From: Eubacteriaceae bacterium | GTDB lineage: Bacteria > Bacillota > Clostridia > Eubacteriales > Eubacteriaceae | DNA: 64,000 nt | Reading direction: 5' to 3' | Assembly: GCA_012522805.1 (NCBI GenBank) | Contig: JAAYJS010000025.1 | Span: 1 to 64,000, forward strand | Shown: positions 1-64,000 of the stretch, piece after piece | How the letters are laid out: every line of letters starts with the position of its first letter | Numbering within the stretch: the first letter of the stretch is position 1 | The notes under the pieces: generated by a model | What the model saw: the letters and a program-made list of their open reading frames with translations, nothing else | Databases searched by the model: none | What the model was told of the DNA's origin: nothing | Made by a program: the position numbers and the translations under genes

Positions 1-20
1 AGCTAAGAAAGTAAATAAAC

Positions 21-731
21 ATGAAAGAATGGGTTCAAAAAGAAAATTTACACCGCCATATTGCTATGATTATGGACGGCAATGGACGATGGGCTAAAAG
101 AAAACGACGCCCCCGCTTATTTGGTCATAGAGCCGGGGTAGAAACCTTTAAAAAAATAGTGCGCATTTGTTCCGATATGGGCATACAGGTGCTCACTGTT
201 TACGCCTTTTCTACAGAGAATTGGAAAAGAAGTGAAGAAGAAGTGTCTGGGCTCATGAGCTTAGCCCTCACTTATTTAAAAAAATATGTGGCTGAACTTC
301 ATGAAAACAATGTGGTTTTAAAAATCATCGGCGATATTTCCAAACTCAATGCCACATTACAGAAAGAGATTCTTCGATCGGAAGCCATGACAGCGCAAAA
401 CACCGGAATGATTTTACAGATTGCCCTTAATTACGGCGGAAGAGAAGAACTGATCAACGCAGTTAAAAATATGATGCTGGATGGATTAAAAGGATCGGAA
501 ATTACTGAGAAAACCCTCAATGGGTATCTCTATACGAAGAATGTTCCGGATCCGGATATGATGATCCGAACAGGTGGGGAAAAACGCTTAAGTAATTTTC
601 TATTATGGCAAAATGCTTATACGGAATTTTTTTTCACCGAAACTTTGTGGCCGGATTTTTCTAAAAAAGAATTGGAAGAGATGATAGAGGCCTACACACA
701 AAGAGAACGGCGTTACGGCGGTATTCAATAA
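21..731 (+). CDS. uppS: Isoprenyl transferase (undecaprenyl diphosphate synthase)
   Basis: This 236-residue cytosolic cis-prenyltransferase adds isopentenyl units to farnesyl diphosphate to make the C55 lipid carrier used for peptidoglycan and wall polymers. The family's catalytic Asp is D19 in the N-terminal motif MIMDGNGRWAKRK, and the C-terminal substrate-binding block is recognisable (RTGGEKRLSNFLLWQ, then a TEFFF stretch). Length is normal for the family (about 230-250). The usual block begins RTSGE, so Gly replaces Ser here, a mild variation. It is 9 bp upstream of cdsA and heads the run uppS-cdsA-rseP-ispG-polC; frr normally lies upstream, outside the window. The ribosome site before the ATG is weak, which suggests coupling to an upstream gene. 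Confidence 0.96.
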   Translation: MKEWVQKENLHRHIAMIMDGNGRWAKRKRRPRLFGHRAGVETFKKIVRICSDMGIQVLTVYAFSTENWKRSEEEVSGLMSLALTYLKKYVAELHENNVVLKIIGDISKLNATLQKEILRSEAMTAQNTGMILQIALNYGGREELINAVKNMMLDGLKGSEITEKTLNGYLYTKNVPDPDMMIRTGGEKRLSNFLLWQNAYTEFFFTETLWPDFSKKELEEMIEAYTQRERRYGGIQ

Positions 732-740
732 GGAGGACCT

Positions 741-1550
741 ATGGCAAAGAGAATCATCACGGCAATTGTGGGGATACCGGTTCTATTCGGTGCCTTTTAT
801 TTAGGTGGTTATTTTTCTCTAGCAGTCTGTGCATTTTTAATTAGTTTCGGACTGATTGAATACACCCAAGCTGTCAATCATTTGATGGAAGACACACCGA
901 TCCAACCACTTGTCATGGTGGCGATGGGGTGGATTATTTTAATGTTTGCGAAATTCGATTATTACTCCTTGATGACGATCTTTATGGCATTATTTTTAAC
1001 GACGATGATCGCAGAGGTGCTGTTGTATCAAAAGCGATCCATTGCTCGTCCGGCTTTAGTGCTCTTCGGTTTATTTTATATACCGACCTTACTTTCTTTG
1101 TTGATTGTCTTTGAAACCTTGGACAAAGGGCAATATTATTTTTGGTTGGTTTTCGTCATTTGTTATACAACGGATACGGCTGCCTATTTTATCGGAAAAA
1201 AATTTGGAAAAAGAAAATTGGCGCAAAGCATCAGTCCAAATAAAACCGTAGCCGGTGCCATCGGTGGCATCGTTTTTTGCGCCCTATTCACCATTTTATA
1301 TGGACTAATACTCAACCGTTATTTTCAAGTCACCTTACCTTGGGGTGTTTATCTGGCAGTGGGAATCATAGGTTCGCTCATTGCCCAGATGGGGGATTTA
1401 TTAGCCTCTTTACTAAAGCGCGAAGCCAATATTAAGGATTACGGTTATATTATTTATGGACATGGAGGGGTTCTGGATCGCTTCGATAGTATCATTGCGG
1501 TGCTACCCTTTTTATACATCGTTTATGTGCTGACCAATGGTTGGGCATAG
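741..1550 (+). CDS. cdsA: Phosphatidate cytidylyltransferase
   Basis: This 269-residue integral membrane enzyme makes CDP-diacylglycerol from phosphatidate and CTP, the branch point for phosphatidylglycerol and cardiolipin. Several hydrophobic segments span most of the protein. The C-terminal third carries the CDP-synthase signature: SPNKTVAGAIGG, then GDLLASLLKREANIKDYG and HGGVLDRFDS with its Asp residues. Length is typical. The ATG follows an AGGAGG site. The stop codon overlaps the ribosome site of rseP. In Bacillus and many clostridia dxr sits between cdsA and rseP; here there is no room for it. Confidence 0.95.
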   Translation: MAKRIITAIVGIPVLFGAFYLGGYFSLAVCAFLISFGLIEYTQAVNHLMEDTPIQPLVMVAMGWIILMFAKFDYYSLMTIFMALFLTTMIAEVLLYQKRSIARPALVLFGLFYIPTLLSLLIVFETLDKGQYYFWLVFVICYTTDTAAYFIGKKFGKRKLAQSISPNKTVAGAIGGIVFCALFTILYGLILNRYFQVTLPWGVYLAVGIIGSLIAQMGDLLASLLKREANIKDYGYIIYGHGGVLDRFDSIIAVLPFLYIVYVLTNGWA

Positions 1551-1559
1551 GAGGTCATG

Positions 1560-2324
1560 ATGGCGGTTCTCTTAACCTTAGCGATACTCTCTATTCTTGT
1601 CATCGTGCACGAATGGGGACACTATATCGTTTCAAAAAAAATTGGGGTAGCAGTAGAAGAGTTTTCAATTGGATTGGGTCCAACCTTATACACCAACCAA
1701 GGTAAAGAGACCCTGTTCTCAATACGCGCTTTACCCATCGGTGGTTTTTGTCGCCTTCGAGGCGAGGCGGAGGATACGGAAGAACAGGCATCCTTCGACT
1801 CGAAGGATCCAACCGCTTTTGTCAACCGCACAAAATTAGAGCGTTTTTTAATACTGCTGGCGGGTTCCGGAATGAATTTTATTTTTGGAATAATTTGCCT
1901 GACGATTTTAGGTATTTATAAGGATCGCGCCTTGGTAAGCGGTGTTCAATACGGGTTAACCGTAGCTGTTCATATTGTCGTAACGACTTTTCAAGGGTTA
2001 GCCATGCTCATTACCGGTACTGCAGGCTTAAACGATGTGGCGGGACCTATCGGCATGGTACAGCTTGTTTCTGAAGTTACAACCTATGGGTGGCCCAACA
2101 CCGTATTCTTTATGGCCTTGCTCTCCATTAACTTGGGTATCTTAAATTTATTCCCTTTCCCGGCCTTGGATGGTGGTCAAATTTTAATCATCGCCATAGA
2201 AAAGATTATCGGAAAAGACTTGCCTCAGGACAAGGTTGGCTATATCAATTTAATCGGTATGCTGCTGTTACTGAGTTTGGCAGTCCTTGTAGCGATCAAC
2301 GATATTAGACGGATGATGGGTTAA
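1560..2324 (+). CDS. rseP: Site-2 protease RseP/RasP, short form without PDZ domain
   Basis: This is an M50-family intramembrane zinc metalloprotease that would cleave anti-sigma factors or signal peptides within the membrane. The zinc motif HEWGH is in the first membrane helix (about residues 17-21) and the third metal ligand lies in the NLFPFPALDGGQ segment near residue 204. The protein is only 254 residues, against about 340-430 for the family: the conserved segments before and after the PDZ domain are nearly joined around residues 118-130, so the PDZ is absent rather than truncated by a frameshift. An ATG at 1557 is also possible, but AGGAGG at 1549-1554 is better spaced for the ATG at 1560. 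It is translationally close to cdsA and followed by ispG. Confidence 0.88.
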   Translation: MAVLLTLAILSILVIVHEWGHYIVSKKIGVAVEEFSIGLGPTLYTNQGKETLFSIRALPIGGFCRLRGEAEDTEEQASFDSKDPTAFVNRTKLERFLILLAGSGMNFIFGIICLTILGIYKDRALVSGVQYGLTVAVHIVVTTFQGLAMLITGTAGLNDVAGPIGMVQLVSEVTTYGWPNTVFFMALLSINLGILNLFPFPALDGGQILIIAIEKIIGKDLPQDKVGYINLIGMLLLLSLAVLVAINDIRRMMG

Positions 2325-2362
2325 ACCCTTGCTTGGGAAGAACGTGCACGTGAGAGAAGAAA

Positions 2363-3442
2363 ATGAGAAAACCTACAAAATTAGTACAAATTGGTAAAAT
2401 GAGCATCGGTGCCAATCAACCCATCGCTATTCAGTCCATGACCAACGTACCCACTGCTCATGTAGCAGAAACCGTAAATCAAATCAAACAATTGACAACA
2501 GCAGGTTGCGATATCGTACGCGTTGCCGTACCCAATCGAGAAGCGGCATCTGCCATTCAAGACATTGTTTCCCAAATAGAAATTCCCATTGTAGGGGATA
2601 TTCATTTTGATTATCGCTTGGCCATTGAAGCTATGAAAAACGGCGTGGATAAAATACGCATTAATCCCGGCAATATCGGCTCTCAACGCAAAGTGGAGGA
2701 AGTTGTTGCGGTTGCAAAGGATCGAAATATCCCGATACGTATCGGCATTAACAGCGGATCCTTAGAAAAGGACATCTTAGAAAAATATGGCAAGCCCTCC
2801 GCTGAAGCCATGATAGAAAGTGCTCAAAGACACATCGCTTATTTGGAAGCCTGCAATTATGACAACATTGTCATTTCTTTAAAGGCCTCTTCCGTGATGC
2901 GAACCATCAAAGCTTACGAATTGTTTTCCAACCTTTACGACTATCCTCTGCATTTAGGAGTTACAGAAGCAGGGTTACCCCGGACCGCTACGGTTAAATC
3001 GGCATTGGGAATGGGTGCCTTATTGCTACAGGGTATCGGCGACACTCTGCGCGTATCGATTACAGGTAACCCCTTAGAAGAAATTTACGTTGCCAGCGAT
3101 ATTTTACAAGCTCTATGCTTGGAAAATCCAAATAAACCCAAAATACAATTCATCTCTTGCCCCACTTGTGGGCGCACGGAAATCGATTTAGAGGGCATCG
3201 CACAGACCATTTATGATAGAATCAAGGACATTCGAAAACCCTTAACGGTTGCTGTCATGGGCTGCGTTGTCAACGGACCTGGAGAGGCTAGGGAAGCGGA
3301 CATTGGCGTAGCCGGTGGCAAAGATAAAGGCGTTATTTTTAAAAAAGGTGAAATTGTGGGCACCGTCGCGGCGGATAAAATTGTTGACACCATTGTAGAA
3401 GAAGTGTTGCATTACGAGGATACCGATGAACAACCTGTCTAA
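2363..3442 (+). CDS. ispG: 4-hydroxy-3-methylbut-2-enyl diphosphate synthase
   Basis: This 359-residue iron-sulfur enzyme catalyses the penultimate step of the MEP isoprenoid pathway, reducing MEcPP to HMBPP. An N-terminal TIM-barrel domain is followed by the reductase domain with the 4Fe-4S ligands C266 and C269 (SCPTCGRTEID) and C301, plus E308 in MGCVVNGPGEA, which is the fourth ligand in known structures. Length matches the short bacterial form (about 350-370). The ribosome site is a weak GAGAGA run. Its last 17 bp overlap the start of polC. Presence of this gene implies a MEP pathway, although dxr and dxs are missing from their usual neighbours in this window. Confidence 0.96.
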   Translation: MRKPTKLVQIGKMSIGANQPIAIQSMTNVPTAHVAETVNQIKQLTTAGCDIVRVAVPNREAASAIQDIVSQIEIPIVGDIHFDYRLAIEAMKNGVDKIRINPGNIGSQRKVEEVVAVAKDRNIPIRIGINSGSLEKDILEKYGKPSAEAMIESAQRHIAYLEACNYDNIVISLKASSVMRTIKAYELFSNLYDYPLHLGVTEAGLPRTATVKSALGMGALLLQGIGDTLRVSITGNPLEEIYVASDILQALCLENPNKPKIQFISCPTCGRTEIDLEGIAQTIYDRIKDIRKPLTVAVMGCVVNGPGEAREADIGVAGGKDKGVIFKKGEIVGTVAADKIVDTIVEEVLHYEDTDEQPV

Positions 3443-6400
3443 AAGAAGAAAAGCTTTCCGTCATGTTCTAGAAGAACACCGACTTCAGTTGGACTATATC
3501 AACTATAAAGACAATGGAAATTGTATGGAAATAGCTGTCAAAACTTACGAGAACAGCACACATCAAAAGATCGAAAAAGCTTTTGAATCCATTTTCGATT
3601 ATATCGACGATTTGCAATTAGTCATCTCAGCAGAAGAACCTGTAGCAGCGAACTTCACCCGAGAAAAAATCGAGGAATTGCAAAGTCGGACCAGTGAGAC
3701 AGAGTGTAAAATTCAAAATGAAATGCTTGCGGAAAAAATGGCAAGCATTCAAGCCAGCATCATCAAACAACAAAAAACAACAAAAAGTCGAGGTTTTTCC
3801 CATCATGCCGGTGGTACACTTTATGGTAAAATTGTGCTTTCAGAGACTAAAAGTTTGGGCGATATCATTTACAAAGAAGGAATAACGGCTCAAGAATCGA
3901 AAGTTAGAGTTGCGGGTGTGGTTCGCGATATTGACATGCGCCCAATGCCCAGTGGAAAATCCGTACTGATTCGTTTTTCTATCCAAGACCGATCCGGTGC
4001 TGTGAGTTGCAAAGCATTTATACCCAAAAAAAACTTTGAGAAATTAGAGGACGCACTGATAGAAGGTGCATTTTTTGACGCGGAAGGTACCTTTGAATAC
4101 GATGCTTACGACAAAGAGATTCTGTTAAGCTTATCGGGCTTGCGTTGCGCTGAAGAGAAAACCAGAAGGGATGAGGCAGAACTTAAAAGAGTGGAGCTGC
4201 ACCTCCACAGTCAGTACTCCGCTATGGACGGCATTGCCAAGGTAAAAGATATCATTGCTCAGGCAAAGGCCTTCGGTCACGACAGCATCGGTATTACGGA
4301 TCACGGTGTTTTACAGGCTTACCCGGAAATGATGGCTTTGGGTAAGGCCAACGGCATCAAAGTCCTCTATGGTGTAGAGGCCTATATGATCGATGATTGT
4401 CAAAATATCGTCACCGGTCATCAGGATGCAGATTTTGATGACGAATTTATATTTTTTGATTTAGAAACGACGGGACTTATCGCCGGACGCGATAAGATTA
4501 TAGAAATTGCAGCAGTCAAAATGCGCAATCGTCAAATCGTAGATACTCTGTCCCATTTAGTCAAAATAAAGGGCAATATACCGCCACGCATCACCCGATT
4601 AACCGGCATCACCAATACGATGCTGGAAAAAGACGGTATCGACGAAGCCTTGGCCTTAAAAAACTTCGTGGATTTTGCAGGAGATGCCATTTTAGTTGCC
4701 CACAATGCGGAGTTCGATATGAGTTTTCTGCGGATCGCATTGGCCAAAAATCACATCCTAGCGGATTACACCTATGTGGACACGTTGCAATTATCCAGAG
4801 CTGTATTGACCAATATCAGCAGACATAACTTAAAGAGGTTGGCCTCTTATTTTAAAGTTGATATGGGCGACCATCACAGGGCTTTAGACGATTCGGTATG
4901 CTCAACCAAAATATTAATCAATTTATTGAATTTGTCAGAGAAACGCGGTGCCGTGCGCATCTCTGAGCTGAACGCATTGATGAATATGGAGCAATATATC
5001 AAGTACGCTAGGCCTTACCATATAATTCTATATGCTCAGAATGCTAAGGGTTTGAAAGCATTATACCAATTGGTTTCACAAACCCATACCGAATATTTTT
5101 ACAGAAATCCCAGAATGTTTCGCTCGATGATTCAGGCCCATAGAGAAAATTTGATCGTGGGTTCCGCTTGCGAGTCCGGAGAGGTGTTTAAGGCAGTTCT
5201 GAATCATTTCTCGGAAGAGCGATTAAAAGAAATCGTGGCATTCTACGATTATTTAGAAGTACAACCACTTGGAAACAACGCCTTCTTATTGGAAGATATG
5301 TTGGACCACCAAGAGGAATTGATTGAAATCAACAAAAAAATCATCGCTTTAGGGGACACTTACAACAAACCCGTGGTTGCCACGGGGGACGTTCACTTTG
5401 TGCACCCGGAGGACGCTTTTTTTAGAGAGATCATCCAAACCGGACAAAAGTATAAAGATGCACACCTACAACCGCCTTTGTATTATAGAAGCACCGAAGA
5501 AATGTTGAATGAATTTCACTACATAGAGAGTGAAAAAGCCTACGAAATTGTTGTGACCAATACGCGTAAAATTGCAGATCTTATTGAACCGATCGATCCC
5601 ATTCCACAGGGGGTTTTCCCGCCGATCATCAAAGGTTCGGACAAAGAAATCAAGGAGATGGTTTATGCGAAAGCCCACGAACTCTATGGCGCAACCTTGC
5701 CCAAAATTGTAGCGGAGCGCATTGAAAAAGAACTGACCTCCATTATCGGCAACGGTTATTCGGTTTTGTATCTGATCGCTCAAAAATTGGTGGCACGTTC
5801 AGTAGAAGACGGGTATTTGGTTGGATCTCGCGGATCTGTGGGGTCATCTTTAGTGGCGATGCTATGTGGCATTACGGAGGTCAACTCTCTTCCGCCTCAT
5901 TATGTGTGTCCCCAATGCCATCATTTTGAAGCTTACGATTCCACTCAAGTGGGGGTTGGACCGGATATGGCCGACAAGAATTGTCCCGATTGTCAGCATC
6001 TTTTAATCAAAGACGGCTTTGATATTCCCTTTGAAACATTTTTAGGCTTCGAAGGTGATAAAGAACCGGATATCGATCTCAACTTTTCCGGTGAATATCA
6101 AGGACAAGCACATGCTTACACGGAAACCCTCTTCGGTAAAGACAATGTTTTTCGTGCAGGGACCATATCGACGGTAGCGGACAATACCGCATTCGGTTAC
6201 GTTAAAAACTATTTTGAAGATAAGGGTATCGATGTGCCCAAGGCCGAGGAAGAACGGCTAAAGGTCGGTTGTACAGGCGTTAAGCGTACGACGGGCCAAC
6301 ACCCCGGGGGCATCATTGTCGTGCCGAAAACAAAGGATATACACGATTTTACACCGATCCAATACCCGGCGGATGACAAAAACAGTCAGACGTATACCAC

Positions 6401-7508
6401 CCATTTCGACTATCATTCCATAGAGGGACGCTTGCTGAAGCTGGATATCTTAGGTCATGACGATCCCACCATGCTGAGAATGTTGGAAGATTTGACGGGT
6501 GTCGATCCACAAAGCATCGCCTTAGACGATACAAAGGTTTTAAGCCTGTTTACAGGGACCGAAGCCTTAAATTTTGTCAATGAAGGGTTCGAAATCCCCT
6601 TGGGTATCTGCGGTATTCCGGAGTTTGGCACCGGCTTTGTTAGAGAAATGGTCATGGATACCAAACCCAACACCTTTGCGGACTTAATACGCATATCCGG
6701 ATTGTCCCATGGAACAGATGTATGGACCAACAATGCCCAAAATTTGGTGCGTCAAAAAGTAGCAACGATCCGGGAAGTCATTTGTACCCGGGACGATATC
6801 ATGATCGGTTTGATCGCTATGGGTTTGGAACCCATCAAGGCCTTTACCATCATGGAAAAGGTGCGAAAGGGTAGGGGTTTGACCGAGGAAGAAGAAAAAG
6901 CGATGCGGGAAAATGCCGTACCGGGATGGTATATCGATTCTTGTAAAAAAATCAAATACATGTTTCCAAAAGCCCATGCAGCTGCCTATGTCACCATGGC
7001 TTTTCGTATCGCATACTACAAGGTTTATCATCCCTTGGCTTACTATGCCACCTATTTTTCTGTACGTGCAAAGGAATTTGATATCGAAAAAATGACCCAC
7101 GGTATCGATCATATTCGGGCATCCATGCAAGCAATCGAAGAAATTCCTAAGAAAATGCGTTCACCGAAGGAAAATTCTTTGTACCAAAGTTTGGAGATTG
7201 CCCTTGAGATGGCCTGTAGAGGTTATGACTTTTGGAATGTGGATGTTTACAAATCCCATAATAATGACTTCCAGATCATTGACAACGGGTTACGTCCTCC
7301 CTTAAATACGGTAGATGGTTTGGGAGATACGGTTGCAAAGGCAATTTGTGAAGAGCGCCGAATCAAACCCTTTATATCTAAGGAGGACTTGCAGAAACGC
7401 GCTAAGGTAAATCGAAGTTCCATGGAGAAACTCGAAAAACTAGGTGCTTTAAAATCCTTACCGGCTTCCAACCAAGTATCATTTTTAGAATTGGGATCCC
7501 TATGCTGA
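3426..7508 (+). CDS. polC: DNA polymerase III alpha subunit, Gram-positive PolC type
   Basis: This 1360-residue protein is the main replicative DNA polymerase with built-in proofreading. Order of domains: an N-terminal region, an OB fold (about 150-230), the first part of the PHP domain starting with RVELHLHS near residue 255, an inserted DnaQ-type 3'-5' exonuclease (FFDLETTGL near 341, then VAHNAEFD and HHRALDD), the rest of PHP, a zinc-binding finger (CPQC near 828 and CPDC near 853), and the polymerase palm with the catalytic aspartates of PDIDLNF near 880. It is slightly shorter than B. subtilis PolC (about 1437), mostly at the N terminus. The ATG lies inside ispG behind a GAGGAT site, so translation is probably coupled. 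It overlaps the next gene by 7 bp. Confidence 0.97.
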   Translation: MNNLSKRRKAFRHVLEEHRLQLDYINYKDNGNCMEIAVKTYENSTHQKIEKAFESIFDYIDDLQLVISAEEPVAANFTREKIEELQSRTSETECKIQNEMLAEKMASIQASIIKQQKTTKSRGFSHHAGGTLYGKIVLSETKSLGDIIYKEGITAQESKVRVAGVVRDIDMRPMPSGKSVLIRFSIQDRSGAVSCKAFIPKKNFEKLEDALIEGAFFDAEGTFEYDAYDKEILLSLSGLRCAEEKTRRDEAELKRVELHLHSQYSAMDGIAKVKDIIAQAKAFGHDSIGITDHGVLQAYPEMMALGKANGIKVLYGVEAYMIDDCQNIVTGHQDADFDDEFIFFDLETTGLIAGRDKIIEIAAVKMRNRQIVDTLSHLVKIKGNIPPRITRLTGITNTMLEKDGIDEALALKNFVDFAGDAILVAHNAEFDMSFLRIALAKNHILADYTYVDTLQLSRAVLTNISRHNLKRLASYFKVDMGDHHRALDDSVCSTKILINLLNLSEKRGAVRISELNALMNMEQYIKYARPYHIILYAQNAKGLKALYQLVSQTHTEYFYRNPRMFRSMIQAHRENLIVGSACESGEVFKAVLNHFSEERLKEIVAFYDYLEVQPLGNNAFLLEDMLDHQEELIEINKKIIALGDTYNKPVVATGDVHFVHPEDAFFREIIQTGQKYKDAHLQPPLYYRSTEEMLNEFHYIESEKAYEIVVTNTRKIADLIEPIDPIPQGVFPPIIKGSDKEIKEMVYAKAHELYGATLPKIVAERIEKELTSIIGNGYSVLYLIAQKLVARSVEDGYLVGSRGSVGSSLVAMLCGITEVNSLPPHYVCPQCHHFEAYDSTQVGVGPDMADKNCPDCQHLLIKDGFDIPFETFLGFEGDKEPDIDLNFSGEYQGQAHAYTETLFGKDNVFRAGTISTVADNTAFGYVKNYFEDKGIDVPKAEEERLKVGCTGVKRTTGQHPGGIIVVPKTKDIHDFTPIQYPADDKNSQTYTTHFDYHSIEGRLLKLDILGHDDPTMLRMLEDLTGVDPQSIALDDTKVLSLFTGTEALNFVNEGFEIPLGICGIPEFGTGFVREMVMDTKPNTFADLIRISGLSHGTDVWTNNAQNLVRQKVATIREVICTRDDIMIGLIAMGLEPIKAFTIMEKVRKGRGLTEEEEKAMRENAVPGWYIDSCKKIKYMFPKAHAAAYVTMAFRIAYYKVYHPLAYYATYFSVRAKEFDIEKMTHGIDHIRASMQAIEEIPKKMRSPKENSLYQSLEIALEMACRGYDFWNVDVYKSHNNDFQIIDNGLRPPLNTVDGLGDTVAKAICEERRIKPFISKEDLQKRAKVNRSSMEKLEKLGALKSLPASNQVSFLELGSLC

Positions 7509-8713
7509 AAAAAATAAGAAACACTCTGATAACCATCCTACTGCTGTTTGTTTTTTTATCCTACCGATTTTTTGCAGGGAACGCGGATACGCAAATGCGC
7601 TGGATACGCAACGCCGTCTATATGATGGAGTCATCCAAGACAGCGGTAACGCGGTTATTGAACATCAAACCGAAACATATAGAAAAAAAGGCAATCAAAA
7701 TAGTCGATGATAAAAACGCTTATTTTGAATCGCCTTATACCGGTTTTGCCTCCCTAGATGAAGAGGAGCAACAAGTTTTTCTTTTCATTGCTGATAAATT
7801 GCAAAATTTAGAAAACGAAATGGATCTCGGACCCTACGATATCGATGTGCAACGCGTCATTAAAGTATGCCAAGCCTTGGATGTTGATTTTCCGGAGTTT
7901 TTCTGGTACAACGCCTACAGCTACACCTATAATGAGATGAGCGGTAAAATAAAAAAACTGACATTTACATTGAACTACGATCTAGAAGATATTGCTAGAA
8001 GGCAAGAAGCGATGGATCGTTATGTTGATACAGTTGTTGGGCAAATCACTGAAGATATGGACGATTACACGCGTGTTAAATTGGTACACGACTATATCAT
8101 CCGCAATACCGACTATGATTTAGAAACTCCGGACAATCAAAATATTTGTTCTGTGATGATAGAAGGTAAGGGTGTTTGTGCCGGTTATGCAAAGACCATG
8201 ACGCTGATACTGAATAAAGCCGGCGTTGTCACCAGCACGGTATATGGCAAGACCATAACGGGTGAGCCCCATGCTTGGAACTTGGTAAAAGTTGAGGATC
8301 AATACTATTATATAGATACCACTTGGGACGATCCCAACTATGTCGGAGAAGAGGCATTCAGGGATTTTGTGGACTACACTTACTTCAATATTACCACCGA
8401 CGATTTGCTACGATCCCACGAAATCGACGAAAGTCTGATATCGTACGATGTTTATAAAAACACGGAAAACTCTTACTACACTAGAGAAAACCGTTTTTAT
8501 GATTTGAATATAGAAGGAGAAACCGGTCGCTTTATTGATGATGTCTATCATGCGATGCTCAACCAAGAGCAATTTTCAAATTATAAATTCGCAGATCTGG
8601 CACAAAGAGACCAAGCCTTGGAGTCGCTGCGAAGATCCTACGTCCTGTATTCGACTTCCATTCGCTATATTCAAAACGAATACCAGCCAACCTTGGTCAT
8701 TTCTTTTTATTAA
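7502..8713 (+). CDS. Transglutaminase-like domain protein, membrane-anchored or secreted
   Basis: This 403-residue protein has a hydrophobic N-terminal segment (about residues 8-25) that should act as a signal peptide or anchor, so the rest is extracytoplasmic. A transglutaminase-like core contains the expected Cys-His-Asp triad: C226 in GKGVCAGYAKTM, H257 in GEPHAWNLV and D272 in IDTTWDDP. Such bacterial domains act as cysteine peptidases or transferases on the envelope; the substrate here cannot be read from sequence. Its start overlaps the end of polC by 7 bp, so it is cotranscribed with the replication polymerase. A strong promoter for infC begins only 5 bp after its stop, and no terminator separates them. 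Confidence 0.85.
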   Translation: MLKKIRNTLITILLLFVFLSYRFFAGNADTQMRWIRNAVYMMESSKTAVTRLLNIKPKHIEKKAIKIVDDKNAYFESPYTGFASLDEEEQQVFLFIADKLQNLENEMDLGPYDIDVQRVIKVCQALDVDFPEFFWYNAYSYTYNEMSGKIKKLTFTLNYDLEDIARRQEAMDRYVDTVVGQITEDMDDYTRVKLVHDYIIRNTDYDLETPDNQNICSVMIEGKGVCAGYAKTMTLILNKAGVVTSTVYGKTITGEPHAWNLVKVEDQYYYIDTTWDDPNYVGEEAFRDFVDYTYFNITTDDLLRSHEIDESLISYDVYKNTENSYYTRENRFYDLNIEGETGRFIDDVYHAMLNQEQFSNYKFADLAQRDQALESLRRSYVLYSTSIRYIQNEYQPTLVISFY

Positions 8714-8717
8714 ATAC

Positions 8718-8746
8718 TTGACAAGCCCTCAGGTATCCTATATACT
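8718..8746 (+). promoter_or_regulatory. Sigma-A-type promoter for infC-rpmI-rplT
   Basis: A perfect -35 box TTGACA (8718-8723) is separated by 17 bp from a -10 box TATACT (8741-8746). It starts 5 bp after the preceding stop codon. The predicted transcript start near 8753 gives an untranslated leader of about 140 nt before infC. Confidence 0.85.
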
Positions 8747-8752
8747 ACTATA

Positions 8753-8895
8753 GTATAAACAAAGTAGAGGACTTTCCTTTCACCTTGATTCACTAGGATC
8801 GGGTTAATCATGAGATTTTTTTGTGATGCGGGTAGAGTCTATCTACGCGCATTTTTTAATGTTAAATAATAATAACTATTTATAGGAGGTGTATT
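8753..8895 (+). promoter_or_regulatory. infC leader with transcription attenuator (L20-leader-like)
   Basis: The leader contains an intrinsic terminator: ATGCG-GTAGA (8826-8836, one mismatch) pairs with TCTAC-CGCAT (8842-8852) around a 5-nt loop and runs into a T tract at 8852-8857, about 40 nt before infC. Upstream, TGATT and AATCA flanking 8787-8810 can pair and may form a competing structure. In B. subtilis the leader of this operon binds ribosomal protein L20, which causes premature termination. The position and architecture here match that system, but I identify the family by context, not by alignment. Confidence 0.65.
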
Positions 8896-9417
8896 ATTAT
8901 CGCAAAAGGTTTCCAACATGAAACGAACGAAGCTATAAGGGATCGTGAACTCCGTGTAATTGGTGCAGATGGTAATATGATTGGTGTGATGAGTCGACAA
9001 GAGGCCTTGGATCTTGCTTTTAACAACAACTTAGATTTGGTAAAAGTATCTCCCAATGCAAAACCACCGGTTTGTAAAATTCTTGACTATGGTAAATTCC
9101 GCTATGAAGAAATGCGTCGAGCGAAAGATGCTAAGAAAAACCAAAAGACTGTCGTACTAAAAGAAATTCGTATGTCTGTCAGAGTGGAAGAACACGATAT
9201 TATGGTTAGAGTTCGCAATTGCATCAAGTTTTTGGAGCAAGGAAATCGCGTAAAAGTCAGTATCCGTTTTAGAGGAAGAGAAATGGCCTACACAGAGCAG
9301 GGTCGAGAAGTGCTCTTGGACTTTGCAAAACGGGTCGAAGACTATGGTAGTATTGAAAAACCACCAAGAATGGAAGGTAGAAACATGGCCATGTTTCTAA
9401 CGCCAAATAAAAGTTGA
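8896..9417 (+). CDS. infC: Translation initiation factor IF-3 (non-AUG start)
   Basis: IF-3 binds the 30S subunit and checks start codon and initiator tRNA. The usual N-terminal sequence IAKGFQ...EAIRDRELRVIGADG is encoded upstream of the first in-frame ATG (8977), so the real start must be one of three consecutive codons ATT (8893), ATT (8896) or ATC (8899). AGGAGG at 8884-8889 leaves 6 nt to the ATT at 8896, the best spacing. The product is then 173 residues, normal for IF-3, whereas an ATG start would delete 27 conserved residues. A rare AUU-type start is known for infC in E. coli and Bacillus and lets IF-3 repress its own translation. It is the first gene of the operon with rpmI and rplT. 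Confidence 0.95.
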   Translation: MIAKGFQHETNEAIRDRELRVIGADGNMIGVMSRQEALDLAFNNNLDLVKVSPNAKPPVCKILDYGKFRYEEMRRAKDAKKNQKTVVLKEIRMSVRVEEHDIMVRVRNCIKFLEQGNRVKVSIRFRGREMAYTEQGREVLLDFAKRVEDYGSIEKPPRMEGRNMAMFLTPNKS

Positions 9418-9423
9418 TTGAAC

Positions 9424-9448
9424 GGACAGACCATTCCATGGTTTGTCC
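9424..9448 (+). promoter_or_regulatory. Hairpin between infC and rpmI
   Basis: GGACAGACCAT (9424-9434) and ATGGTTTGTCC (9438-9448) form an 11-bp stem with one G-T pair and a 3-nt loop, followed by only three T residues. It begins 7 bp after the infC stop. It may be a partial terminator, a processing site or an RNA-binding site for a ribosomal protein; the sequence does not decide. Confidence 0.55.
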
Positions 9449-9484
9449 TTTAATGATAATATTCAAATGAGAGGAGAAGAGTTC

Positions 9485-9679
9485 ATGCCTAAAATGAAGT
9501 CTCATCGTGGAGCAGCAAAAAGATTTAAAGTAAAAAAATCAGGGCTCGTCAAACGGGCTAAAGCTTATAGAAGTCACATATTAACTAAAAAAAGCCAAAA
9601 GAGAAAAAGACAATTGAGAAAATCCGGCTATTTAGTTGAGTCAGATGCAAAAGTAGTTAGAAAGATGTTATTGAAATAA
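9485..9679 (+). CDS. rpmI: 50S ribosomal protein L35
   Basis: This is a 64-residue, very basic protein of the large ribosomal subunit starting [20 protein letters not shown], the family's hallmark. The frame is open from 9443, but ATG 9485 follows a GAGGAG site at 9471-9476 and gives the standard length and start. It lies between infC and rplT, the usual arrangement in bacteria. Confidence 0.97.
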
Positions 9680-9698
9680 TTTAGCAAGGAGGATTCAA

Positions 9699-10055
9699 AT
9701 GGCTAGAATTAAACAAGGTGTCAACGCCAAGAAAAAACATAAAAAAATATTAAAACTTGCTAAAGGCTACTATGGAGCAAAAAGCAAGTTATTCAGACCT
9801 GCCAATGAAGCGGTAATGAGAGCTTTAAGAAGTGCATACCGTGGTAGAAAAGAAAAGAAAAGAAATTATCGTCGTTTATGGATTACACGCATCAATGCAG
9901 CGAGCAGAATTCACAATTTAAGTTACAGTAAATTCATGCATGGTTTAAAAAAGGCAAATGTAGAAGTCGATAGAAAAATCTTAGCTGATTTAGCGATGAA
10001 CGATGCCGGTGCATTTGAACAGTTTGTTGCAATTGCAAAAGATCAATTAAACTAA
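9699..10055 (+). CDS. rplT: 50S ribosomal protein L20
   Basis: This is a 118-residue basic protein needed early in 50S assembly. It begins [19 protein letters not shown] and contains the long helical RNA-binding extension typical of L20. Length is standard. AAGGAGG precedes the ATG. In Bacillus free L20 represses this operon by binding its leader. It is the last gene of the operon and is followed by a strong terminator. Confidence 0.98.
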
Positions 10056-10065
10056 AACCAGATTC

Positions 10066-10143
10066 AAACAGTGTCTCTAAGGTTCGTATCCTAATTGTTA
10101 TGACAAGTTATAGGAAACTCAGAGGTACTGTTTTCTATTTTTT
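10066..10143 (+). terminator. Long intrinsic terminator after rplT
   Basis: AAACAGT (10066-10072) pairs with ACTGTTT (10127-10133); inside, CTCT with AGAG and TCCTA with TAGGA extend an imperfect long stem. It is followed by TCTATTTTTT. Confidence 0.8.
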
Positions 10144-10159
10144 GAAATCAATCAAGATC

Positions 10160-10188
10160 TTGAACTTTAAAAAATAGGATGATAAGAT
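10160..10188 (+). promoter_or_regulatory. Possible promoter for the potassium uptake genes
   Basis: TTGAAC (10160-10165), a 17-bp spacer and TAAGAT (10183-10188). The -10 box matches only four of six consensus bases, but the position between the rplT terminator and the next gene fits. Confidence 0.45.
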
Positions 10189-10215
10189 AAGCAAAACAGC
10201 ACTGTGAGGCAAACA

Positions 10216-11613
10216 ATGGAGAGAATCTACAATATTAACAAGCATCGACGACAACAACAATGGTCCTTTTTTTTAAAAAGAAGAAAACCGGCAGAGATAT
10301 TGGTCAGTGGTTTTGCTCTCATTATTCTAACCGGAACATTTCTATTGATGCTACCGATTTCTTCTGCAAGTGGTCGAGGGACCAGTTTTTTAAACGCTTT
10401 ATTTACGGCGACTTCCTCCGTATGTGTAACGGGGCTCATCGTTGTGGATACGGGGACTTATTGGTCGTACTTCGGACAAATGGTCATCATTCTACTCATT
10501 CAAATTGGCGGACTGGGTTTTATGTCGATGATGACGATTTTTTTTATATTTTCCGGTAGAACGATCACAATTCGAGAACGTTTGATTTTACAGTCCTCGG
10601 TGAACAAGGATAAATTACAAGGAATCGTCAAATATGTGAAATATATGGTAGCCTCAACCACTAGCATCGAGATTGTCGGCGGTTTGTTGTTTGCAATGGT
10701 TTTTATTCCGGAGTTTGGTTTTGCCAAGGGCATCTATTTTGGATTTTGGCATTCGATCTCCACTTATTGTAATGCCGGCTTTGATTTGATTGGCCAATTT
10801 AGAAGTTTTACACCCTATGTCGAGAATGGTACCCTAGTCTTCACAGCCTGTGCCCTCATTGTACTGGGTGGTCTGGGTTTTGCAACGACCAACGAAATCA
10901 TTCACTATAAAAAGGCCAAACGCTTGAGTGTTCATACTAAAATAGTGCTCATCATGACTTTTGTGCTCATTACCAGTGCGGCCATTTTAATCTTTCTATG
11001 TGAATACCACAACCCGAATACTTTGGGACCGTTATCGTTAAAGGGCAAAATATACGCCGCTTTGTATCAATCCATCACTCCGAGAACGGCAGGTTCCAAC
11101 ACCATCGATCAAACCCTTCTCACAAAACCCGTCTTGTTTATTTCGATGATTTTAATGTTTGTGGGCGGTTCGCCGGGTTCTACGGCAGGTGGTGTTAAAA
11201 CCACGACGATTGCAACGATGTTTTTAAACTTAAAAGCTAATTTAATGGGCACTAGAGATGTTACCTTATTTAAAAGACGCTTACCCTTGTCGGTGCTGCA
11301 AATAGCTTCCGCTTTGTTTTTTATCGCTGTTTTAATCAACGTTACAGTGAGTATGGTTTTAATCATCATGGAACCCAATATTCCTATGGAATACTTGGTT
11401 TTCGAAGTCATATCGGCTTATTCCACGGTCGGGTTGACCTGCAATGTAACTCCGGCTTTAAGTGATATTTCTAAATGGGTGTTGGTTTTTACGATGTTTG
11501 CCGGAAGGGTTGGCCCCTTAACCATTGCCTATGTTTTAACACGAAAAGAGCAAATGGATGTGAGTGCAAAGGGACAATACCGCTTACCGGAAGAAAATAT
11601 TTTATTAGGATAG
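10216..11613 (+). CDS. Trk/Ktr-type potassium uptake membrane subunit
   Basis: This 465-residue polytopic membrane protein of the TrkH/KtrB family forms the K+ (or Na+-coupled K+) translocation pore. Four pore-loop repeats each keep the selectivity glycine: SSVCVTGL, YCNAGFDLIG, TPRTAGSNTID and YSTVGLTC. GGSPGSTAGGVKTTT marks the intramembrane loop gate region after the third pore loop. Length (about 445-480) fits KtrB. The frame is open from a GTG at 10204, but that GTGAGG looks like the ribosome site for ATG 10216. The regulatory RCK subunit follows 9 bp downstream. Confidence 0.92.
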   Translation: MERIYNINKHRRQQQWSFFLKRRKPAEILVSGFALIILTGTFLLMLPISSASGRGTSFLNALFTATSSVCVTGLIVVDTGTYWSYFGQMVIILLIQIGGLGFMSMMTIFFIFSGRTITIRERLILQSSVNKDKLQGIVKYVKYMVASTTSIEIVGGLLFAMVFIPEFGFAKGIYFGFWHSISTYCNAGFDLIGQFRSFTPYVENGTLVFTACALIVLGGLGFATTNEIIHYKKAKRLSVHTKIVLIMTFVLITSAAILIFLCEYHNPNTLGPLSLKGKIYAALYQSITPRTAGSNTIDQTLLTKPVLFISMILMFVGGSPGSTAGGVKTTTIATMFLNLKANLMGTRDVTLFKRRLPLSVLQIASALFFIAVLINVTVSMVLIIMEPNIPMEYLVFEVISAYSTVGLTCNVTPALSDISKWVLVFTMFAGRVGPLTIAYVLTRKEQMDVSAKGQYRLPEENILLG

Positions 11614-11622
11614 GAGACGTTC

Positions 11623-12294
11623 TTGAAACAGAAACAATATGCCGTTTTAGGCTTAGGACGATTTGGCATCGGTTTAGCTACGACACTTGCAAATTTGGGC
11701 GCAGAAGTTATAGCCATTGACGTTGATGAGGAAAAAATTCAAAACATTGCCGATGTGGTATCTTTTGCGGTGCAAGCAGATATTACCGATATCCATGCTT
11801 TGGAATCCATTGGGATTCAAGATGTTGATGTGGTGATCGTATCGACAACGACGGATTTTAACTCCAGCATCATGGGTGTTTTAAACGTACAGGAACTGGG
11901 TGTTCAAGAAGTTTATGTCAAAACTACCAATGAGCAACACCGTAAATTAATGCATCGGTTGGGTATTACCAGGGTTTTCTCACCTGAAGAAGATATGGGG
12001 AAAAGAGTCGCTTATCATTTGATGACCGGTGGTTTCTTTGAAGTATTGTCCTTAGATACCAATCATTCTATAGTGGATATCAACCCCTTAGAAAGTTGGA
12101 TCGGCAAGTCTTTACAAGAGTTGGAGATAAGAAAACATTACGGTTTTAATATCATCGCAATACAAAATGGCGATATGCTGAATGTCTCGCCCTTGGCCAC
12201 GGATGTTATTCAGGAAAACGACAAGTTGGTGATTATTTGTGACAATGAATCCTTCGCAAAGTTCAAGATGAAAATGGCAGAAGAGAAATCATGA
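11623..12294 (+). CDS. KtrA/TrkA-type regulatory RCK subunit
   Basis: This 223-residue cytoplasmic protein gates the partner potassium channel. It has an N-terminal Rossmann RCK_N domain with the nucleotide motif GLGRFGIGLA (about residues 8-17) and an acidic residue at the end of strand 2 (AIDVDEEK), then a C-terminal RCK_C/TrkA_C domain from about residue 140. Such rings bind ATP/ADP or NAD(H), and in Firmicutes RCK_C often binds c-di-AMP; that last point is inference. It uses a TTG start 6 nt after GGAG. Its last 4 bp overlap the next gene (ATGA). Confidence 0.92.
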   Translation: MKQKQYAVLGLGRFGIGLATTLANLGAEVIAIDVDEEKIQNIADVVSFAVQADITDIHALESIGIQDVDVVIVSTTTDFNSSIMGVLNVQELGVQEVYVKTTNEQHRKLMHRLGITRVFSPEEDMGKRVAYHLMTGGFFEVLSLDTNHSIVDINPLESWIGKSLQELEIRKHYGFNIIAIQNGDMLNVSPLATDVIQENDKLVIICDNESFAKFKMKMAEEKS

Positions 12295-13109
12295 GAGTTT
12301 TGTCCAGAAAAAATCAGATCATCAAAACCTATGCATCATTGAAGCGCAAAAAGAAAAGGGAAGAGACAGGTTTGTTTCGATTTGAAGGGGAAACCCTACT
12401 GGAAGAAGCTTTAAAGTTTGAGCTGCCGATCGAAGCTGTTGTGGTGAGCGATACTTGGTATAAAAAAAATAACTTCAACAACGGCGAGAGCTACAAACTT
12501 TTAAAACATAGGGATATTCCGGTGTATGGCCTGATAGAAAAAGACTACCGCAGCCTTTCGGGACTTATGTCGCCGGAGGGCGTGATGGTGATAGCCCGTC
12601 ACCAATCCATGCCCGAAAAAAAACATCTTTTTTTAGTGGTTTTGGAAGATGTTCAAGACCCGGGAAACGTGGGTACGATTATTCGCACGGCAGATGCCGC
12701 AGGGGTTACTCAAATCGTTTATACATCCAAAACGGCGGATCCTTACAATGAAAAGGTCATACGCGCTTCTATGGGATCTGTCTTCCATTTACATTTGCAG
12801 CAAACAGAAAACTTGGAAGAGTTTTTGTGTGGCAAAAAGAAGGATGGCGCCTTGGTTTTTGCGGCTTCCTTGCAGGGGAAACCTTACGATATGCAACAAG
12901 AAATTCATCGCTTTAGAAATAAACCGTGGGTTTTGGTGGTCGGCAATGAGTCACAGGGCTTAACCTCTTCAACAGAAGCTCTCAGTGATTATTTGTACAA
13001 AATTTCTATGTATGGTTATGCCGAATCGTTGAATGTTTCCGTTGCAACTGGTATAATATTATTCGAATTGGCGAAGATTAAAAATAGCGATGAAGGAAAA
13101 GTGTCATAA
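12291..13109 (+). CDS. TrmH/SpoU-family RNA 2'-O-methyltransferase
   Basis: This 272-residue enzyme has an N-terminal substrate-binding domain and a C-terminal SPOUT knotted fold that methylates ribose 2'-OH in rRNA or tRNA with S-adenosylmethionine. All three SPOUT motifs are present: LEDVQDPGNVGTIIRTADA near residue 120, VVGNESQGL near 218 and ISMYGYAESLNVSVA near 240. It resembles B. subtilis YsgA, which also precedes pheS. The start overlaps the RCK gene by 4 bp. The segment encoding motif 3 also contains what looks like the promoter of the pheST leader. Confidence 0.92.
   Translation: MRVLSRKNQIIKTYASLKRKKKREETGLFRFEGETLLEEALKFELPIEAVVVSDTWYKKNNFNNGESYKLLKHRDIPVYGLIEKDYRSLSGLMSPEGVMVIARHQSMPEKKHLFLVVLEDVQDPGNVGTIIRTADAAGVTQIVYTSKTADPYNEKVIRASMGSVFHLHLQQTENLEEFLCGKKKDGALVFAASLQGKPYDMQQEIHRFRNKPWVLVVGNESQGLTSSTEALSDYLYKISMYGYAESLNVSVATGIILFELAKIKNSDEGKVS
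13029..13057 (+). promoter_or_regulatory. Promoter for the pheST T-box transcript, inside the SPOUT gene
   Basis: TTGAAT (13029-13034), 17 bp, TATAAT (13052-13057), the only strong promoter-like sequence ahead of the T-box. It lies within the codons of the conserved SPOUT motif 3. A start near 13064 gives a leader of about 265 nt before pheS. Confidence 0.65.
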
Positions 13110-13305
13110 ATCACTTCCGATAAAGAGAGAGAATGGTTGGTGAAAATTCTAACGGGGTATTGTGAACGTTCATTCCGGAGCTGTCGTCGTGAAAACAGTA
13201 GCGATGACCGTTACGCAACGTTATGCGAGAGCGATTGCCTGAGACGGTGCAGGTAATAACAAAGGTGGTACCACGATCATTCGTCCTTTACGGACGTTTT
13301 TTTTT
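13110..13305 (+). promoter_or_regulatory. T-box leader (tRNA-Phe sensing) with terminator
   Basis: The leader carries the T-box core AAAGGTGGTACCACG (13261-13275) followed by the terminator stem CGTCC/GGACG (13282-13296) and nine T residues. The AGAGAGAG-type start of Stem I is near 13121. A phenylalanine codon TTC at 13169-13171, followed by a purine, is the probable specifier. In the TGGN bulge N is T (13269), which pairs with an A discriminator as in tRNA-Phe. Uncharged tRNA-Phe would stabilise the antiterminator and switch on pheST. Confidence 0.92.
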
Positions 13306-13329
13306 ATTAATAGATTACTAGGAGAAGGT

Positions 13330-14346
13330 ATGCATAAACAATTAAATGAGTTGAGGGATGCATTTCATAAAAGTACAGAAGAAATACAAACCCTTAAAGA
13401 CTTGGAAGCAATCAGAGTTCAGTATTTAGGTAAAAAGGGAAGATTGACCATTGCTTTAAAAGGAATGGGAAAACTATCCCCTGAAGAACGACCGACGGTC
13501 GGTAAGTTGGCCAATGTTATTCGAGGGGAAATCGAAAAAACCATTCAAGAGAAAAAGGAATGGTTGGAAGAAAAAAAGATAGATTTAGAAATCCAAAATG
13601 AAAAATTGGATATTACCCTTCCCGGACGTATGCCGGAGCGGGGTCATCGCCATCCACTCAACCTCGTTATGTCGGATTTGGAAAAGATTTTTATCGGGAT
13701 GGGTTTTTCCATCGCAGAAGGTCCTGAAATCGAATGGAGTGAATACAACTTTGATCATTTGAATATGCCGGCGGAACACGCCTCCAGAGACCTGCAAGAA
13801 ACCTTTTATTATACAGAGGACATTGTCCTACGCACCCAGACATCGCCGGTTCAGATTCGCGTTATGGAAAACAACAGACCGCCCTTGAGGATTATATCTC
13901 CGGGCCGGGTATACCGTAGCGATGAGGTAGATGCGACCCACTCTCCGGTGTTCCACCAGATGGAGGGCTTGGTCATAGATCAAAACATCACCATGTCGGA
14001 TTTAAAAGGCACCTTGAGTTTATTTGCTCAAAAACTATTTGGTGATACCGTTAAAACGAGGTTTAGACCTCACCAATTTTATTTTACCGAACCTTCTGCA
14101 GAAATGGATGTCTCTTGCTTTAAATGTGGCGGTACCGGTTGCCGGGTTTGTGGCAGCGGATGGATCGAACTATTGGGTTGCGGAATGGTACACCCCAACG
14201 TACTGCGCCATTGCGATATAGATCCAAACGTATTCAGTGGCTTTGCCTTTGGTATGGGACTGGAACGAGTTGCTATGACAAAATACGAGATCAACGACCT
14301 GAGACTATTATTTGAAAATGACAAACGTTTCTTAGAGCAATTTTAA
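13330..14346 (+). CDS. pheS: Phenylalanyl-tRNA synthetase alpha subunit
   Basis: This 338-residue class II synthetase subunit holds the catalytic site for charging tRNA-Phe. An N-terminal coiled coil (about 1-85) is followed by motif 1, motif 2 (ISPGRVYRSDEVDATHSPVF) and motif 3 (FGMGLERVAMTKY). Cysteine-rich CFKCGGTGCRVCG is usual for bacterial PheS. Length is normal. GGAGAAGG precedes the ATG. It is cotranscribed with pheT, 11 bp downstream, behind the T-box leader. Confidence 0.98.
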   Translation: MHKQLNELRDAFHKSTEEIQTLKDLEAIRVQYLGKKGRLTIALKGMGKLSPEERPTVGKLANVIRGEIEKTIQEKKEWLEEKKIDLEIQNEKLDITLPGRMPERGHRHPLNLVMSDLEKIFIGMGFSIAEGPEIEWSEYNFDHLNMPAEHASRDLQETFYYTEDIVLRTQTSPVQIRVMENNRPPLRIISPGRVYRSDEVDATHSPVFHQMEGLVIDQNITMSDLKGTLSLFAQKLFGDTVKTRFRPHQFYFTEPSAEMDVSCFKCGGTGCRVCGSGWIELLGCGMVHPNVLRHCDIDPNVFSGFAFGMGLERVAMTKYEINDLRLLFENDKRFLEQF

Positions 14347-14357
14347 CGGAGGATTAG

Positions 14358-16751
14358 ATGCAAGTAACATTCAAATGGCTAAAAGATTATGTTGAGATAG
14401 ACACGACACCGGAAGATTTGGCAGAACGCATTACCATGTCCGGTACATGTGTAGAAACCTTAGAAGAAGTTGCTCCCAAGGTACAGGGTATCGTAGCAGG
14501 TAAGATTGACACCATCGAAAAACACCCCGAAGCGGATAAATTATGGGTATGTACTGTATCTGTGGGGAAAGAAAAACCCATCACCATTATCACCTCTGCT
14601 ACCAATGTGTTTGCGGATGCGACAGTACCGGTGGCGGTTGTCGGTGCGACCATAGCCAACGGTGACACCATGACGGAGGTGGCATTCAGAGGTATTACCT
14701 CTCAAGGTATGTTTTGTTCTGTGGAAGAAATGGGTTTGAACACGTCATTGTTTTCAAAAGAACAAATTGAAGGTATTTATATCTTTGATGAACCCCTCAC
14801 ACCTGGAACCGACATTAAAAGCTATATGTGGGGAGATGACCACATCCTTGAGGTGGAAATCACGGCAAATCGAAGTGATTGCCAATCCATATACGGCATT
14901 GCGAAGGAGGTTTCGGCTACATTAGATACACCCATTTGTGCACCAAAGCTACACCCTATGGGCGAAGCGGAAGGCGAAATTCAAAACTATTTGAGTGTCG
15001 AAATTGCCAGCAAAAAATGCTCCCGTTATCATGCCACGATGTTTCGGGTAAAAAAAATAGAGCCTTCACCCCATTGGATGCAAGTTCGACTTCTCAATGC
15101 CGCGGTCCGTCCGATTAACAATATCGTCGATGTGACCAACTTTGTGATGTTGGAAACCGGTCAACCCCTTCATGCTTTTGACTACGAAAGTTTAAAATCT
15201 AAAAAAATTGTCGTACGAGAAGCAGGGAAGGATGAAACAGTCGTTACCTTAGACAACAAAGAAAGAGCACTAAAGCCGGATATGCTGATGATTACCAACG
15301 GCACTTATCCGGTTGCTGTGGCCGGGATCATGGGTGGTGCTAATTCTGAGATTACAAAAGAAACAGAATTGGTTTTATTGGAATCTGCATGTTTTGACAA
15401 AACATCTGTACGTTTAACTTCCCAACGCTTGGGTTTGAGAAGTGAATCCTCTTCCCGATTTGAAAAGGGTTTGTACCCCAACTTAGTGGAACAGGCCACC
15501 GCACGGGCGACGGAATTGCTATTATCTATAGGTGCCTGTGAGCTCATTGACGGTTACATAGATGTTTATCCTGAAAAGCAACAACCGGTTTCTATCGAGG
15601 TGAGCGCGCAATGGATCAACGACTTCATCGGGATCGATATTTCTCGAAAAGAAATGATCCTTTATCTAAAGCGTCTCTTCATAGAGGTTCAAACAGATCC
15701 GGACAACGAAGACAAAATGACCGTTTATCCCCCCGATTATCGACAAGATTTGGAAATTCGCGAAGATATCGCCGAAGAAGTCGCCAGACTTTACGGTTAC
15801 AACAATATTCCCAATACCATTATGGGCGGCACCACGCTGGTGGGTGGCAAAACGAGAGATCAACAGCTGGAAGAGCTTCTGACCGACGTTTTAATCGGCA
15901 GCGGCTATAGCGAAACCCTGACCACCTCCTTTACCAATTTACCCCATTTGGTCGACCTGAGACTGGCAGATGAAAAGGATCAAGTTGTCCAATTGCTGAA
16001 CCCCTTAGGTGAGGACAACAGCATGATGCGCAATACGTTGATGGCACATCAATTGGAGATTATTCAAACCAATTACAATCATAAAAACACTCGGGGACGA
16101 TTCTTTGAAATCGCCATGACCTATCACCACAACGACGATCCAAAGGGCTTACCCATAGAAAAAGAGAGGTGTGTGATTTCAGCCTACGACGGCATAGATT
16201 TTTTCGGCTTAAAAGGTTTGGTAGAACGCATCTTTGCCAGTTTGGGTATTGATGGGGTCGAGTACAAAGTAGGAGAGACGGCGTTATTTCATCCCTACAG
16301 AAATGCTGATATATACATAAAAGATCAATGTATCGGTACATTGGGTGAAGTCCATCCGATTATTGTCAAAAATCACCGTTTACCAAGGCGTACGTATATC
16401 TGTGAACTAGATTGTGAAATGCTTTACGAGGCGGCGCAATTGGAAGTTCGCTATATCGATTTACCTCGTTACCCCAGCTCGTCAAGAGATATCGCCTTGG
16501 TCTTGGACGAAGGGGTTCCCTCCGGAGATGTGGTTAAAATTATAGAAAGCCATAATAACGGCATGATTGAAAGTATCGATCTCTTTGACGTTTATGTAGG
16601 GGATCAAATTGAAAAAGGAAAAAAAAGCCTGGCTTATTCCATTGTGTTTAGATTGCCTGAACGCACCTTAACAGATGAAGATATTCAGGGTGTGATGGAC
16701 AGTATTCTAAAAGATTTGAATGAAAAACTCGACGCAAAATTAAGAGACTAA
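14358..16751 (+). CDS. pheT: Phenylalanyl-tRNA synthetase beta subunit
   Basis: This 797-residue partner forms the alpha2-beta2 enzyme. The N-terminal region carries an EMAP-like tRNA-binding fold (about residues 40-150), followed by the B3/B4 editing domain that removes Tyr mischarged on tRNA-Phe, the B5 domain, a catalytic-like core, and a C-terminal anticodon-binding domain (RYPSSSRDIALVLDEGVP near 705). Length is standard for the bacterial type (about 790-800). GGAGG precedes the ATG. Confidence 0.98.
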   Translation: MQVTFKWLKDYVEIDTTPEDLAERITMSGTCVETLEEVAPKVQGIVAGKIDTIEKHPEADKLWVCTVSVGKEKPITIITSATNVFADATVPVAVVGATIANGDTMTEVAFRGITSQGMFCSVEEMGLNTSLFSKEQIEGIYIFDEPLTPGTDIKSYMWGDDHILEVEITANRSDCQSIYGIAKEVSATLDTPICAPKLHPMGEAEGEIQNYLSVEIASKKCSRYHATMFRVKKIEPSPHWMQVRLLNAAVRPINNIVDVTNFVMLETGQPLHAFDYESLKSKKIVVREAGKDETVVTLDNKERALKPDMLMITNGTYPVAVAGIMGGANSEITKETELVLLESACFDKTSVRLTSQRLGLRSESSSRFEKGLYPNLVEQATARATELLLSIGACELIDGYIDVYPEKQQPVSIEVSAQWINDFIGIDISRKEMILYLKRLFIEVQTDPDNEDKMTVYPPDYRQDLEIREDIAEEVARLYGYNNIPNTIMGGTTLVGGKTRDQQLEELLTDVLIGSGYSETLTTSFTNLPHLVDLRLADEKDQVVQLLNPLGEDNSMMRNTLMAHQLEIIQTNYNHKNTRGRFFEIAMTYHHNDDPKGLPIEKERCVISAYDGIDFFGLKGLVERIFASLGIDGVEYKVGETALFHPYRNADIYIKDQCIGTLGEVHPIIVKNHRLPRRTYICELDCEMLYEAAQLEVRYIDLPRYPSSSRDIALVLDEGVPSGDVVKIIESHNNGMIESIDLFDVYVGDQIEKGKKSLAYSIVFRLPERTLTDEDIQGVMDSILKDLNEKLDAKLRD

Positions 16752-16839
16752 CCCGTTCCATCGTATATAATATTATGAATTGAACATCGTAGGGAGTGAC
16801 GACTCTCACTGCGATTCAGTGCTCGTATAGGAGGATTTT

Positions 16840-17388
16840 ATGTCTGAACAAAAAAACACAACGGAATTAAAAATATTTGGTATCAATTTTCACGTTAAAA
16901 CCGGTGATAATATAGAAGAAGTCTTAGCCATAGCCGAATATGTGGATAAGGAACTCAATGAAGTTAAGGAAAAAAATCCTTATACCAACAACATGCACAT
17001 TGCCATCCTCGGTGCTATGAACATTTCCGAGCGTTTGGAGCAGGCGCAAGAAAAGGTAGATATTGTCAAAGCGGCAGAGGAAGAAGCGAAGAGTAAAATC
17101 AGCGAACTTGAAGGCATTATTGTCGGTAAAAACCGTGAAATTCAAAACCTTCAGGACCAAAAGAGAGCTGTGATCAATGAAAAAGAAGAGCTCAATCAGC
17201 AATTAAATGATAAGGAAGAGTTGTTAAACCAATACCGAGACCATTTAAAACAGTCAAAATCTGAAAGTGAAAACGACCGAAAAACAATCTTAGATTTGCA
17301 AAACCAATTGTTCGAATGTCAAATCGAATTGGTGAAGGCAAAAAAAGGTGACGAAGAAACAGCTGTTTCGGAAGATATATCAGAATAG
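16840..17388 (+). CDS. zapA: Cell division protein ZapA, long coiled-coil form
   Basis: The N-terminal 90 residues match ZapA, which bundles FtsZ filaments at the division ring: a small domain (NTTELKIFGINFHVKTG, then EVLAIAEYVDKEL) and a helix. The rest, to residue 182, is a charged coiled coil rich in Glu, Lys and Gln, ending with an acidic tail. Bacillus ZapA is about 85 residues, so the tail is an extension seen in some clostridia. In B. subtilis zapA also lies near pheT. A TATAAT at 16766-16771 may be a -10 element, but no good -35 is visible. AGGAGG precedes the ATG. Confidence 0.88.
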   Translation: MSEQKNTTELKIFGINFHVKTGDNIEEVLAIAEYVDKELNEVKEKNPYTNNMHIAILGAMNISERLEQAQEKVDIVKAAEEEAKSKISELEGIIVGKNREIQNLQDQKRAVINEKEELNQQLNDKEELLNQYRDHLKQSKSESENDRKTILDLQNQLFECQIELVKAKKGDEETAVSEDISE

Positions 17389-17400
17389 TGAGATTATAAT

Positions 17401-17434
17401 AAAGCCGGAATAATTTTAAAATTATCCCGGCTTT
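17401..17434. terminator. Bidirectional terminator between zapA and the HAD gene
   Basis: AAAGCCGG (17401-17408) pairs with CCGGCTTT (17427-17434), and ATAATTTT with AAAATTAT inside. T-rich sequence follows on the plus strand, and the A-rich flank gives T residues on the other, so it can serve both convergent genes. Confidence 0.8.
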
Positions 17435-17453
17435 ATGACTTTTATTTTGATTT

Positions 17454-18143
17454 TTACAGAATCTTCTTCAAAGATCGCAGATGATTGATGCAATAATTGA
17501 CCGACAAGCCTTCTTGTAGGGTTTCTCCACGGTAATTGTACCAACATACATCGATACCGGCATTGTTAGCGCCTTGTATGTCGGAACTTTGTGAGTCTCC
17601 CACCACAAGGGCTTTTTCTTTTTGGAAAGAGGGAATCGCTTGAGAAACGTGCTTAAAAAAACGGATATCGGGTTTAGCGTAGCCAACTTCTTCGGAGACA
17701 AAATGTCCTGACAAAAATACTTTTAATCCGGAGAGTCGCATACGGTTGTGCTGAGTAAAAGCTACCCCATTGGATATCGAGTATAAATCATACTTTCTCT
17801 TTAAGTAGCGACAAATATCCATAGCCCCTTCCATTAAATAGGCTTGTTCCGATAAAATGCGTTGGTAGTCATCTTCAAAAGCGGCAGGGTCAAGATCTAT
17901 GTTGTATTGTTCAAAGAGCAGATTAAAGCGCTCTACTACCAGCACATCCTTTGTGATCTTCTTATCTTCCAATTTTTTCCATAGACTAAAATTCAAATCG
18001 TTGTAAACTTTCACAATATCATCGTCGATGGTTAAATGGTACAACTCAAAAGCTTTACTTAAAGCAACGGCTTCACTTTTTCTAAAATCAAACAAGGTTT
18101 CATCTAAATCAAATAGAATGAATCGGTATTTTTTTATGGACAA
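17454..18143 (-). CDS. HAD-superfamily hydrolase, YjjG-type nucleotidase-like
   Basis: This 229-residue phosphatase has HAD motif I FDLDETLFDF (D12 nucleophile, D14), a helical cap, the motif III Lys in KPDIRFFKH, and motif IV VVGDSQSSDIQGANNAGI. The arrangement resembles YjjG/PyrNT, which removes phosphate from non-canonical pyrimidine nucleotides; the substrate is inferred. The start is a TTG 7 nt after GGAGG, both inside the end of the threonine aldolase gene, a 10-bp overlap that points to coupling. Confidence 0.85.
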   Translation of the reverse strand: MSIKKYRFILFDLDETLFDFRKSEAVALSKAFELYHLTIDDDIVKVYNDLNFSLWKKLEDKKITKDVLVVERFNLLFEQYNIDLDPAAFEDDYQRILSEQAYLMEGAMDICRYLKRKYDLYSISNGVAFTQHNRMRLSGLKVFLSGHFVSEEVGYAKPDIRFFKHVSQAIPSFQKEKALVVGDSQSSDIQGANNAGIDVCWYNYRGETLQEGLSVNYCINHLRSLKKIL

Positions 18144-19168
18144 AGAATGGCCTCCAGTGACTCGCTAAAGACTTCAATGTGATTTTCCGGTGTTGCCCAA
18201 GAGGTGACAAAACGATAAACAGTATGGGTGGCGCTGTAATCGTCCCACTTTTGGAAAGCAAATTTCTTCGACAAAGTTGCTGCCAAGTCATTTTCTAAAA
18301 TTGGAAAAAGTTGGTTCGTCATGGTGGGCACTAACAAATTAATGTTATATTTTTGAAAGATCCGATCTAACTGTTGAGCCTTATCGATGGCATGGGCTCC
18401 ACATTTTTCATATAATTGATTTTCCAGTAAAGCAATCAATTGAAGTCCCAATATGCGTCCCTTTGCCATCAAACCTCCGCATTGTTTGAGCGTGTATAGA
18501 AAATTATCTGCTAAACTGAGGTTTTCTATCACCAAAACTTCTCCAAACAAACCGCCACATTTAGTGGCACCGATGTAATAGGCATCGAAAAGCATTGGCA
18601 GATCTTTCCAAGAAAGGGTTTTGCCCTTTGCTGCAAGACCTTGCGCAAAGCGGGCACCGTCCATATACAGAATTAAACCGTACCGGTCACAAACGGATTT
18701 TAAGCGTTTTACTTCTTCTAAGGAATACAAGGTTCCCAATTCGGTGGGGTGAGAGATGTACACCATTTTGGGTTGCACCATGTGGTGGTCCTCACCATGT
18801 TCGCGGAGCACAGAAAGGACGGCTTCCGGGGTTAATTTTCCTTCTTGGTTTGGCCGTGTAAGGACTTTATGTCCACGTGCTTCAATGGCGCCGGTTTCAT
18901 GGAGGGCAATGTGTCCGGTATCGCAGGAGATGACAGCTTGATAGGGCTTCAGTGCATGGGTGATAAAGGTCAGATTTGTTATGGTGCCACCGGCAAAGAA
19001 ATGAATGGCGTTGTTGTAAGAGCCTACACGTTCTTGTAATAACTCCCGGGCTTTGTCGCAATACACATCTTCTTGATAGCCTGTGGTTTGCTCCATATTG
19101 GTCTCTTCTAAGGCTTTCAAAACAGTCGGGTGGGCGCCTTCCGTATAATCACTGGTAAAAAAAATCAT
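18134..19168 (-). CDS. Low-specificity threonine aldolase
   Basis: This 344-residue PLP enzyme splits threonine or allo-threonine to glycine and acetaldehyde. It begins MIFFTSDYTEGAHP and includes the family's GYQEDVYC segment, a PLP-binding Asp in LYMDGARFAQGL and the Schiff-base Lys in YIGATKCGGLFGE. The frame is open nine codons further upstream (TTG), but ATG at 19168 follows GGAGA at the right distance. Size fits the family (about 340). Upstream and cotranscribed may be argGH; the 80-bp gap contains an inverted repeat but no clear promoter. Confidence 0.9.
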   Translation of the reverse strand: MIFFTSDYTEGAHPTVLKALEETNMEQTTGYQEDVYCDKARELLQERVGSYNNAIHFFAGGTITNLTFITHALKPYQAVISCDTGHIALHETGAIEARGHKVLTRPNQEGKLTPEAVLSVLREHGEDHHMVQPKMVYISHPTELGTLYSLEEVKRLKSVCDRYGLILYMDGARFAQGLAAKGKTLSWKDLPMLFDAYYIGATKCGGLFGEVLVIENLSLADNFLYTLKQCGGLMAKGRILGLQLIALLENQLYEKCGAHAIDKAQQLDRIFQKYNINLLVPTMTNQLFPILENDLAATLSKKFAFQKWDDYSATHTVYRFVTSWATPENHIEVFSESLEAILCP

Positions 19169-19250
19169 ATTGTCTCCAACTTCATTTCTCGTCAAAATTG
19201 TAAGACTGATAGAGCCGATGGTCCGTTTTTCTATCTAGGAACAGCATCAC

Positions 19251-20660
19251 TCAGTCTTGAGTTTTTTTCTGAATGGGCGATGCCTCAGAATTAAAAAAAT
19301 TCTCATTGATAGCAATTGCTCGCACCACACTTTCTTTAGCCGGTCCGCCGATGATGTTTCTGGCATTGACGCAATTGCTGATATCGATCGCTTCGTAAAT
19401 GGTTTTGTCAAACACCGGGTCGATGCTTTGATATTCCTCCAAGCTCAAATCGTCTAAATTTTTTTCTTGCTCCAGTGCATAAAAAACCAATTTTCCAATG
19501 ATGGCGTGGGCATCTCTGAATGGCACGCCCTTTTTCACCAACCAATCGGCTGCATCGGTAGCATTTGTAAAACCACCCTTTGCTGCTTCTAACATGGTGT
19601 CTTGGTTGACGGTCATGGTGTTGACCATCTGTTTAAAAGTGCGGGTAACCATCATCAAAGTATCTACCGTGTCAAACACCGGTTCTTTGTCTTCTTGCAT
19701 ATCCTTGTTATAGGCTAGGGGCAACCCCTTCATCGTGGTTAAAAGCCCCATGAGGTGGCCATAGACACGCCCGGTTTTCCCTCGTACCAACTCAGCGATA
19801 TCCGGATTTTTCTTTTGGGGCATAATGCTCGAGCCTGTGGCATAAGCGTCGTCCAATGTAATAAAATTAAATTCGGAAGAACACCATATAATAATTTCCT
19901 CAGAAAAACGGGATAAATGCATCATGTACACGGCAGCTGCTTCTAAAAAGTCAATGCAAAAGTCTCTGTCGGATACAGCATCTAGGGAGTTTTGACAAAT
20001 CGACGAAAAACCCAATAGGTTTGCCGTGTAGTACCGATCCAGAGGGTAGGTGGTCGTCGCCAATGCGCCGGCGCCCAAGGGCGATGCATCGCTCATTTTG
20101 TAGACTTGCCGGAAACGCGTTACATCTCGTTTGAGCATTTCTGTGTAAGCCGTTAAATGGTGGGCTAAAGTAATCGGTTGTGCGCGTTGCAAATGGGTGT
20201 AACCCGGCATAATGGTGTTGGTGTGTTTTTTGGATAACTTTAATAAAACTAGACCCAAATCGCTGATCTCACCGATAAGCTCATTGCACATTTCTTTTAG
20301 ATATAACCGCATATCCGTAGCCACTTGATCGTTACGGCTGCGCCCGGTGTGCAGTTTTTTTCCTACACTACCAATCCGTTCTATTAATAAAGCTTCGATA
20401 TTCATATGGATGTCTTCCATACGAATATCGAAGGCAATTTTACCGGATTCAATCTCTTGTAATATCTCTTCCAAACCCTTTACGATGAGGTTAACCTCTG
20501 AATCTTCAAGGATGTTTTGTTTGCCGAGCATTTTAACATGGGCAATACTGCCTTCAATATCCTGACGGTATAAACGGGCATCAAAATGAATAGAAGAATT
20601 AAAATCGTCCGTTAAGGAATCCGTCGCTTTGTTAAAGCGACCGCTCCAAGCTTTACTCAT
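19251..20660 (-). CDS. argH: Argininosuccinate lyase
   Basis: This 469-residue fumarase/aspartase-superfamily enzyme splits argininosuccinate into arginine and fumarate, the last step of arginine synthesis. It starts [14 protein letters not shown], contains the [13 protein letters not shown] segment and the signature [12 protein letters not shown] with the catalytic Ser. Length is typical. The start overlaps argG by 8 bp. Arginine control probably acts through the shared promoter upstream of argG. Confidence 0.98.
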
Positions 20661-21885
20661 CCGTACTTTGTTTCCTTTCCTCTTGGCTCAATTTCATGAG
20701 AGCTCTTACTTTTAATGGTAAACCAAAGAGGTTAATAAAACCTTCAGCATCTTGATGGTTGTACATATCCCCGGTGGTAAAGCTGGCAATTTCCGCATTG
20801 TATAATGAGTAAGGGGAGTCGACGGAAGCCAGTAAAATATTACCTTTGTAGAGCTTGAGTTTCACTTCGCCGGTTACAACCTTTTGAGTTTCATCGACGA
20901 AGGCCGAGAGGGCTTCTCGCAGTGGGGTAAACCAACGGCCGTTGTATGCCAGTTCTGCAAACTCCAAGGCGACTTGTTGTTTAAACTCATAGGTATCCCG
21001 GTCTAAGCACATGTGTTCCAGTTCTTCGTGGGCATGGTAGAGAATAGTGCCGCCCGGAGTTTCATAGATCCCTCTGGATTTCATTCCCACCACGCGGTTT
21101 TCAATCAAGTCGACGATACCGATGCCGTGTTTGCCTCCAATTTCATTACAGGTCTCTAAAACTTGACGTCCGGTCATTTTTTTTCCGTTGACTGCAACCG
21201 GAACCCCTTTTTCGAAGGTTAAAGTGATATACTCCGCCTTGTCGGGAGCTTTTTCCAATGTGTTGGTCAGGGTGAGCAAATGTTCATAATTCGGTTCCAG
21301 GGAAGGGTCTTCCAATTCCAAACCTTCGTGGCTGATGTGTAAAATATTTCTGTCACGACTATAACTTTGATCTTTACTCATATTGACTTTAATGTCGTGG
21401 AGAATACAGTAATCCATGGCATCTTCTCTGGATTTAATATCCCAAATACGCCATGGTGCGATGATTTTTAATTTAGGGTCGATGGCGCCTATACCTAATT
21501 CAAAACGAACTTGATCGTTTCCTTTACCTGTTGCACCGTGACAAATAGCTACGGCACCTTCTTTGTGGGCGATATCTACCAATACTTTTGCGATTAAAGG
21601 ACGCGCCAACGAAGTGCCCAGCAAATATTTTTTTTCATAAATGGCATCGGCCTTTAAAGCCGGCCAGACGTAATCCTCTACGAATTCATCGGTAACGTCT
21701 TCTATGTATAATTTCGAGACGCCACTGGCCAGTGCGCGCTCTTCCAAACCGTCTATTTCAGTGCCTTGGCCGACATCGACGCACACAGCGATGACATCGT
21801 AATCGTAAGTTTCCTTTAACCAAGGTATAATCGCTGTTGTATCCAATCCGCCAGAGTAAGCCAGTACTACTTTTTCTTTATCCAT
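20653..21885 (-). CDS. argG: Argininosuccinate synthase
   Basis: This 410-residue ATP-dependent ligase joins citrulline and aspartate. The N-type PP-loop AYSGGLDTT lies at residues 9-17, and the [13 protein letters not shown] segment near 118 binds citrulline and aspartate. GGGAGG is 5-6 nt before the ATG. It is the first gene of the argGH operon, transcribed away from argCJBD. Its promoter overlaps an ARG-box-like sequence. Confidence 0.98.
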
Positions 21886-21909
21886 GTTATCCTCCCTACA
21901 ATACTTGTG

Positions 21910-21927
21910 ATTGAATGATTATACACT
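21910..21927. promoter_or_regulatory. ARG-box-like operator over the argG promoter
   Basis: TGAAT (21912-21916), a 4-bp spacer GATT and ATACA (21921-21925) match the ArgR/AhrC consensus TGAAT-N4-ATTCA at nine of ten half-site bases. The site covers the argG -10 box, so arginine-loaded repressor would block transcription. Confidence 0.6.
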
Positions 21928-21946
21928 ATTGAAAAGGGGATAGCAA
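21918..21946 (-). promoter_or_regulatory. Promoter for argGH
   Basis: On the minus strand, -35 TTGCTA (21946-21941), 17-bp spacer, -10 TATAAT (21923-21918). It is about 30 bp upstream of argG. Confidence 0.7.
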
Positions 21947-21999
21947 TGCATATTTCGAAATATTAGGAAGCGTTAAACAAATATTTATGCAAAATAATG

Positions 22000-22017
22000 G
22001 TTGAATATACATTCCGT
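22000..22017. promoter_or_regulatory. ARG-box-like operator over the argC promoter
   Basis: TGAAT (22002-22006), ATAC and ATTCC (22011-22015) match TGAAT-N4-ATTCA at nine of ten half-site bases. The site overlaps the argC -35 box. Confidence 0.65.
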
Positions 22018-22029
22018 AAAGGATATAAT
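22001..22029 (+). promoter_or_regulatory. Promoter for argCJBD
   Basis: -35 TTGAAT (22001-22006), 17 bp, -10 TATAAT (22024-22029), followed by argC at 22058. Confidence 0.78.
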
Positions 22030-22057
22030 AGCAAGAACTAATCCAAAGGAGACAGTC

Positions 22058-23098
22058 ATGATAAAAGTATCTATTGTTGGTAGCACAGGTTATGCAGGAC
22101 AAGAATTGCTTCGATTGCTGGCCAGACATAAAGAAGTTGAAATAAAACATTTGGTATCCAGATCCTATGTAGGGCAGCCTTACCGAGAAATATATGGAAA
22201 CTATCAAGATATTATAGAAGACACTTGTGTCGATAATGATTTAAACAGAATAGCGGAAGATTCAGACCTGATTTTCTTTGCTTTGCCCCATGGTTTAGCA
22301 TCGAAACAAGTTAACTCCGATTTGCTGAATAAAGTAAAAGTGATTGACCTGGGAGCAGATTACAGACTCCATGATTTGAATATTTATACTCAATGGTATG
22401 AGTCAGAACACGGCAGCCCCGATTTATTGCCGGAGGCGGTATATGGTTTGCCGGAACTACATAAGGATGCTATTGCAACTTCCAAGTTAGTCGCCAACCC
22501 CGGATGCTACACAACTTGTTCTATTTTAAGCTTGATGCCCTTGGTCGTCAATAAGCTGATAGACCCTGAGAGCATTATCATAGACGCTAAATCCGGTGTG
22601 ACCGGAGCAGGACGTTCGCTTTCCGTCGATCAATTGTATTGTGAAGTTAACGAAAATGTTAAGGCTTATAAATTAGCTTCCCATCGGCACACTCCGGAAA
22701 TTGAGCAGGAGCTGTCACTAGGTTATGGCAAGGGAATTCAATTATCCTTTACGCCTCATCTTATTCCGATGAATAGAGGCATTTTGGCCACCTGTTATGC
22801 CAGCTTGACGAAAGAAATCACCGAAGAGTCCTTGTATCAGATCTACCGTCAGTTTTACAATGAGGCACCCTTTGTGCGTATTCGGGAAAAGGATTTGCCA
22901 CAAACCCGTTATGTTAAAGGTTCCAATTATTGTGATATTGGCCTGAGAAAAGATCCGAGAACCGGTCGTGTGATTGTCATCGGTGCTTTGGATAATTTAC
23001 TGAAGGGCGCAGCGGGACAAGCGGTCCAAAACATGAATTTGATGTATAATCTAAAAGAGGAGGAAGGCTTGGACTTAATACCGCCCATGCCGATTTAA
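22058..23098 (+). CDS. argC: N-acetyl-gamma-glutamyl-phosphate reductase
   Basis: This 346-residue NADPH-dependent reductase makes N-acetylglutamate semialdehyde. The nucleotide-binding start MIKVSIVGSTGYAGQELLRL and the catalytic Cys in VANPGCYTT (about residue 148) are clear. The frame is open from 22001, but ATG 22058 follows GGAGA and gives the expected N terminus; the upstream part lies over the promoter. It leads argCJBD, with argJ 6 bp downstream. Confidence 0.97.
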   Translation: MIKVSIVGSTGYAGQELLRLLARHKEVEIKHLVSRSYVGQPYREIYGNYQDIIEDTCVDNDLNRIAEDSDLIFFALPHGLASKQVNSDLLNKVKVIDLGADYRLHDLNIYTQWYESEHGSPDLLPEAVYGLPELHKDAIATSKLVANPGCYTTCSILSLMPLVVNKLIDPESIIIDAKSGVTGAGRSLSVDQLYCEVNENVKAYKLASHRHTPEIEQELSLGYGKGIQLSFTPHLIPMNRGILATCYASLTKEITEESLYQIYRQFYNEAPFVRIREKDLPQTRYVKGSNYCDIGLRKDPRTGRVIVIGALDNLLKGAAGQAVQNMNLMYNLKEEEGLDLIPPMPI

Positions 23099-23104
23099 AT
23101 AGAT

Positions 23105-24346
23105 ATGAAAAAACTTAAAATTATTGATGACGGCAATGCCGTATCGCCCAAAGGCTTTGTAGCTTCTGGGATTTCAGCAGGATTAAAAAATAAAAAGAAA
23201 GACTTATCCCTTATATTATCGGAAAAAGAAGCTACTGCCGCTATGGTGGTTACCGCCAACACTTTAAAAGCAGCACCTATTAAATGGAACAGCCAACACT
23301 TTCACGTCGGCGATAAAAAGAAGGGTATCTTAATCAATTCCGGCAATGCCAACGCTTGTACCGGCCAAGAAGGTTTGGATAAAATCGATCTTATTGCTGA
23401 GGAAATAAATAATACATATAATATACCTAGAGATAAAATGCTTTTCGCATCAACGGGAGTCATCGGTGTTCCGTTACCCCAAGAAAAAATCATCAATGCT
23501 TTAGAAAAACTTTTTAATAACAAGGGTAACAAATCATCCAATGGAGAAGATGCTGCCCGTGCAATTCTCACAACGGACCTCGTGACGAAAACCATTGCTG
23601 TCCAAGTAACTCTAAAAGATAAAGTTGTGACCATTGGCGCTATGGCTAAGGGCTCCGGCATGATCTGCCCCAACATGGCGACCATGCTCTGCTTTATCAC
23701 CACGGATCTCAACATTCAAGGAGACTGTTTACAAAAAATTCTCAATGATGCAGTTGCCGATTCTTTCAATATGATATCTGTCGATGGCGATATGAGTACC
23801 AACGACACGGTGATTGTATTAGCCAACGGTATGGCAGAAAACGAAATGGTCACATTGGATAATTTGGATGAAGATGAAAATCAAGTGCTCATAGAAGCCT
23901 TTGACATTATTCACAAAGCTTTGGCCAAATCCATTGCTAAAGATGGCGAAGGTGCAACCAAATTGATGGAAGTACAAATAATGGGTGCTGATACCAAAGA
24001 AAACGCCCGTATTATTGCCAAACAAATAGTGGATTCTTCATTAGTTAAAACCGCTGTTTTTGGTGCCGATGCCAATTGGGGTCGAGTTGTCATGGCTGTT
24101 GGATCAACCGGAATTGCTATTGATGAAAATGTGCTGCAGATGCATTTTGCTTCCAAAGTCGGCAAAGTAGATGTATTGGCTGAGGGTCGGCCACTGGAGT
24201 TCGACGAAGATCTAGCTACCAAAATTTTATCTGAAGACGAAATGCGTATCATCTTCAATTTAAATATGGGCAATTGCGAAGCGACGGCCTGGGGATGCGA
24301 TCTTAGTTACGATTACGTTAAAATTAACGGGTCCTATAGGAGTTGA
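23105..24346 (+). CDS. argJ: Bifunctional ornithine acetyltransferase / N-acetylglutamate synthase
   Basis: This 413-residue enzyme recycles the acetyl group from N-acetylornithine to glutamate and may also start the pathway from acetyl-CoA. The self-cleavage site is visible as KGSGMICPNMATMLCF, with the nucleophilic Thr of the ATM sequence near residue 198. Length is normal. No argE or argA is in the window, which fits a cyclic pathway. Only a weak ribosome site is seen, 6 bp after argC. Confidence 0.97.
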   Translation: MKKLKIIDDGNAVSPKGFVASGISAGLKNKKKDLSLILSEKEATAAMVVTANTLKAAPIKWNSQHFHVGDKKKGILINSGNANACTGQEGLDKIDLIAEEINNTYNIPRDKMLFASTGVIGVPLPQEKIINALEKLFNNKGNKSSNGEDAARAILTTDLVTKTIAVQVTLKDKVVTIGAMAKGSGMICPNMATMLCFITTDLNIQGDCLQKILNDAVADSFNMISVDGDMSTNDTVIVLANGMAENEMVTLDNLDEDENQVLIEAFDIIHKALAKSIAKDGEGATKLMEVQIMGADTKENARIIAKQIVDSSLVKTAVFGADANWGRVVMAVGSTGIAIDENVLQMHFASKVGKVDVLAEGRPLEFDEDLATKILSEDEMRIIFNLNMGNCEATAWGCDLSYDYVKINGSYRS

Positions 24347-24349
24347 TAG

Positions 24350-25231
24350 ATGATGAATAAACGACTCACCAACGCTATCGAAAAGGCGGACATCCTCATC
24401 GATGCATTGCCATATATCAAAAAATTTAGAGATAAAACAATCGTCATCAAGTACGGCGGTTCTTTTATGTACGACGAAGAAATTAAAAACACCATTATGG
24501 ACGATATTTCATTAATGAAACTGGTGGGCTTCAGACCGATCATCGTACATGGTGGTGGTAAAGATATAACCAAGTGCTTGGATGCCATGCAAGTACCAAC
24601 CCAATTTGAAGATGGTTTACGGGTTACGACGAAAGAAGTTGCCAATGTCGCAGAAATGGTTCTATCCGGAAACATCAACAAGGAGATTGTATCGCTTCTA
24701 GAGATGCGAGGCATACATGCCATCGGCATTTCCGGCAAAGACGGCTCTATGATTAAAGCGAAGCCTTACCAACAGGACGGAAAAAATTTCGGTTATGTCG
24801 GTGAAATTGATCACATTAACCCCGACATACTGGAAATCTTTTTAAATGGCGATTATACACCGGTCATTGCGCCTATCGGAACCGATTGCGACAACAATAC
24901 CTATAACATCAATGCAGACCATGCCGCTTATGCTATTGCCGTAGCCTTAAAAGCGGAAAAGCTCATTTACCTGACCGATACCAACGGCGTATGTCGAGAT
25001 CCCGACGATCCCAACACCAATATATCCAAATTATCCCTTGATGAGATTGAGCCTTTAATCGACAATCAGATCGTTGGTGGGGGGATGATTCCCAAAGTGT
25101 TAAATTCAAAATTAGCCATTCAACAAGGCGTTGGATCTGTTCATATTTTAGATGGTAAATTGAGACACTCTTTACTATTGGAATTATTCACAACGTCAGG
25201 TATCGGCACCATGATTTACGAGGAGAAATAA
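24350..25231 (+). CDS. argB: Acetylglutamate kinase
   Basis: This 293-residue amino-acid kinase phosphorylates N-acetylglutamate. Conserved segments are IVIKYGGSFM near residue 31 (phosphate-binding Lys and GG), IIVHGGGKDI near 63 and NINADHAAYAIA near 182. The N-terminal helix before the KYGG motif (about 25 residues) is typical of arginine-inhibited forms, so feedback control is possible. It starts 3 bp after argJ; the ATG is doubled (24350 and 24353). argD begins at the next base after its stop. Confidence 0.97.
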   Translation: MMNKRLTNAIEKADILIDALPYIKKFRDKTIVIKYGGSFMYDEEIKNTIMDDISLMKLVGFRPIIVHGGGKDITKCLDAMQVPTQFEDGLRVTTKEVANVAEMVLSGNINKEIVSLLEMRGIHAIGISGKDGSMIKAKPYQQDGKNFGYVGEIDHINPDILEIFLNGDYTPVIAPIGTDCDNNTYNINADHAAYAIAVALKAEKLIYLTDTNGVCRDPDDPNTNISKLSLDEIEPLIDNQIVGGGMIPKVLNSKLAIQQGVGSVHILDGKLRHSLLLELFTTSGIGTMIYEEK

Positions 25232-26419
25232 ATGAAACCAAGCACGAAAGAATTGGCAGAACACTATGTAATGAATACATACAATCGTTTTCCCTTAGTC
25301 TTAACTCAAGGGAAAGGGTCTTATGTTTTTGATGATCAAAACAAAAAATATCTGGACTTTTCTTCCGGTATTGCCGTCAATTGTTTAGGTCATGCCAACG
25401 AAGGACTCTTGTCTGTTATCAACGAACAAAGTCAGAAATTGATGCATACGTCAAATCTGTATTGGAATGAGGAGCAAATCAAACTCGCAAAAGCCTTGGT
25501 CGAAAAAAGCGTGATGGATCAGGCCTTCTTTTGCAATAGCGGTGCAGAAGCCAATGAAGCAGCATTAAAGCTGGCAAGAATTTATGCAAAACTTCACAAA
25601 AATAAAGAAGCTACGGTGGTTATTGCCATGGATGGATCCTTCCATGGTAGAACCTATGGAGCGATCTCTTTAACCGGCCAAAAGAAATATCAAGAGAATT
25701 TAGAACCTTTAGTTGAAGACATTGTTCATGTACCTTTTAATGATTTCAACGCCTTAGCGAATCAGGTTAATGATCGCACTGCTGCGATTCTATTGGAACC
25801 CATTCAAGGGGAAAGTGGTGTTCATCCTGCGGACAAAGCATACTTACAAAAGGTAAGAAAGCTTTGTGACGATCACAATATCGTTTTGATTTTTGACGAA
25901 GTTCAAACCGGTATCGGGCGCACAGGAGAATTTTTTGCTTTTCAAACTTATGGTGTGACACCGGATGTGATTTGTCTGGCAAAGGGATTGGGTGGCGGTT
26001 TTCCCATCGGTGCTATTGTCGCCAAACAACCTTTTGCAAGTGCCTTGACACCTGGCACCCATGCGGCAACCTTTGGAGGAAATCCTTTAGCTTGCGCCAT
26101 AGGCAATTATATTGTAAAGACCGTCGGGGACGAAAACTTTTTAAAGGAGATTAAAAAGAAAAGCGATTTCTTAATAGAGGGTTTAAATGCATTGAAATCA
26201 AAATACCCCGGTAAAATCGTTGAAATACGAGGAAAGGGTTTACTGATTGCAGTTGAATTCAGCGAAAAATCTTCCGAAATCTTAAGCACCTGTATAGACA
26301 AGGGTTTACTGTTGGTAGGTGCCGGTGAAAGGAATATTCGTTTTTTACCGCCTCTTAACACTGATAAGAACGAGATTTCGGCCTCATTAGAGATTTTTGA
26401 AAAGTGCCTCTCAATGTGA
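25232..26419 (+). CDS. argD: Acetylornithine aminotransferase
   Basis: This 395-residue class III PLP enzyme converts N-acetylglutamate semialdehyde to N-acetylornithine. Visible features are FCNSGAEANEAALKLAR near residue 95, FDEVQTGIGRTGEFFAFQ near 215 and the PLP Lys in CLAKGLGGGFPIGA near 250. It directly abuts argB and closes the argCJBD operon. No argF follows, and no clear terminator is seen before the V-ATPase promoter. Confidence 0.96.
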   Translation: MKPSTKELAEHYVMNTYNRFPLVLTQGKGSYVFDDQNKKYLDFSSGIAVNCLGHANEGLLSVINEQSQKLMHTSNLYWNEEQIKLAKALVEKSVMDQAFFCNSGAEANEAALKLARIYAKLHKNKEATVVIAMDGSFHGRTYGAISLTGQKKYQENLEPLVEDIVHVPFNDFNALANQVNDRTAAILLEPIQGESGVHPADKAYLQKVRKLCDDHNIVLIFDEVQTGIGRTGEFFAFQTYGVTPDVICLAKGLGGGFPIGAIVAKQPFASALTPGTHAATFGGNPLACAIGNYIVKTVGDENFLKEIKKKSDFLIEGLNALKSKYPGKIVEIRGKGLLIAVEFSEKSSEILSTCIDKGLLLVGAGERNIRFLPPLNTDKNEISASLEIFEKCLSM

Positions 26420-26489
26420 AAAACTATGATAGACACCTTTTAAAAATGAAAATAAATAGATTGAAAAACAAAGGAATTTTCTAAAAGCG

Positions 26490-26518
26490 TTGAATATTTT
26501 GACTTAAAATGTTAGAAT
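26490..26518 (+). promoter_or_regulatory. Promoter for the V-type ATPase operon
   Basis: TTGAAT (26490-26495), 17 bp, TAGAAT (26513-26518), 70 bp before the first ATPase gene. Confidence 0.65.
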
Positions 26519-26587
26519 ATTACTATTGATGTTGCTTTTTTAACAATCTCAAGTTTATGAACATCTAAAAAGAAAGGTGGTGATGTG

Positions 26588-26896
26588 ATGTCTATTCTTG
26601 ATGCAATTCAAAATGCGGAAGATAGAGCTGAACAAATCATCCAAGACGCAAGAGAAAAATCGCGGGATATTATCAGAGAATCCGATAGGATAGCCAAGGA
26701 GGAGGCTGATCAAGTTATTGCCAATGCAGTAACGAAAAAAAGTGAAATTCTCGATGCGCAAGAACTAGAGTCTGCAGAGCATGTTCGCAAAAAATTGGAA
26801 GCCGTTGATCAAAATAATCAAAAGATCTTTACGGCAGCCGAAAAGAACATCCCAAAGGCAGTATCCATCATTATGAAAAGGTTTGAAAGTCTATGA
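26588..26896 (+). CDS. ntpF: V-type ATPase peripheral stalk subunit (NtpF/AhaH)
   Basis: This 102-residue, highly charged helical protein would pair with subunit E to form the peripheral stalk. Nearly all of it predicts as one coiled coil, with long Ala/Glu/Lys heptads, as in E. hirae NtpF. A GTG at 26585 is in frame, but ATG 26588 is 7 nt after GGTGG. It overlaps ntpI by 4 bp. Confidence 0.88.
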   Translation: MSILDAIQNAEDRAEQIIQDAREKSRDIIRESDRIAKEEADQVIANAVTKKSEILDAQELESAEHVRKKLEAVDQNNQKIFTAAEKNIPKAVSIIMKRFESL

Positions 26897-28779
26897 TTGT
26901 ACCAATGAAAAAAGCAACATTAATCGTTATGAAGGAGGACAAGGACGACGTTCTGTACGCTTTACAAGAAAGTGGCCATTTTATGGTCATTGGATCTGAA
27001 AGCAAAGATACAGAAGAAGTAAAACAAGAAGATCTTCAAGAGAAATCTGACGGTTTAACAGCAGTTATTCAGCAGAACGAGACGATTTTAAGGGCGATTA
27101 AGCCTTACAACAAAAAGAGTCTGTTGAGCCCTAACCCCGAAATTACTTATGAAGATTTTAAAGAAGTCAGTGTAGAAGGCAAAGAAGCCATCGAGACCAT
27201 CAACAGAACTTTAAACACCATGCAGGCAAAGGAATCCAGAATAGCTAATTTAAGGTCTGAAAACCTTCATTTAAGACCCTGGTTGGACTTAAATGAGCCC
27301 TGCAATGCGAATAAAGATACGAAATCGACGATTACTCGTGCCGGCTTTATTGAAGACGCCTTCATTCCAGAACTTAAAGAATTGCTAGAAGAGTACGGTG
27401 GCGTCCTAACCCTATATGGTTACGGCGAACCCGGACATGCTGGCATGGTGACTTATCTGAAAGACGATAAGGAAGCGATTGATACGGAATTAAAAAATCT
27501 AGGCTTTACAGATACGGCATTACCCGATATCAGTGAGTTACCGAAAGACCGTTACGCAGAAAACATCAGACGAATGAAACGTCTCAGTTCTGAAATTGCC
27601 ATACTCAATAAGTATATCAATAATCCCAATGAAAACATTGAGGACATCAACTTATTTCACGAACAAATGGTTGCGGAACATGAAAGAGAATCCGTCGATT
27701 ATGTAGAGACTGCGGAAACGGTGTGCTTCCAAGGTTGGGTGCGATTTGACAAAACAGTTGTGATCAGAAAAGTTGTAGGGAAAGTAACGGATGTATTCGA
27801 GTTAAACTTCGAAGACCCCTCCGACGATGAAACCCCTCCAACAATTTTGGAAAATCACAAGTTTTGGCATCCCTTCGAAATGATTACCGAGATGTATTCT
27901 ATGCCGCCACAAGGCAGCGTTGATCCGACTCCGGTAGCAGGTTTTTGGTACTGGCTCATTTTCGGTATGATGATGGGAGACGTGGGCTACGGAGCACTAG
28001 TTGCACTGTTCAGTCTTGTTGTCAAGAAGTTTAAAAAACCCAAAGGCGATATGCTACGTCTTCTCAACTTATTGCTGTATGCGAGTATTCCAACTATTAT
28101 TTTTGGTGTATTGTTCGGAAGTTACTTTGGTGTTGAATTGACGAAACCAATTCTATTTTCTCCCATTGACAGCCCTATTTCGATGTTAATTTTTTCTATG
28201 ATTATAGGTGCTCTACACGTTATTTCCGGGATGTGCATCCAAATTGCCCAGAACATTAAAGATGGCGATGTGATGGCTGCTATTTACGATCAAGTATCAT
28301 GGATTGTTGCCATTATCGGTGTTGGATTGATGTTTATACCCTCCCTCAGTCATATAGGAAAAGCAATGGCAATTGCTGGTGCCCTTGTGGTTCTCTTATT
28401 TGCCGGTAGGGATAGAAAGAACATCATCGTTCGTTTGTTGAGTGGGTTGTATTCACTTTATGACGCCAGCGGTTATTTAAGTGATATCCTATCGTATTCA
28501 CGTATTTTGGCTTTGAGTTTAGCGACCGGTGTTATTGCCTACGTTATGAATCTTTTGGCAGGCATGGCTCAAGGAGCAGGTATCATTGGTTTTGTCCTGT
28601 CGATATTCATTTATCTCATAGGCCATATCTTTAATTTAGCCATAAGTTTATTGTCTGCTTATGTTCATGACAGTAGACTTCAATACATAGAATTCTTTGG
28701 TAAATTCTACGAAGGTGGAGGTATTCCTTTTACACCTTTAAGGTTTGATCCTAAAACATACGATTTTGTAAAAAAGTAA
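26893..28779 (+). CDS. ntpI: V-type ATPase membrane subunit I (a subunit)
   Basis: This 628-residue stator subunit provides the ion half-channels. The first half is soluble and helical and anchors the peripheral stalks. From about residue 345 there are seven or so membrane helices. The family's GFWYWLIFGMMMGDVGYGA and SYSRILALSLATGVIAYVMN (with the essential Arg) are clear. It begins within ntpF (ATGA overlap). Length matches NtpI (about 640-660). Confidence 0.95.
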   Translation: MIVPMKKATLIVMKEDKDDVLYALQESGHFMVIGSESKDTEEVKQEDLQEKSDGLTAVIQQNETILRAIKPYNKKSLLSPNPEITYEDFKEVSVEGKEAIETINRTLNTMQAKESRIANLRSENLHLRPWLDLNEPCNANKDTKSTITRAGFIEDAFIPELKELLEEYGGVLTLYGYGEPGHAGMVTYLKDDKEAIDTELKNLGFTDTALPDISELPKDRYAENIRRMKRLSSEIAILNKYINNPNENIEDINLFHEQMVAEHERESVDYVETAETVCFQGWVRFDKTVVIRKVVGKVTDVFELNFEDPSDDETPPTILENHKFWHPFEMITEMYSMPPQGSVDPTPVAGFWYWLIFGMMMGDVGYGALVALFSLVVKKFKKPKGDMLRLLNLLLYASIPTIIFGVLFGSYFGVELTKPILFSPIDSPISMLIFSMIIGALHVISGMCIQIAQNIKDGDVMAAIYDQVSWIVAIIGVGLMFIPSLSHIGKAMAIAGALVVLLFAGRDRKNIIVRLLSGLYSLYDASGYLSDILSYSRILALSLATGVIAYVMNLLAGMAQGAGIIGFVLSIFIYLIGHIFNLAISLLSAYVHDSRLQYIEFFGKFYEGGGIPFTPLRFDPKTYDFVKK

Positions 28780-28801
28780 AATCAAGGAGGAAGATTACAA
28801 C

Positions 28802-29263
28802 ATGTCAGGTTTAGTTTTAGCAGTTATGGGAGCGGTTATCGCAGCTTGTGCAGGTCTTGGTTCAGTAGTAGGTGTTCAACTTTCAGGTTCGGCAGCAGCA
28901 GGTGTTGTGGCAGAAAAACCGGACTTATTCGGTAAAATGCTTGTTTTGCAGGCGCTACCGGGAACACAAGGTATTTATGGTTTCTTAACAGCTGTTTTGA
29001 TTCTCAATCAAATTGGTCTATTAGGCGGTAATCCTGTTGATTTAACAGTGATGCAAGGTTGGTCTTATATTGGTGCGGGTCTACCCATCGGTATTATTGG
29101 AATTGCTTCCGGTATCTATCAAGGTAAAGCTGCGGTATCATCTATTCTTATGACCGGTAAAGATGAAACAGCCTTTGCAAAGGGTATTACCGTCACCGCT
29201 ATGGTTGAAACTTACGCTATTCTAGCTTTATTGGCTTCTATTCTGATACTGAACTCACTTTAA
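28802..29263 (+). CDS. ntpK: V-type ATPase rotor ring subunit K (proteolipid), Na+-type ligands
   Basis: This 153-residue double-hairpin proteolipid forms the ion-carrying ring. Four hydrophobic helices are evident. The Na+ ligands defined in E. hirae NtpK (L61, T64, Q65, Q110, E139) align with L52, T55, Q56 (ALPGTQGIYG), Q107 (IYQGKAA) and E136 (MVETYAI). Only one carboxylate is present per double hairpin. The residue set predicts Na+ rather than H+ coupling. A strong AAGGAGG precedes the ATG, which fits the need for many copies. Confidence 0.95.
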   Translation: MSGLVLAVMGAVIAACAGLGSVVGVQLSGSAAAGVVAEKPDLFGKMLVLQALPGTQGIYGFLTAVLILNQIGLLGGNPVDLTVMQGWSYIGAGLPIGIIGIASGIYQGKAAVSSILMTGKDETAFAKGITVTAMVETYAILALLASILILNSL

Positions 29264-29266
29264 AAA

Positions 29267-29293
29267 CTATGATGAAATCGCTAATCTTCATAG
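29267..29293 (+). promoter_or_regulatory. Hairpin between ntpK and ntpE
   Basis: CTATGA (29267-29272) and TCATAG (29288-29293) can pair just after the ntpK stop, in the longest gap of the operon (62 bp). It lacks a T tract, so it may be a processing or stability element rather than a terminator. Confidence 0.35.
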
Positions 29294-29325
29294 GGACGAA
29301 AGGTGAATAGAATGGAGGTAAAAAT

Positions 29326-29949
29326 TTGAGTAGTACAAAAATTACATCAAAAATAATTGAAAAAGCGGAAAAAAATGCCTCTGAAATTCTGGAAAATGCT
29401 CAAAAGCAAGCAATTGTAAATAAAAAACAAATAAAAGAACAATCTAAAAAGCAATTAGCAGAAATCAAAGAGCAAACCGACAAAGATATCGAAGCGATCA
29501 AACACAAAAATGAATTGATGCTTCGTCTTGAAAGTCGAAAAAAAGTATTGGCAACGAAAAGAAAAGTCATAGACTTAGTTTACGATGCGGCAGAAAAGGA
29601 GTTGTCACAGCTGGACGAAAGCAAATGGCAATCCCTGATTACGCGTATTGTAGTCAATGCTTCTGAAACCGGAACGGAAAAGCTGAGAGTACCTCATAAA
29701 GATAGAGCAAAGTACGAACAAGCCGGACCGGACGGAAAAACCTTTTTAGCTTCTCTCAACGATGCTTTGATAAAGAGCGGCAAAAAAGGACAATTGACAA
29801 TGGATGCTGAAGATGGCAAATTTGACGGTGGTCTTGTATTGATACAAGAAAACGCCGACATCAATGCATCTTTTGATTACATTTTAAATATGATCCGTGA
29901 AGATTCCGAAAACGAGGTAGCCAGCGTTCTATTTGATAAGGAGGGATAA
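29326..29949 (+). CDS. ntpE: V-type ATPase peripheral stalk subunit E
   Basis: This 207-residue protein has a long N-terminal charged helix (about 1-100) followed by a globular domain (KLRVPHKDRAKY to the end) that contacts subunit B in known enzymes. Length matches NtpE (about 195-210). The start is TTG, 7 nt after GGAGG. It lies 2 bp upstream of ntpC. Confidence 0.92.
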   Translation: MSSTKITSKIIEKAEKNASEILENAQKQAIVNKKQIKEQSKKQLAEIKEQTDKDIEAIKHKNELMLRLESRKKVLATKRKVIDLVYDAAEKELSQLDESKWQSLITRIVVNASETGTEKLRVPHKDRAKYEQAGPDGKTFLASLNDALIKSGKKGQLTMDAEDGKFDGGLVLIQENADINASFDYILNMIREDSENEVASVLFDKEG

Positions 29950-29951
29950 AT

Positions 29952-30920
29952 ATGAGTAAATCTGATTATCCTTATGCAAATGGGCGTATTGCTGTAAAAA
30001 CACAACAACTCATCGGACGGGGGCAATGGCAAAGGTTAATAGAAGCGGGCGAAGGTCAAGCGCTAAAATACCTTGAAGAGAGTGCCTACGGCGGTCACAT
30101 CGATAATATTCACGATGCACCTCTGGAACACCTTATTAAAGGCGAACTGGACGAACTGTATGCTCTGCTCAGAGAGATTTCCCCTGATGCTGAATTGACC
30201 AATATTTTGTTGTTGTTCAACGATGCTCATAACTTAAAAGCAATCACTAAAGCGCATCGCTTGGATTTGAATTTCAGAGACTACTTGACGGATCCCGGTG
30301 TCTATACTTGGGAAGAATTGATAGATGCAGTGGTTAATAAGAACTACGCTTTCCTTTCCGAAGAATTGCAGGAAGTTTTACAAAACGCCGAATCGGAAGA
30401 AAACCCCCGGTTGGCTTCTGCATATATAGACAAGGGTATTTATCAAACCATGTTGAAGTGGGTCGATCGATCTAAAAATGCGCTGATGCGTGAATTTATC
30501 AAAACAAGAATTGACAATGCCAACATCATGATGGTCATACGCGGCAACCAATTAAATTGGGAACCGGGTGAAATCGAACCCATGTTCATTCAAGGCGGCA
30601 CTATCGAGGTCAACACCCTCATGTCGCTACTGGGAGAACCCCTCAATCAGGTGGTGCAACTCTTGGGAATCAGTGAGCATGAATATCATCAACTTGTAGG
30701 AAATTTAAATCAAAATGACAGCATTGCTGCAATCGAACAATTCCTAGATACTCGGTTATTGAAAATTGCAGAAAGAGAAAAAAACAATGCTTTTGGTATA
30801 GGCCCGATTCTTTATTACTATTATAGGAGAATCATAGAAGCAAGAGCTTTGAGAATTCTATTTGCTGAAAAAAGAGCAGGAATGAGCTCAACGCTGTCGG
30901 CATTGGGAATCGTATCATAG
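29952..30920 (+). CDS. ntpC: V-type ATPase central stalk connector subunit C
   Basis: This 322-residue helical protein of the V0D/AC39 family links the central shaft to the membrane ring. Recognisable are an N-terminal YANGRIAVKT segment and helical repeats with ANIMMVIRG near residue 196 and YYYRRIIEARALRILF near 300. Length matches NtpC (about 330). GGAGG lies before the ATG. Confidence 0.93.
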   Translation: MSKSDYPYANGRIAVKTQQLIGRGQWQRLIEAGEGQALKYLEESAYGGHIDNIHDAPLEHLIKGELDELYALLREISPDAELTNILLLFNDAHNLKAITKAHRLDLNFRDYLTDPGVYTWEELIDAVVNKNYAFLSEELQEVLQNAESEENPRLASAYIDKGIYQTMLKWVDRSKNALMREFIKTRIDNANIMMVIRGNQLNWEPGEIEPMFIQGGTIEVNTLMSLLGEPLNQVVQLLGISEHEYHQLVGNLNQNDSIAAIEQFLDTRLLKIAEREKNNAFGIGPILYYYYRRIIEARALRILFAEKRAGMSSTLSALGIVS

Positions 30921-30929
30921 GAGGAATGT

Positions 30930-31247
30930 ATGGATAGTGCAGAAAAAATCGCCGTAATCGGAGATAGAGAATCCGTTATGATTTTTCAGGCTTTGGGTTT
31001 TAGAACCATTTATGCTGAAAAAAAGGAAGAAATTAATAAAGCCATACATGATTTAGCTACGAGTCAATATGCTGTAATTTATATTACCGAACAAGCAGCC
31101 GCTACGGCGATGCAAACCATTGAGTTGTATAAAACATCGCCTTATCCTGCCATCATACCGATACCCAGTCGATTAGGTACTTTGGGTCTTGGTCAAAAAA
31201 TTATAAAAGAAAACATTGAGAAGGCAGTAGGCGCTGATATTTTCTAG
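30930..31247 (+). CDS. ntpG: V-type ATPase subunit F (NtpG)
   Basis: This 105-residue subunit binds the central shaft. The Rossmann-like start KIAVIGDRESVMIFQALGF and the C-terminal tail GLGQKIIKENIEKAVGADIF are typical. Named NtpG in E. hirae and F in archaea. It sits at the canonical place before ntpA, and AGGAGG precedes its ATG. Confidence 0.93.
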   Translation: MDSAEKIAVIGDRESVMIFQALGFRTIYAEKKEEINKAIHDLATSQYAVIYITEQAAATAMQTIELYKTSPYPAIIPIPSRLGTLGLGQKIIKENIEKAVGADIF

Positions 31248-31270
31248 GTAATGGAAAGGATGGTTAAAGA

Positions 31271-33076
31271 ATGGGTCAAGCCCAAAACATACAAAATACA
31301 AATAAAACTGGCACAGTAGTAAAAGTAGCCGGTCCTTTGATCGTTGCCTCGGGTATGGCAGACGTCCAAATGTTTGACGTTGTCAGAGTGAGTGAAAGAC
31401 GATTAATCGGAGAGGTTATTGAATTGAGGGGTGATATGGCCTCCATTCAAGTTTACGAGGAAACTGCCGGTCTAGGCCCCGGAGAACCGGTTTACTTAAC
31501 CGGTGAACCCCTATCTGTGGATTTGGCACCGGGCCTTATCGAAGGGATCTTTGACGGAATACAAAGACCGCTGGCTTCTATTTATGCGCAAGCAGGGGAT
31601 AGAATTGCCCGTGGTATCGATGTTCCGAAATTGGATTATGAGAAGAAATGGAAATTTAAACCTGTGGCACAAGTTGGCGATCACGTCATTGCCGGAGATG
31701 TCCTGGGAACCGTTGACGAAACTGAAGCAGTCCTTCACAGAATCATGGTCCCCAACGGTTTAGAAGGAAAATTAACATGGTTGTTTGACGGTAGTGCAAA
31801 CATTCAAGAGCCCATAGCAAAAATTGAAAAAACTGATGGAACCGTTGAAGAAGTTAAAATGCTGAGAACTTGGCCGGTACGACGCGGTCGTCCTTACAAT
31901 GAAAAACTTGCACCGGACGAACCGATGGTAACAGGTCAAAGAGTCATCGATACCCTTTTCCCCATAGCTAAGGGTGGGGTTGCTGCGATACCGGGACCCT
32001 TTGGTTCAGGTAAAACGGTTGTTCAGCACCAGATTTCCAAATGGGCAGATGCAGATATCATCATCTACATCGGATGTGGCGAACGTGGTAACGAAATGAC
32101 CGACGTTTTAATGGAATTCCCGGAATTAGCTGACCCTAGAACCGGTATGTCCTTGATGAAACGGACGGTACTAATAGCGAATACATCGGACATGCCTGTT
32201 GCAGCCCGTGAGGCTTCCATTTATACAGGTATCACCATCGCGGAATACTACCGAGATATGGGTTATAAAGTTGCTTTAATGGCAGACTCCACTTCTCGTT
32301 GGGCAGAAGCGTTGAGAGAAATGTCCGGACGTTTGGAAGAGATGCCCGGTGAAGAAGGTTACCCGGCATATCTGTCTTCGCGTATTGCGGAATTCTACGA
32401 AAGAGCCGGCTATGTTGCGTGCTTAGGAAGTGACGAACGCTATGGTACGGTTTCTGCTATCGGAGCGGTTTCGCCTCCTGGTGGAGATATATCCGAACCG
32501 GTATCCCAGGCGACTTTGCGTATTGTAAAAGTGTTCTGGAACCTCTCAGCAGATTTGGCTCATAGACGACATTTCCCCGCAATAGACTGGATTGCAAGCT
32601 ATAGCTTGTATTCAGATCAGATGAACGAATATTTCGACAACCATGTGGATGCCAATTGGTCCAAACAAATTCAGGAAACCATGCAGATCCTTCAAGAGGA
32701 GTCAGAATTAGAGGAAATCGTCCGTTTGGTTGGTGTAGACGCTTTAAGTTTCCAAGATAGATTGACCTTAGAGTGTTCACAATCTATCCGTGAAGACTAC
32801 CTCCACCAATCCGCATTTGACGATGTCGATACCTATTCTTCTCTGAAGAAACAAAACGGTATGCTTTCCACTATTTTGGACTGGTACCATATGGGTCAAA
32901 AAGCTTTGGATGCTCACGTACTTTTTAACGATATCATTCAGATGACCATCAGAGAACGTATCGCAAGAATGAAATACGTTCCAGAAGATAAGGTCGACGA
33001 GACATATAAGGCTATTAAAAATCAATTAGAACAAGAGTTTTTAGCATTAATGGAAGGAAGTGGCAACATTGATTAA
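31271..33076 (+). CDS. ntpA: V-type ATPase catalytic subunit A
   Basis: This 601-residue subunit hydrolyses ATP. The Walker A loop [13 protein letters not shown] is near residues 238-250, after the V-type non-homologous insertion; a catalytic Glu in [13 protein letters not shown] follows, and the [22 protein letters not shown] segment corresponds to the Walker B region. Length (about 590-600) is standard. Its last 17 bp overlap ntpB. Confidence 0.98.
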
Positions 33077-34457
33077 AGAATATAAAACGATAACCGAAGT
33101 TGTTGGTCCATTGATGTTGGTAGAAGAAGTTGAAAACGTAAAATACGATGAATTGGTTGAAATTGAGCAAGCCAACGGCGAAAAGCGCATCGGTAAAGTC
33201 TTGGAAATCAATCAAGATAAAGCTTTGGTGCAGTTGTTTGAATCCTCCCAAGGGTTAAAACTGCCGACCTCCAAAGTGCGTTTTCAAGGTAAGAGTATTG
33301 AGCTGGGCGTTAGCCAAGACATGCTTGGACGTGTTTTTGACGGTATGGGTCGTCCTACCGATGACGGTCCCGAGATCATACCGGACAAAATGTTGGATAT
33401 TAACGGAGAGCCTCTAAACCCCTATGCTAGAGACTATCCTGCCGAGTTTATTCAAACCGGAGTGTCCGCTATTGACGGCTTAAACACTTTGGTTAGAGGA
33501 CAAAAGCTACCGGTTTTCTCCGGTTCCGGTTTACCTCATGCTCGTTTAGCAGCGCAAATTGCTCGACAAGCGCAAGTTTTGGAAAATGACGAAGGCTTTG
33601 CGGTGGTTTTTGCAGCTATCGGTATCACCTTTGAAGAGGCAGATTACTTTATCAAAGACTTCAGACGCACCGGTGCCATCGAAAGAGCAGTCTTATTTAT
33701 GAACTTTGCCAACGACCCCGCTGTAGAACGTATTTCTACACCTCGGATGGCCATTACTTGTGCAGAATACCTGGCTTATGAATTGGGTATGCATGTTTTG
33801 GTTATTTTAACCGACATCACCAACTACGCGGAGGCATTGCGAGAAGTATCAGCAGCGCGTAAAGAGGTTCCCGGCCGTAGAGGTTACCCCGGTTACCTGT
33901 ACACCGACTTGGCATCTCTCTACGAACGAGCTGGAAGAATTAGAGACAACAAAGGATCTATCACGCAAATTCCTATCTTGTCCATGCCGGAAGACGATAT
34001 TACCCATCCAATTCCCGACTTGACAGGCTATATTACCGAAGGGCAGATCATCCTATCACGTGAATTACACATGAGAGGATTGGAACCGCCCATCAACGTA
34101 TTGCCTTCCTTGAGCCGTTTAAAAGACAAAGGAATTGGCGAGGGTAAAACCCGTAAGGATCATGCCGACACGATGAACCAATTATTCTCCGCCTACTCAA
34201 GGGGAAGAGACGCAAAGGAATTGGCAGTTATCCTTGGGGATGCAGCGCTATCCGATGTGGATAAAATCTATGCAGAATTCGCCACTCAATTTGAAGAGCG
34301 CTATATTTCTCAAGGTTTTAACACGAACAGAACCATTATGGAAACATTGACGATCGGTTGGGAGTTATTGTCTATCTTGCCTAGAACAGAGCTTAAACGT
34401 ATTAACGAAAGCTATATTGATGAATTCTGTCCTACACCACAAACAAAGGAGGTGTAG
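33060..34457 (+). CDS. ntpB: V-type ATPase regulatory subunit B
   Basis: This nucleotide-binding, non-catalytic subunit of about 465 residues alternates with A in the hexamer. It lacks a Walker A loop and has [13 protein letters not shown] in its place, as expected. The arginine-finger region [17 protein letters not shown] is present. The start is ambiguous: GTG 33060 or TTG 33069. The TTG gives the more usual N terminus (IKEYKT) and lies 8 nt after AGGAAG. Either choice overlaps the end of ntpA. Confidence 0.96.
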
Positions 34458-34460
34458 TCT

Positions 34461-35096
34461 ATGGCTGCTCGAGTCAATCCCACACGAATGGAATTGACCC
34501 GTCTTAATAAGCGTTTAAAAATGGCTGTCCGTGGACATAAGCTATTAAAAGATAAACGAGACGAAATGGTCAGAAGGTTTATGTTGCTGGTACGCAGAAA
34601 CAGAACAGTGCGCACACAGGTTGAGGAAATCTTGGAAAAGAACATGGTGCAATTTGCTGTTGCCGGTGCGCGAATGGGAGAAGAAAATGTACGAGAAGCT
34701 TTGATGTACCCGGCTCAGTCCGTTGAATTGGAACTGGGCAGGCAAAACATCATGAGCGTCGATGTGCCGACCATTGCTTTTACCGGTGATATTTCCGTTT
34801 CGGACTTACCCTACGGTTTTGCTTTTACTTCCGGTGCTTTAGATAAAGCGGTTATAGATATGGCCGAACTATTACCTAACTTATTGGAGTTGGCTCAAAT
34901 CGAAAAAACCTGTAACATGCTGGCAGATGAAATCGAAAAGACCAGAAGACGCGTCAATGCATTGGAACATGTCATGATTCCTGAAATGACAGAGCAAATT
35001 CGCTATATCAAAATGAAACTGGATGAAAATGAGCGAGGCAATATCACTCGATTAATGAAAGTCAAAGACATGATGATGGAACAGGAACAAGTATAA
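34461..35096 (+). CDS. ntpD: V-type ATPase central shaft subunit D
   Basis: This 211-residue antiparallel coiled coil is the rotor shaft. The start RVNPTRMELTRLNKRLKMA and the C-terminal RRRVNALEHVMIPEM are family hallmarks. AGGAGGTG lies before the ATG, 3 bp after ntpB. It ends the operon and is followed by a terminator. Confidence 0.96.
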   Translation: MAARVNPTRMELTRLNKRLKMAVRGHKLLKDKRDEMVRRFMLLVRRNRTVRTQVEEILEKNMVQFAVAGARMGEENVREALMYPAQSVELELGRQNIMSVDVPTIAFTGDISVSDLPYGFAFTSGALDKAVIDMAELLPNLLELAQIEKTCNMLADEIEKTRRRVNALEHVMIPEMTEQIRYIKMKLDENERGNITRLMKVKDMMMEQEQV

Positions 35097-35104
35097 AAAC
35101 AATT

Positions 35105-35138
35105 GCTCTCGATTTGTAACAAAATCGAGAGCTTTTTT
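35105..35138 (+). terminator. Intrinsic terminator of the V-ATPase operon
   Basis: Perfect 11-bp stem GCTCTCGATTT (35105-35115) / AAATCGAGAGC (35122-35132), 6-nt loop, then six T residues. Confidence 0.93.
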
Positions 35139-35142
35139 ATGC

Positions 35143-35171
35143 TTGAAGGAATAGGCAAAAAAGCTTACAAT
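35143..35171 (+). promoter_or_regulatory. Promoter for the HD-domain gene
   Basis: TTGAAG (35143-35148), 17 bp, TACAAT (35166-35171), directly after the ntp terminator and 33 bp before the next start. Confidence 0.7.
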
Positions 35172-35203
35172 ACTATCTAAGTAATGAAATATCGAGGTGA
35201 AGG

Positions 35204-35803
35204 ATGGATACAGGGATCGACAGAGAAGCGGCATGGCGATTATTAAAACAATACAATGAAAAAGACTTTCATATCCAACATGCCATAACCGTCGAAAAAG
35301 TGATGGGTTATTTTGCGCAAAAACATGGTGAAGATGTGAACTTTTGGAGCATCGCTGGCTTACTCCACGATATAGATTATGAAAAATACCCGGATGCCCA
35401 TTGTCAAAAAGCAAAGGACATCTTAAAAGAGTCGGGTGCGACGGAGGATTTGATACATGCGGTGGTCAGCCATGGTTACGGCGTTTGCTCAGAGGTGGAA
35501 CCTACGCATTTAATGGAAAAAACGATGTATGCTGTCGACGAACTCACCGGTCTCATTGGGGCTGCCGCCTTAATGCGCCCATCTAAAAGCGTACAGGATA
35601 TGAAACTCAAAAGCATTAAGAAGAAATTTAAAGATAAAGCATTTGCTGCCGGTTGCTCCAGAGATACCATCAAAAAAGGTGCTGAGATTTTGGGAATGAA
35701 TATTGACGACCTGTTGTGGGAAACGGTGTTAGCCATGAAAGCGGTGGAAAAAGACATCGAAACAGAAATGGAACGCTATCGCAAAGAAACAGGCAATGAA
35801 TAA
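35204..35803 (+). CDS. HD-domain phosphohydrolase-like protein
   Basis: This 199-residue cytosolic protein has a metal-dependent HD domain: H in DFHIQHAITVEK, the HD pair in AGLLHDIDYEKYP (about residues 53-57), and later H and D in VVSHGYG and YAVDELTGLI. That set suggests a hydrolase of nucleotides or phosphoesters; the substrate is unknown. It has its own promoter and terminator, so it is probably monocistronic. GAGGTGAAGG precedes the ATG. Confidence 0.82.
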   Translation: MDTGIDREAAWRLLKQYNEKDFHIQHAITVEKVMGYFAQKHGEDVNFWSIAGLLHDIDYEKYPDAHCQKAKDILKESGATEDLIHAVVSHGYGVCSEVEPTHLMEKTMYAVDELTGLIGAAALMRPSKSVQDMKLKSIKKKFKDKAFAAGCSRDTIKKGAEILGMNIDDLLWETVLAMKAVEKDIETEMERYRKETGNE

Positions 35804-35848
35804 AACGGTACGACAGAATTGAGCCGCCGTTACAATATAGGAAATCTT

Positions 35849-35893
35849 AAAACAGTCATCTTTATCTAGCAGAATAAGGATAGCTGTTTTTTT
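35849..35893 (+). terminator. Terminator after the HD-domain gene
   Basis: AAAACAG (35849-35855) pairs with CTGTTTT (35884-35890); ATCTTTAT and ATAAGGAT form an inner stem with one G-T pair, separated by a 2/2 internal loop; T residues follow to 35893. Confidence 0.82.
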
Positions 35894-35954
35894 ATGATTT
35901 TGCATGACTTATGCGAACCCTAATGATATCATGAACAAAACGAACAGGGAAAAA

Positions 35955-36212
35955 ATGAAAAAACAAAACAATGTTGTCTATATCTTAAAATGTGCCGATG
36001 GTAGTTTTTATACCGGTTGGACGAACAATTTAGAAAAACGCCTAAAAGCCCACAACGAAGGGAAGGCTTCCAAATATACAAGGGCGCGTTTACCGGTGAC
36101 TTTGGCCTATCGTGAAGTCTTTGAAACCAAAGTTGAGGCGATGAAAAGAGAATATGAAATAAAAACCTATACCAGAAAAGCAAAAGAAGCCTTGATAACA
36201 GGAAAAGGATAA
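35955..36212 (+). CDS. GIY-YIG domain protein (YhbQ/YazA-like, UPF0213)
   Basis: This small protein of about 85 residues is a single GIY-YIG nuclease-like domain: VVYILKCADGSFYTGWTN, then LEKRLKAHNEGKASKYTRAR. Members are proposed DNA-structure nucleases; activity is not proven here. The frame is open from 35904, but ATG 35955 gives the usual start. It is 4 bp upstream of the DNA methyltransferase gene and probably heads a seven-gene run through mutS2. Confidence 0.85.
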   Translation: MKKQNNVVYILKCADGSFYTGWTNNLEKRLKAHNEGKASKYTRARLPVTLAYREVFETKVEAMKREYEIKTYTRKAKEALITGKG

Positions 36213-36216
36213 CAGC

Positions 36217-38250
36217 ATGGATCGCTTGATAAAAGAACTCAAAAGAATATACACGCGTTACTTATTTTTTCATCAAGAAGAAGAAATGGTTTTATTTTTG
36301 ATGAAATGTGTCACTTTGAAGTGGTTATGTGATCATCGTTTAATGGTCATAGACGAGGAAACGCGCCGTAGGATTCAAAATGACTTTACGGTTCCTACAT
36401 TCATGTCCTTGTGGAGCAAAAAAGCACGTCGGGATATCACTTTTTATCGTGAAGAACGATTAATGCTCTCCGATACGATGTGGGGGGTGGTCCGTCAAAT
36501 TTTGGAGTTTGAGTTTGATTTCTCCAAGTACCCTTCAGAATCATTGGCTGAAATCTACGAAGCGTTATTGCCGCCGGTGGGCAAAAGGGCAAAGGGTGCC
36601 TTCTATACGCCACAACCCCTAGCACAATTGATGGCGAAGATGTTGTTTTCAAAGATAGAACCCAATCCAAAGGCATCGCTTAAGGTGTTAGATCCTGCTT
36701 GTGGTGGCGGCCAATTGCTATCCGCCGTTTACGACCAAATGATGTCGACTGTTTTTATAGATGAACCTCAAAAAGGCCACCAACTTTTGTTGGAAAACAT
36801 TTTACACGGATGGGATACAGAACCCTTGTCTGTTTTGGTATCCTCTTTGGTATTGGTTTTAAAATCGGATCGTTATGTGTCGCCGCGCCATATCGTGCAA
36901 GGGGACGCCTTGTTTATGCCCGATAACCACGAGATCGATCACTCTTTTGATTGCATCATCGGCAATCCACCCTATGTGGGCCATAAAGAAATTGACAGAA
37001 ATTACAGTGAACAATTGAGACAAAAGTATGCCCCTGTGTATTCAGATAAAGCGGATATTTCTTATTGCTTCTTTATGTTGGGGGAACAACTGTTAAAAAA
37101 GAGCGGTCAACTGCTTTTTTTAACCTCCAGATATTTTATGGAAGCCCATTACGGCGTAGCCTTGAGAGAGTATATCACCGACCATTTTACCATCAAGATG
37201 TTGATCGATTTTAACGGTGTGCGCCCCATCGATAGAGTAGGCATCGATCCGGCGATCATTCAATTAAAAAAGGATCAAAACGATACATCGACTTTTATTA
37301 CAAAACGCTTGGATTACACCACCGGCGCTACAAACGATCGCATGATTGAAGACTTGAAAAAACAAACCGGCTGTTATTATAGCACCATCATCACCGAACA
37401 AAAGAAACTGGATGCCAAGGTGTGGCGCATTCACGATGAGATGACATCCGGAATCGTTAAAAAAATTGAAGAGAAATCTCTTTTTTATCTTGAAGATCTA
37501 GTCGATAGCTTTCAAGGGATCATTACCGGATGCGATAAAGCATTCGTATTGAAAGCGGAGGACGAAAGTGATGCGCTCTTAAAACAGCCTTATATTCACC
37601 CATGGATCAAAAACAAAGATGTCCATGCCTATGGAATCGATACCCCTCAACTGGCAGCGATCTATACCAACGAAATACAGGATATTAAAGAATACCCTGT
37701 CTTGGAAGAAAGATTGTTGCCTTATCGAGAGGCTTTGATGAGAAGACGTGAAACCCAAAGGGGTACGCTCCCTTGGTTTCACATGCAGTGGGGTAGGGAG
37801 TTGAGCAAATTTAAAAAAACAAAAATCGTTTATCCCTACAAAGCTGCCTGCAATCGGTTTGCAATTGATCAGGATGGTTATTTATTTTCCGCCGATGTTT
37901 ACGGTATGGTTCTGAAAGAACTTTTGTATGTTCACGTAGATGAATGCTTTTTAATGTTACTTTTAAACTCACGGTTGTATACTTATTATTTCCAATCCTA
38001 TGCTAAAAAACTGGGTCAAGATCTGTACGAATATTATCCCAACACCCTGATGCGCTTGCGCATTCCGGAAGTGGAGAGCAAGCAATTGGAACGATTTCAA
38101 AACGACTATAGGCAGTACGCCAATCATATGATCGATCAATCAGAATTGGCGGAAAACTTCGAAACCTGGCTTCATGGTTTCTTTGAACTGAGCCGTAAGG
38201 AAAGTGCCCTGGTATTAAAGGAAACAAGCAATGCAAGAAAATATGTTTGA
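36217..38250 (+). CDS. Orphan N6-adenine DNA methyltransferase (Eco57I/TaqI-like)
   Basis: This 677-residue protein has a helical N-terminal part (1-120), then a gamma-type amino-methyltransferase core: KGAFYTPQPLAQ (about 126-137), SAM-binding VLDPACGGGQLL (157-168), GWDTEPLSV near 198 and the catalytic NPPY at 250-253. The C-terminal 250 residues resemble a TaqI-type target-recognition domain (SFQGIITGCDKAFVL, IHPWIKNKDVHAYG). No endonuclease domain is visible and no restriction gene is adjacent, so it is a solitary methylase. It lies 4 bp after the GIY-YIG gene and overlaps rarA by 20 bp. The target site cannot be read from sequence. Confidence 0.87.
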   Translation: MDRLIKELKRIYTRYLFFHQEEEMVLFLMKCVTLKWLCDHRLMVIDEETRRRIQNDFTVPTFMSLWSKKARRDITFYREERLMLSDTMWGVVRQILEFEFDFSKYPSESLAEIYEALLPPVGKRAKGAFYTPQPLAQLMAKMLFSKIEPNPKASLKVLDPACGGGQLLSAVYDQMMSTVFIDEPQKGHQLLLENILHGWDTEPLSVLVSSLVLVLKSDRYVSPRHIVQGDALFMPDNHEIDHSFDCIIGNPPYVGHKEIDRNYSEQLRQKYAPVYSDKADISYCFFMLGEQLLKKSGQLLFLTSRYFMEAHYGVALREYITDHFTIKMLIDFNGVRPIDRVGIDPAIIQLKKDQNDTSTFITKRLDYTTGATNDRMIEDLKKQTGCYYSTIITEQKKLDAKVWRIHDEMTSGIVKKIEEKSLFYLEDLVDSFQGIITGCDKAFVLKAEDESDALLKQPYIHPWIKNKDVHAYGIDTPQLAAIYTNEIQDIKEYPVLEERLLPYREALMRRRETQRGTLPWFHMQWGRELSKFKKTKIVYPYKAACNRFAIDQDGYLFSADVYGMVLKELLYVHVDECFLMLLLNSRLYTYYFQSYAKKLGQDLYEYYPNTLMRLRIPEVESKQLERFQNDYRQYANHMIDQSELAENFETWLHGFFELSRKESALVLKETSNARKYV

Positions 38251-39574
38251 GATCAACAGAAAATCCCATGAAATGCAACACGCCCCCTTAGCAAATAGAA
38301 TGCGTCCCCAAAATTTAGAGGATTTTGTAGGCCAAAGGCATTTAGTAGCCGAGGGTAAACTCCTTTATAGATTGATTAAGGCGGATCGATTGACTTCTGC
38401 AATTTTCTACGGTCCTCCGGGTACCGGAAAAACCACCTTAGCCCGTGTCATCGCTAACGAAACGCGAGCGGATTTTCACGAGCTCAACGCAGTCATGGCT
38501 GGGAAAAAAGATATAGAAAGAATTGTTCAAGTTGCCGAAAACAACTTAGGTGTTCATAACAAGCGGACCATTTTGTTCATTGACGAGATACATCGCTTTA
38601 ATAAGGCACAGCAAGATGCGCTTTTGCCTTCCGTAGAAAAAGGGCTGATCACCCTGATCGGAGCGACCACGGAAAATCCTTTTTATGAAATCAACTCACC
38701 TTTGATGTCTCGCTCAACGGCTTTTGCTTTTCAATCCATGACCGATGAAGATATTGAAGAAATCATCATGAGAGCTGTTACGGATCAAGAAAGGGGATTG
38801 GGACACTATCCATTAAGCGTAAAACCCGAAGCCATCGCACATTGGGTGATGGCGGCCAACGGGGATGTCCGCAAGGCGTTAAACGCTTTGGAATTGGCAG
38901 CCCTTACCGTAGAAAAAAACGAAGAGGGACAAATTGTCATCGACTATCCCATTGCGGTGGAATGTATCCAACAGAAAGGTGTACAATACGATAAAGCCGG
39001 AGATAATCACTACGATACCATCTCCGCTTTCATTAAAAGTGTACGAGGTTCCGATCCTGACGCAGCCTTATTTTGGTTGGCAAAAATGTTGGAAGCCGGC
39101 GAGGATCCGAATTTTATAGCCAGACGTTTGGTGATTTTAGCTTCGGAAGATATCGGCAATGCGGAACCCCAAGGTCTGGCCATGGCCGTAGCAGCCGCCC
39201 ATGCGGTGCAAATGATCGGTTTGCCGGAGGCACGACTCAATTTGGCTCAAGTGACGACATTTTTGGCCGCCTCGCCTAAGAGCAATGCCTCCTACGTAGC
39301 CATTAACCGTGCAAGCGAAGCGGTCAGAAAGCAATCCAGCGGCAAGGTCCCGGAGCATTTGAGAGACAAACACTATAGAGATCAAAGCGTTAAAGAAGAA
39401 AGGGTTTACCACTACCCCCACGATTACCCCTATCATTACTATAAACAACCCTATTTACCCGACGATATCGTTGGTAGTACTTTTTATCACCCAACGAAAT
39501 TAGGATATGAGAAAAAACTATTGCAATACTTAGAAGCGATTCAAAAGCTAGAAGAATGGAAGGACGACAGATGA
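38231..39574 (+). CDS. rarA: Replication-associated recombination protein A (MgsA/RarA)
   Basis: This 447-residue AAA+ clamp-loader-like ATPase acts at stalled replication forks. Walker [16 protein letters not shown] lies near residue 59, Walker [13 protein letters not shown] near 114, sensor 1 GATTENPF near 145 and a C-terminal tetramerisation region ([21 protein letters not shown]). Length is typical. The start lies inside the methyltransferase gene, 8 nt after AAGGA. Its stop overlaps the start of the M16C gene (ATGA). Confidence 0.96.
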
Positions 39575-42489
39575 AAATAAACGAGATCATACATGGTTTT
39601 AAATTAATTAGTCAAGAAGAAATTGAGGAGATCCAAAGCATCGGTAGAGTGTTTGAGCACGTCAAAACCGGTGCGCGTTTGGTTTCTATCCAGAATGACG
39701 ATACCAATAAAGTTTTTTACGTTGGGTTTAGAACCCCTTCAAAAAACAGCACCGGCGTTGCACATATTTTAGAACATTCCGTTTTGTGCGGATCTCAAAA
39801 GTATCCCCTAAAAGAGCCCTTTGTAGAGCTCATTAAAGGGTCATTGAATACTTTTCTCAACGCCATGACCTATCCGGATAAAACGGTCTATCCCGTTGCC
39901 AGCACCAACGACAAAGACTTTAAAAACCTCATGGATGTATATATGGATGCCGTTTTTTTCCCGAATATTTATGAAAACTCTTATGTATTCCAGCAAGAAG
40001 GATGGCATTATCACTTAGAAAACAAGGATGATGCGATTTATTATAACGGCGTGGTTTACAATGAAATGAAGGGTGTTTACTCTAATCCGGAAGAGATTTT
40101 AGACAGTGCCATGTCCAGCGCATTGTTTCCGGATACGATTTACGGATACGAATCCGGTGGCCATCCGGAGCATATCATAGACTTGACTTACGAAGACTTT
40201 ATCAATTTCCACAGCAATTTTTACCACCCCGCTAATGCTTATCTCTATCTGTATGGGGATTTGGACTTAGAAGAAAGATTAGCCTATTTGGACAGGGAAT
40301 ATTTGTCGAAATTTGAAGAAAAAGAAGTAGACAGTCGCATTGATAAGCAAAGGCCATTACACAACATTGCAGAACGTGAAGTTGCTTACCCGGTTGCAGA
40401 AACAGTTCAAGAGGAAAACAGGGACTACATCAGTGTGGGTTATGTTTTTGACCTCAATCAAAACGTTACGACCATAACGGGTTTGGAAATTTTGTTAAAG
40501 TTTTTATTGGACTCCAATGTGTCACCGCTTAAAAAAGAATTATTGGATTTAAAAATTGCCGAAGATATCGAATACAGCTTTTCCACACCTCTTAAACAAC
40601 CGTTATTTACGATAACGTTTAAAAACTCAAAAATCGAACACAAAGAGACAATTCTCAATACAATCGACAGAGTATTTGAAGAACTTTATCGCAAAGGTAT
40701 CGATAGAGAGCTGTTAAAAGCGCGCCTTCAAGCATCGGAGTTTGAAACCATCGAAGCGGAATTTGGCAACTACCCCAAGGGGCTTATTTTTGGGTTGAAT
40801 ATGCTGGAACTATGGCTTTACGGAGGCAATCCTTTCGCTTATTTAAAATACCGTGACATTTATGCAGAACTCAAAAAATGGATGGATAGCAATGGGTTCG
40901 AAGAATTGTTGAAGGAAAAACTCTTAGACAATCGCCATCGCGCTGTCGTTACCATGCGCCCCGACGAAAACTTGGGACGTCAACAAGAGGATGCTTTAAA
41001 AGAAAAGTTGCAAGCTTATAAAGAGAGTCTATCGGATTTGGAATTACAAGAACTCTTAGATGAAAATCAAAAACTAATAGAATTTCAAACAGAAACCGAT
41101 TCTCCGGAAGCTTTGGCGACAATTCCAAAATTATCCTTGAACGAAATAGAAAAAGACGCAAAAATTTATCGCATGGATGAGGTGATTTCTCAAAACGCAT
41201 ATGATATTTTCTATTATCATAGCACCGGAGATAATATCGTTTACTACAAATTGATCTTTGATACCGGTACGCTCAACTATGAAAACTTACTCTACTTAGG
41301 GATGTTCAACAAAGTGTTAACCGGCGTTTCCACAAAAAAATACCCCTATGAAACCTTAGATCGCCAAATGGACCTTTATACTGGCGGCATTTCAACCAAC
41401 ATCGATATCCATAATGATGTTAAAAATCCCGGTGGCTATAAGGGAAAATTCACGATCAAGGGTAAGGCGCTCTATGAAAATGCAGATCATCTTTTGGAAT
41501 TGATGGAGTCCATCGTCAATGAAAGCATTTTTAATGAGAGGGATCTAATTAAAGATATCTTAACGGAAGCAAAGCTGACAAAGAAAAACCAATTGCTCAA
41601 TTCAGGACATATTGCTGCTGCGCAGAGATTAAAAAGCTATGGTTCGCAAAGTGGACGTTATCTGGAATTGGTTGGTGGGTACGATTTTTATAAACAATTG
41701 GATGATATACATTGGGGAGAAGAAGATTTTGAAAGATTAACACTTCAATTCAAAGCTTTGTCAAAACATTTGTTTACCAGTCAAAATTTAACCGTCAGCA
41801 TCACCTCTCATCCCAAACATAAAGAGACCTTAATCAGAAAAACAGAGACGTTAACCAAAACCTTAAACCCGGGTACAGGAAAACACTACGCCATAGATTT
41901 GCCACAAACCGGCAATAACGAAGGTATCAAAACCAGTGGAACCGTACAGTATGTTGCCAAGGGGTTTAACATCTTGGAGCATGGGTATGCTTACCGCGGG
42001 GAGCTGATGGTGTTAAAACAATTGCTCTCCATGGAGTATTTGTGGAAACAATTGCGTGTGTTGGGCGGTGCCTACGGTGCTGTTTTTGGCGTGAGTTATA
42101 GTGGCGATCTGTATTTTACTTCCTATCGAGACCCACACTTAGCCGGTACCTTGGATGTTTATGCCAAGGCAGCTGATTTTATTAAAAACTTGGACATCGA
42201 TCAAAAAGAATTGGAAAAATATATCATCGGTTCCATCAGTCCTAAGGAAGTGCCCGTCAGCGATGCCCACAGAAGCTTTGTTGCTGAAAGTTGCTATTTT
42301 AGTGGCTTGACTGAGGATGACCTTCAAAAAGAAAGAGATGAAATGTTGGGTTGTACCCTTGCAAAGCTAAAGGATTTAACGGATATCTTTGATACATTTA
42401 ATACAACGAATCAACTATGCGTTATCGGTAACAGCGATAAAATAATGGGTCAAAAATCTATATTTGATGATTTAATCATCTTGGACTGA
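39571..42489 (+). CDS. M16C-family zinc metallopeptidase (presequence protease-like)
   Basis: This 972-residue protein consists of two large M16 halves. The inverted zinc motif HILEH (H65, E68, H69) is followed by YPLKEPFVELIKGSLNTF and the downstream Glu in YNEMKGVYSNPE, as in PreP/CYM1 enzymes that degrade peptides within a closed chamber. No signal peptide is seen, so it is cytosolic. An upstream in-frame ATG (39556) exists, but ATG 39571 lies 6 nt after GGAAGGA and overlaps the rarA stop by the common ATGA. It overlaps the next gene by 1 bp. Confidence 0.93.
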   Translation: MKINEIIHGFKLISQEEIEEIQSIGRVFEHVKTGARLVSIQNDDTNKVFYVGFRTPSKNSTGVAHILEHSVLCGSQKYPLKEPFVELIKGSLNTFLNAMTYPDKTVYPVASTNDKDFKNLMDVYMDAVFFPNIYENSYVFQQEGWHYHLENKDDAIYYNGVVYNEMKGVYSNPEEILDSAMSSALFPDTIYGYESGGHPEHIIDLTYEDFINFHSNFYHPANAYLYLYGDLDLEERLAYLDREYLSKFEEKEVDSRIDKQRPLHNIAEREVAYPVAETVQEENRDYISVGYVFDLNQNVTTITGLEILLKFLLDSNVSPLKKELLDLKIAEDIEYSFSTPLKQPLFTITFKNSKIEHKETILNTIDRVFEELYRKGIDRELLKARLQASEFETIEAEFGNYPKGLIFGLNMLELWLYGGNPFAYLKYRDIYAELKKWMDSNGFEELLKEKLLDNRHRAVVTMRPDENLGRQQEDALKEKLQAYKESLSDLELQELLDENQKLIEFQTETDSPEALATIPKLSLNEIEKDAKIYRMDEVISQNAYDIFYYHSTGDNIVYYKLIFDTGTLNYENLLYLGMFNKVLTGVSTKKYPYETLDRQMDLYTGGISTNIDIHNDVKNPGGYKGKFTIKGKALYENADHLLELMESIVNESIFNERDLIKDILTEAKLTKKNQLLNSGHIAAAQRLKSYGSQSGRYLELVGGYDFYKQLDDIHWGEEDFERLTLQFKALSKHLFTSQNLTVSITSHPKHKETLIRKTETLTKTLNPGTGKHYAIDLPQTGNNEGIKTSGTVQYVAKGFNILEHGYAYRGELMVLKQLLSMEYLWKQLRVLGGAYGAVFGVSYSGDLYFTSYRDPHLAGTLDVYAKAADFIKNLDIDQKELEKYIIGSISPKEVPVSDAHRSFVAESCYFSGLTEDDLQKERDEMLGCTLAKLKDLTDIFDTFNTTNQLCVIGNSDKIMGQKSIFDDLIILD

Positions 42490-43814
42490 TGAACAAAAAA
42501 ACCATTATCATCCTCATGATCTTGTCGCTATGGTTAATGGGCCCCCTTCATGTGAAAGCTGACCGCATCGACGACCATCTCTTTGATCCAAAAGAAGGTG
42601 TTTTGATCCTAGAAGAAAGAAGTGGGGATCGCTTATATGAAAAGGGTGCGGGTCAGCGTTACTATCCTGCCAGCACCACTAAATTAGTAACCGCTTTGGT
42701 GGTCTGTGAAGAGATATCGGATTTCAATGAGAAAGTAACAGTAGGCGAGGAAATAAAGAATTTGGATCCGGAAAGTTCGGTAGCAGACCTTGAGGTTGGT
42801 GAAAGCCTAACTTATATGGACTTGTTGTATGGGCTGATGCTCCCCTCAGGTAACGATGCGGCTTTAGTTTTAGCCCATCACATCGGGCTGAGAACCAACT
42901 CTCAAAATCCTGTTGATGGTTTTGTCACATTGATGAATCGCAAAGTAGAAAACCTGGGCTTATCCAACACGCACTTCGAAAATCCCCACGGCTTACATCA
43001 CCCCAAGCACTACACCACTCCGGAAGACCTAGCGATCATCGCGCAAGAAAGCTTTTCTTCTAAAATCTTACTAAAAATCATCAACACGCCGCATTATAGC
43101 TGCTCCGGATTGAACGGTAAACAACATCAATGGTACAATTCGAATCTTCATTTATTTGCCGATAAAATACCCCCGGTATATGACCGAAAAGGTGAGTATC
43201 TTGGAAAGAACCCCTTCTATAACCCCACGATATGGGGTGGGAAAACCGGTTTTACAGACGAAGCGGGTCGTTGCTTTGTTTTTTTAAGTCAAATCAGAAA
43301 CATGGAAATCATCGGTGTATTATTGGGAGCGGATGATAAAACCGGCATATTTGTTCAAAGCAACGCCGTTACCGAGAATGTTGATAAATCATACACATTG
43401 TTGGATTGGAACAATATTTTGGAGAAAAAAAATCAATCGGTCCTCAATCCGAGAAGCGAAAGAGATGCATGGTTGCGCCTGCAAACAGACGAAGATCTAC
43501 GGAGCTGTTTGTCCGAATCGGAAAAGCGTCGCTATCAATTGGATTATAAGTGGGACGATACGTATTGTTACGAGACAGAAGGCCAATTGCGTTTAAACAG
43601 ATCTATAACCAGAGGGGCTATTGTCGGCGAAGGGATCGTACAAGTGGACAACCGGGAAGTTAAACGCTTCCCTCTTATCAGTTCAGAAACAATCAGCAAA
43701 AGAACATGGGCATCGATTTTAAAAGATGTTTTTTTAAAAGTCCACAGTATCCTCATTTTAGATACATTTCCCATCGGAACCAATGTATCCACTTCAAGAA
43801 AGGTGGTTGTATGA
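42489..43814 (+). CDS. D-alanyl-D-alanine carboxypeptidase (DacF-type)
   Basis: This 441-residue penicillin-binding protein trims the terminal D-Ala of peptidoglycan stems. A signal peptide (residues 1-24, with a KADR cleavage region) precedes the serine peptidase S11 domain with S62-x-x-K65 (YPASTTK), S120-G-N122 (LPSGND) and K251-T-G253 (GGKTGFTDEAG). The C-terminal region ends with a hydrophobic stretch suited to membrane attachment. The start codon shares a base with the upstream stop (TGATG), and the stop overlaps the U32 gene (ATGA). Confidence 0.93.
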   Translation: MNKKTIIILMILSLWLMGPLHVKADRIDDHLFDPKEGVLILEERSGDRLYEKGAGQRYYPASTTKLVTALVVCEEISDFNEKVTVGEEIKNLDPESSVADLEVGESLTYMDLLYGLMLPSGNDAALVLAHHIGLRTNSQNPVDGFVTLMNRKVENLGLSNTHFENPHGLHHPKHYTTPEDLAIIAQESFSSKILLKIINTPHYSCSGLNGKQHQWYNSNLHLFADKIPPVYDRKGEYLGKNPFYNPTIWGGKTGFTDEAGRCFVFLSQIRNMEIIGVLLGADDKTGIFVQSNAVTENVDKSYTLLDWNNILEKKNQSVLNPRSERDAWLRLQTDEDLRSCLSESEKRRYQLDYKWDDTYCYETEGQLRLNRSITRGAIVGEGIVQVDNREVKRFPLISSETISKRTWASILKDVFLKVHSILILDTFPIGTNVSTSRKVVV

Positions 43815-46180
43815 AAAAAATTGAATTACTGGCACCGGCAGGTGACAGGGCATCGGTGCTGGCAGCCATTAACGGCGGTGCCGATGCTGTTTATGTCGGA
43901 GAAAAAAGCTTTTCTGCCAGAAGGCGAGCCGGAAATTTCAGTTTAAAAGAACTAAAAGACATACTAACGCTTTGCCACAGCCAAGGTGTCAAGGTCTATT
44001 TGGCTATAAATATTTTAATAAAAGATTCAGAGTTTGAGGAAGTCATCGAAACTCTAAACCACCTCGGCAATATGGGCATTGACGGACTGATTCTCCAAGA
44101 TTTGGGGCTCATTGAACTTATACGCAATCACTATCCTATGTTTTCAATGCAAACCAGCACCCAAGGTTCGGTCTATGGACTACAAGGTGTAAAATATTTT
44201 GAAAATTTAGGCTTTCAACGCGTCGTCCTTCCGCGGGAAATGCCCATAAAAGAAATAGCTCGGATTCGAGAAGAGACCGCAATTGAATTAAAGATTTTTA
44301 TTCATGGCGCACTGTGTTACGCCTATTCCGGCCAATGTTTGATGAGCGCTTTAATTGGCGGTCGGTCGGGCAACAGAGGTTTGTGCGCACAACCTTGCAG
44401 AAAAAATTATACACTGTATGATAAACACGGCAAGTTTGTCAAATCCGGTACCCTGATCAGCACAAAGGATTTAAATACCTTGGACCATATTCAGGAGATC
44501 GTCGCAGCGGGTGTGGATGCTTTAAAAATCGAAGGACGGATGAAACAACCTGCCTATGTGTATGCGGTGACCCAAGCTTATCGCAATGCCTTGGAGGGCA
44601 AGCCAGTAGATACGAACATGGCCATAAAAATGGTGTTCAATAGAGATTTTACCTCCGGTTTATTATTTGAGGATACGCAGACACTCAATCAGCAGATAGC
44701 CAAAAACAAAGGGCGCTATATCGGTATTGTGGAAGTGAGTGATCCAAATAAACTGGTGCTGCGTTTAAAGAAAGGCGAAACCTTACAACTGGGAGATGGC
44801 ATCGCCTTTGGACAAGATCAAAAAATCGGTGGGATGGTTGAACGCCTAGAAAACATGCCTTCGGGGTGTGTGGCTTTGCCGCCTAATTCGAGAGTTCTAA
44901 AGCAAATGAAAGTTTTTAAAACCAAGGATGAAGCCCTAGAATCAACACTGACAAAAGCAGCATTGAAGCCCATTTCTATTCCGAAACAACCATTATCACT
45001 CCATTTAGTTCTGAGAGAAGGACAACCGATTGATGTACAAGTGTTGGGAGACTTAGGACTGAACTTTGAGGTTCCCATTTTTCCCCAAGAAGCGCGAAAC
45101 CGCTCGATTGATCTGAAATTCATTGAAAACCAATTGGAGAAATTAGGGGACACACCCTATACTCTTAAAACATTAACAGTCGATTTAGAAGAAGGACTTT
45201 TTCTTAAAAAGAGTGAACTCAACGCCGTAAGAAGAGAAATTGTAAGTAGGTTAAGGGATAACAGAAAAAAAGAAAAAATACAATATCCAACCTATCGAGC
45301 GGAAGACATTCTCCCCAAAAGGCGTATCAGGAGCATATCGGATGTGCAGCTCAAAAAACAATTATCCTTGGAATTAAGAGATAGCATCCAACTGGATCAC
45401 CTACCTGATGTTGATTTAGACGAAGTGGTCGTACCTGTTTACGACTACAGAGATATCGAGATGATCCGTGCCAATCGTCAAGGTTTGCGCGATAAAAAAA
45501 TAGATTTAAACATCGCCTTTCCAAGGATTGTCAATACAAACACGATGGAAAAGCTGGATGACATGACAGAAGACTTAAAACGGTTAAATCCAGATCGCGT
45601 CTTGGCAAAAAATTACGACGTGTTGCATTGGCTTACAATGAGAAAACTAGCCCCTATTCAAGGGGATAGCTCTTTGAATATCTTTAACAATCTGGCCATC
45701 GATCATTTGGAAAAAGACGGAGTGGCATCCGTCGTATTATCCATGGAGTTGGAATACGCACAAATTCAAAAAATGACAGAAGTATTGCGTAAGGGTTTCA
45801 GGTATACTTTGCCGGTATATGGCTATAGTGAGATGATGGTAACCGATCATTGCCCCTTCGCATGTAAAGAGCGGCAGTGTGACCATTGTCAATTGATAAC
45901 CGGTGCCCGCTTAAGGGACGAAAAGAATCAAGATTTTCTTCTTTACAAGGATCCTTTACAGCATATTCATCTGTACAATTCTCACGTGTTTGCCTTGTAT
46001 CGGGAATTGAATCGCCTGCCTTATTGTGATGAGTGGCGCATTTATTGGACAAAGGAAAAAAGATCGGAGATAGAAAATATTATTTTAGAATATCGCAAAG
46101 ATCAACCCTGGAAATCGGATCGATGGATCAAGGCATTGCCCAATCGAACGAGGGGTTTAATACATAGAGGAGTTCATTAA
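43811..46180 (+). CDS. U32-family peptidase-like protein with DUF3656 (RlhA-like)
   Basis: This 789-residue protein begins with the U32 domain: MKKIELLAPAGDRASVLAA, GGADAVYVG, then HGALCYAYSGQCLMS and GNRGLCAQPCR with conserved cysteines. A DUF3656-like middle region and a C-terminal Cys cluster (DHCPFACKERQCDHC near residue 680) follow. Related U32 proteins in E. coli act in tRNA/23S rRNA hydroxylation (TrhP, RlhA), and the cysteines may hold an Fe-S centre; function here is inferred. The frame is open from 43706, but ATG 43811 with AGGTGG matches the family start. Confidence 0.9.
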   Translation: MKKIELLAPAGDRASVLAAINGGADAVYVGEKSFSARRRAGNFSLKELKDILTLCHSQGVKVYLAINILIKDSEFEEVIETLNHLGNMGIDGLILQDLGLIELIRNHYPMFSMQTSTQGSVYGLQGVKYFENLGFQRVVLPREMPIKEIARIREETAIELKIFIHGALCYAYSGQCLMSALIGGRSGNRGLCAQPCRKNYTLYDKHGKFVKSGTLISTKDLNTLDHIQEIVAAGVDALKIEGRMKQPAYVYAVTQAYRNALEGKPVDTNMAIKMVFNRDFTSGLLFEDTQTLNQQIAKNKGRYIGIVEVSDPNKLVLRLKKGETLQLGDGIAFGQDQKIGGMVERLENMPSGCVALPPNSRVLKQMKVFKTKDEALESTLTKAALKPISIPKQPLSLHLVLREGQPIDVQVLGDLGLNFEVPIFPQEARNRSIDLKFIENQLEKLGDTPYTLKTLTVDLEEGLFLKKSELNAVRREIVSRLRDNRKKEKIQYPTYRAEDILPKRRIRSISDVQLKKQLSLELRDSIQLDHLPDVDLDEVVVPVYDYRDIEMIRANRQGLRDKKIDLNIAFPRIVNTNTMEKLDDMTEDLKRLNPDRVLAKNYDVLHWLTMRKLAPIQGDSSLNIFNNLAIDHLEKDGVASVVLSMELEYAQIQKMTEVLRKGFRYTLPVYGYSEMMVTDHCPFACKERQCDHCQLITGARLRDEKNQDFLLYKDPLQHIHLYNSHVFALYRELNRLPYCDEWRIYWTKEKRSEIENIILEYRKDQPWKSDRWIKALPNRTRGLIHRGVH

Positions 46181-48561
46181 TGGATAAAAGAAGCATGCGT
46201 GTTTTGGAATTACATAAAATTCAAGAAAAATTGAAAGAATTCTGTAAAACCGGTGGGGGAAGACTAAAAGCTGAAAACATGTTGCCTATGTTAGAGACTT
46301 ATTTGGTGCAAGAAAGTTTGGAATCCACCGATGAAGCCTTACAGATGACATTGCGCAACGGAACCCCGCCCATTGCCGATGTTTTTGATGTAAAAGACTA
46401 TTTAAAAAGAGCGGAGATTGGCTCTACTCTGAGTTTCAAAGAGTTTCTCCGTATCGCGTCGATGCTCAAGGTATGCGAAGATGTCCAAGAATATTTTGAC
46501 GAAGATTTGGAGATCGGAAGCCTAAACTATCTGATTGACTATCGCGACAATATGGTGGATTGTAAGGATATTATCAAGGAAATTCAAAAGTCTATTCTCA
46601 GTGAATCGGAAATAGCGGACGATGCATCGCCGGAGCTGAAACGGATTCGTCACGAAATACAATTTAAAAACAGACGTATTAACGACGTGTTAGAGAGGAT
46701 CCTCAATTCTCAAGCTAACGAGAAGGCATTACAAGAAAAGATTGTAACTTTAAGGAGCAATCGCTACGTCATACCCGTTAAACAAGAGTATCGTTCACAA
46801 ATTAAAGGACATGTTTTAGATCGGTCTGCCTCCGGGGCTACTTTATTTATAGAACCGAGTCAAGTGGTTGAATTGAATAATGAATTGCGTTTGTTGGAAA
46901 TAGACGAAGATGTAGAAATTCAGCGCATTTTAATCGTATTGGGATCAGAGATTGCACTGCACCAAGAAGATATATTGGAAAATTACCGCTCGCTGATTGA
47001 ATTGGATTTCATTTTTGCAAAGGCTGCTTACGCTTTAGAAATCTACGCGACAAAACCCAAGCTGACAGAGAGCAAACACTTTTATCTGAAAAAGGCACGC
47101 CACCCCTTATTGGATCCTAAAACCGTCGTAGCTTCGGATATTTACATGCATACCGAAATTAACACCTTGGTCATTACCGGTCCCAACACCGGGGGTAAAA
47201 CCGTTACTTTAAAAACCATAGGTCTTTTAATTTTAATGGTTAAATGCGGGATGTTTATACCGGTGCAAGAAGGTTCTACAGTACATCTGTACAATCGAGT
47301 GCTGGCAGATATCGGCGACGAACAGAGTATCGAACAAAGCCTATCGACATTCTCCGCGCATTTGACCAATATCGTCCGAATTTTAAAAGTGGCCGATGAG
47401 GATTCCTTGGTTCTATTCGACGAATTGGGCGCCGGAACCGACCCAACAGAAGGGGCCGCCTTGGGGATTTCCATCATTGAATATCTGAAAGAACAAAAAA
47501 TTACAACGGTGGCCACCACCCACTATAGCGAAATAAAATCCTTTGCATTGGTGACTCCGGGCGTAACCAATGCTTCTGTAGAATTCGATGTAGAAACTCT
47601 GCAACCAACGTACCGTCTGCTCATCGGATTGCCCGGTAAATCCAATGCCTTCGAAATAGCACAAAAATTGGGTTTGTCCAGCGACATCATTGACGAGGCC
47701 AGAAAGCATATCGACACGAAAAAACTGCAATTTGAAGAAGTGTTGGTCAAAATAGAAAATAAGCAACGCCAAATCGATGCACTGCACCTGAAGGCACAAG
47801 AGGAGCATCGCGCTGCTCAATTGGAAAAAGAACGGCTTGAAGAGGAAAACAAGGCATTGCGTCAATCCAGCGAAGATATGATTCTGGCTGCACAAATGGA
47901 GGCGGAAGAACTACTGTCAGAAACCAGAGAAAAGACCGAACGGATTTACCGAGAAATTCGAAAAATGCAAAATCAGGCACGGTATTTTTCTGGCTCCAAT
48001 CGAGAATTGGAGGGTCTGCGAACAGAACTCCACGATCAGGAAAGAAAAATTCGTTCCAAAAAGAAACGCAAACCGAAACCACAAAGAGTTGGTGACAAGC
48101 TGAATTTAGAGGATGTAGAAAACGGCATGCAAGTTTTTGTAGAGAGTATTCAACAAAGAGGAGAAATCTTGGATATCTTGCCGAAGGAAAAGTCTGCCAT
48201 GGTTTTCGCAGGCAGCATGAAATTAAAAGTACCCATCCATCAACTCTCTTATGTTGAAGAGACATCAAAAAAGGAACCCTTTAAAACAAATAAAAAAAGA
48301 CACAGCGTTGATAAAGCCCCCTTTGATCCAAAATTAGATATACGGGGTTTTGACAGCCAGGAAGGTGTCTTTAGAGTAGAAAAGTTTTTATCCGATGCTT
48401 TGCTGGCAAACGTCGAAGAAGTCATCATTATACACGGCAAGGGTACAGGAGTCTTGAAAACTGCCGTTCACCAATACTTAAAAGACAATAAACAAATTAA
48501 ATCTTTTCGTTTTGGCACCCCTTCAGAAGGCTCTTATGGCGCTACAGTAGTGGCGTTGTAG
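46180..48561 (+). CDS. mutS2: Endonuclease MutS2 with Smr domain
   Basis: This 793-residue protein carries MutS core and ATPase domains (Walker A GPNTGGKTVTLKT near residue 330, Walker B LVLFDELGAGTDPTEGA near 408), a long coiled coil (about 510-630) and a C-terminal Smr domain (LDIRGFDSQEG to the end, with HGKGTGVL). It lacks the mismatch-recognition domain. MutS2 family members resolve recombination intermediates, and in Bacillus MutS2 also rescues collided ribosomes. The start overlaps the U32 stop by one base. It ends the seven-gene run. Confidence 0.97.
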   Translation: MDKRSMRVLELHKIQEKLKEFCKTGGGRLKAENMLPMLETYLVQESLESTDEALQMTLRNGTPPIADVFDVKDYLKRAEIGSTLSFKEFLRIASMLKVCEDVQEYFDEDLEIGSLNYLIDYRDNMVDCKDIIKEIQKSILSESEIADDASPELKRIRHEIQFKNRRINDVLERILNSQANEKALQEKIVTLRSNRYVIPVKQEYRSQIKGHVLDRSASGATLFIEPSQVVELNNELRLLEIDEDVEIQRILIVLGSEIALHQEDILENYRSLIELDFIFAKAAYALEIYATKPKLTESKHFYLKKARHPLLDPKTVVASDIYMHTEINTLVITGPNTGGKTVTLKTIGLLILMVKCGMFIPVQEGSTVHLYNRVLADIGDEQSIEQSLSTFSAHLTNIVRILKVADEDSLVLFDELGAGTDPTEGAALGISIIEYLKEQKITTVATTHYSEIKSFALVTPGVTNASVEFDVETLQPTYRLLIGLPGKSNAFEIAQKLGLSSDIIDEARKHIDTKKLQFEEVLVKIENKQRQIDALHLKAQEEHRAAQLEKERLEEENKALRQSSEDMILAAQMEAEELLSETREKTERIYREIRKMQNQARYFSGSNRELEGLRTELHDQERKIRSKKKRKPKPQRVGDKLNLEDVENGMQVFVESIQQRGEILDILPKEKSAMVFAGSMKLKVPIHQLSYVEETSKKEPFKTNKKRHSVDKAPFDPKLDIRGFDSQEGVFRVEKFLSDALLANVEEVIIIHGKGTGVLKTAVHQYLKDNKQIKSFRFGTPSEGSYGATVVAL

Positions 48562-48574
48562 GGTAACTACTGTA
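48543..48574. repeat. Inverted repeat over the mutS2 stop codon
   Basis: TACAGTAGT (48543-48551) and ACTACTGTA (48566-48574) are a perfect 9-bp inverted repeat with a 14-bp centre. There is no T tract, so it is not a standard terminator. It could be an mRNA stability element or an operator for the regulator gene that follows. Confidence 0.55.
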
Positions 48575-48620
48575 ATTCATAATGAGTTTGATTAAAGAAT
48601 ACTTTATTTTAAGATAAAAG

Positions 48621-48649
48621 TTGACAAACCAACAACATTTATGTATTCT
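48621..48649 (+). promoter_or_regulatory. Promoter for the Fur-family gene
   Basis: TTGACA (48621-48626), 17 bp, TATTCT (48644-48649). A/T-rich dyad-like sequence at 48602-48620 (CTTTATTTTAAGATAAAAG) abuts the -35 box and could be an autoregulatory operator. Confidence 0.7.
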
Positions 48650-48674
48650 ATTTGTAAGAGGCGAGTTGATTATA

Positions 48675-49082
48675 ATGCAAAAAATTCAAGAATATAGAGC
48701 TAAAATAAAAGAGGTTGGGTTAAAAGCAACCCCACAACGGATCAGCATTTTAAAGGTTTTAACAGAAACCGATTGTCACCCCAGTGCGGATATGTTGATT
48801 AAAATGTTGGAAAAAGAAGGACATGTGATGTCTGTTGGTACCATCTACAATATTTTAGACACCTTTGAAGAAAAGGGACTCATTATCAAACTCCACGACC
48901 AAAACGAAGTGATGCGTTTTGATGCGATCACCACTTTTCACGTTCATATGATAGACGATGAAACGAACAACATTCAAGATGTACACGATGAAAAGCTAGA
49001 AAGCCTCATCACTCAACGTTTAAATGAAATTTTGCCGGAAGGGTTGACATACAACCATATGGAATTGATTTTGAGAGTATAA
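48675..49082 (+). CDS. Fur/PerR-family transcriptional regulator lacking structural cysteines
   Basis: This protein of about 135 residues has the Fur winged helix (GLKATPQRISILKVL, HPSADMLIKML, VGTIYNILDTFEEKGLI). The regulatory region keeps HVHMI (H89, H91), but the CxxC expected right after it reads DDET, and the second CxxC near the C terminus is absent, because the protein ends at ELILRV. The only cysteine is C34. The structural zinc site of PerR/Fur is thus lost. Start: ATG 48675; an in-frame TTG at 48666 is closer to AAGAGG. An upstream TTG at 48621 is the -35 box and cannot be the start. Confidence 0.85.
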   Translation: MQKIQEYRAKIKEVGLKATPQRISILKVLTETDCHPSADMLIKMLEKEGHVMSVGTIYNILDTFEEKGLIIKLHDQNEVMRFDAITTFHVHMIDDETNNIQDVHDEKLESLITQRLNEILPEGLTYNHMELILRV

Positions 49083-49107
49083 TAAGAAGTTGCAAAGAGA
49101 CCAAAGT

Positions 49108-49137
49108 AAAAAGAGACACGTCAGTGATCTCTTTTTT
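49108..49137 (+). terminator. Terminator after the Fur-family gene
   Basis: AAAAAGAGACAC pairs with GTG-A-TCTCTTTTT around GTCA, with one bulged A, and continues into a T run. Confidence 0.82.
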
Positions 49138-49301
49138 GTATTTTAGGGCATCTTTTTCATACCGGATTCAAAGCGGATTGGCTTTACAACCGATTATTCA
49201 GATAGTCGGTGATTCTATCACTGCAAAAATTGGGTTCAACTTGAGTTGTAGAATTGTAAAGAAAGCTTCATAAAATCTTTTGAAAAAAGTATGTAAATAA
49301 A

Positions 49302-49330
49302 TTGAAAAGAACCAACAAATGATGTAAAAT
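49302..49330 (+). promoter_or_regulatory. Promoter for the two-component system
   Basis: TTGAAA (49302-49307), 17 bp, TAAAAT (49325-49330), 68 bp before the response regulator start. Confidence 0.68.
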
Positions 49331-49339
49331 TAAGGTATT

Positions 49340-49370
49340 GAGGATATACTGTTTTCATTGTCCTATCCTC
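49340..49370 (+). promoter_or_regulatory. Leader hairpin of the two-component system
   Basis: GAGGATA (49340-49346) and TATCCTC (49364-49370) form a perfect 7-bp stem with a 17-nt loop in the 5' untranslated region, at the expected transcript start. It could stabilise the transcript or be a DNA operator. Confidence 0.45.
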
Positions 49371-49397
49371 AGAGATAAAACAAGGAGGTACGAATCA

Positions 49398-50066
49398 ATG
49401 AGAATATTGTTCATAGAAGATGAAATAAAAATTACCGACGCATTGCAGGAGTTATGTAAAATTCAGAACATAGATTGTGATGTTGCAAACGATGGAGAAG
49501 AAGGTCTATTGTTTGCATTAAATCCCATATATGACGTCATCGTTTTGGACATCATGTTGCCTTTAAAAAGCGGTTTGGAAATCTTAAAAGAAATCAGGGA
49601 AGGGGACATCAAAACACCGGTACTCATGCTGACCGCAAAGGGTACGGTGGATGACAAAGTTAAAGGTTTGGATTTAGGTGCCGACGACTATTTAGTGAAA
49701 CCTTTTTCTGCAAAAGAGCTCTTTGCTCGAATTCGTGCATTGAGCAGACGTCCGGATCAAGACATTAAAGGAGAAATCATCACCTACGAAGATTTGGAAT
49801 TTAACACCAAAAAGAATGTTTTGGAAGCCAAAGGCACGGAGTACAAATTATCGGTCAAAGAATCCAAGATATTGGAAATGTTGTTGAAACGCCCCAACCA
49901 AGTCTTTACAAGAGAGCAAATACTGGACCGTGTATGGGGGTTTGACAAAGAAGTCAACGAAAATAATATTGAAATATATGTACATAATTTGAGGAAAAAA
50001 ATACTGGACACCAATGTAAAAATCGATACCATTCGTGGAGTCGGTTACTCCATTGGCAAAAGATAA
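49398..50066 (+). CDS. OmpR-family response regulator
   Basis: This 222-residue regulator has a receiver domain (acidic pocket in IEDE, phosphoacceptor D51 in VIVLDIMLPLKSG, Lys in DDYLVKPFS) and a C-terminal winged-helix DNA-binding domain (RPNQVFTREQILDRVWG, NIEIYVHNLRKKI). The frame is open from 49338, but ATG 49398 after AAGGAGG gives the canonical start. The histidine kinase follows 6 bp downstream. Confidence 0.95.
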   Translation: MRILFIEDEIKITDALQELCKIQNIDCDVANDGEEGLLFALNPIYDVIVLDIMLPLKSGLEILKEIREGDIKTPVLMLTAKGTVDDKVKGLDLGADDYLVKPFSAKELFARIRALSRRPDQDIKGEIITYEDLEFNTKKNVLEAKGTEYKLSVKESKILEMLLKRPNQVFTREQILDRVWGFDKEVNENNIEIYVHNLRKKILDTNVKIDTIRGVGYSIGKR

Positions 50067-50072
50067 TCCTCT

Positions 50073-51323
50073 ATGTTTCGGGAAATTAAAAGACAAATCG
50101 CGCTGTTTTCCACTTCAACACTGGTCGTTTTTTTAGTGGTGTTCGTCAGCGCGATTGTATTTTTTATGAATTGGTCCCTCCGTTACTCCGGAGAGATTTA
50201 TTTATTCGATACAGCCAATAGTCTCATATCCAGAAATACCTTTTCCGAAAGTATAGGAGATGACCGCTTTAATATTGTACGAACGGATTATGACCAAACC
50301 GGTTATGATTATATCAAATGGAACAGCAACGATATGATCGTAGAAAATAAAGTCAGCCAAGAGGGGTTGATTGTAAAAGGATATAAAAACTTACAAAATC
50401 ACAGAAATTATAAGGGATACGAAAACTTTGAGTTAAACGGGATCTCTTATCGCATGTATCAAACCGACTATACGAAGGAAGGTAATACCTATACTTTGCA
50501 AGTCTTTCAGAATACATCTGCAGAGAAAAGCTTGATGGCAAAAACGGTCAGTTTTTTAATTGTAATCGGTGCAGCCGGTGCCATTGTCTTGTTTCCGATT
50601 TCTTATTTAATCGCAGGCAAAAACTTGCAACCCATCAAAACGTCCTATGAAGCTCAAAAGAAATTTGTTGCCGATGCCTCCCACGAGCTGCGGACACCCT
50701 TGGCAGTTATTCAATCCAATTTAGATGTGTTGGAGTTCAAAGAAGATGAAACCATCAAAGAGAATGCACAATGGTTAAACAATATTGGAAACGAAGCTCA
50801 AACAATGGGTAAGCTCATTGGTAATTTACTCTTAATTGCCCAAGCGGACAATCAACAGATCGTTCTTGAAAAAACCGAATTCGACCTTTCGGAATTGTGC
50901 CGTGAATTGGTGGCATTAATGCACAGCATTGCCCTTGAAAACGGTGTTGTGATCCAAACGACCCTTCCCGATGAGGTTATTTATTGTGGAGATAGAGAAC
51001 AAATCAAACAAGCATTGCGTATTTTAATAGATAACGCCATCAAATACTCCAACGGTCAGGGAACCGTCACGATCACACTATGTGAAACGAAGTCGTCGAT
51101 TTCCGTTTCTGTTCAAGACGAAGGCATCGGTATGAGTGAGGAAGCGCGACAAAAGATCTTTGACAGATTTTACCGTGTTGACGACGCACGCCATCGTGAA
51201 AAGGGTGGCTTTGGTCTGGGGTTGAATATAGCCGATGCTATTGTCAAAATGCATAAAGGTAAAATTCATGTCACTTCGGAGTTGAATGTGGGCAGTACCT
51301 TTACGATGACTTTACCCAAATAA
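50073..51323 (+). CDS. Sensor histidine kinase without HAMP domain
   Basis: This 416-residue membrane kinase has TM1 (about 12-33), an extracellular sensor loop of about 125 residues with many Tyr and Asn and no recognised domain, TM2 (about 159-181), then almost directly the HisKA domain with H204 in DASHELRTPLAV. Only about 20 residues separate TM2 from the H-box region, so no HAMP linker is present. HATPase motifs follow: N-box LRILIDNAIKYSN, G1 VQDEGIGMS, G2 GGFGLGLNIA. The signal sensed is unknown. Confidence 0.93.
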   Translation: MFREIKRQIALFSTSTLVVFLVVFVSAIVFFMNWSLRYSGEIYLFDTANSLISRNTFSESIGDDRFNIVRTDYDQTGYDYIKWNSNDMIVENKVSQEGLIVKGYKNLQNHRNYKGYENFELNGISYRMYQTDYTKEGNTYTLQVFQNTSAEKSLMAKTVSFLIVIGAAGAIVLFPISYLIAGKNLQPIKTSYEAQKKFVADASHELRTPLAVIQSNLDVLEFKEDETIKENAQWLNNIGNEAQTMGKLIGNLLLIAQADNQQIVLEKTEFDLSELCRELVALMHSIALENGVVIQTTLPDEVIYCGDREQIKQALRILIDNAIKYSNGQGTVTITLCETKSSISVSVQDEGIGMSEEARQKIFDRFYRVDDARHREKGGFGLGLNIADAIVKMHKGKIHVTSELNVGSTFTMTLPK

Positions 51324-51352
51324 TTTTTCTATATGGATGAGGAGAAATATTT

Positions 51353-51817
51353 TTGAATATTGTATTATATCAACCTGAAATACCCCAGAACACAGGCAAC
51401 ATTGCCAGAACTGCAGCGGTAAGTGCCTCGACTTTGCATCTCATTAAACCTATGGGATTTTCCCTATCGGAAAAAGCATTGAGACGCGCCGGTCTCGATT
51501 ATTGGAACTTGTTGGACGTGCATGTTTACGAGAATTTTGAAGACTTTAAAAAAACGTATCCAAATCAACAATTATATTTATTGACCACGCATGCGCAAAA
51601 GAGTTATGCAGATTATCATTACAGACCGGACGATTTTTTTATGTTCGGTAAAGAGACAGCTGGAGTTCCCGAATATATTCACAAGGATCCGCTCGTCACA
51701 TCCATTCGCATTCCGATGTTGGATTTAGAACAAGCCAGATCATTGAATTTGTCCAATGCTGTCAGTATCATCCTATATGAAGCGTTGAAACAAAATAGTT
51801 TTCCAAATCTAAGGTAA
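51353..51817 (+). CDS. trmL: tRNA (cytidine(34)-2'-O)-methyltransferase
   Basis: This 154-residue SPOUT methyltransferase modifies the wobble base ribose of tRNA-Leu species. It begins NIVLYQPEIPQNTGNIARTA, with MFGKETAGVP near residue 98 and a C-terminal RSLNLSNAVSIILYE knot motif. Length is standard. The start is TTG, 7 nt after GGAG. It is 29 bp downstream of the kinase and 2 bp upstream of the fumarase alpha gene, so it is probably cotranscribed with them. Confidence 0.94.
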   Translation: MNIVLYQPEIPQNTGNIARTAAVSASTLHLIKPMGFSLSEKALRRAGLDYWNLLDVHVYENFEDFKKTYPNQQLYLLTTHAQKSYADYHYRPDDFFMFGKETAGVPEYIHKDPLVTSIRIPMLDLEQARSLNLSNAVSIILYEALKQNSFPNLR

Positions 51818-51819
51818 AA

Positions 51820-52665
51820 ATGAAAAGAATTCATGTCGATCAAATTGAAAAAGCTATTGAAGAAATGTGCATAGAGGCGAACTATGTATTGCCTGTGGAT
51901 GTAAAAAACGAGATCTATGAGGCGATGAAAACCCCTGCAACGGAGTTAGAGGCGCGCACTTTAGAAATCATGCTTAAAAATATTGAGATGGCAGAAACGC
52001 AACAAATGGCCATATGTCAAGACACCGGCATGGTCATCGTATACATTACCATGGGGCAAAACACGTGTATTGAGGGCGGTTATATAGAAGATGCCATCCA
52101 TCGAGGTGTTGCTGCGGGTTACGAGAAAGGTTATTTGCGTAAGTCGATTGTCAAGGACCCGATATTGCGTGAAAACACAAAAAACAATTGCCCGGCCGTC
52201 ATTCATTATCGGTTGGTCCCCGAAGATTGTTTTCGACTAACCCTATCGGTTAAAGGCTTTGGCTCTGAGAACGCCAGTCAGCTTAAAATGCTGAAACCAT
52301 CGGATGGTGTAGAGGGCATTGTGGACTTTGTTACATCTTCTGTGATAGAAAAAGCTCCTAATGCTTGTGCGCCCCTAGTTGTGGGTGTTGGCATAGGCGG
52401 TACTTTCGAGAAAGTGGCAGCATTAGCAAAGCAAGCCTTGATGCGACCCTTAAAACAAGCCCACCCCGAATCTCATATTCAAAACTTGGAGGAAACTTTG
52501 CTTCAAAAAATAAATGATTCCGGTGTCGGTCCCATGGGTTTCGGTGGCAACACGACAGCCTTGGCGGTTCATATAGAAACCTACCCAACCCACATAGCGG
52601 GTTTACCGGTAGCGGTTAATATTTGCTGTTACTTGAACAGGCACGTCACCAGGAGCTTGCTATGA
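51820..52665 (+). CDS. Class I fumarate hydratase (or tartrate dehydratase) alpha subunit
   Basis: This 281-residue Fe-S hydro-lyase subunit corresponds to the N-terminal half of FumA. Cysteines likely to bind the 4Fe-4S cluster are in MAICQDTGMV, NNCPAVIHYRL and NACAPLVVGVGIGG. GFGGNTTALAV near the C terminus is typical. The family interconverts fumarate and malate, or acts on tartrate; sequence alone does not separate these. It overlaps the beta subunit gene by 4 bp (ATGA). Confidence 0.92.
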   Translation: MKRIHVDQIEKAIEEMCIEANYVLPVDVKNEIYEAMKTPATELEARTLEIMLKNIEMAETQQMAICQDTGMVIVYITMGQNTCIEGGYIEDAIHRGVAAGYEKGYLRKSIVKDPILRENTKNNCPAVIHYRLVPEDCFRLTLSVKGFGSENASQLKMLKPSDGVEGIVDFVTSSVIEKAPNACAPLVVGVGIGGTFEKVAALAKQALMRPLKQAHPESHIQNLEETLLQKINDSGVGPMGFGGNTTALAVHIETYPTHIAGLPVAVNICCYLNRHVTRSLL

Positions 52666-53198
52666 AAGAAAAAACAATCGACCTTCCCTTAAAAAATGAA
52701 GAAGAAATCAAAGAATTGCAAGTCGGCGATTGGCTGTATTTAAATGGTACGATTTACGTTGCCCGAGACGCTGCCCACCTGCGCATTGCAGAAAGGTTGT
52801 CGCTTGGGGAACCCTTACCCTTTCCATTAAAAAATCAAGCCATTTATTACATGGGGCCTGCTCCGGCAAAACCGGGACAGGTTATAGGATCTGCCGGCCC
52901 AACAACTGCTACACGTATGGACCGATACACACCACAACTCCTAGATATGGGTTTAAAAGTAATGATTGGAAAGGGACGTCGTTCAGCAGCGGTTATCAAT
53001 AGTATGATTGAAAACGGTGGGGTATACCTTGCTGCCATCGGTGGTGCTGCTGCCTATTATGCGAATTGTATCCAAAGCCAAGAGGTGATTGCCTACGAAG
53101 ATTTGGGAGCAGAAGCTATTTTAAAAATAGACGTTCGAAATTTTCCAGCCGTCGTGGCAATCGATTCATTCGGCAACAGTATTTATGATAAAGAATAG
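52662..53198 (+). CDS. Class I fumarate hydratase (or tartrate dehydratase) beta subunit
   Basis: This 178-residue partner matches the C-terminal half of FumA: LQVGDWLYLNGTIYVARDAAH, IYYMGPAPAKPGQVIGSAGP, TTATRMD and GKGRRS, then GGAAAYYAN. The frame is open from 52623, but ATG 52662 after AGGAG lies on the alpha stop codon. The split two-gene form is common in anaerobes and archaea. The aminotransferase follows 14 bp downstream. Confidence 0.93.
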   Translation: MKEKTIDLPLKNEEEIKELQVGDWLYLNGTIYVARDAAHLRIAERLSLGEPLPFPLKNQAIYYMGPAPAKPGQVIGSAGPTTATRMDRYTPQLLDMGLKVMIGKGRRSAAVINSMIENGGVYLAAIGGAAAYYANCIQSQEVIAYEDLGAEAILKIDVRNFPAVVAIDSFGNSIYDKE

Positions 53199-53212
53199 TA
53201 AAAGAGGTAAAC

Positions 53213-54445
53213 ATGAGTCAAATGGTTATTGATAGCTGTCTGAGAGCAGGGGGGAGCGATCCCATCTTTCGAATGGCAGCCATGGCAAATGAAAAGAAAG
53301 CAGAAATTGGAAAAGATAAAGTGATCGACTCGACTTTGGGCGCTTTGTTCGATGATGCCGGTCGTCTCGTGTGCTTTGATGCGGTGTACGATACGATGAA
53401 ATCCTTAGACAATTGCGACATCGCAAGTTACGCTGGGATTGGTGGCATACCCTCCTATTTAAAGAGCGCGATCGGTGACTGTTTCGGCGACGACTTGCCC
53501 GATGCTTATATAGAAGCTGTGGCAACACCCGGCGGGACCGGTGCTATCCGTCATGCTTTTTGCAATTATACAGAATTAGGCGATGCGATTTTGGTTTCTG
53601 ATTGGCATTGGCAACCCTACGAAACCATAGCTGCAGAAAATAGAAGGCAAGTGGCTTTCTTTCCTTTGTTCAACGACAAGAATGCCTTTCATCTGTCTGC
53701 TTTTAAAGAGAAGTTTAACGAACTAGCCGAAAAGCAAAAGAGAGTTTTAACGGTGTTGAACACACCGGCACATAACCCGACGGGTTATTCGATCTCTACT
53801 GAAGAATGGCAGGCTATTCTCTCCTTTTTAAAAGAGAAAGCCGAAAGTGGCATACCCATCATCGTTCTGTGCGACATCGCTTATATCGACTATGCCAGCA
53901 AGGAGGAACGTGCCTTTACGCAGTTATTATCGGATTTGCCGGAAAATGTTTTATTCTTATTTGCCTTTTCCGCATCTAAAAGCTACACCATGTACGGTTT
54001 GCGAAACGGTGCTTTAATTTGTTTATCTTCCAGCGAGGAGACTGTAAAGGAATTTGTAAACACATGCTCTTTTTCCAATAGGGGTACGTGGTCCAACGGA
54101 ACACGGTGCGCTATGGAAATTGTTGCAAAAATCAAAGAAAATCCAGAGTTACAGGCAAGATTTTCTGCGGAACGAAACAAACATAAAGCCGTCCTTCAAA
54201 AAAGAGCGGAGGCGTTCTTGAAAGCTGCAGAAAAAGCTCAACTGCCGACCTTACCTTATAAAAGTGGTTTTTTTATTACAATCCCTTGTGAACAGTCACA
54301 AAAAGTTGCGGAAAGATTGATGGAAGACAACCTCTTCATGGTGGCAATTAATGGCGGTCTGAGATTTGCCGTATGCGCCGTACCGGAATTTCAATGTGCA
54401 CAAGCACCGAAAATGATCGCCAATGCGATTCAAGTGGTTTCATGA
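53213..54445 (+). CDS. Class I/II PLP-dependent aminotransferase
   Basis: This 410-residue fold-type I enzyme resembles aspartate/aromatic aminotransferases: ASYAGIGGIPSYLKSA near residue 76, VATPGGTGAIRHAF near 103, NTPAHNPTGYSIS near 183 (PLP-contacting Asn), an Asp in VLCDIAYIDYA, and the PLP Lys in FSASKSYTMYGLRNGA near 257. The amino acid used is not determined. The neighbouring fumarase suggests aspartate-oxaloacetate-malate chemistry, which is inference. AGAGG precedes the ATG. Confidence 0.87.
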   Translation: MSQMVIDSCLRAGGSDPIFRMAAMANEKKAEIGKDKVIDSTLGALFDDAGRLVCFDAVYDTMKSLDNCDIASYAGIGGIPSYLKSAIGDCFGDDLPDAYIEAVATPGGTGAIRHAFCNYTELGDAILVSDWHWQPYETIAAENRRQVAFFPLFNDKNAFHLSAFKEKFNELAEKQKRVLTVLNTPAHNPTGYSISTEEWQAILSFLKEKAESGIPIIVLCDIAYIDYASKEERAFTQLLSDLPENVLFLFAFSASKSYTMYGLRNGALICLSSSEETVKEFVNTCSFSNRGTWSNGTRCAMEIVAKIKENPELQARFSAERNKHKAVLQKRAEAFLKAAEKAQLPTLPYKSGFFITIPCEQSQKVAERLMEDNLFMVAINGGLRFAVCAVPEFQCAQAPKMIANAIQVVS

Positions 54446-54475
54446 GTTGAAGAAAGGTAAATTAGGAAAGTAAGC

Positions 54476-55486
54476 ATGAAAGTAAAGATAGTCGACGTTG
54501 CTAAGGAAGCCAATGTATCGGTTGCGACGGTTTCCAGAGTAGTCAACAATATACCCCTTGTCAATGAAGAGACAAAAAAACGTGTCTTGAAGGCGATAAA
54601 GAAAACGGGTTATAAACCCAACGCCATTGCAAGAAGTTTAAAAATTCAGAAGACCAACACCTTGGGCATTATGATTCCGGACATCACCAGCCCTTTCTAC
54701 ACAGAAATTGTAAGAGGAGCGGAAGATGTCAGTGGAATTTACAATTACAATATTATCCTGATCAATACGGATATGGAACCAGCTAAGGAAAAGGATTCCT
54801 TAGGGGTCTTACTAGAGAAACAATGTGACGGTGTGATGTTTGTAGGAAAAAATCTTTCCGAAGAATTAAGAGAAGAATTAATCAAAGCACCTTGTCAAGT
54901 GGTCCTAGGTTGTGTTCCGGATTCCGGAAAGGATATCAGCTCGGTTTTAATCGACAACGAACAAGCATCCTATGAACTGGCTAAAAAATGTATAGAAAAA
55001 GGACATCGCGAATTTGCATTATTTTATGATGAAATGGTGGAAGGGTACGTCAATCAAGAACGTATCAGCGGTGTGAAAAGAGCCTTTAAAGAACACGACA
55101 TCCACTTAGATGAAAGCCTGTTGTTTTATGGAAGAGAAACCGTTTTAGGCGGATACAAATCGATGGAAAAGGCCTTGATGATGGATAAACCCTTTACCGC
55201 CGCATTGTGCTACAATGATCAAATGGCTTTAGGCGCCATTCGAGCAGCTCAACAAAAGGGCATTGCCGTCCCTGAGGATATCAGCGTCTGTGGTTTCAAC
55301 GACCTGTGGATTTCCCAATGGGTACAACCGGAAATAACCACCATTGGCCACCCCATGTACGATATCGGTGCCATAGCCACCAGAATGCTCATCAAATTGT
55401 GCGAAAAAGAAGAAACGGAAATTAAAAGCATCCGCATACCCTTCGAATTGATTGAGCGTAACTCATTAATAGAAAAAAATAATTAG
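54476..55486 (+). CDS. LacI-family transcriptional regulator
   Basis: This 336-residue repressor has an N-terminal helix-turn-helix (IVDVAKEANVSVATVSRVVN) with hinge helix (PNAIARSLKIQ), then a periplasmic-binding-like effector domain from residue 60 (NTLGIMIPDITSPFYTEIV to the end). Family members bind sugars or nucleobases; this effector is unknown. It lies 30 bp downstream of the aminotransferase in the same orientation and could control the fumarase-aminotransferase genes. Confidence 0.93.
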   Translation: MKVKIVDVAKEANVSVATVSRVVNNIPLVNEETKKRVLKAIKKTGYKPNAIARSLKIQKTNTLGIMIPDITSPFYTEIVRGAEDVSGIYNYNIILINTDMEPAKEKDSLGVLLEKQCDGVMFVGKNLSEELREELIKAPCQVVLGCVPDSGKDISSVLIDNEQASYELAKKCIEKGHREFALFYDEMVEGYVNQERISGVKRAFKEHDIHLDESLLFYGRETVLGGYKSMEKALMMDKPFTAALCYNDQMALGAIRAAQQKGIAVPEDISVCGFNDLWISQWVQPEITTIGHPMYDIGAIATRMLIKLCEKEETEIKSIRIPFELIERNSLIEKNN

Positions 55487-55494
55487 GAGTTATT

Positions 55495-56661
55495 TTGGAA
55501 AATTCTAATATCGAGAGAATTCAATATCAAGATAAAGAGATTATCCTGATCAAAACAGCCCATGTCTCGCCGGAAAGCGTCAAAGAAGTTAAAGAAGTGA
55601 TCGAAGCAGAACGGCCGGACTCCGTTTGTATTGAACTTGACAAAGACCGCTATCGCTCCTTACGGGATAAAGATCGTTGGGAAAATATGGATATTGCAAA
55701 AATAGTCAAAGAGGGACGCACAGGTTTTTTTCTGATGAATTTAATTTTATCCAACTATCAGAGAAAATTAGCGGAACAATTTGAAATTCAGTCCGGTCAG
55801 GAGATGGTTCAGGCCATTCTTTCTGCCGAGTCCATTGGGGCCGAAATTGTTTTAGCGGATAGAGATATTCAAATTACTTTTAAACGTATATGGAGCGGGT
55901 CCTCGCTGGTCGAAAAAAGCAAGTTGTTGTATGCCATCTTGAGCTCAGTCTTAGATGATGAAGAAATAACAGAAGAAGATCTGGAAAGTTTAAAACAAAA
56001 AGATGTTTTAACGGCAGCCATGGATGAATTGGCAAACTCTTTTAAGGGTGTTAAAGTACATCTTTTGGATGAGCGAGACCTTTACTTGGCAGAAAATATA
56101 CGCAAAGCACCGGGCAAAAAAATTGTAGCAGTGATCGGTGCTGCCCATGCACAGGGCATTATCGACAATTTATATTCAGAGATAGACCTGAAAGCCTTGG
56201 AGCACTTGCCCCAAAAAAAGAATTGGAGCAAAGTGATTGCTTGGGTGCTTCCTATCCTATTAATTGCTATGGTGGGGTATACTTTTACACAAAATGTGTC
56301 TGCCGGATGGCAGCAAACGCTTTATTGGTTGGCGTTGACCATGGGCCTTTCGGGCCTTGGTGCCGTTATCGGTGGCGGTCACATTTTATCTGTCCTAACG
56401 GCTATTGTCGTGGCGCCAATTTCAGCATTGAGCCCTGTTTTGGCAGCCGGATGGTTTTCCGGTTTGATGCAAATAAGAATTCAAAAACCCCAGGTGTTGG
56501 ACTTTCAAGATTTACCCAAGGATATCTACACACTTAAGGGTTTTTGGAAAAACAAAGTAACAAAAATTCTATTGGTGGCCACCATGACCAACATCGGCTG
56601 TGCCATCGGCAACATCGTTGGCAGCATCAATGTCATTAATATTTTTCTTCAAACGAGATGA
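55495..56661 (+). CDS. TraB/PrgY-family membrane protein
   Basis: This 388-residue protein has a TraB domain in the first 230 residues (ILIKTAHVSPESVKEV, CIELDKDRYRSL, VIGAAHAQGI) followed by four or five membrane helices. Enterococcal TraB/PrgY inhibits pheromone signalling, and the fold is related to EreA/ChaN-like putative proteases; the role in chromosomes is unknown. The start is TTG after AGGAG, 8 bp from the LacI-type gene. Confidence 0.87.
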   Translation: MENSNIERIQYQDKEIILIKTAHVSPESVKEVKEVIEAERPDSVCIELDKDRYRSLRDKDRWENMDIAKIVKEGRTGFFLMNLILSNYQRKLAEQFEIQSGQEMVQAILSAESIGAEIVLADRDIQITFKRIWSGSSLVEKSKLLYAILSSVLDDEEITEEDLESLKQKDVLTAAMDELANSFKGVKVHLLDERDLYLAENIRKAPGKKIVAVIGAAHAQGIIDNLYSEIDLKALEHLPQKKNWSKVIAWVLPILLIAMVGYTFTQNVSAGWQQTLYWLALTMGLSGLGAVIGGGHILSVLTAIVVAPISALSPVLAAGWFSGLMQIRIQKPQVLDFQDLPKDIYTLKGFWKNKVTKILLVATMTNIGCAIGNIVGSINVINIFLQTR

Positions 56662-56670
56662 AGATTTATG

Positions 56671-56699
56671 TTTACAGAAAGACTTTAATTTGATATACT
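56671..56699 (+). promoter_or_regulatory. Extended -10 promoter for rpmE
   Basis: TTTACA (56671-56676), 17 bp, TATACT (56694-56699) preceded by TGA, an extended -10 element. The start lies about 40 bp before rpmE. Confidence 0.75.
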
Positions 56700-56739
56700 G
56701 TTTAAGTTAGCAAAAACAGCAGAGAGAGAGGTGAATCAA

Positions 56740-56946
56740 ATGAAAAAGGATATTCATCCGAAATATGGAAAAGCCACGGTTCGATGTGCTTGTGGCAATA
56801 CATTTGAAACCGGATCCATCAAACCTGAACTAAAGGTTGAAATATGTTCTCAGTGCCATCCTTTCTTTACAGGGATACAAAAACTCGTTGATACTGGTGG
56901 ACGTGTTGAACGATTTAATCGTAAATATGGAAGAAAAGCGGAGTAA
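56740..56946 (+). CDS. rpmE: 50S ribosomal protein L31 (zinc-binding form)
   Basis: This 68-residue ribosomal protein keeps the four zinc cysteines C16, C18, C36 and C39 (VRCACGNTF and EICSQCHPF), the C+ form that also stores zinc. GTG 56731 is in frame, but ATG 56740 is 7 nt after GAGG. It is monocistronic: own promoter and an immediate terminator. Confidence 0.97.
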
Positions 56947-56949
56947 TAA

Positions 56950-56974
56950 AAAAGCCGGTTTGACCGGTTTTTTT
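56950..56974 (+). terminator. Terminator after rpmE
   Basis: CCGGT (56955-56959) pairs with ACCGG (56963-56967), extended by A-T pairs between the flanking A run and the T run (56968-56974). Confidence 0.82.
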
Positions 56975-56999
56975 GTTTTCAATGATCAAACAGAAACAG

Positions 57000-57851
57000 A
57001 TGAATGTACGAGATCTATTAGCTGAAGGGACGGATCAAATAAGAAAAGCCGGCATTGAAAATGCTAGGTTTGAAGCGGAATTGTTGTTAGCTCATATTTT
57101 AAAGTGGGATCGCGTCGCTTTGTATACCCAACATGAAGCGGAAGTAGACGAACAAAGCGTCGAAGCCTATCAAAATCTTCTAACAAAAAGCAAGGAGGGG
57201 ATGCCCTATGCCTATATTGTCGGTAAAAAAGAATTTATGGGTTTATCCTTCACAGTAAACGAAAAGGTCTTAATCCCAAGGCCGGATACGGAATCTCTAG
57301 TCAGTGATTTCATAGAAACGTTTGACGATGTTTTGTCCAACAACAGTTGCACAGTCTTGGATTTATGTACAGGTAGCGGTGCCATCGGATTGAGCATTGC
57401 CAAACTGTATCCGAAAACTAAAGTCACTCTGTCGGATATTTCTAACGATGCGCTCAACGTAGCTGAAAAAAACAGACAACACTTGGATTTGCAAAATGTT
57501 CAAATCGTGCAAAGCGATTTATTTCAATCATTAAAAGGCCGTCGTTTTGATTATATCCTATCCAACCCTCCCTATATCGAAAGTGGAGCGATTCAACATC
57601 TACAAAAAGAAATTGCAGAATTTGAACCTAAAAAAGCCCTAGATGGCGGGGAAGACGGCTTGGATTATTACCGAAATATCTTAAATGATGCACCGGCACA
57701 TTTAAACCAAGGGGGCTATCTCTTGTTGGAGTTGGGAGATGGGCAACATAAGCCTCTCAAAACAGTTATCGATCATAGCCAAATGAGTTTTGTCAAAGAC
57801 ATTTTGGATTTGACCCATACCATCAGAGGTGTCTTGTTAAGAAGAAATTGA
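57000..57851 (+). CDS. prmC: Release factor glutamine methyltransferase
   Basis: This protein of about 283 residues methylates the GGQ glutamine of RF1 and RF2. It begins MNVRDLLAEGTDQIRKAG and contains the substrate-binding helix domain, VLDLCTGSGAIGLS (SAM motif I near residue 116) and catalytic SNPPYIESG near 183. ATG 56982 is an alternative start; neither has a clear ribosome site. The rpmE terminator ends 26 bp before it. prfA, its usual neighbour, is not present. Confidence 0.93.
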   Translation: MNVRDLLAEGTDQIRKAGIENARFEAELLLAHILKWDRVALYTQHEAEVDEQSVEAYQNLLTKSKEGMPYAYIVGKKEFMGLSFTVNEKVLIPRPDTESLVSDFIETFDDVLSNNSCTVLDLCTGSGAIGLSIAKLYPKTKVTLSDISNDALNVAEKNRQHLDLQNVQIVQSDLFQSLKGRRFDYILSNPPYIESGAIQHLQKEIAEFEPKKALDGGEDGLDYYRNILNDAPAHLNQGGYLLLELGDGQHKPLKTVIDHSQMSFVKDILDLTHTIRGVLLRRN

Positions 57852-57857
57852 ATTGAT

Positions 57858-57886
57858 TTGAAGTATGTTTTTCGATATGATAAAAT
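57858..57886 (+). promoter_or_regulatory. Promoter for efp
   Basis: TTGAAG (57858-57863), 17 bp, TAAAAT (57881-57886) preceded by TGA (extended -10). Confidence 0.72.
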
Positions 57887-57921
57887 GTACAGGAATACTC
57901 TAAGTAATGGAGGAATATGAA

Positions 57922-58479
57922 ATGCTATCAGCAGGCGATTTTAGAAAAGGAATAACCTTTGAAATGGACGGCAGTGTTTATACAATTGTTGAGTTTCAAC
58001 ACGTAAAACCAGGAAAAGGTGCCGCATTTGTAAGAACAAAAATTAGAAATATATTGACAGGAGCTGTGACGGAACAATCCTTTAACCCATCGGAAAAGTT
58101 TCCCAGAGCCCATATAGAAACGAAAGAAATGCAGTACCTGTATTCAGATGGCGATCTTTATTATTTTATGGATCTTGATTCCTTCGATCAAATTCCTTTA
58201 AATTATCATCAAGTAGAAGATGCGATGATGTATTTAAGAGAAAATGACAATGCTACAATCAGATTTTTTAAGGGCGAAGCATTTTCTGTAACGGCCCCTA
58301 ACTTTGTAGAATTAAAAGTAACCAAAACGGAACCAGGTGTTAAAGGTGATACCGCAACCGGTGCCGTTAAACCGGCCACAGTGGAAACCGGTGCAACTAT
58401 TTCTGTTCCTCTTTTTGTCAACGAAGGCGATGTCATTCGCATTGATACAAGAAGCAACGAATACATGGAGAGAGTATAA
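57922..58479 (+). CDS. efp: Translation elongation factor P
   Basis: This 185-residue factor rescues ribosomes stalled on polyproline. It begins [17 protein letters not shown], with the loop [14 protein letters not shown] whose Lys (near residue 32) is the modification site in other bacteria, and ends [13 protein letters not shown]. The frame is open from ATG 57907, but that ATG overlaps the GGAGG ribosome site; 57922 gives the canonical protein. The next gene begins 1 bp after its stop. Confidence 0.97.
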
Positions 58480-58480
58480 A

Positions 58481-58924
58481 ATGAAACTGTTAAGTGAAAG
58501 AATTGCATACTTAAAAGGTTTGACTGAAGGCTATGGTTTCTCAGAGGAAGACCAAGTTCAAAACGTATTAAAAGAAGTCATCAATGTCTTAGAAGATATG
58601 GCCTACGAGGTCGACAATCTGCAAGAAGCACATAACGAATTAGAGGCCTACATCGAAGAAATTGATGAGGATTTAGAAATAATCGAAGATGACTTCTACG
58701 GTGAAATAGAAGATTTTGAAGACATGGTTCATCCATGCTGTCATCACAATCACGATATGGATGGAGAGGATGACTTATACGAAGTGGTCTGTCCTGCTTG
58801 TCAAGAAACCTACTTGGCCAGTTTTGACGATTTCGATATGGATGAAGTTCAATGCCCCCATTGTGGTGAAGACTTTAAAATAGAAGAAACGATGGTGGAA
58901 CAGTTAAAGGATATGGAAGAGTAA
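58481..58924 (+). CDS. CD1247-type acidic coiled-coil zinc-ribbon protein
   Basis: This 147-residue, very acidic protein has a helical N-terminal half (MKLLSERIAYLKGLTEGYG, coiled coil to about 75), a His-rich patch CCHHNHD near 86-92 and a zinc ribbon formed by CPAC (104-107) and CPHC (125-128). It matches a clostridial family named after C. difficile CD1247, of unknown function, often next to efp. The frame extends upstream inside efp, but ATG 58481 follows GGAGAGAG. Confidence 0.82.
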   Translation: MKLLSERIAYLKGLTEGYGFSEEDQVQNVLKEVINVLEDMAYEVDNLQEAHNELEAYIEEIDEDLEIIEDDFYGEIEDFEDMVHPCCHHNHDMDGEDDLYEVVCPACQETYLASFDDFDMDEVQCPHCGEDFKIEETMVEQLKDMEE

Positions 58925-58929
58925 GAAAA

Positions 58930-59274
58930 ATGAATCAACTAAAGCAAAAAATGTCTCAAGAAATCTCCAATGAGATGCTATGCAGCATCAGCAGCACGGC
59001 AGCTTTAGGTGTTAATGGGATCGAAAAAATGTTTATGAGCCTATCGGACGAAATCCTAGATGTTATCTACCCGTCTGCTGTTTCCAAAGGTGTGAAAGTC
59101 ATTGAGTCCGATGGCAGTTATAGTGTCAATTTACATGTTATTGTTGATTTAAATGCCGATATTCCAAAAGTGGCAAGGGAAGCTCAAATCAAAGTGAAAG
59201 AAGCTGTCGAGGTTATTTCCGGTGGTCGGGTTTCTGAGGTCAATGTACATGTAAAAGGTTGTGGACGATATTAA
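58930..59274 (+). CDS. Asp23/Gls24-family protein (YqhY-like)
   Basis: This 114-residue alkaline-shock-type protein (EISNEMLCSISSTAALGVNGIEKM, KVIESDGSYSVNLHVIVDL, SEVNVHVKGCGRY) resembles B. subtilis YqhY, encoded near accBC and nusB and linked to control of acetyl-CoA carboxylase. accBC is not here. It lies 5 bp after the CD1247-type gene and is followed by a terminator. Confidence 0.9.
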   Translation: MNQLKQKMSQEISNEMLCSISSTAALGVNGIEKMFMSLSDEILDVIYPSAVSKGVKVIESDGSYSVNLHVIVDLNADIPKVAREAQIKVKEAVEVISGGRVSEVNVHVKGCGRY

Positions 59275-59317
59275 AGCAAAAGGTAACTTTATACCACAGC
59301 AAAATAGCTAAGATAAT

Positions 59318-59360
59318 AGCGGGGCAGTGCTTTTGCAAAGCTCCGCTTTTGAGGTTTTTT
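59318..59360 (+). terminator. Terminator between the Asp23-type gene and nusB
   Basis: AGCGGGGC (59318-59325) pairs with GCTCCGCT (59340-59347) with one G-T pair; TGC-TTTT-GCA extends the stem to the loop; TTTT and a second T run (59355-59360) follow. Confidence 0.85.
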
Positions 59361-59437
59361 GTCCCTAGGGCTTTTTAAGAAAATGCCGGTGGAAAAGATT
59401 ATCGAATTATGATGAGGACTTTTCGGAGATGCGGATC

Positions 59438-59866
59438 ATGAAAAAGAAAAAATATATGAAGCAAGAGCGAGAACTTGCTATTCAGTGTTTATATCAAATT
59501 GAATTTCATCAAGAGATGGATGCCCATACGTATTTTATGCGTTTTTTTGAGCAAGAAAAAAACTTTCAATATGCAGAAAGCTATACCAAAAAATTGATAG
59601 ATGTGGTCGTTCAACATAAGAAAGTATTGAATGAACTTTTGGAAGAATTCCTAAAAAAAGATTGGACCTTGAATCGTTTACCTTTAATCGAAGCAACCAT
59701 TTTAAGGACCGCATTGGCGGAAATGTATTATTTGAACCAACCGCCGGAAATTGCCATCAACGAAGCGATAGAGCTAACCAGAATGTACTCTGATGAAGCA
59801 TCAACCAAATATATCAATGGGGTTTTACACAATATAGCAGAAAAGCGGTTGCCTTCCCATGACTAA
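59438..59866 (+). CDS. nusB: Transcription antitermination factor NusB
   Basis: This 142-residue all-helical protein forms part of the rRNA antitermination complex with NusE. It begins MKKKKYMKQERELAIQCLYQ and ends with the conserved LPPIE-like region (NQPPEIAINEAIELTRMYSDE, then KYINGVLHNI). ATG 59438 is 9 nt after GGAG; ATG 59429 is too close. The end overlaps the TsaD-like gene by 8 bp. Confidence 0.95.
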   Translation: MKKKKYMKQERELAIQCLYQIEFHQEMDAHTYFMRFFEQEKNFQYAESYTKKLIDVVVQHKKVLNELLEEFLKKDWTLNRLPLIEATILRTALAEMYYLNQPPEIAINEAIELTRMYSDEASTKYINGVLHNIAEKRLPSHD

Positions 59867-60842
59867 ATACTACTTAGGTGTGGATACCAGCAACTATACC
59901 ACTTCTTTAGCTTTGGTCGATCAAAATGGACATGTGTTGGAAAACATCAAAAAAATGTTGACTGTCAAAACGGGTGCCAGAGGTTTACGTCAAGCGGAAG
60001 CCCATTATCAACACACCAATCATCTGCCATCGTTAATCGCTGAACTTGCAAAAAAAGTGTCGTTGAAAAAACATTTGTCCGGCATCGGTGTTTCTACCCA
60101 ACCAAGAAGACAGAAAGATTCATATATGCCGGTTTTTTTAGCAGGGTATGCCATGGCCAAAATTTTATCTGAAGTCCTTTCCATTCCGGTCATCGAGGTA
60201 TCCCACCAAGAAAACCATTTGGAAGCCGCCCTTTATTCCGCAGGGCTTGCTTGGGATGCTTTACCCAATCATTTTACTGCGGTTCATTATTCCGGCGGCA
60301 CATCGGAAGTTTTAAAAGTAACAAAAAAAAAGGACGGCTATCACAGCGAAGTTTTCAGTCATAGCTTGGATCTTCACGCCGGCCAATTGGTAGACCGCAT
60401 CGGCATCATGTTGGGTTTGCCTTTTCCAGCGGGTAAACATTTGGAAGCCTTGGCAAAAAAAGGAAAATGCATCGCCGACAAACCCTTGAACCTACGTTTC
60501 ACCGGTAACAATTTTAATTTGTCCGGTTATGAAAATATTTGTAAGACTTGGATTGAGAAGGGCTACCCACCCCAAGACATTGCCCTGACGTTATTTGACA
60601 TTTTGGCAAGAGTTTTAATACACGCACTAACGCTACAAAAAGATGGCGATTATCATCAAGTATTGCTGTTTTCCGGAGGTGTGATGTCCAACCAATACAT
60701 CCAACAACGATTATTACAAGCGGATTTAAAATACCAAATATTAGCTTTTGCAGAACCGGCTTTTTCTTCGGATAATGCCGTCGGTTGTGCCTTGCTGGCA
60801 AGAAGAGCTTTGGAGAGTATACATGATACACAGAGTGATTAG
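59859..60842 (+). CDS. TsaD/Kae1-family paralogue (O-sialoglycoprotein endopeptidase-like)
   Basis: This 327-residue ASKHA-fold protein starts YYLGVDTSNYTTSLALV and has the metal-binding HxxxH motif (H116, H120 in EVSHQENHLEAAL), then HYSGGTSEVLKV, and GGVMSNQYIQQRL near residue 275, as in TsaD, the t6A tRNA enzyme. The true TsaD carries an NHMEGH-type motif and is about 335-345 residues; differences around the active site make this a distinct paralogue found in clostridia between nusB and xseA. Its function is not established. It overlaps nusB by 8 bp and xseA by 20 bp. Confidence 0.85.
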   Translation: MTKYYLGVDTSNYTTSLALVDQNGHVLENIKKMLTVKTGARGLRQAEAHYQHTNHLPSLIAELAKKVSLKKHLSGIGVSTQPRRQKDSYMPVFLAGYAMAKILSEVLSIPVIEVSHQENHLEAALYSAGLAWDALPNHFTAVHYSGGTSEVLKVTKKKDGYHSEVFSHSLDLHAGQLVDRIGIMLGLPFPAGKHLEALAKKGKCIADKPLNLRFTGNNFNLSGYENICKTWIEKGYPPQDIALTLFDILARVLIHALTLQKDGDYHQVLLFSGGVMSNQYIQQRLLQADLKYQILAFAEPAFSSDNAVGCALLARRALESIHDTQSD

Positions 60843-62040
60843 CGTTAAAGAGATCAATCAATTTATAAAAACCCTTCTAGAATCCAATGCTTTATTGAAA
60901 AGCATCAAGGTAGAGGGGGAAATCTCCAACTTTAAACGACATAGTAACGGTCACGCTTATTTTTCATTAAAAGACGAGTACAGCAGAATAGCCTGCGTGA
61001 TGTATCAAAGTGATTATGCCCAAACCAAAATAGAGTTATACGACGGTCTGCAAGTTGTTATTACTGGTTCTGTAAGGGTTTATGACCGCATGGGTCAGTA
61101 CCAATTGGGAGTCCGTTCGGTAAAAATTGCGGGTTTAGGTGAATTGTACGAACGTTACGAAGCGCTTAAGAAAGAGCTGAAGGATTTAGGTTATTTTGAC
61201 GCAAAATATAAAAAAAGCCTGCCCTCTTTTGTTCGTCAAGTGGGCATCGTCACCTCCATCGACGGGGCAGCCCTACACGATATACTTTCCGTTATGGCGC
61301 GCAAAGCGCCGGCCGTTACCTGCTTGGTGTACCCCAGTTTGGTACAAGGGGTGGACGCCAGTGACAATTTAATCGACGGCTTGCGCTATTTTGATGAAAG
61401 AGAAGATATCGACGGCATCATTATCGGTAGAGGTGGCGGCTCCATTGAGGATTTGTGGAGTTTTAACGATAGACAATGGGCAGAAGAAATTTTTAAAAAT
61501 CGTCACCCCGTTGTATCGGCTGTCGGTCACGAAACGGACTTTACCATTGCCGATTTTGTTGCAGATGTCAGAGCTCCCACACCTTCTGTAGCGGCAGAAT
61601 TGGTGGCTGAGAGCCATGTGCAATTGTTCAATCGTTTGGAGAATCAAAAACAACAATTGCTCAATGGTATTCAAGGTATCTTAGAACAAAAAAGCCATCG
61701 CATGGAAATTCTGCAAAAATTGTTGGTTGGTCAAAAGCCGGAAAAGAAATTAATCCAACGGTCTTTAAATTTAAGGGATTACGCTAAAACCCTCATCAAC
61801 AAAATGGATCAAAAACAGGCTATGTCTGAAAGAGCTTTGACCCTTGCAACAAGCAAACTAGTACATTTGAACCCTCGCTCCATTCTAGAGAAGGGGTATC
61901 TCCTCGCAGAAAACGATGCAGGAGAACTATTGAAGAGTGTATCGGCTTTAACTTTGGGGGAGGGCGTTCATCTGATATTCCACGATGGTCATGCCCATGC
62001 AGTAGTAGATAAAATTGGTGATAAAAATGAAAAACTTTGA
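60823..62040 (+). CDS. xseA: Exodeoxyribonuclease VII large subunit
   Basis: This 405-residue subunit has an N-terminal OB fold (VEGEISNFKRHSNGHAYFSLK near residue 32) and the catalytic core (IGRGGGSIEDLWSFND near 208, then VSAVGHETDFTIADFVAD), and a coiled C-terminal region. The frame is open from 60748, but ATG 60823 follows TGGAGAG and gives the normal N terminus. It overlaps both neighbours. Confidence 0.96.
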   Translation: MIHRVISVKEINQFIKTLLESNALLKSIKVEGEISNFKRHSNGHAYFSLKDEYSRIACVMYQSDYAQTKIELYDGLQVVITGSVRVYDRMGQYQLGVRSVKIAGLGELYERYEALKKELKDLGYFDAKYKKSLPSFVRQVGIVTSIDGAALHDILSVMARKAPAVTCLVYPSLVQGVDASDNLIDGLRYFDEREDIDGIIIGRGGGSIEDLWSFNDRQWAEEIFKNRHPVVSAVGHETDFTIADFVADVRAPTPSVAAELVAESHVQLFNRLENQKQQLLNGIQGILEQKSHRMEILQKLLVGQKPEKKLIQRSLNLRDYAKTLINKMDQKQAMSERALTLATSKLVHLNPRSILEKGYLLAENDAGELLKSVSALTLGEGVHLIFHDGHAHAVVDKIGDKNEKL

Positions 62041-62233
62041 AGAAAAAATGAAGGAAATAGAAACGTGTATAGAAGCCTTAAATCAAGAAAGCACAGGCTT
62101 AGAAGAAAGTCTCAAATATTTTGAAAAAGGTATGGCGATGGTTCAGGAGTGTCAAGAAACCCTGCGCCGAACTGCTTTAAAGGTAAAAAAAATTACAGAT
62201 ACTCTAGAGGAAACGGATTTAAATTGGGATTAG
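62027..62233 (+). CDS. xseB: Exodeoxyribonuclease VII small subunit
   Basis: This 68-residue helical subunit (MKNFEEKMKEIETCIEALN, LEESLKYFEKGMAMV) binds XseA in multiple copies. ATG 62027, 7 nt after GGTG, overlaps xseA by 14 bp. ispA starts 3 bp after its stop. Confidence 0.94.
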   Translation: MKNFEEKMKEIETCIEALNQESTGLEESLKYFEKGMAMVQECQETLRRTALKVKKITDTLEETDLNWD

Positions 62234-62236
62234 GCA

Positions 62237-63136
62237 ATGAAAAACTTTCACGATGAATACAACCGAACTAAGGATCTTTTTGAAAATAAAATGCTGGCAA
62301 TGGTAGGGGAGGCCGTTTACGATGCTCCGGAAATATTGACAAAAGCCATGCGCTATAGCTTGGAAGCCGGGGGTAAAAGAGTACGACCGGTGCTCATGCT
62401 TCAAGTGGCACAACTATTTGGCACCACCTTGGAAAATGTTTTTCCTTTGGCGGTAGCTTTGGAGTTCATACATACCTATTCCTTAATTCATGATGATTTA
62501 CCCTGTATGGATAACGACGAGCTGAGGAGAGGCAAACCCACCAATCACATCGTTTTTGGTGAAGACATGGCGCTTTTAGCCGGTGACGGCCTCCTGAACT
62601 TGGCAATGGAAACAGCTCTTAAAGGCGCAGAAAACTTAAAAGAAGACGATTTAAAGGTCTACTTGCAAGCCATGAGAATTCTATTTACAGCAGCCGGTGT
62701 CAACGGCATGATCGGCGGCCAAGGGGTGGATTTGTTATCTGAAAACAAAGACATCGATGAAGAAACCTTGCATTATATTCATACCCATAAAACCGGAGCT
62801 TTGATCAATGCTGCGGTTTTGTGCGGGGGAATCTTAGCAAAGATCGACGAAAAGACATACAGTATTTTGCAACACTATAGCGACGTGATCGGCTTGGCTT
62901 TTCAAATTCGCGACGACATATTGGATGTCCAAGGGGATCCGGAAGTAGTTGGCAAAGCGATTGGTAGCGATCTTGCCAATAAAAAAACAACTTACGTCAC
63001 CTTATACGGACTTCAAGAGTCGGAACGAAAGTTGAAGAACTTAGAAGAAGAAGGGATCCGATTGATGAACCAATTGGATTGTGATACATCTTTTTTAAAA
63101 ACCATGATCCGTTATATTTGTCAAAGAGATCAATAA
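62237..63136 (+). CDS. ispA: Farnesyl diphosphate synthase (polyprenyl synthetase family)
   Basis: This 299-residue trans-prenyltransferase makes the C15 primer used by UppS. The first Asp-rich motif HDDLPCMDNDE (D86, D87, D92) and the second FQIRDDILDVQGD (near 225) are intact, as is SLEAGGKRVRP near 41. The two bulky residues that limit product length are not obvious, so geranylgeranyl output cannot be excluded. In many Firmicutes dxs follows; here a gene-free stretch does. Confidence 0.94.
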   Translation: MKNFHDEYNRTKDLFENKMLAMVGEAVYDAPEILTKAMRYSLEAGGKRVRPVLMLQVAQLFGTTLENVFPLAVALEFIHTYSLIHDDLPCMDNDELRRGKPTNHIVFGEDMALLAGDGLLNLAMETALKGAENLKEDDLKVYLQAMRILFTAAGVNGMIGGQGVDLLSENKDIDEETLHYIHTHKTGALINAAVLCGGILAKIDEKTYSILQHYSDVIGLAFQIRDDILDVQGDPEVVGKAIGSDLANKKTTYVTLYGLQESERKLKNLEEEGIRLMNQLDCDTSFLKTMIRYICQRDQ

Positions 63137-63164
63137 CGGAACCAAGCTCTGTAAAGGCTTCTGT

Positions 63165-63266
63165 GTCAAAACCGTCGCATTGAGAGTTGGAATGGTGCCC
63201 TAAGGTTTAGCGAACTCTATTTTGTTTTAAGAGACCCATAGCTTACTTTAAGGCTATGCTTTTGAC
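63165..63266 (+). ncRNA. Candidate structured RNA of unknown family downstream of ispA
   Basis: GTCAAAA (63165-63171) and TTTTGAC (63260-63266) close a domain of 102 nt. Inside are AGAGTT/AACTCT (63183-63188 with 63213-63218) and CATAGC/GCTATG (63237-63242 with 63253-63258). CGTCG (63173-63177) and CGACG (63266-63270) offer an alternative outer pairing. I cannot assign a known family; a 6S-like or 3'-UTR-derived RNA is possible. Strand is inferred from the ispA direction and the T-rich terminator downstream. Confidence 0.35.
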
Positions 63267-63296
63267 GACGATTGAATATTTAAACTCATATAACAA

Positions 63297-63357
63297 ACGC
63301 CGCCACATTTCGTGGCGGCGTAACCATTGGTCGGCCAAAGCCGATCATTTTTATTTT
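63297..63357. terminator. Double-hairpin terminator between convergent ispA and glyS
   Basis: A perfect 10-bp stem ACGCCGCCAC/GTGGCGGCGT (63297-63321) is followed by TGGTCGGC/GCCGATCA (63328-63335 with 63340-63347, one G-T pair) and TTTTTATTTT. The second serves the plus strand; the first, followed by TTTGTTAT on the other strand, may serve glyS. Confidence 0.85.
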
Positions 63358-63371
63358 AAGTCATAGGTCTT

Positions 63372-63467
63372 CCTGTTGTTTTCTGACGCCATACAATCGA
63401 TTGCTAACATCTGATAGCAACCGGGTCGATCCGTTGCTGTAAGAATTAGAACGGAATAGACAACAGG
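63372..63467 (-). ncRNA. Candidate three-way-junction RNA after the glyS stop
   Basis: CCTGTTGT (63372-63379) and ACAACAGG (63460-63467) form a perfect 8-bp closing stem around two hairpins: ATCGA-TTGCTA / TAGCAA-TCGAT (63396-63406 with 63415-63430, 5-nt bulge) and CCGTT/AACGG (63431-63435 with 63450-63454). It starts 8 nt after the glyS stop. The strand is uncertain, because the pairing is symmetric; the minus strand is preferred as a glyS 3' extension. Family unknown. Confidence 0.35.
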
Positions 63468-63475
63468 TCATGGAA

Positions 63476-64000
63476 TTAATAAGCAATCAATTGGCGGATG
63501 TAGTCGGCTACTTCATCAATGGGCATACGAATTTGTTCCATGGTGTCCCGATCTCTTAAGGTAACGGTGTTGTCTTCCACAGTCTCAAAATCAATGGTAA
63601 TACAAACCGGTGTACCCACTTCATCCTGACGTCTGTAACGTCTACCGATGGATCCCGCTTCGTCATAGTCAACTGGGAAGTATTTGGACAACTCAGTGTA
63701 GACTTCACGTGCTTGATCGCTGAGTTTTTTCGATAAAGGTAAGACACAGGCTTTATAAGCAGAAAGATAGGGGTGTATTTTCATAACCGTACGCTCACTG
63801 CCGTCCTCTAGAGTTTCTTTTTTAAGTGCGTCGCATAGAACCACTAAGAAGGTTCGATCGCACCCTAAGGAAGGTTCAACACAATAGGGAATATATTTTT
63901 CGTTGGTAATGGGGTCTTGATACTCCATGTTTTTCCCGGAAAAGGTTTGGTGTTGCTTCAAATCGAAGTCCGTTCTGTCTGCAATTCCCCAAAGTTCACC
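63476..64000 (-). CDS. glyS: Glycyl-tRNA synthetase, C-terminal part (5' end outside window)
   Basis: The 174 visible residues are the C-terminal part of the dimeric (alpha2, eukaryote-like) glycyl-tRNA synthetase. At the window edge the frame reads [17 protein letters not shown], then [21 protein letters not shown] (motif 3 Arg), [17 protein letters not shown] of the anticodon-binding domain, [16 protein letters not shown] and [20 protein letters not shown]. The gene enters from beyond 64000 and is convergent with ispA. The stop is at 63476-63478. Confidence 0.95.

Follow-up and report, generated by a model that had tools for sequence, protein, structure and literature searches.

Group I of the site-2 proteases (S2Ps), as set out by Kinch in 2006, is defined by at least one PDZ domain between the transmembrane helices TMH2 and TMH3, according to passages of PMC10202637 and PMC7728848. 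RasP of Bacillus subtilis has one PDZ domain and RseP of Escherichia coli has two (passages of PMC7728848). A size filter formed by the PDZ domains has been proposed for both enzymes, and the stepwise course of regulated intramembrane proteolysis is attributed to filtering by the PDZ region of RseP and, by suggestion, that of RasP (PMC10202637 and PMC7728848, both in part). Disruption of the E. coli PDZ region allows RseP to cut RseA without site-1 cleavage (excerpts of PMC10202637). E. coli RseP without helix H1 fails to support growth, and H1 is important for stability and function (excerpts of PMC7728848). The neighbours of rseP are given as cdsA, uppS, dxr, and frr in passages of PMC6411480. 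Ecs, a partner of RasP, occurs in aerobic and facultative Firmicutes according to excerpts of PMC2996298.

The window is a 64,000-nucleotide stretch of contig JAAYJS010000025.1 (Eubacteriaceae bacterium, GCA_012522805.1) and carries an rseP/rasP-type gene whose product has no PDZ domain (Table 1). Two in-frame ATGs are present at the start of the gene; position 1560 is the second, and the open reading frame runs from 1557. The surrounding gene order is uppS-cdsA-rseP-ispG-polC, where uppS (by motif), ispG, and polC are names that we presume. This neighbourhood is similar to the published one, and the gene is in the conserved place claimed for it in the original prediction. A dxr gene often separates cdsA from rseP; in the window it is missing at that place (1550-1557). 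A transglutaminase-core protein (7502-8713) with an N-terminal hydrophobic segment, as judged by eye, directly follows the polC-like gene. A repeat scan of window positions 1-9000 gave nothing relevant.

Table 1. Genes around the PDZ-less S2P gene and features of its product (coordinates are window positions; residues are numbered from the ATG at 1557).
Feature	Coordinates	Strand	Basis
uppS-like gene, upstream	21..731	+	sequence; name presumed by motif
cdsA-like gene (CTP_transf_1), directly upstream of rseP	741..1550	+	Pfam
rseP/rasP-type site-2 protease gene, PDZ-less, 255 aa	1557..2324	+	ORF, profile matches, phmmer, model
HEWGH zinc-binding/catalytic motif, residues 18-22, in TM1	1608..1622	+	alignment
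Membrane-reentrant beta-hairpin, residues 33-67	1653..1757	+	strands 33-48 and 53-67 in model
Acidic loop, beta-hairpin to TM2, residues 68-92	1758..1832	+	alignment, model
TM2, residues 93-121	1833..1919	+	model
Junction KDRA, four residues 122-125	1920..1931	+	phmmer, alignment, model
Helix H1 of PCT region, residues 126-153, retained	1932..2015	+	model; phmmer register with E. coli H1
Helix H2 region, helix residues 164-176, GPIG segment at start, retained	2046..2084	+	alignment, model
NLFPFPALDGG, second zinc-ligand motif, residues 197-207	2145..2177	+	alignment
ispG-like gene, downstream of rseP	2363..3442	+	sequence; name presumed
polC-like gene, downstream	3426..7508	+	sequence; name presumed

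The window protein is an otherwise complete RseP/RasP-type S2P in which only the PDZ cassette is absent. It scores 220.9 bits against TIGR00054, the NCBIfam RseP equivalog model (cut-off 147.55), a cut-off that is also exceeded by the proteins of loci L054, L095, L103, and L169. In the alignment of 17 window-family proteins with 13 other S2Ps, the missing part is the PDZ cassette. Solved RseP chains match in two pieces; for example, query residues 4-117 and 139-254 correspond to Aquifex residues 3-108 and 313-428. At the position of the KDRA junction, PDZ-bearing relatives hold one or two PDZ domains. E. coli H1 (323-349) maps to window residues 126-152 when the phmmer pair 143/340 is extended without gaps. 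Searches with Pfam at E<=1 found neither a PDZ nor a CBS domain in the window protein.

The AlphaFold2 model, built from the window protein together with 16 proteins of related loci, has a mean pLDDT of 89.5 and a pTM of 0.85. Residues H18, E19, G21, and H22 are invariant in this set of proteins. In addition to the elements in Table 1, it contains TM1 (2-29), TM3 (179-197), a helix at 205-218, and TM4 (224-254), and the protein ends with this last membrane helix. The acidic loop, probably cytoplasmic by analogy with RseP topology, has a mean pLDDT of 56 at residues 71-80. TM2 is followed after four residues by the H1 helix, which leaves no room for a PDZ domain. A hidden or divergent PDZ is thus ruled out by the length of the protein, the lack of any PDZ match at E<=1, and the model. 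The original prediction of an RseP/RasP protease without a PDZ domain therefore stands: residues 60-130, where a divergent domain was to be sought, contain none.

In structure comparisons, the model is closest to the RasP model 9a6w (Z 32.1, rmsd 1.6 A, 253 residues aligned), followed by E. coli RseP 7w6x (Z 29.1, rmsd 2.0 A, 245 aligned) and Aquifex RseP 9j82 (Z 28.6, rmsd 1.6 A, 246 aligned). Matches to Kangiella RseP are weaker, with Z scores of 20.7-21.6 (about 21-22) over 189-194 residues, and SpoIVFB and MjS2P give Z scores of 9.2-10.9. The window protein shares with RasP and E. coli RseP the operon position, the HExxH and NxxPxPxxDG motifs, the reentrant beta-hairpin, four main membrane helices, and the H1/H2 region. 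It differs in having no PDZ domain and in its length, 255 residues against 422-447 for the comparison targets. SpoIVFB and MjS2P, members of Group III, likewise have the zinc core and no PDZ domain. Unlike these, the window protein retains H1 and H2 and is encoded in the rseP operon, and the CBS domain that follows the membrane core in Group III (SpoIVFB) is absent from it. As in other members of peptidase M50/S2P, the zinc motifs lie in membrane helices and the PF02163 match is full (203.8 bits, profile 3-221 of 221). Group I is defined by its PDZ, and here only four residues lie between TM2 and H1. The PCT region with H1 is nevertheless present before TM3, as a modelled helix at 126-153 in the E. 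coli register, and the protein falls among PDZ-bearing RseP in the tree. It is a PDZ-less variant of Group I, where it belongs by sequence model, tree, and H1 region.

The genome of the window (G000) is 97.8% complete in 47 contigs, and within this assembly no second RseP-type protease was found. PF02163 detects one other M50 protein, a 221-residue protein with an HEVAH motif that is encoded beside a scpA-like gene (G000:C6, L073 6307-6972). It scores 51.8 bits over profile positions 160-216 only and, unlike the window protein, misses the RseP equivalog model. The suggestion that the gene encodes the main S2P of the cell is upheld to the extent that the genome yielded no other RseP-type S2P. 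Across the 40 family genomes, the search turned up no additional RseP-like copy, only pieces of one gene (in G039, on two contigs). A separate PDZ protein had also been proposed as something to look for. None adjoins rseP; the genome has three PDZ_6 matches elsewhere, in a CtpA-like S41 protease, an HtrA-like protease, and a DUF512 radical-SAM protein.

The absence of the PDZ is an inherited trait of the whole window's family. This family (f1) is made up of 40 genomes in nine genera, 39 of which have a match to the protein. A single continuous match runs across the junction in 35 genomes, and the matches in G027 (a 276-aa frame) and G039 are also continuous, so that the PDZ is absent in 37 of the 40 genomes and in all nine genera. 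The junction is unreadable in the other three (no match in G037, the C-terminal part only in G021, an assembly gap in G038). Both zinc motifs are present in all 30 f1 loci L003-L032, a count made without motif preselection. The same architecture in 37 genomes excludes chance or assembly error. In the four sister families of the order (f2-f5), each of the 27 genomes gives a two-piece match, with both pieces on one contig in 25 and on different contigs in G051 and G062. Nine sister-family sequences were aligned, and all have a PDZ-sized insert, with 258-279 residues from HExxH to NxxP versus 179-196 in f1. Pfam found PDZ in all four of the nine that were scanned: L064 and L069 exceed the PDZ_6 cut-off, L066 exceeds the PDZ cut-off only, and L071 is under every PDZ cut-off (PDZ_6 E 9e-5).

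PDZ-less forms recur outside this family. A survey of the class (393 genomes, completeness floor 90%) gave 20 matches at E<=1e-30: 12 in f1, five continuous matches in other families, and three N-terminal halves in f18, where the proteins have 349 residues. The five are G148 (f6) and G205, G221, G326, and G408 (f53), and in G326 the match holds only from residue 35 on; the N-terminal part of this gene lies outside the open frame. A survey of 398 genomes of the phylum at the same threshold gave no match besides the window's own. Divergent cases such as G505 (best E 1.2e-23) are missed at this threshold, so that counts outside the fully read families are lower bounds, and MAG quality varies among the genomes compared. 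Family f53 (59 genomes) has 21 continuous PDZ-less matches, 34 in separated pieces, two broken-frame PDZ-less genes, and two genomes without a match. The two PDZ-less copies with broken reading frames are in G470 and G486 (L170, L171). Family f6 (60 genomes) has two PDZ-less forms (G148, G505), 54 in separated pieces, one fragment (G493), and three genomes without a match. The PDZ-less RseP of G505 (L169 1257-2117), the second in f6, has a long hairpin-TM2 loop like that of the window's family. In a distant phylum, Candidatus Gracilibacteria, L033 (2803-3675) encodes a 291-aa S2P with a short segment at the PDZ position and no obvious PDZ sequence in the alignment, possibly another independent loss.

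By these matches, both PDZ states occur within three genera of f53: g108 (G205 and G188), g135 (G221 and G488), and g253 (G457 and G482). The protein of G221 (245 aa, no PDZ match) is sister to that of G488 (421 aa, two PDZ stretches) with a support of 100/97, and G457 and G482 are not sisters in the tree. Of the 22 PDZ-bearing f53 RseP proteins extracted (L108-L130), 20 are 416-425 aa long. One of them, L126, was scanned and contains two PDZ stretches, so that its PDZ-less sister differs by both.

The tree was built from 80 cores and 242 columns with the PDZ columns excluded, and states were assigned by length (PDZ-less below 300 aa). Pfam matched PDZ in all six of the 43 PDZ rows on which it was run and in none of the four PDZ-less rows of 37 (window, L054, L095, L103). 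Rows were preselected by zinc motifs, which makes the motif counts for tree rows circular (HExxH in 37/37, the second motif in 36/37). Loci with a failed motif search (L080, L085, L088, L105, L107, L110, L143) were omitted. So were L074-L079 and L081-L083, most of which duplicate other loci, although for G033 and G109 they were the sole source of a row. Family f1 is represented by 17 chosen rows, with its further loci omitted. Among the omitted f53 rows, G450 and G477 have HExxH with NLLPFVPLDGG, G481 begins within the first motif at a contig end, and the frame of G326 is without its N-terminal part.

PDZ-less forms arose more than once, and they occur in f1 and in two other families of the class (f53 and f6). 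Eight changes of PDZ state are needed on this tree and seven on a quick tree. The AU test rejects a single origin for the PDZ-less forms as a whole (p=7.6e-5) and a single clade for the f53 PDZ-less rows (p=0.015); it does not reject a single clade for the two f6 rows (p=0.196). The f1 PDZ-less clade (96/81) is sister to PDZ-bearing f2-f5, joined at 94/68. PDZ-bearing forms surround the PDZ-less ones of f1 and f6, which reads directly as loss. The f53 backbone is weak, three PDZ-less rows branch early, and the tree does not settle the direction of change there. We prefer loss over regain in f53, since regain requires PDZ domains to re-enter the same site.

In each PDZ-less row shown in the alignment, H1 is present. 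The PDZ region of E. coli RseP is reportedly dispensable, by the title of a 2004 paper cited in PMC10202637. The combination of a lost PDZ and a kept H1 matches the E. coli experiments, in that a regulator is discarded and a necessary part is retained. It weighs against H1 being a mere PDZ adaptor and in favour of H1 as a substrate exosite or a core structural element.

Several candidate correlates of PDZ loss were rejected. The hairpin-TM2 acidic loop is longer in f1 than in most PDZ-bearing rows of f2-f5 (43-60 versus 35-54 residues, p=6e-4) but has 35 residues in both f53 states. After PDZ loss, H1 in f53 shows greater hydrophobicity (p=0.006) and lower charge (p=0.0003); f1 shows neither shift (p=0.87 and 0.17). 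A single motif search of loci L054-L072 and L103 found a dxr motif in L069 and L103 only. A link with the missing dxr fails on both sides: PDZ-bearing L064-L068, L071, and L072 (f2, f3, f5) also have no dxr there, and L103 has the motif beside a PDZ-less gene.

The window protein is probably a catalytically complete Group I S2P from which the PDZ cassette was removed, so that TM2 runs nearly straight into H1; the genome showed no other of the RseP type, and its substrates would be selected by the core. Most likely it is active, with the membrane core, H1, and prior trimming selecting substrates in place of a PDZ filter. Such an enzyme would cleave single-pass membrane segments as RseP does, including signal-peptide remnants, small membrane proteins, and site-1-trimmed anti-sigma factors. 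Choice among them may depend on the beta-hairpin and H1/H2 of the core, on helix stability, and on prior trimming. The protease would have no size filter and would be constitutively open to trimmed or small membrane proteins. A bolder version, which we hold only tentatively and consider somewhat unlikely, is that f1, and other families of the class with an independently lost PDZ, possess a one-step intramembrane protease whose direct substrates are small membrane proteins or anti-sigma factors of full length. Control would then have moved to the substrate, exerted through the stability of its TM helix, through the H1 exosite, through trimming at site 1, or through binding of the sigma factor.

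The PDZ could also have become dispensable once regulated anti-sigma substrates had disappeared from the lineage, with the protease kept for constitutive housekeeping. Proteins with zf-HC2 are rarer in f1 (4/40 genomes) than in the four sister families (18/27), with a Fisher p of 2e-6 that ignores kinship, f1 being one lineage. In the mixed-state control f53, they occur in 10 of 21 PDZ-less and 19 of 34 PDZ-bearing genomes (p=0.59; G166, G469, G470, and G486 are left out, having no clear state). A general link between the two losses is thus rejected, being strong in f1 and null in f53. RsgI_N proteins occur in 3/40 f1 and 6/27 sister-family genomes, and neither zf-HC2 nor RsgI_N proteins were found in the window's genome. 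Sigma70_r4_2 matches are present in all 67 genomes of the order (40/40 in f1), with four weak ones in the window's genome. Around sigma or zf-HC2 matches in 14 f1 loci, six sigma-gene neighbours were scanned with Pfam, yielding two single-TM DUF4179 proteins, one RsgI_M protein, a methyltransferase (L155), and two without a match (L157, L159). ECF-like sigma genes lie beside the DUF4179 and RsgI_M proteins (L156 1063-2145, L158 2268-3347, L163 825-2063), which are candidate substrates. Candidate substrates with large outer domains therefore persist in the PDZ-less family, although none was identified in the window's genome, and a loss of substrates is an unlikely cause.

Gating in trans, whether by an HtrA-like or CtpA-like PDZ protease or by an inhibitor like BofA/SpoIVFA, is more doubtful still. 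The genome's HtrA-like and CtpA-like PDZ proteins each have a hydrophobic N-terminal stretch by eye, and BofA/SpoIVFA gate SpoIVFB, which belongs to another S2P group and likewise has no PDZ (passages of PMC10202637). Against this, proteases of the HtrA and CtpA types are abundant among bacteria (passages of PMC6411480), and no extra gene adjoins rseP. Bacteriocins that dock on RseP, such as enterocin K1, could have selected for shedding of the PDZ, and repeated losses would fit escape from a receptor. In the window's family, however, the loss is old and common to all nine genera, and this reading is very improbable. Broken frames in the PDZ-less copies of G470 and G486, and the N-terminal part of G326 outside the open frame, might suggest a truncated product, a pseudogene, or an assembly error. 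This is virtually excluded for the window, where the frame is open, the motifs are intact, and 37 of 40 family genomes are alike.

In the open-access PubMed Central literature, as represented by titles, starts of abstracts, or passages, no description of a PDZ-less RseP was found. At about 240-275 aa, the PDZ-less enzymes are compact structural targets, and the absence of the PDZ predicts insensitivity to EntK1-type RseP-docking bacteriocins. They amount to a natural deletion experiment on the PDZ, which is described as a gatekeeper against large proteins at the active site. PDZ-less Group I enzymes recur and can have a PDZ-bearing sister from their own genus, which allows the functions of the PDZ and H1 to be tested without engineered deletions. 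If these proteases do act in one step, the PDZ would be an optional cassette, and the core with H1 would be the minimal regulated S2P.

Follow-up and report, generated by a model that had tools for sequence, protein, structure and literature searches.

A CamA-family adenine DNA methyltransferase adjoining rarA in Eubacteriaceae, with CAAAAA as predicted target

The window, a 64,000-nucleotide stretch of Eubacteriaceae DNA, carries at positions 36217-38250 a gene whose product is, judged by its domains, an Eco57I/TaqI-type adenine methyltransferase (MTase). Family and motif taken jointly, this protein is very likely a solitary orthologue of CamA from Clostridioides difficile and of Awo_c14460 from Acetobacterium woodii that methylates CAAAAA. 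MTases of this kind are already known; what is new is that the CamA family is common and vertically inherited in the order, including a family that lacks the sporulation genes for which CamA is known. The locus is composed of the following features:

35105-35132, plus strand: terminator-like hairpin 3' of the V-ATPase operon (scan, consensus match only)
35904-36212, plus strand: GIY-YIG domain protein gene, 4 bp upstream of the MTase gene (PF01541, 5.6e-19)
36217-38250, plus strand: CamA-family gamma-class N6-adenine DNA methyltransferase, 677 aa (ATG start, intact ORF)
36217-36576, plus strand: N-terminal helical domain of the MTase, ~aa 1-120 (AlphaFold helices, pLDDT mostly >85; no Pfam match)
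36592-37416, plus strand: catalytic domain of the MTase, with YTP at aa 130-132, SAM motif I DPACGGG (D159) and NPPY at aa 250-253 (residue mapping to CamA)
37477-38067, plus strand: target-recognition domain of the MTase (mapping, and conservation against the contacts described in PMC8187626)
38231-39574, plus strand: rarA (MgsA-type AAA+ ATPase), overlapping the MTase gene by 20 bp (MgsA_C, 1e-65)
39556-42489, plus strand: M16C (PreP-like) peptidase gene, the third of the conserved block (M16C_assoc, 1.7e-62)
46180-48561: mutS2 (Pfam MutS_V, MSSS and Smr), several genes 3' of the MTase gene

The original prediction had described the ORF as closely spaced after the GIY-YIG gene and overlapping rarA, and both junctions were confirmed. 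It had also placed the gene upstream of mutS2, which does lie downstream but is separated from it by several genes. The hairpin is strongly terminator-like and stands immediately past the V-ATPase operon, so that the unit containing the MTase gene probably begins downstream of it. The MTase would be expressed from a rarA-M16 transcription unit, and presumably co-transcribed with rarA. Neighbour clustering finds rarA and the M16 peptidase gene conserved in relatives, whereas the V-ATPase genes are not, and the GIY-YIG cluster is present only at the window's own loci. The GIY-YIG protein was rejected as a functional partner of the MTase because it is confined to the window. Farther along, a D-Ala-D-Ala carboxypeptidase-like gene (42489-43814) and a U32 peptidase gene (43706-46180) overlap by ~100 bp as listed, and the true start of the latter is probably further downstream than 43706.

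Pfam matches on the MTase are Eco57I (4.7e-24), N6_Mtase (8e-22) and the TaqI_C specificity domain (6.2e-11); together with residue mapping, they confirm the adenine MTase with SAM motif, NPPY and target-recognition domain that had been predicted. The motif-I aspartate D159 aligns with D60 of CamA, and the catalytic domain carries the minor-groove residues H256 and K257. In the recognition domain, the residues aligned to CamA base contacts are Q433, I436, R511, Q524, W525, R527 and Y541, followed by K542, S558, A559, G600, L603 and Y607. The Pfam scan reveals only methyltransferase and TaqI_C domains on the chain and no nuclease domain, and a type IIG fused restriction-modification enzyme was rejected on this ground. 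The AlphaFold model has a mean pLDDT of 88.7, and its helical N-terminal domain, of about 100-130 residues, is shared by the rarA-linked clade. Proteins of this clade mostly have 120-165 aa before the YTP motif; Clostridium proteins have a shorter stretch there, and those of the Clostridioides CamA group, in which the domain is short or missing, have ~25-40 aa. The short N-terminus of CamA is ordered only upon cofactor binding, and its SAM affinity is unusually weak (PMC8187626). The longer N-terminal domain of the rarA-linked clade may pre-order the SAM pocket. At the other end of the chain, CamA-like proteins of ~950 aa from Halonatronum (L056:3818-6667) and Orenia (L057:3611-6487) continue for ~300 residues past the position of CamA Y521, where 40-80 are usual; Pfam reveals no additional domain in the Orenia protein.

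Membership of the CamA family is indicated by both sequence and fold. A phmmer search against solved structures returns C. difficile CamA as the best match (4e-80 over aa 110-636), the next family being BseCI at 1e-20. Foldseek with the AlphaFold model gives CamA chains for all of the top 33 matches (E-values to 3.8e-48, TM 0.84 by target), followed by M.BseCI at 2.5e-31. M.BseCI and the type IIG / BREX PglX enzymes share the gamma-class fold (Foldseek ~1e-31 and 1e-20) but reach at most ~20% identity and belong to restriction or BREX systems. CamA itself (PDB 7LNI/7LT5; PMC8187626), an orphan enzyme recognising CAAAAA and, like the window MTase, vertically inherited, is 33% identical to it; CamA differs by the lack of the ~100-aa N-terminal domain and of rarA linkage, and its studied role is in sporulation via spoIIE, a gene absent in the window organism. 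Closer still is Awo_c14460, which has the N-terminal domain, the same length class (~690 aa), a rarA neighbour and about 40-43% identity, although the upstream genes differ. Its motif, CAAAAA(m6A)R, is experimental (PMC6700114), whereas that of the window MTase is predicted from sequence. The Clostridium CAAAAAR MTases, such as CP6013_1459 of C. pasteurianum (PMC5027557), are likewise predicted lone enzymes; most orthologues fetched from this genus share the contact code of the window MTase, with a shorter N-terminus, and their genes are often located directly upstream of spoIIAA-spoIIAB-sigF instead of rarA. The suggestion that the locus is an undescribed system was therefore rejected, the enzyme being homologous to CamA and its A. 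woodii orthologue having an experimentally assigned motif. The comparison with CamA, originally drawn "in concept", extends to homology with nearly the same DNA-contact residues.

The CamA-DNA structure gives the residues that read CAAAAA (PMC8187626). Their positions were compared across an alignment of 95 distinct homologues, with the Clostridioides CamA L123, which aligns along all 577 residues with crystallised CamA, as reference. In the window MTase, 13 of the 15 base-contact residues are identical, including H256, K257, Q433, I436, R511 and Y607, and the two substitutions are S514 to G600 and I517 to L603. Two cage residues also differ (Y30 to F129 and F253 to I338). The active A. woodii enzyme carries the identical changes at both contact and both cage positions, and the window's 15-letter contact code is found in 33 of 39 rarA-linked homologues, among them L019 of A. 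woodii. We infer that L019 is Awo_c14460: its position, 1.68 Mb, agrees with that of gene 1446 among about 3473, and its identity to L004, the protein from the E. limosum group, is 49%, which matches the 48.92% similarity to Awo_c14460 published for the E. limosum B2 homologue (PMC9503626). With Awo_c14460 expressed from a plasmid, SMRT sequencing revealed CAAAAA(m6A)R, and A. woodii itself has 98.9% of its 5576 sites methylated (PMC6700114). CAAAAAR methylation has also been documented in E. limosum, where the homologue is present (PMC9503626), and in C. pasteurianum and other clostridia (PMC5027557, PMC10745947). Given the contact code identical to that of A. woodii and the methylation of CAAAAAR in relatives, the predicted target of the window MTase is very probably CAAAAA(R), with m6A on a single strand. 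The G/L pair at CamA positions 514/517 might go along with R at position 7, a conjecture drawn from a handful of cases.

CamA, a protein under discussion as a drug target, has been described as rare beyond C. difficile. Its family is not rare here: an MTase of this type is present in 31 of 40 genomes of the Eubacteriaceae and in 51 of 67 of the order (E <1e-50). It adjoins rarA at all 29 relatives' loci of the family (29/29). This recurrence of relatives with ~43% identity at one position puts the observation far beyond chance. The junctions with rarA are coding overlaps or short gaps, with a 20-bp overlap in several, and the adjacency extends across families f1-f4 of the order; in f3 and f4, the two are often separated by one gene, tentatively ltaE (threonine aldolase). 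The vertical inheritance that the original prediction proposed to check is borne out by phylogeny: the MTase gene tree follows taxonomy (order clade 97*, Clostridiaceae 89, Clostridioides group 96*), and MTase and rarA distances are strongly correlated (Mantel r 0.90 over 34 loci, 0/2000 permutations). The MTase is best explained as a core gene of the order, passed on vertically. Its absence from 9 of the 40 family genomes searched indicates that it is not indispensable. The rarA-M16 pair is intact in the 8 MTase-lacking genomes with a readable locus, so that the MTase alone is missing there; such losses occurred several times, with rarA-M16 retained. At the scale of the phylum, a sample of 398 genomes (E <1e-100) yielded, besides the source genome, just one more, from the same class; the family therefore seems restricted to Clostridia with a few neighbours, reaching further in places, as at the Halonatronum and Orenia loci.

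In 97.6% of pairs, conservation is higher in the recognition domain than in the catalytic one. Restriction-modification (RM) enzymes usually show the reverse, with a recognition domain less conserved than the catalytic one. The pattern seen here indicates selection for one fixed specificity. The window MTase has a long end branch (1.02 changes per column) and merely ~43-45% identity to its nearest relatives, as might be expected had it drifted to another specificity, or become inactive, in its lineage. This is most improbable, as the ORF is open, all catalytic motifs are present, the AlphaFold fold is confident and the contact residues match those of the A. woodii enzyme at 15 of 15 positions. 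Slightly less remote, yet still very unlikely, is that the MTase represents the modification half of a type II RM system, protecting CAAAAA sites from a nuclease encoded elsewhere or degenerated. PADLOC type II methyltransferase models do match it, REase-MTase pairs separated by some distance exist (PMC4752239), and the CRAAAAR enzyme of C. carboxidivorans is annotated as type II RM (PMC10745947). However, the genes beside the MTase at 142 loci (some redundant) have housekeeping or sporulation functions and are particular to each lineage, and no recurrent nuclease was recognised at these loci, few of the neighbours having been Pfam-scanned. Vertical inheritance and the conserved recognition domain also argue against an RM system. 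Moreover, CAAAAA is not depleted in the window (136 sites for 140-149 expected), and methylation in E. limosum is incomplete, at 37-84% (PMC9503626), which would be unsafe beside an active nuclease. The source genome (2.02 Mb, 97.8% complete) contains a single strong N6_Mtase match, the window MTase. Of two weak N6_Mtase matches, one reads, from its ORF, as RlmL, an rRNA methyltransferase, and the other as a TrmN6-like tRNA methyltransferase; the single weak N6_N4_Mtase match reads as PrmA, leaving no second DNA adenine MTase among these two families (D12-type and cytosine-5 enzymes fall outside them). HsdR was not found by profile search, and no cognate nuclease was recognised among the conserved neighbours, a search that type II nucleases matching no profile would escape. 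Within these tests, the claim that the enzyme has no nuclease partner holds, and the matching restriction enzyme that could have refuted it did not appear; a defence or restriction role is disfavoured, since no partner was recognised, the recognition domain is conserved and the motif is undepleted.

An apparently orphan, vertically inherited MTase adjoining rarA through overlaps or short gaps fits a housekeeping or epigenetic role better than defence, in agreement with the original prediction. The functional link to genome maintenance that it also drew is conjectural, and only in this order is the gene tied to rarA. RarA acts at stalled replication forks, and methylation might accordingly serve genome maintenance with it, in fork rescue, repair or origin control, thereby keeping both genes together. 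The adjacency across families f1-f4, with overlaps or short gaps in many, and the congruent evolution of the two genes (r 0.90) are in line with such a role. It is nevertheless unlikely: Clostridioides possesses the MTase with rarA far away, rarA-M16 persists in the 8 readable family genomes that lack the MTase, other lineages have other MTase partners, and unrelated housekeeping genes commonly share operons. A sporulation role as in C. difficile was rejected for the family, as neither the Spo0A C-terminal domain (Spo0A_C; 0/40 family genomes including the source genome, with a positive B. subtilis control) nor full-length SpoIIE (0/40) was found. SpoIIE profile matches in family f1 (18-50 bits) cover mostly the C-terminal phosphatase part; they were taken as generic PP2C phosphatases and rejected as SpoIIE. 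Elsewhere in the order, 18 genomes give long SpoIIE matches; the MTase is present in some of these and missing from others.

By analogy with CamA, gene regulation at other promoters would be the most likely role, a role with RarA ranking second. According to the proposed mechanism, the solitary gamma-class MTase would methylate the final A of CAAAAA, probably within CAAAAAR, on a single strand throughout the genome; asymmetric methylation in promoters would alter the binding of a regulator or of RNA polymerase, as at the spoIIE promoter of C. difficile. The targets would be genes other than those of C. difficile, and other than spoIIE, since the family is devoid of Spo0A and full-length SpoIIE. 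Taken alone, this regulatory role is an even call. The non-coding DNA of the window shows no CAAAAA enrichment (15 sites for 13 expected), which gives no positive sign of regulatory targets and neither supports nor excludes regulation.

In other lineages, the MTase gene neighbours spoIIA-sigF, rrf2/amidase/PTS genes, or uppS. The orthologue of many Clostridium genomes is directly upstream of spoIIAA-spoIIAB-sigF, gene names being read from the sequences (L053, L054, L058-L063, L072, L136, L137 and others), and spoVAC/D/E often come next after sigF. The spoIIAA-spoIIAB-sigF genes represent the pathway on which CamA acts, by way of spoIIE, in C. difficile. Among the papers returned by a full-text search linking spoIIAA, DNA methyltransferase and CAAAAA, only the one on C. 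difficile mentions spoIIAA. At the Clostridioides locus (L123:3070-11809), camA is preceded by genes for an amidase, a GGDEF-EAL protein and an Rrf2 regulator, and followed by those for a patatin, HPr and PEP-PTS enzyme I; rarA is ~1.9 Mb away. One tentative reading, more doubtful than not, holds CAAAAA methylation by CamA-family enzymes to be a trait ancient in Clostridia, with an original role outside sporulation; it would remain tied to a genome-maintenance gene, rarA, in non-sporulating Eubacteriaceae and would have been tied separately to the sigma-F programme in Clostridium, through the spoIIAA-spoIIAB-sigF order, and in C. difficile, through spoIIE. The protein family of CamA is broad and vertically inherited, its recognition surface hardly varies, and its carriers include a bacterial family of acetogens and gut bacteria without sporulation regulators. 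This breadth bears on how specific CamA inhibitors would be, and A. woodii and E. limosum provide tractable hosts for studying the function of CAAAAA methylation outside sporulation.

Two irregular loci were observed among the relatives. In an Acetobacterium-like MAG (G006; L027 / L084), the MTase is split by an in-frame stop into parts of 464 and 217 aa, likely a pseudogene or an assembly error. At L028/L078, a 506-aa antisense ORF between the MTase gene and rarA was dismissed as an artefact of ORF picking, as tblastn puts rarA right there.
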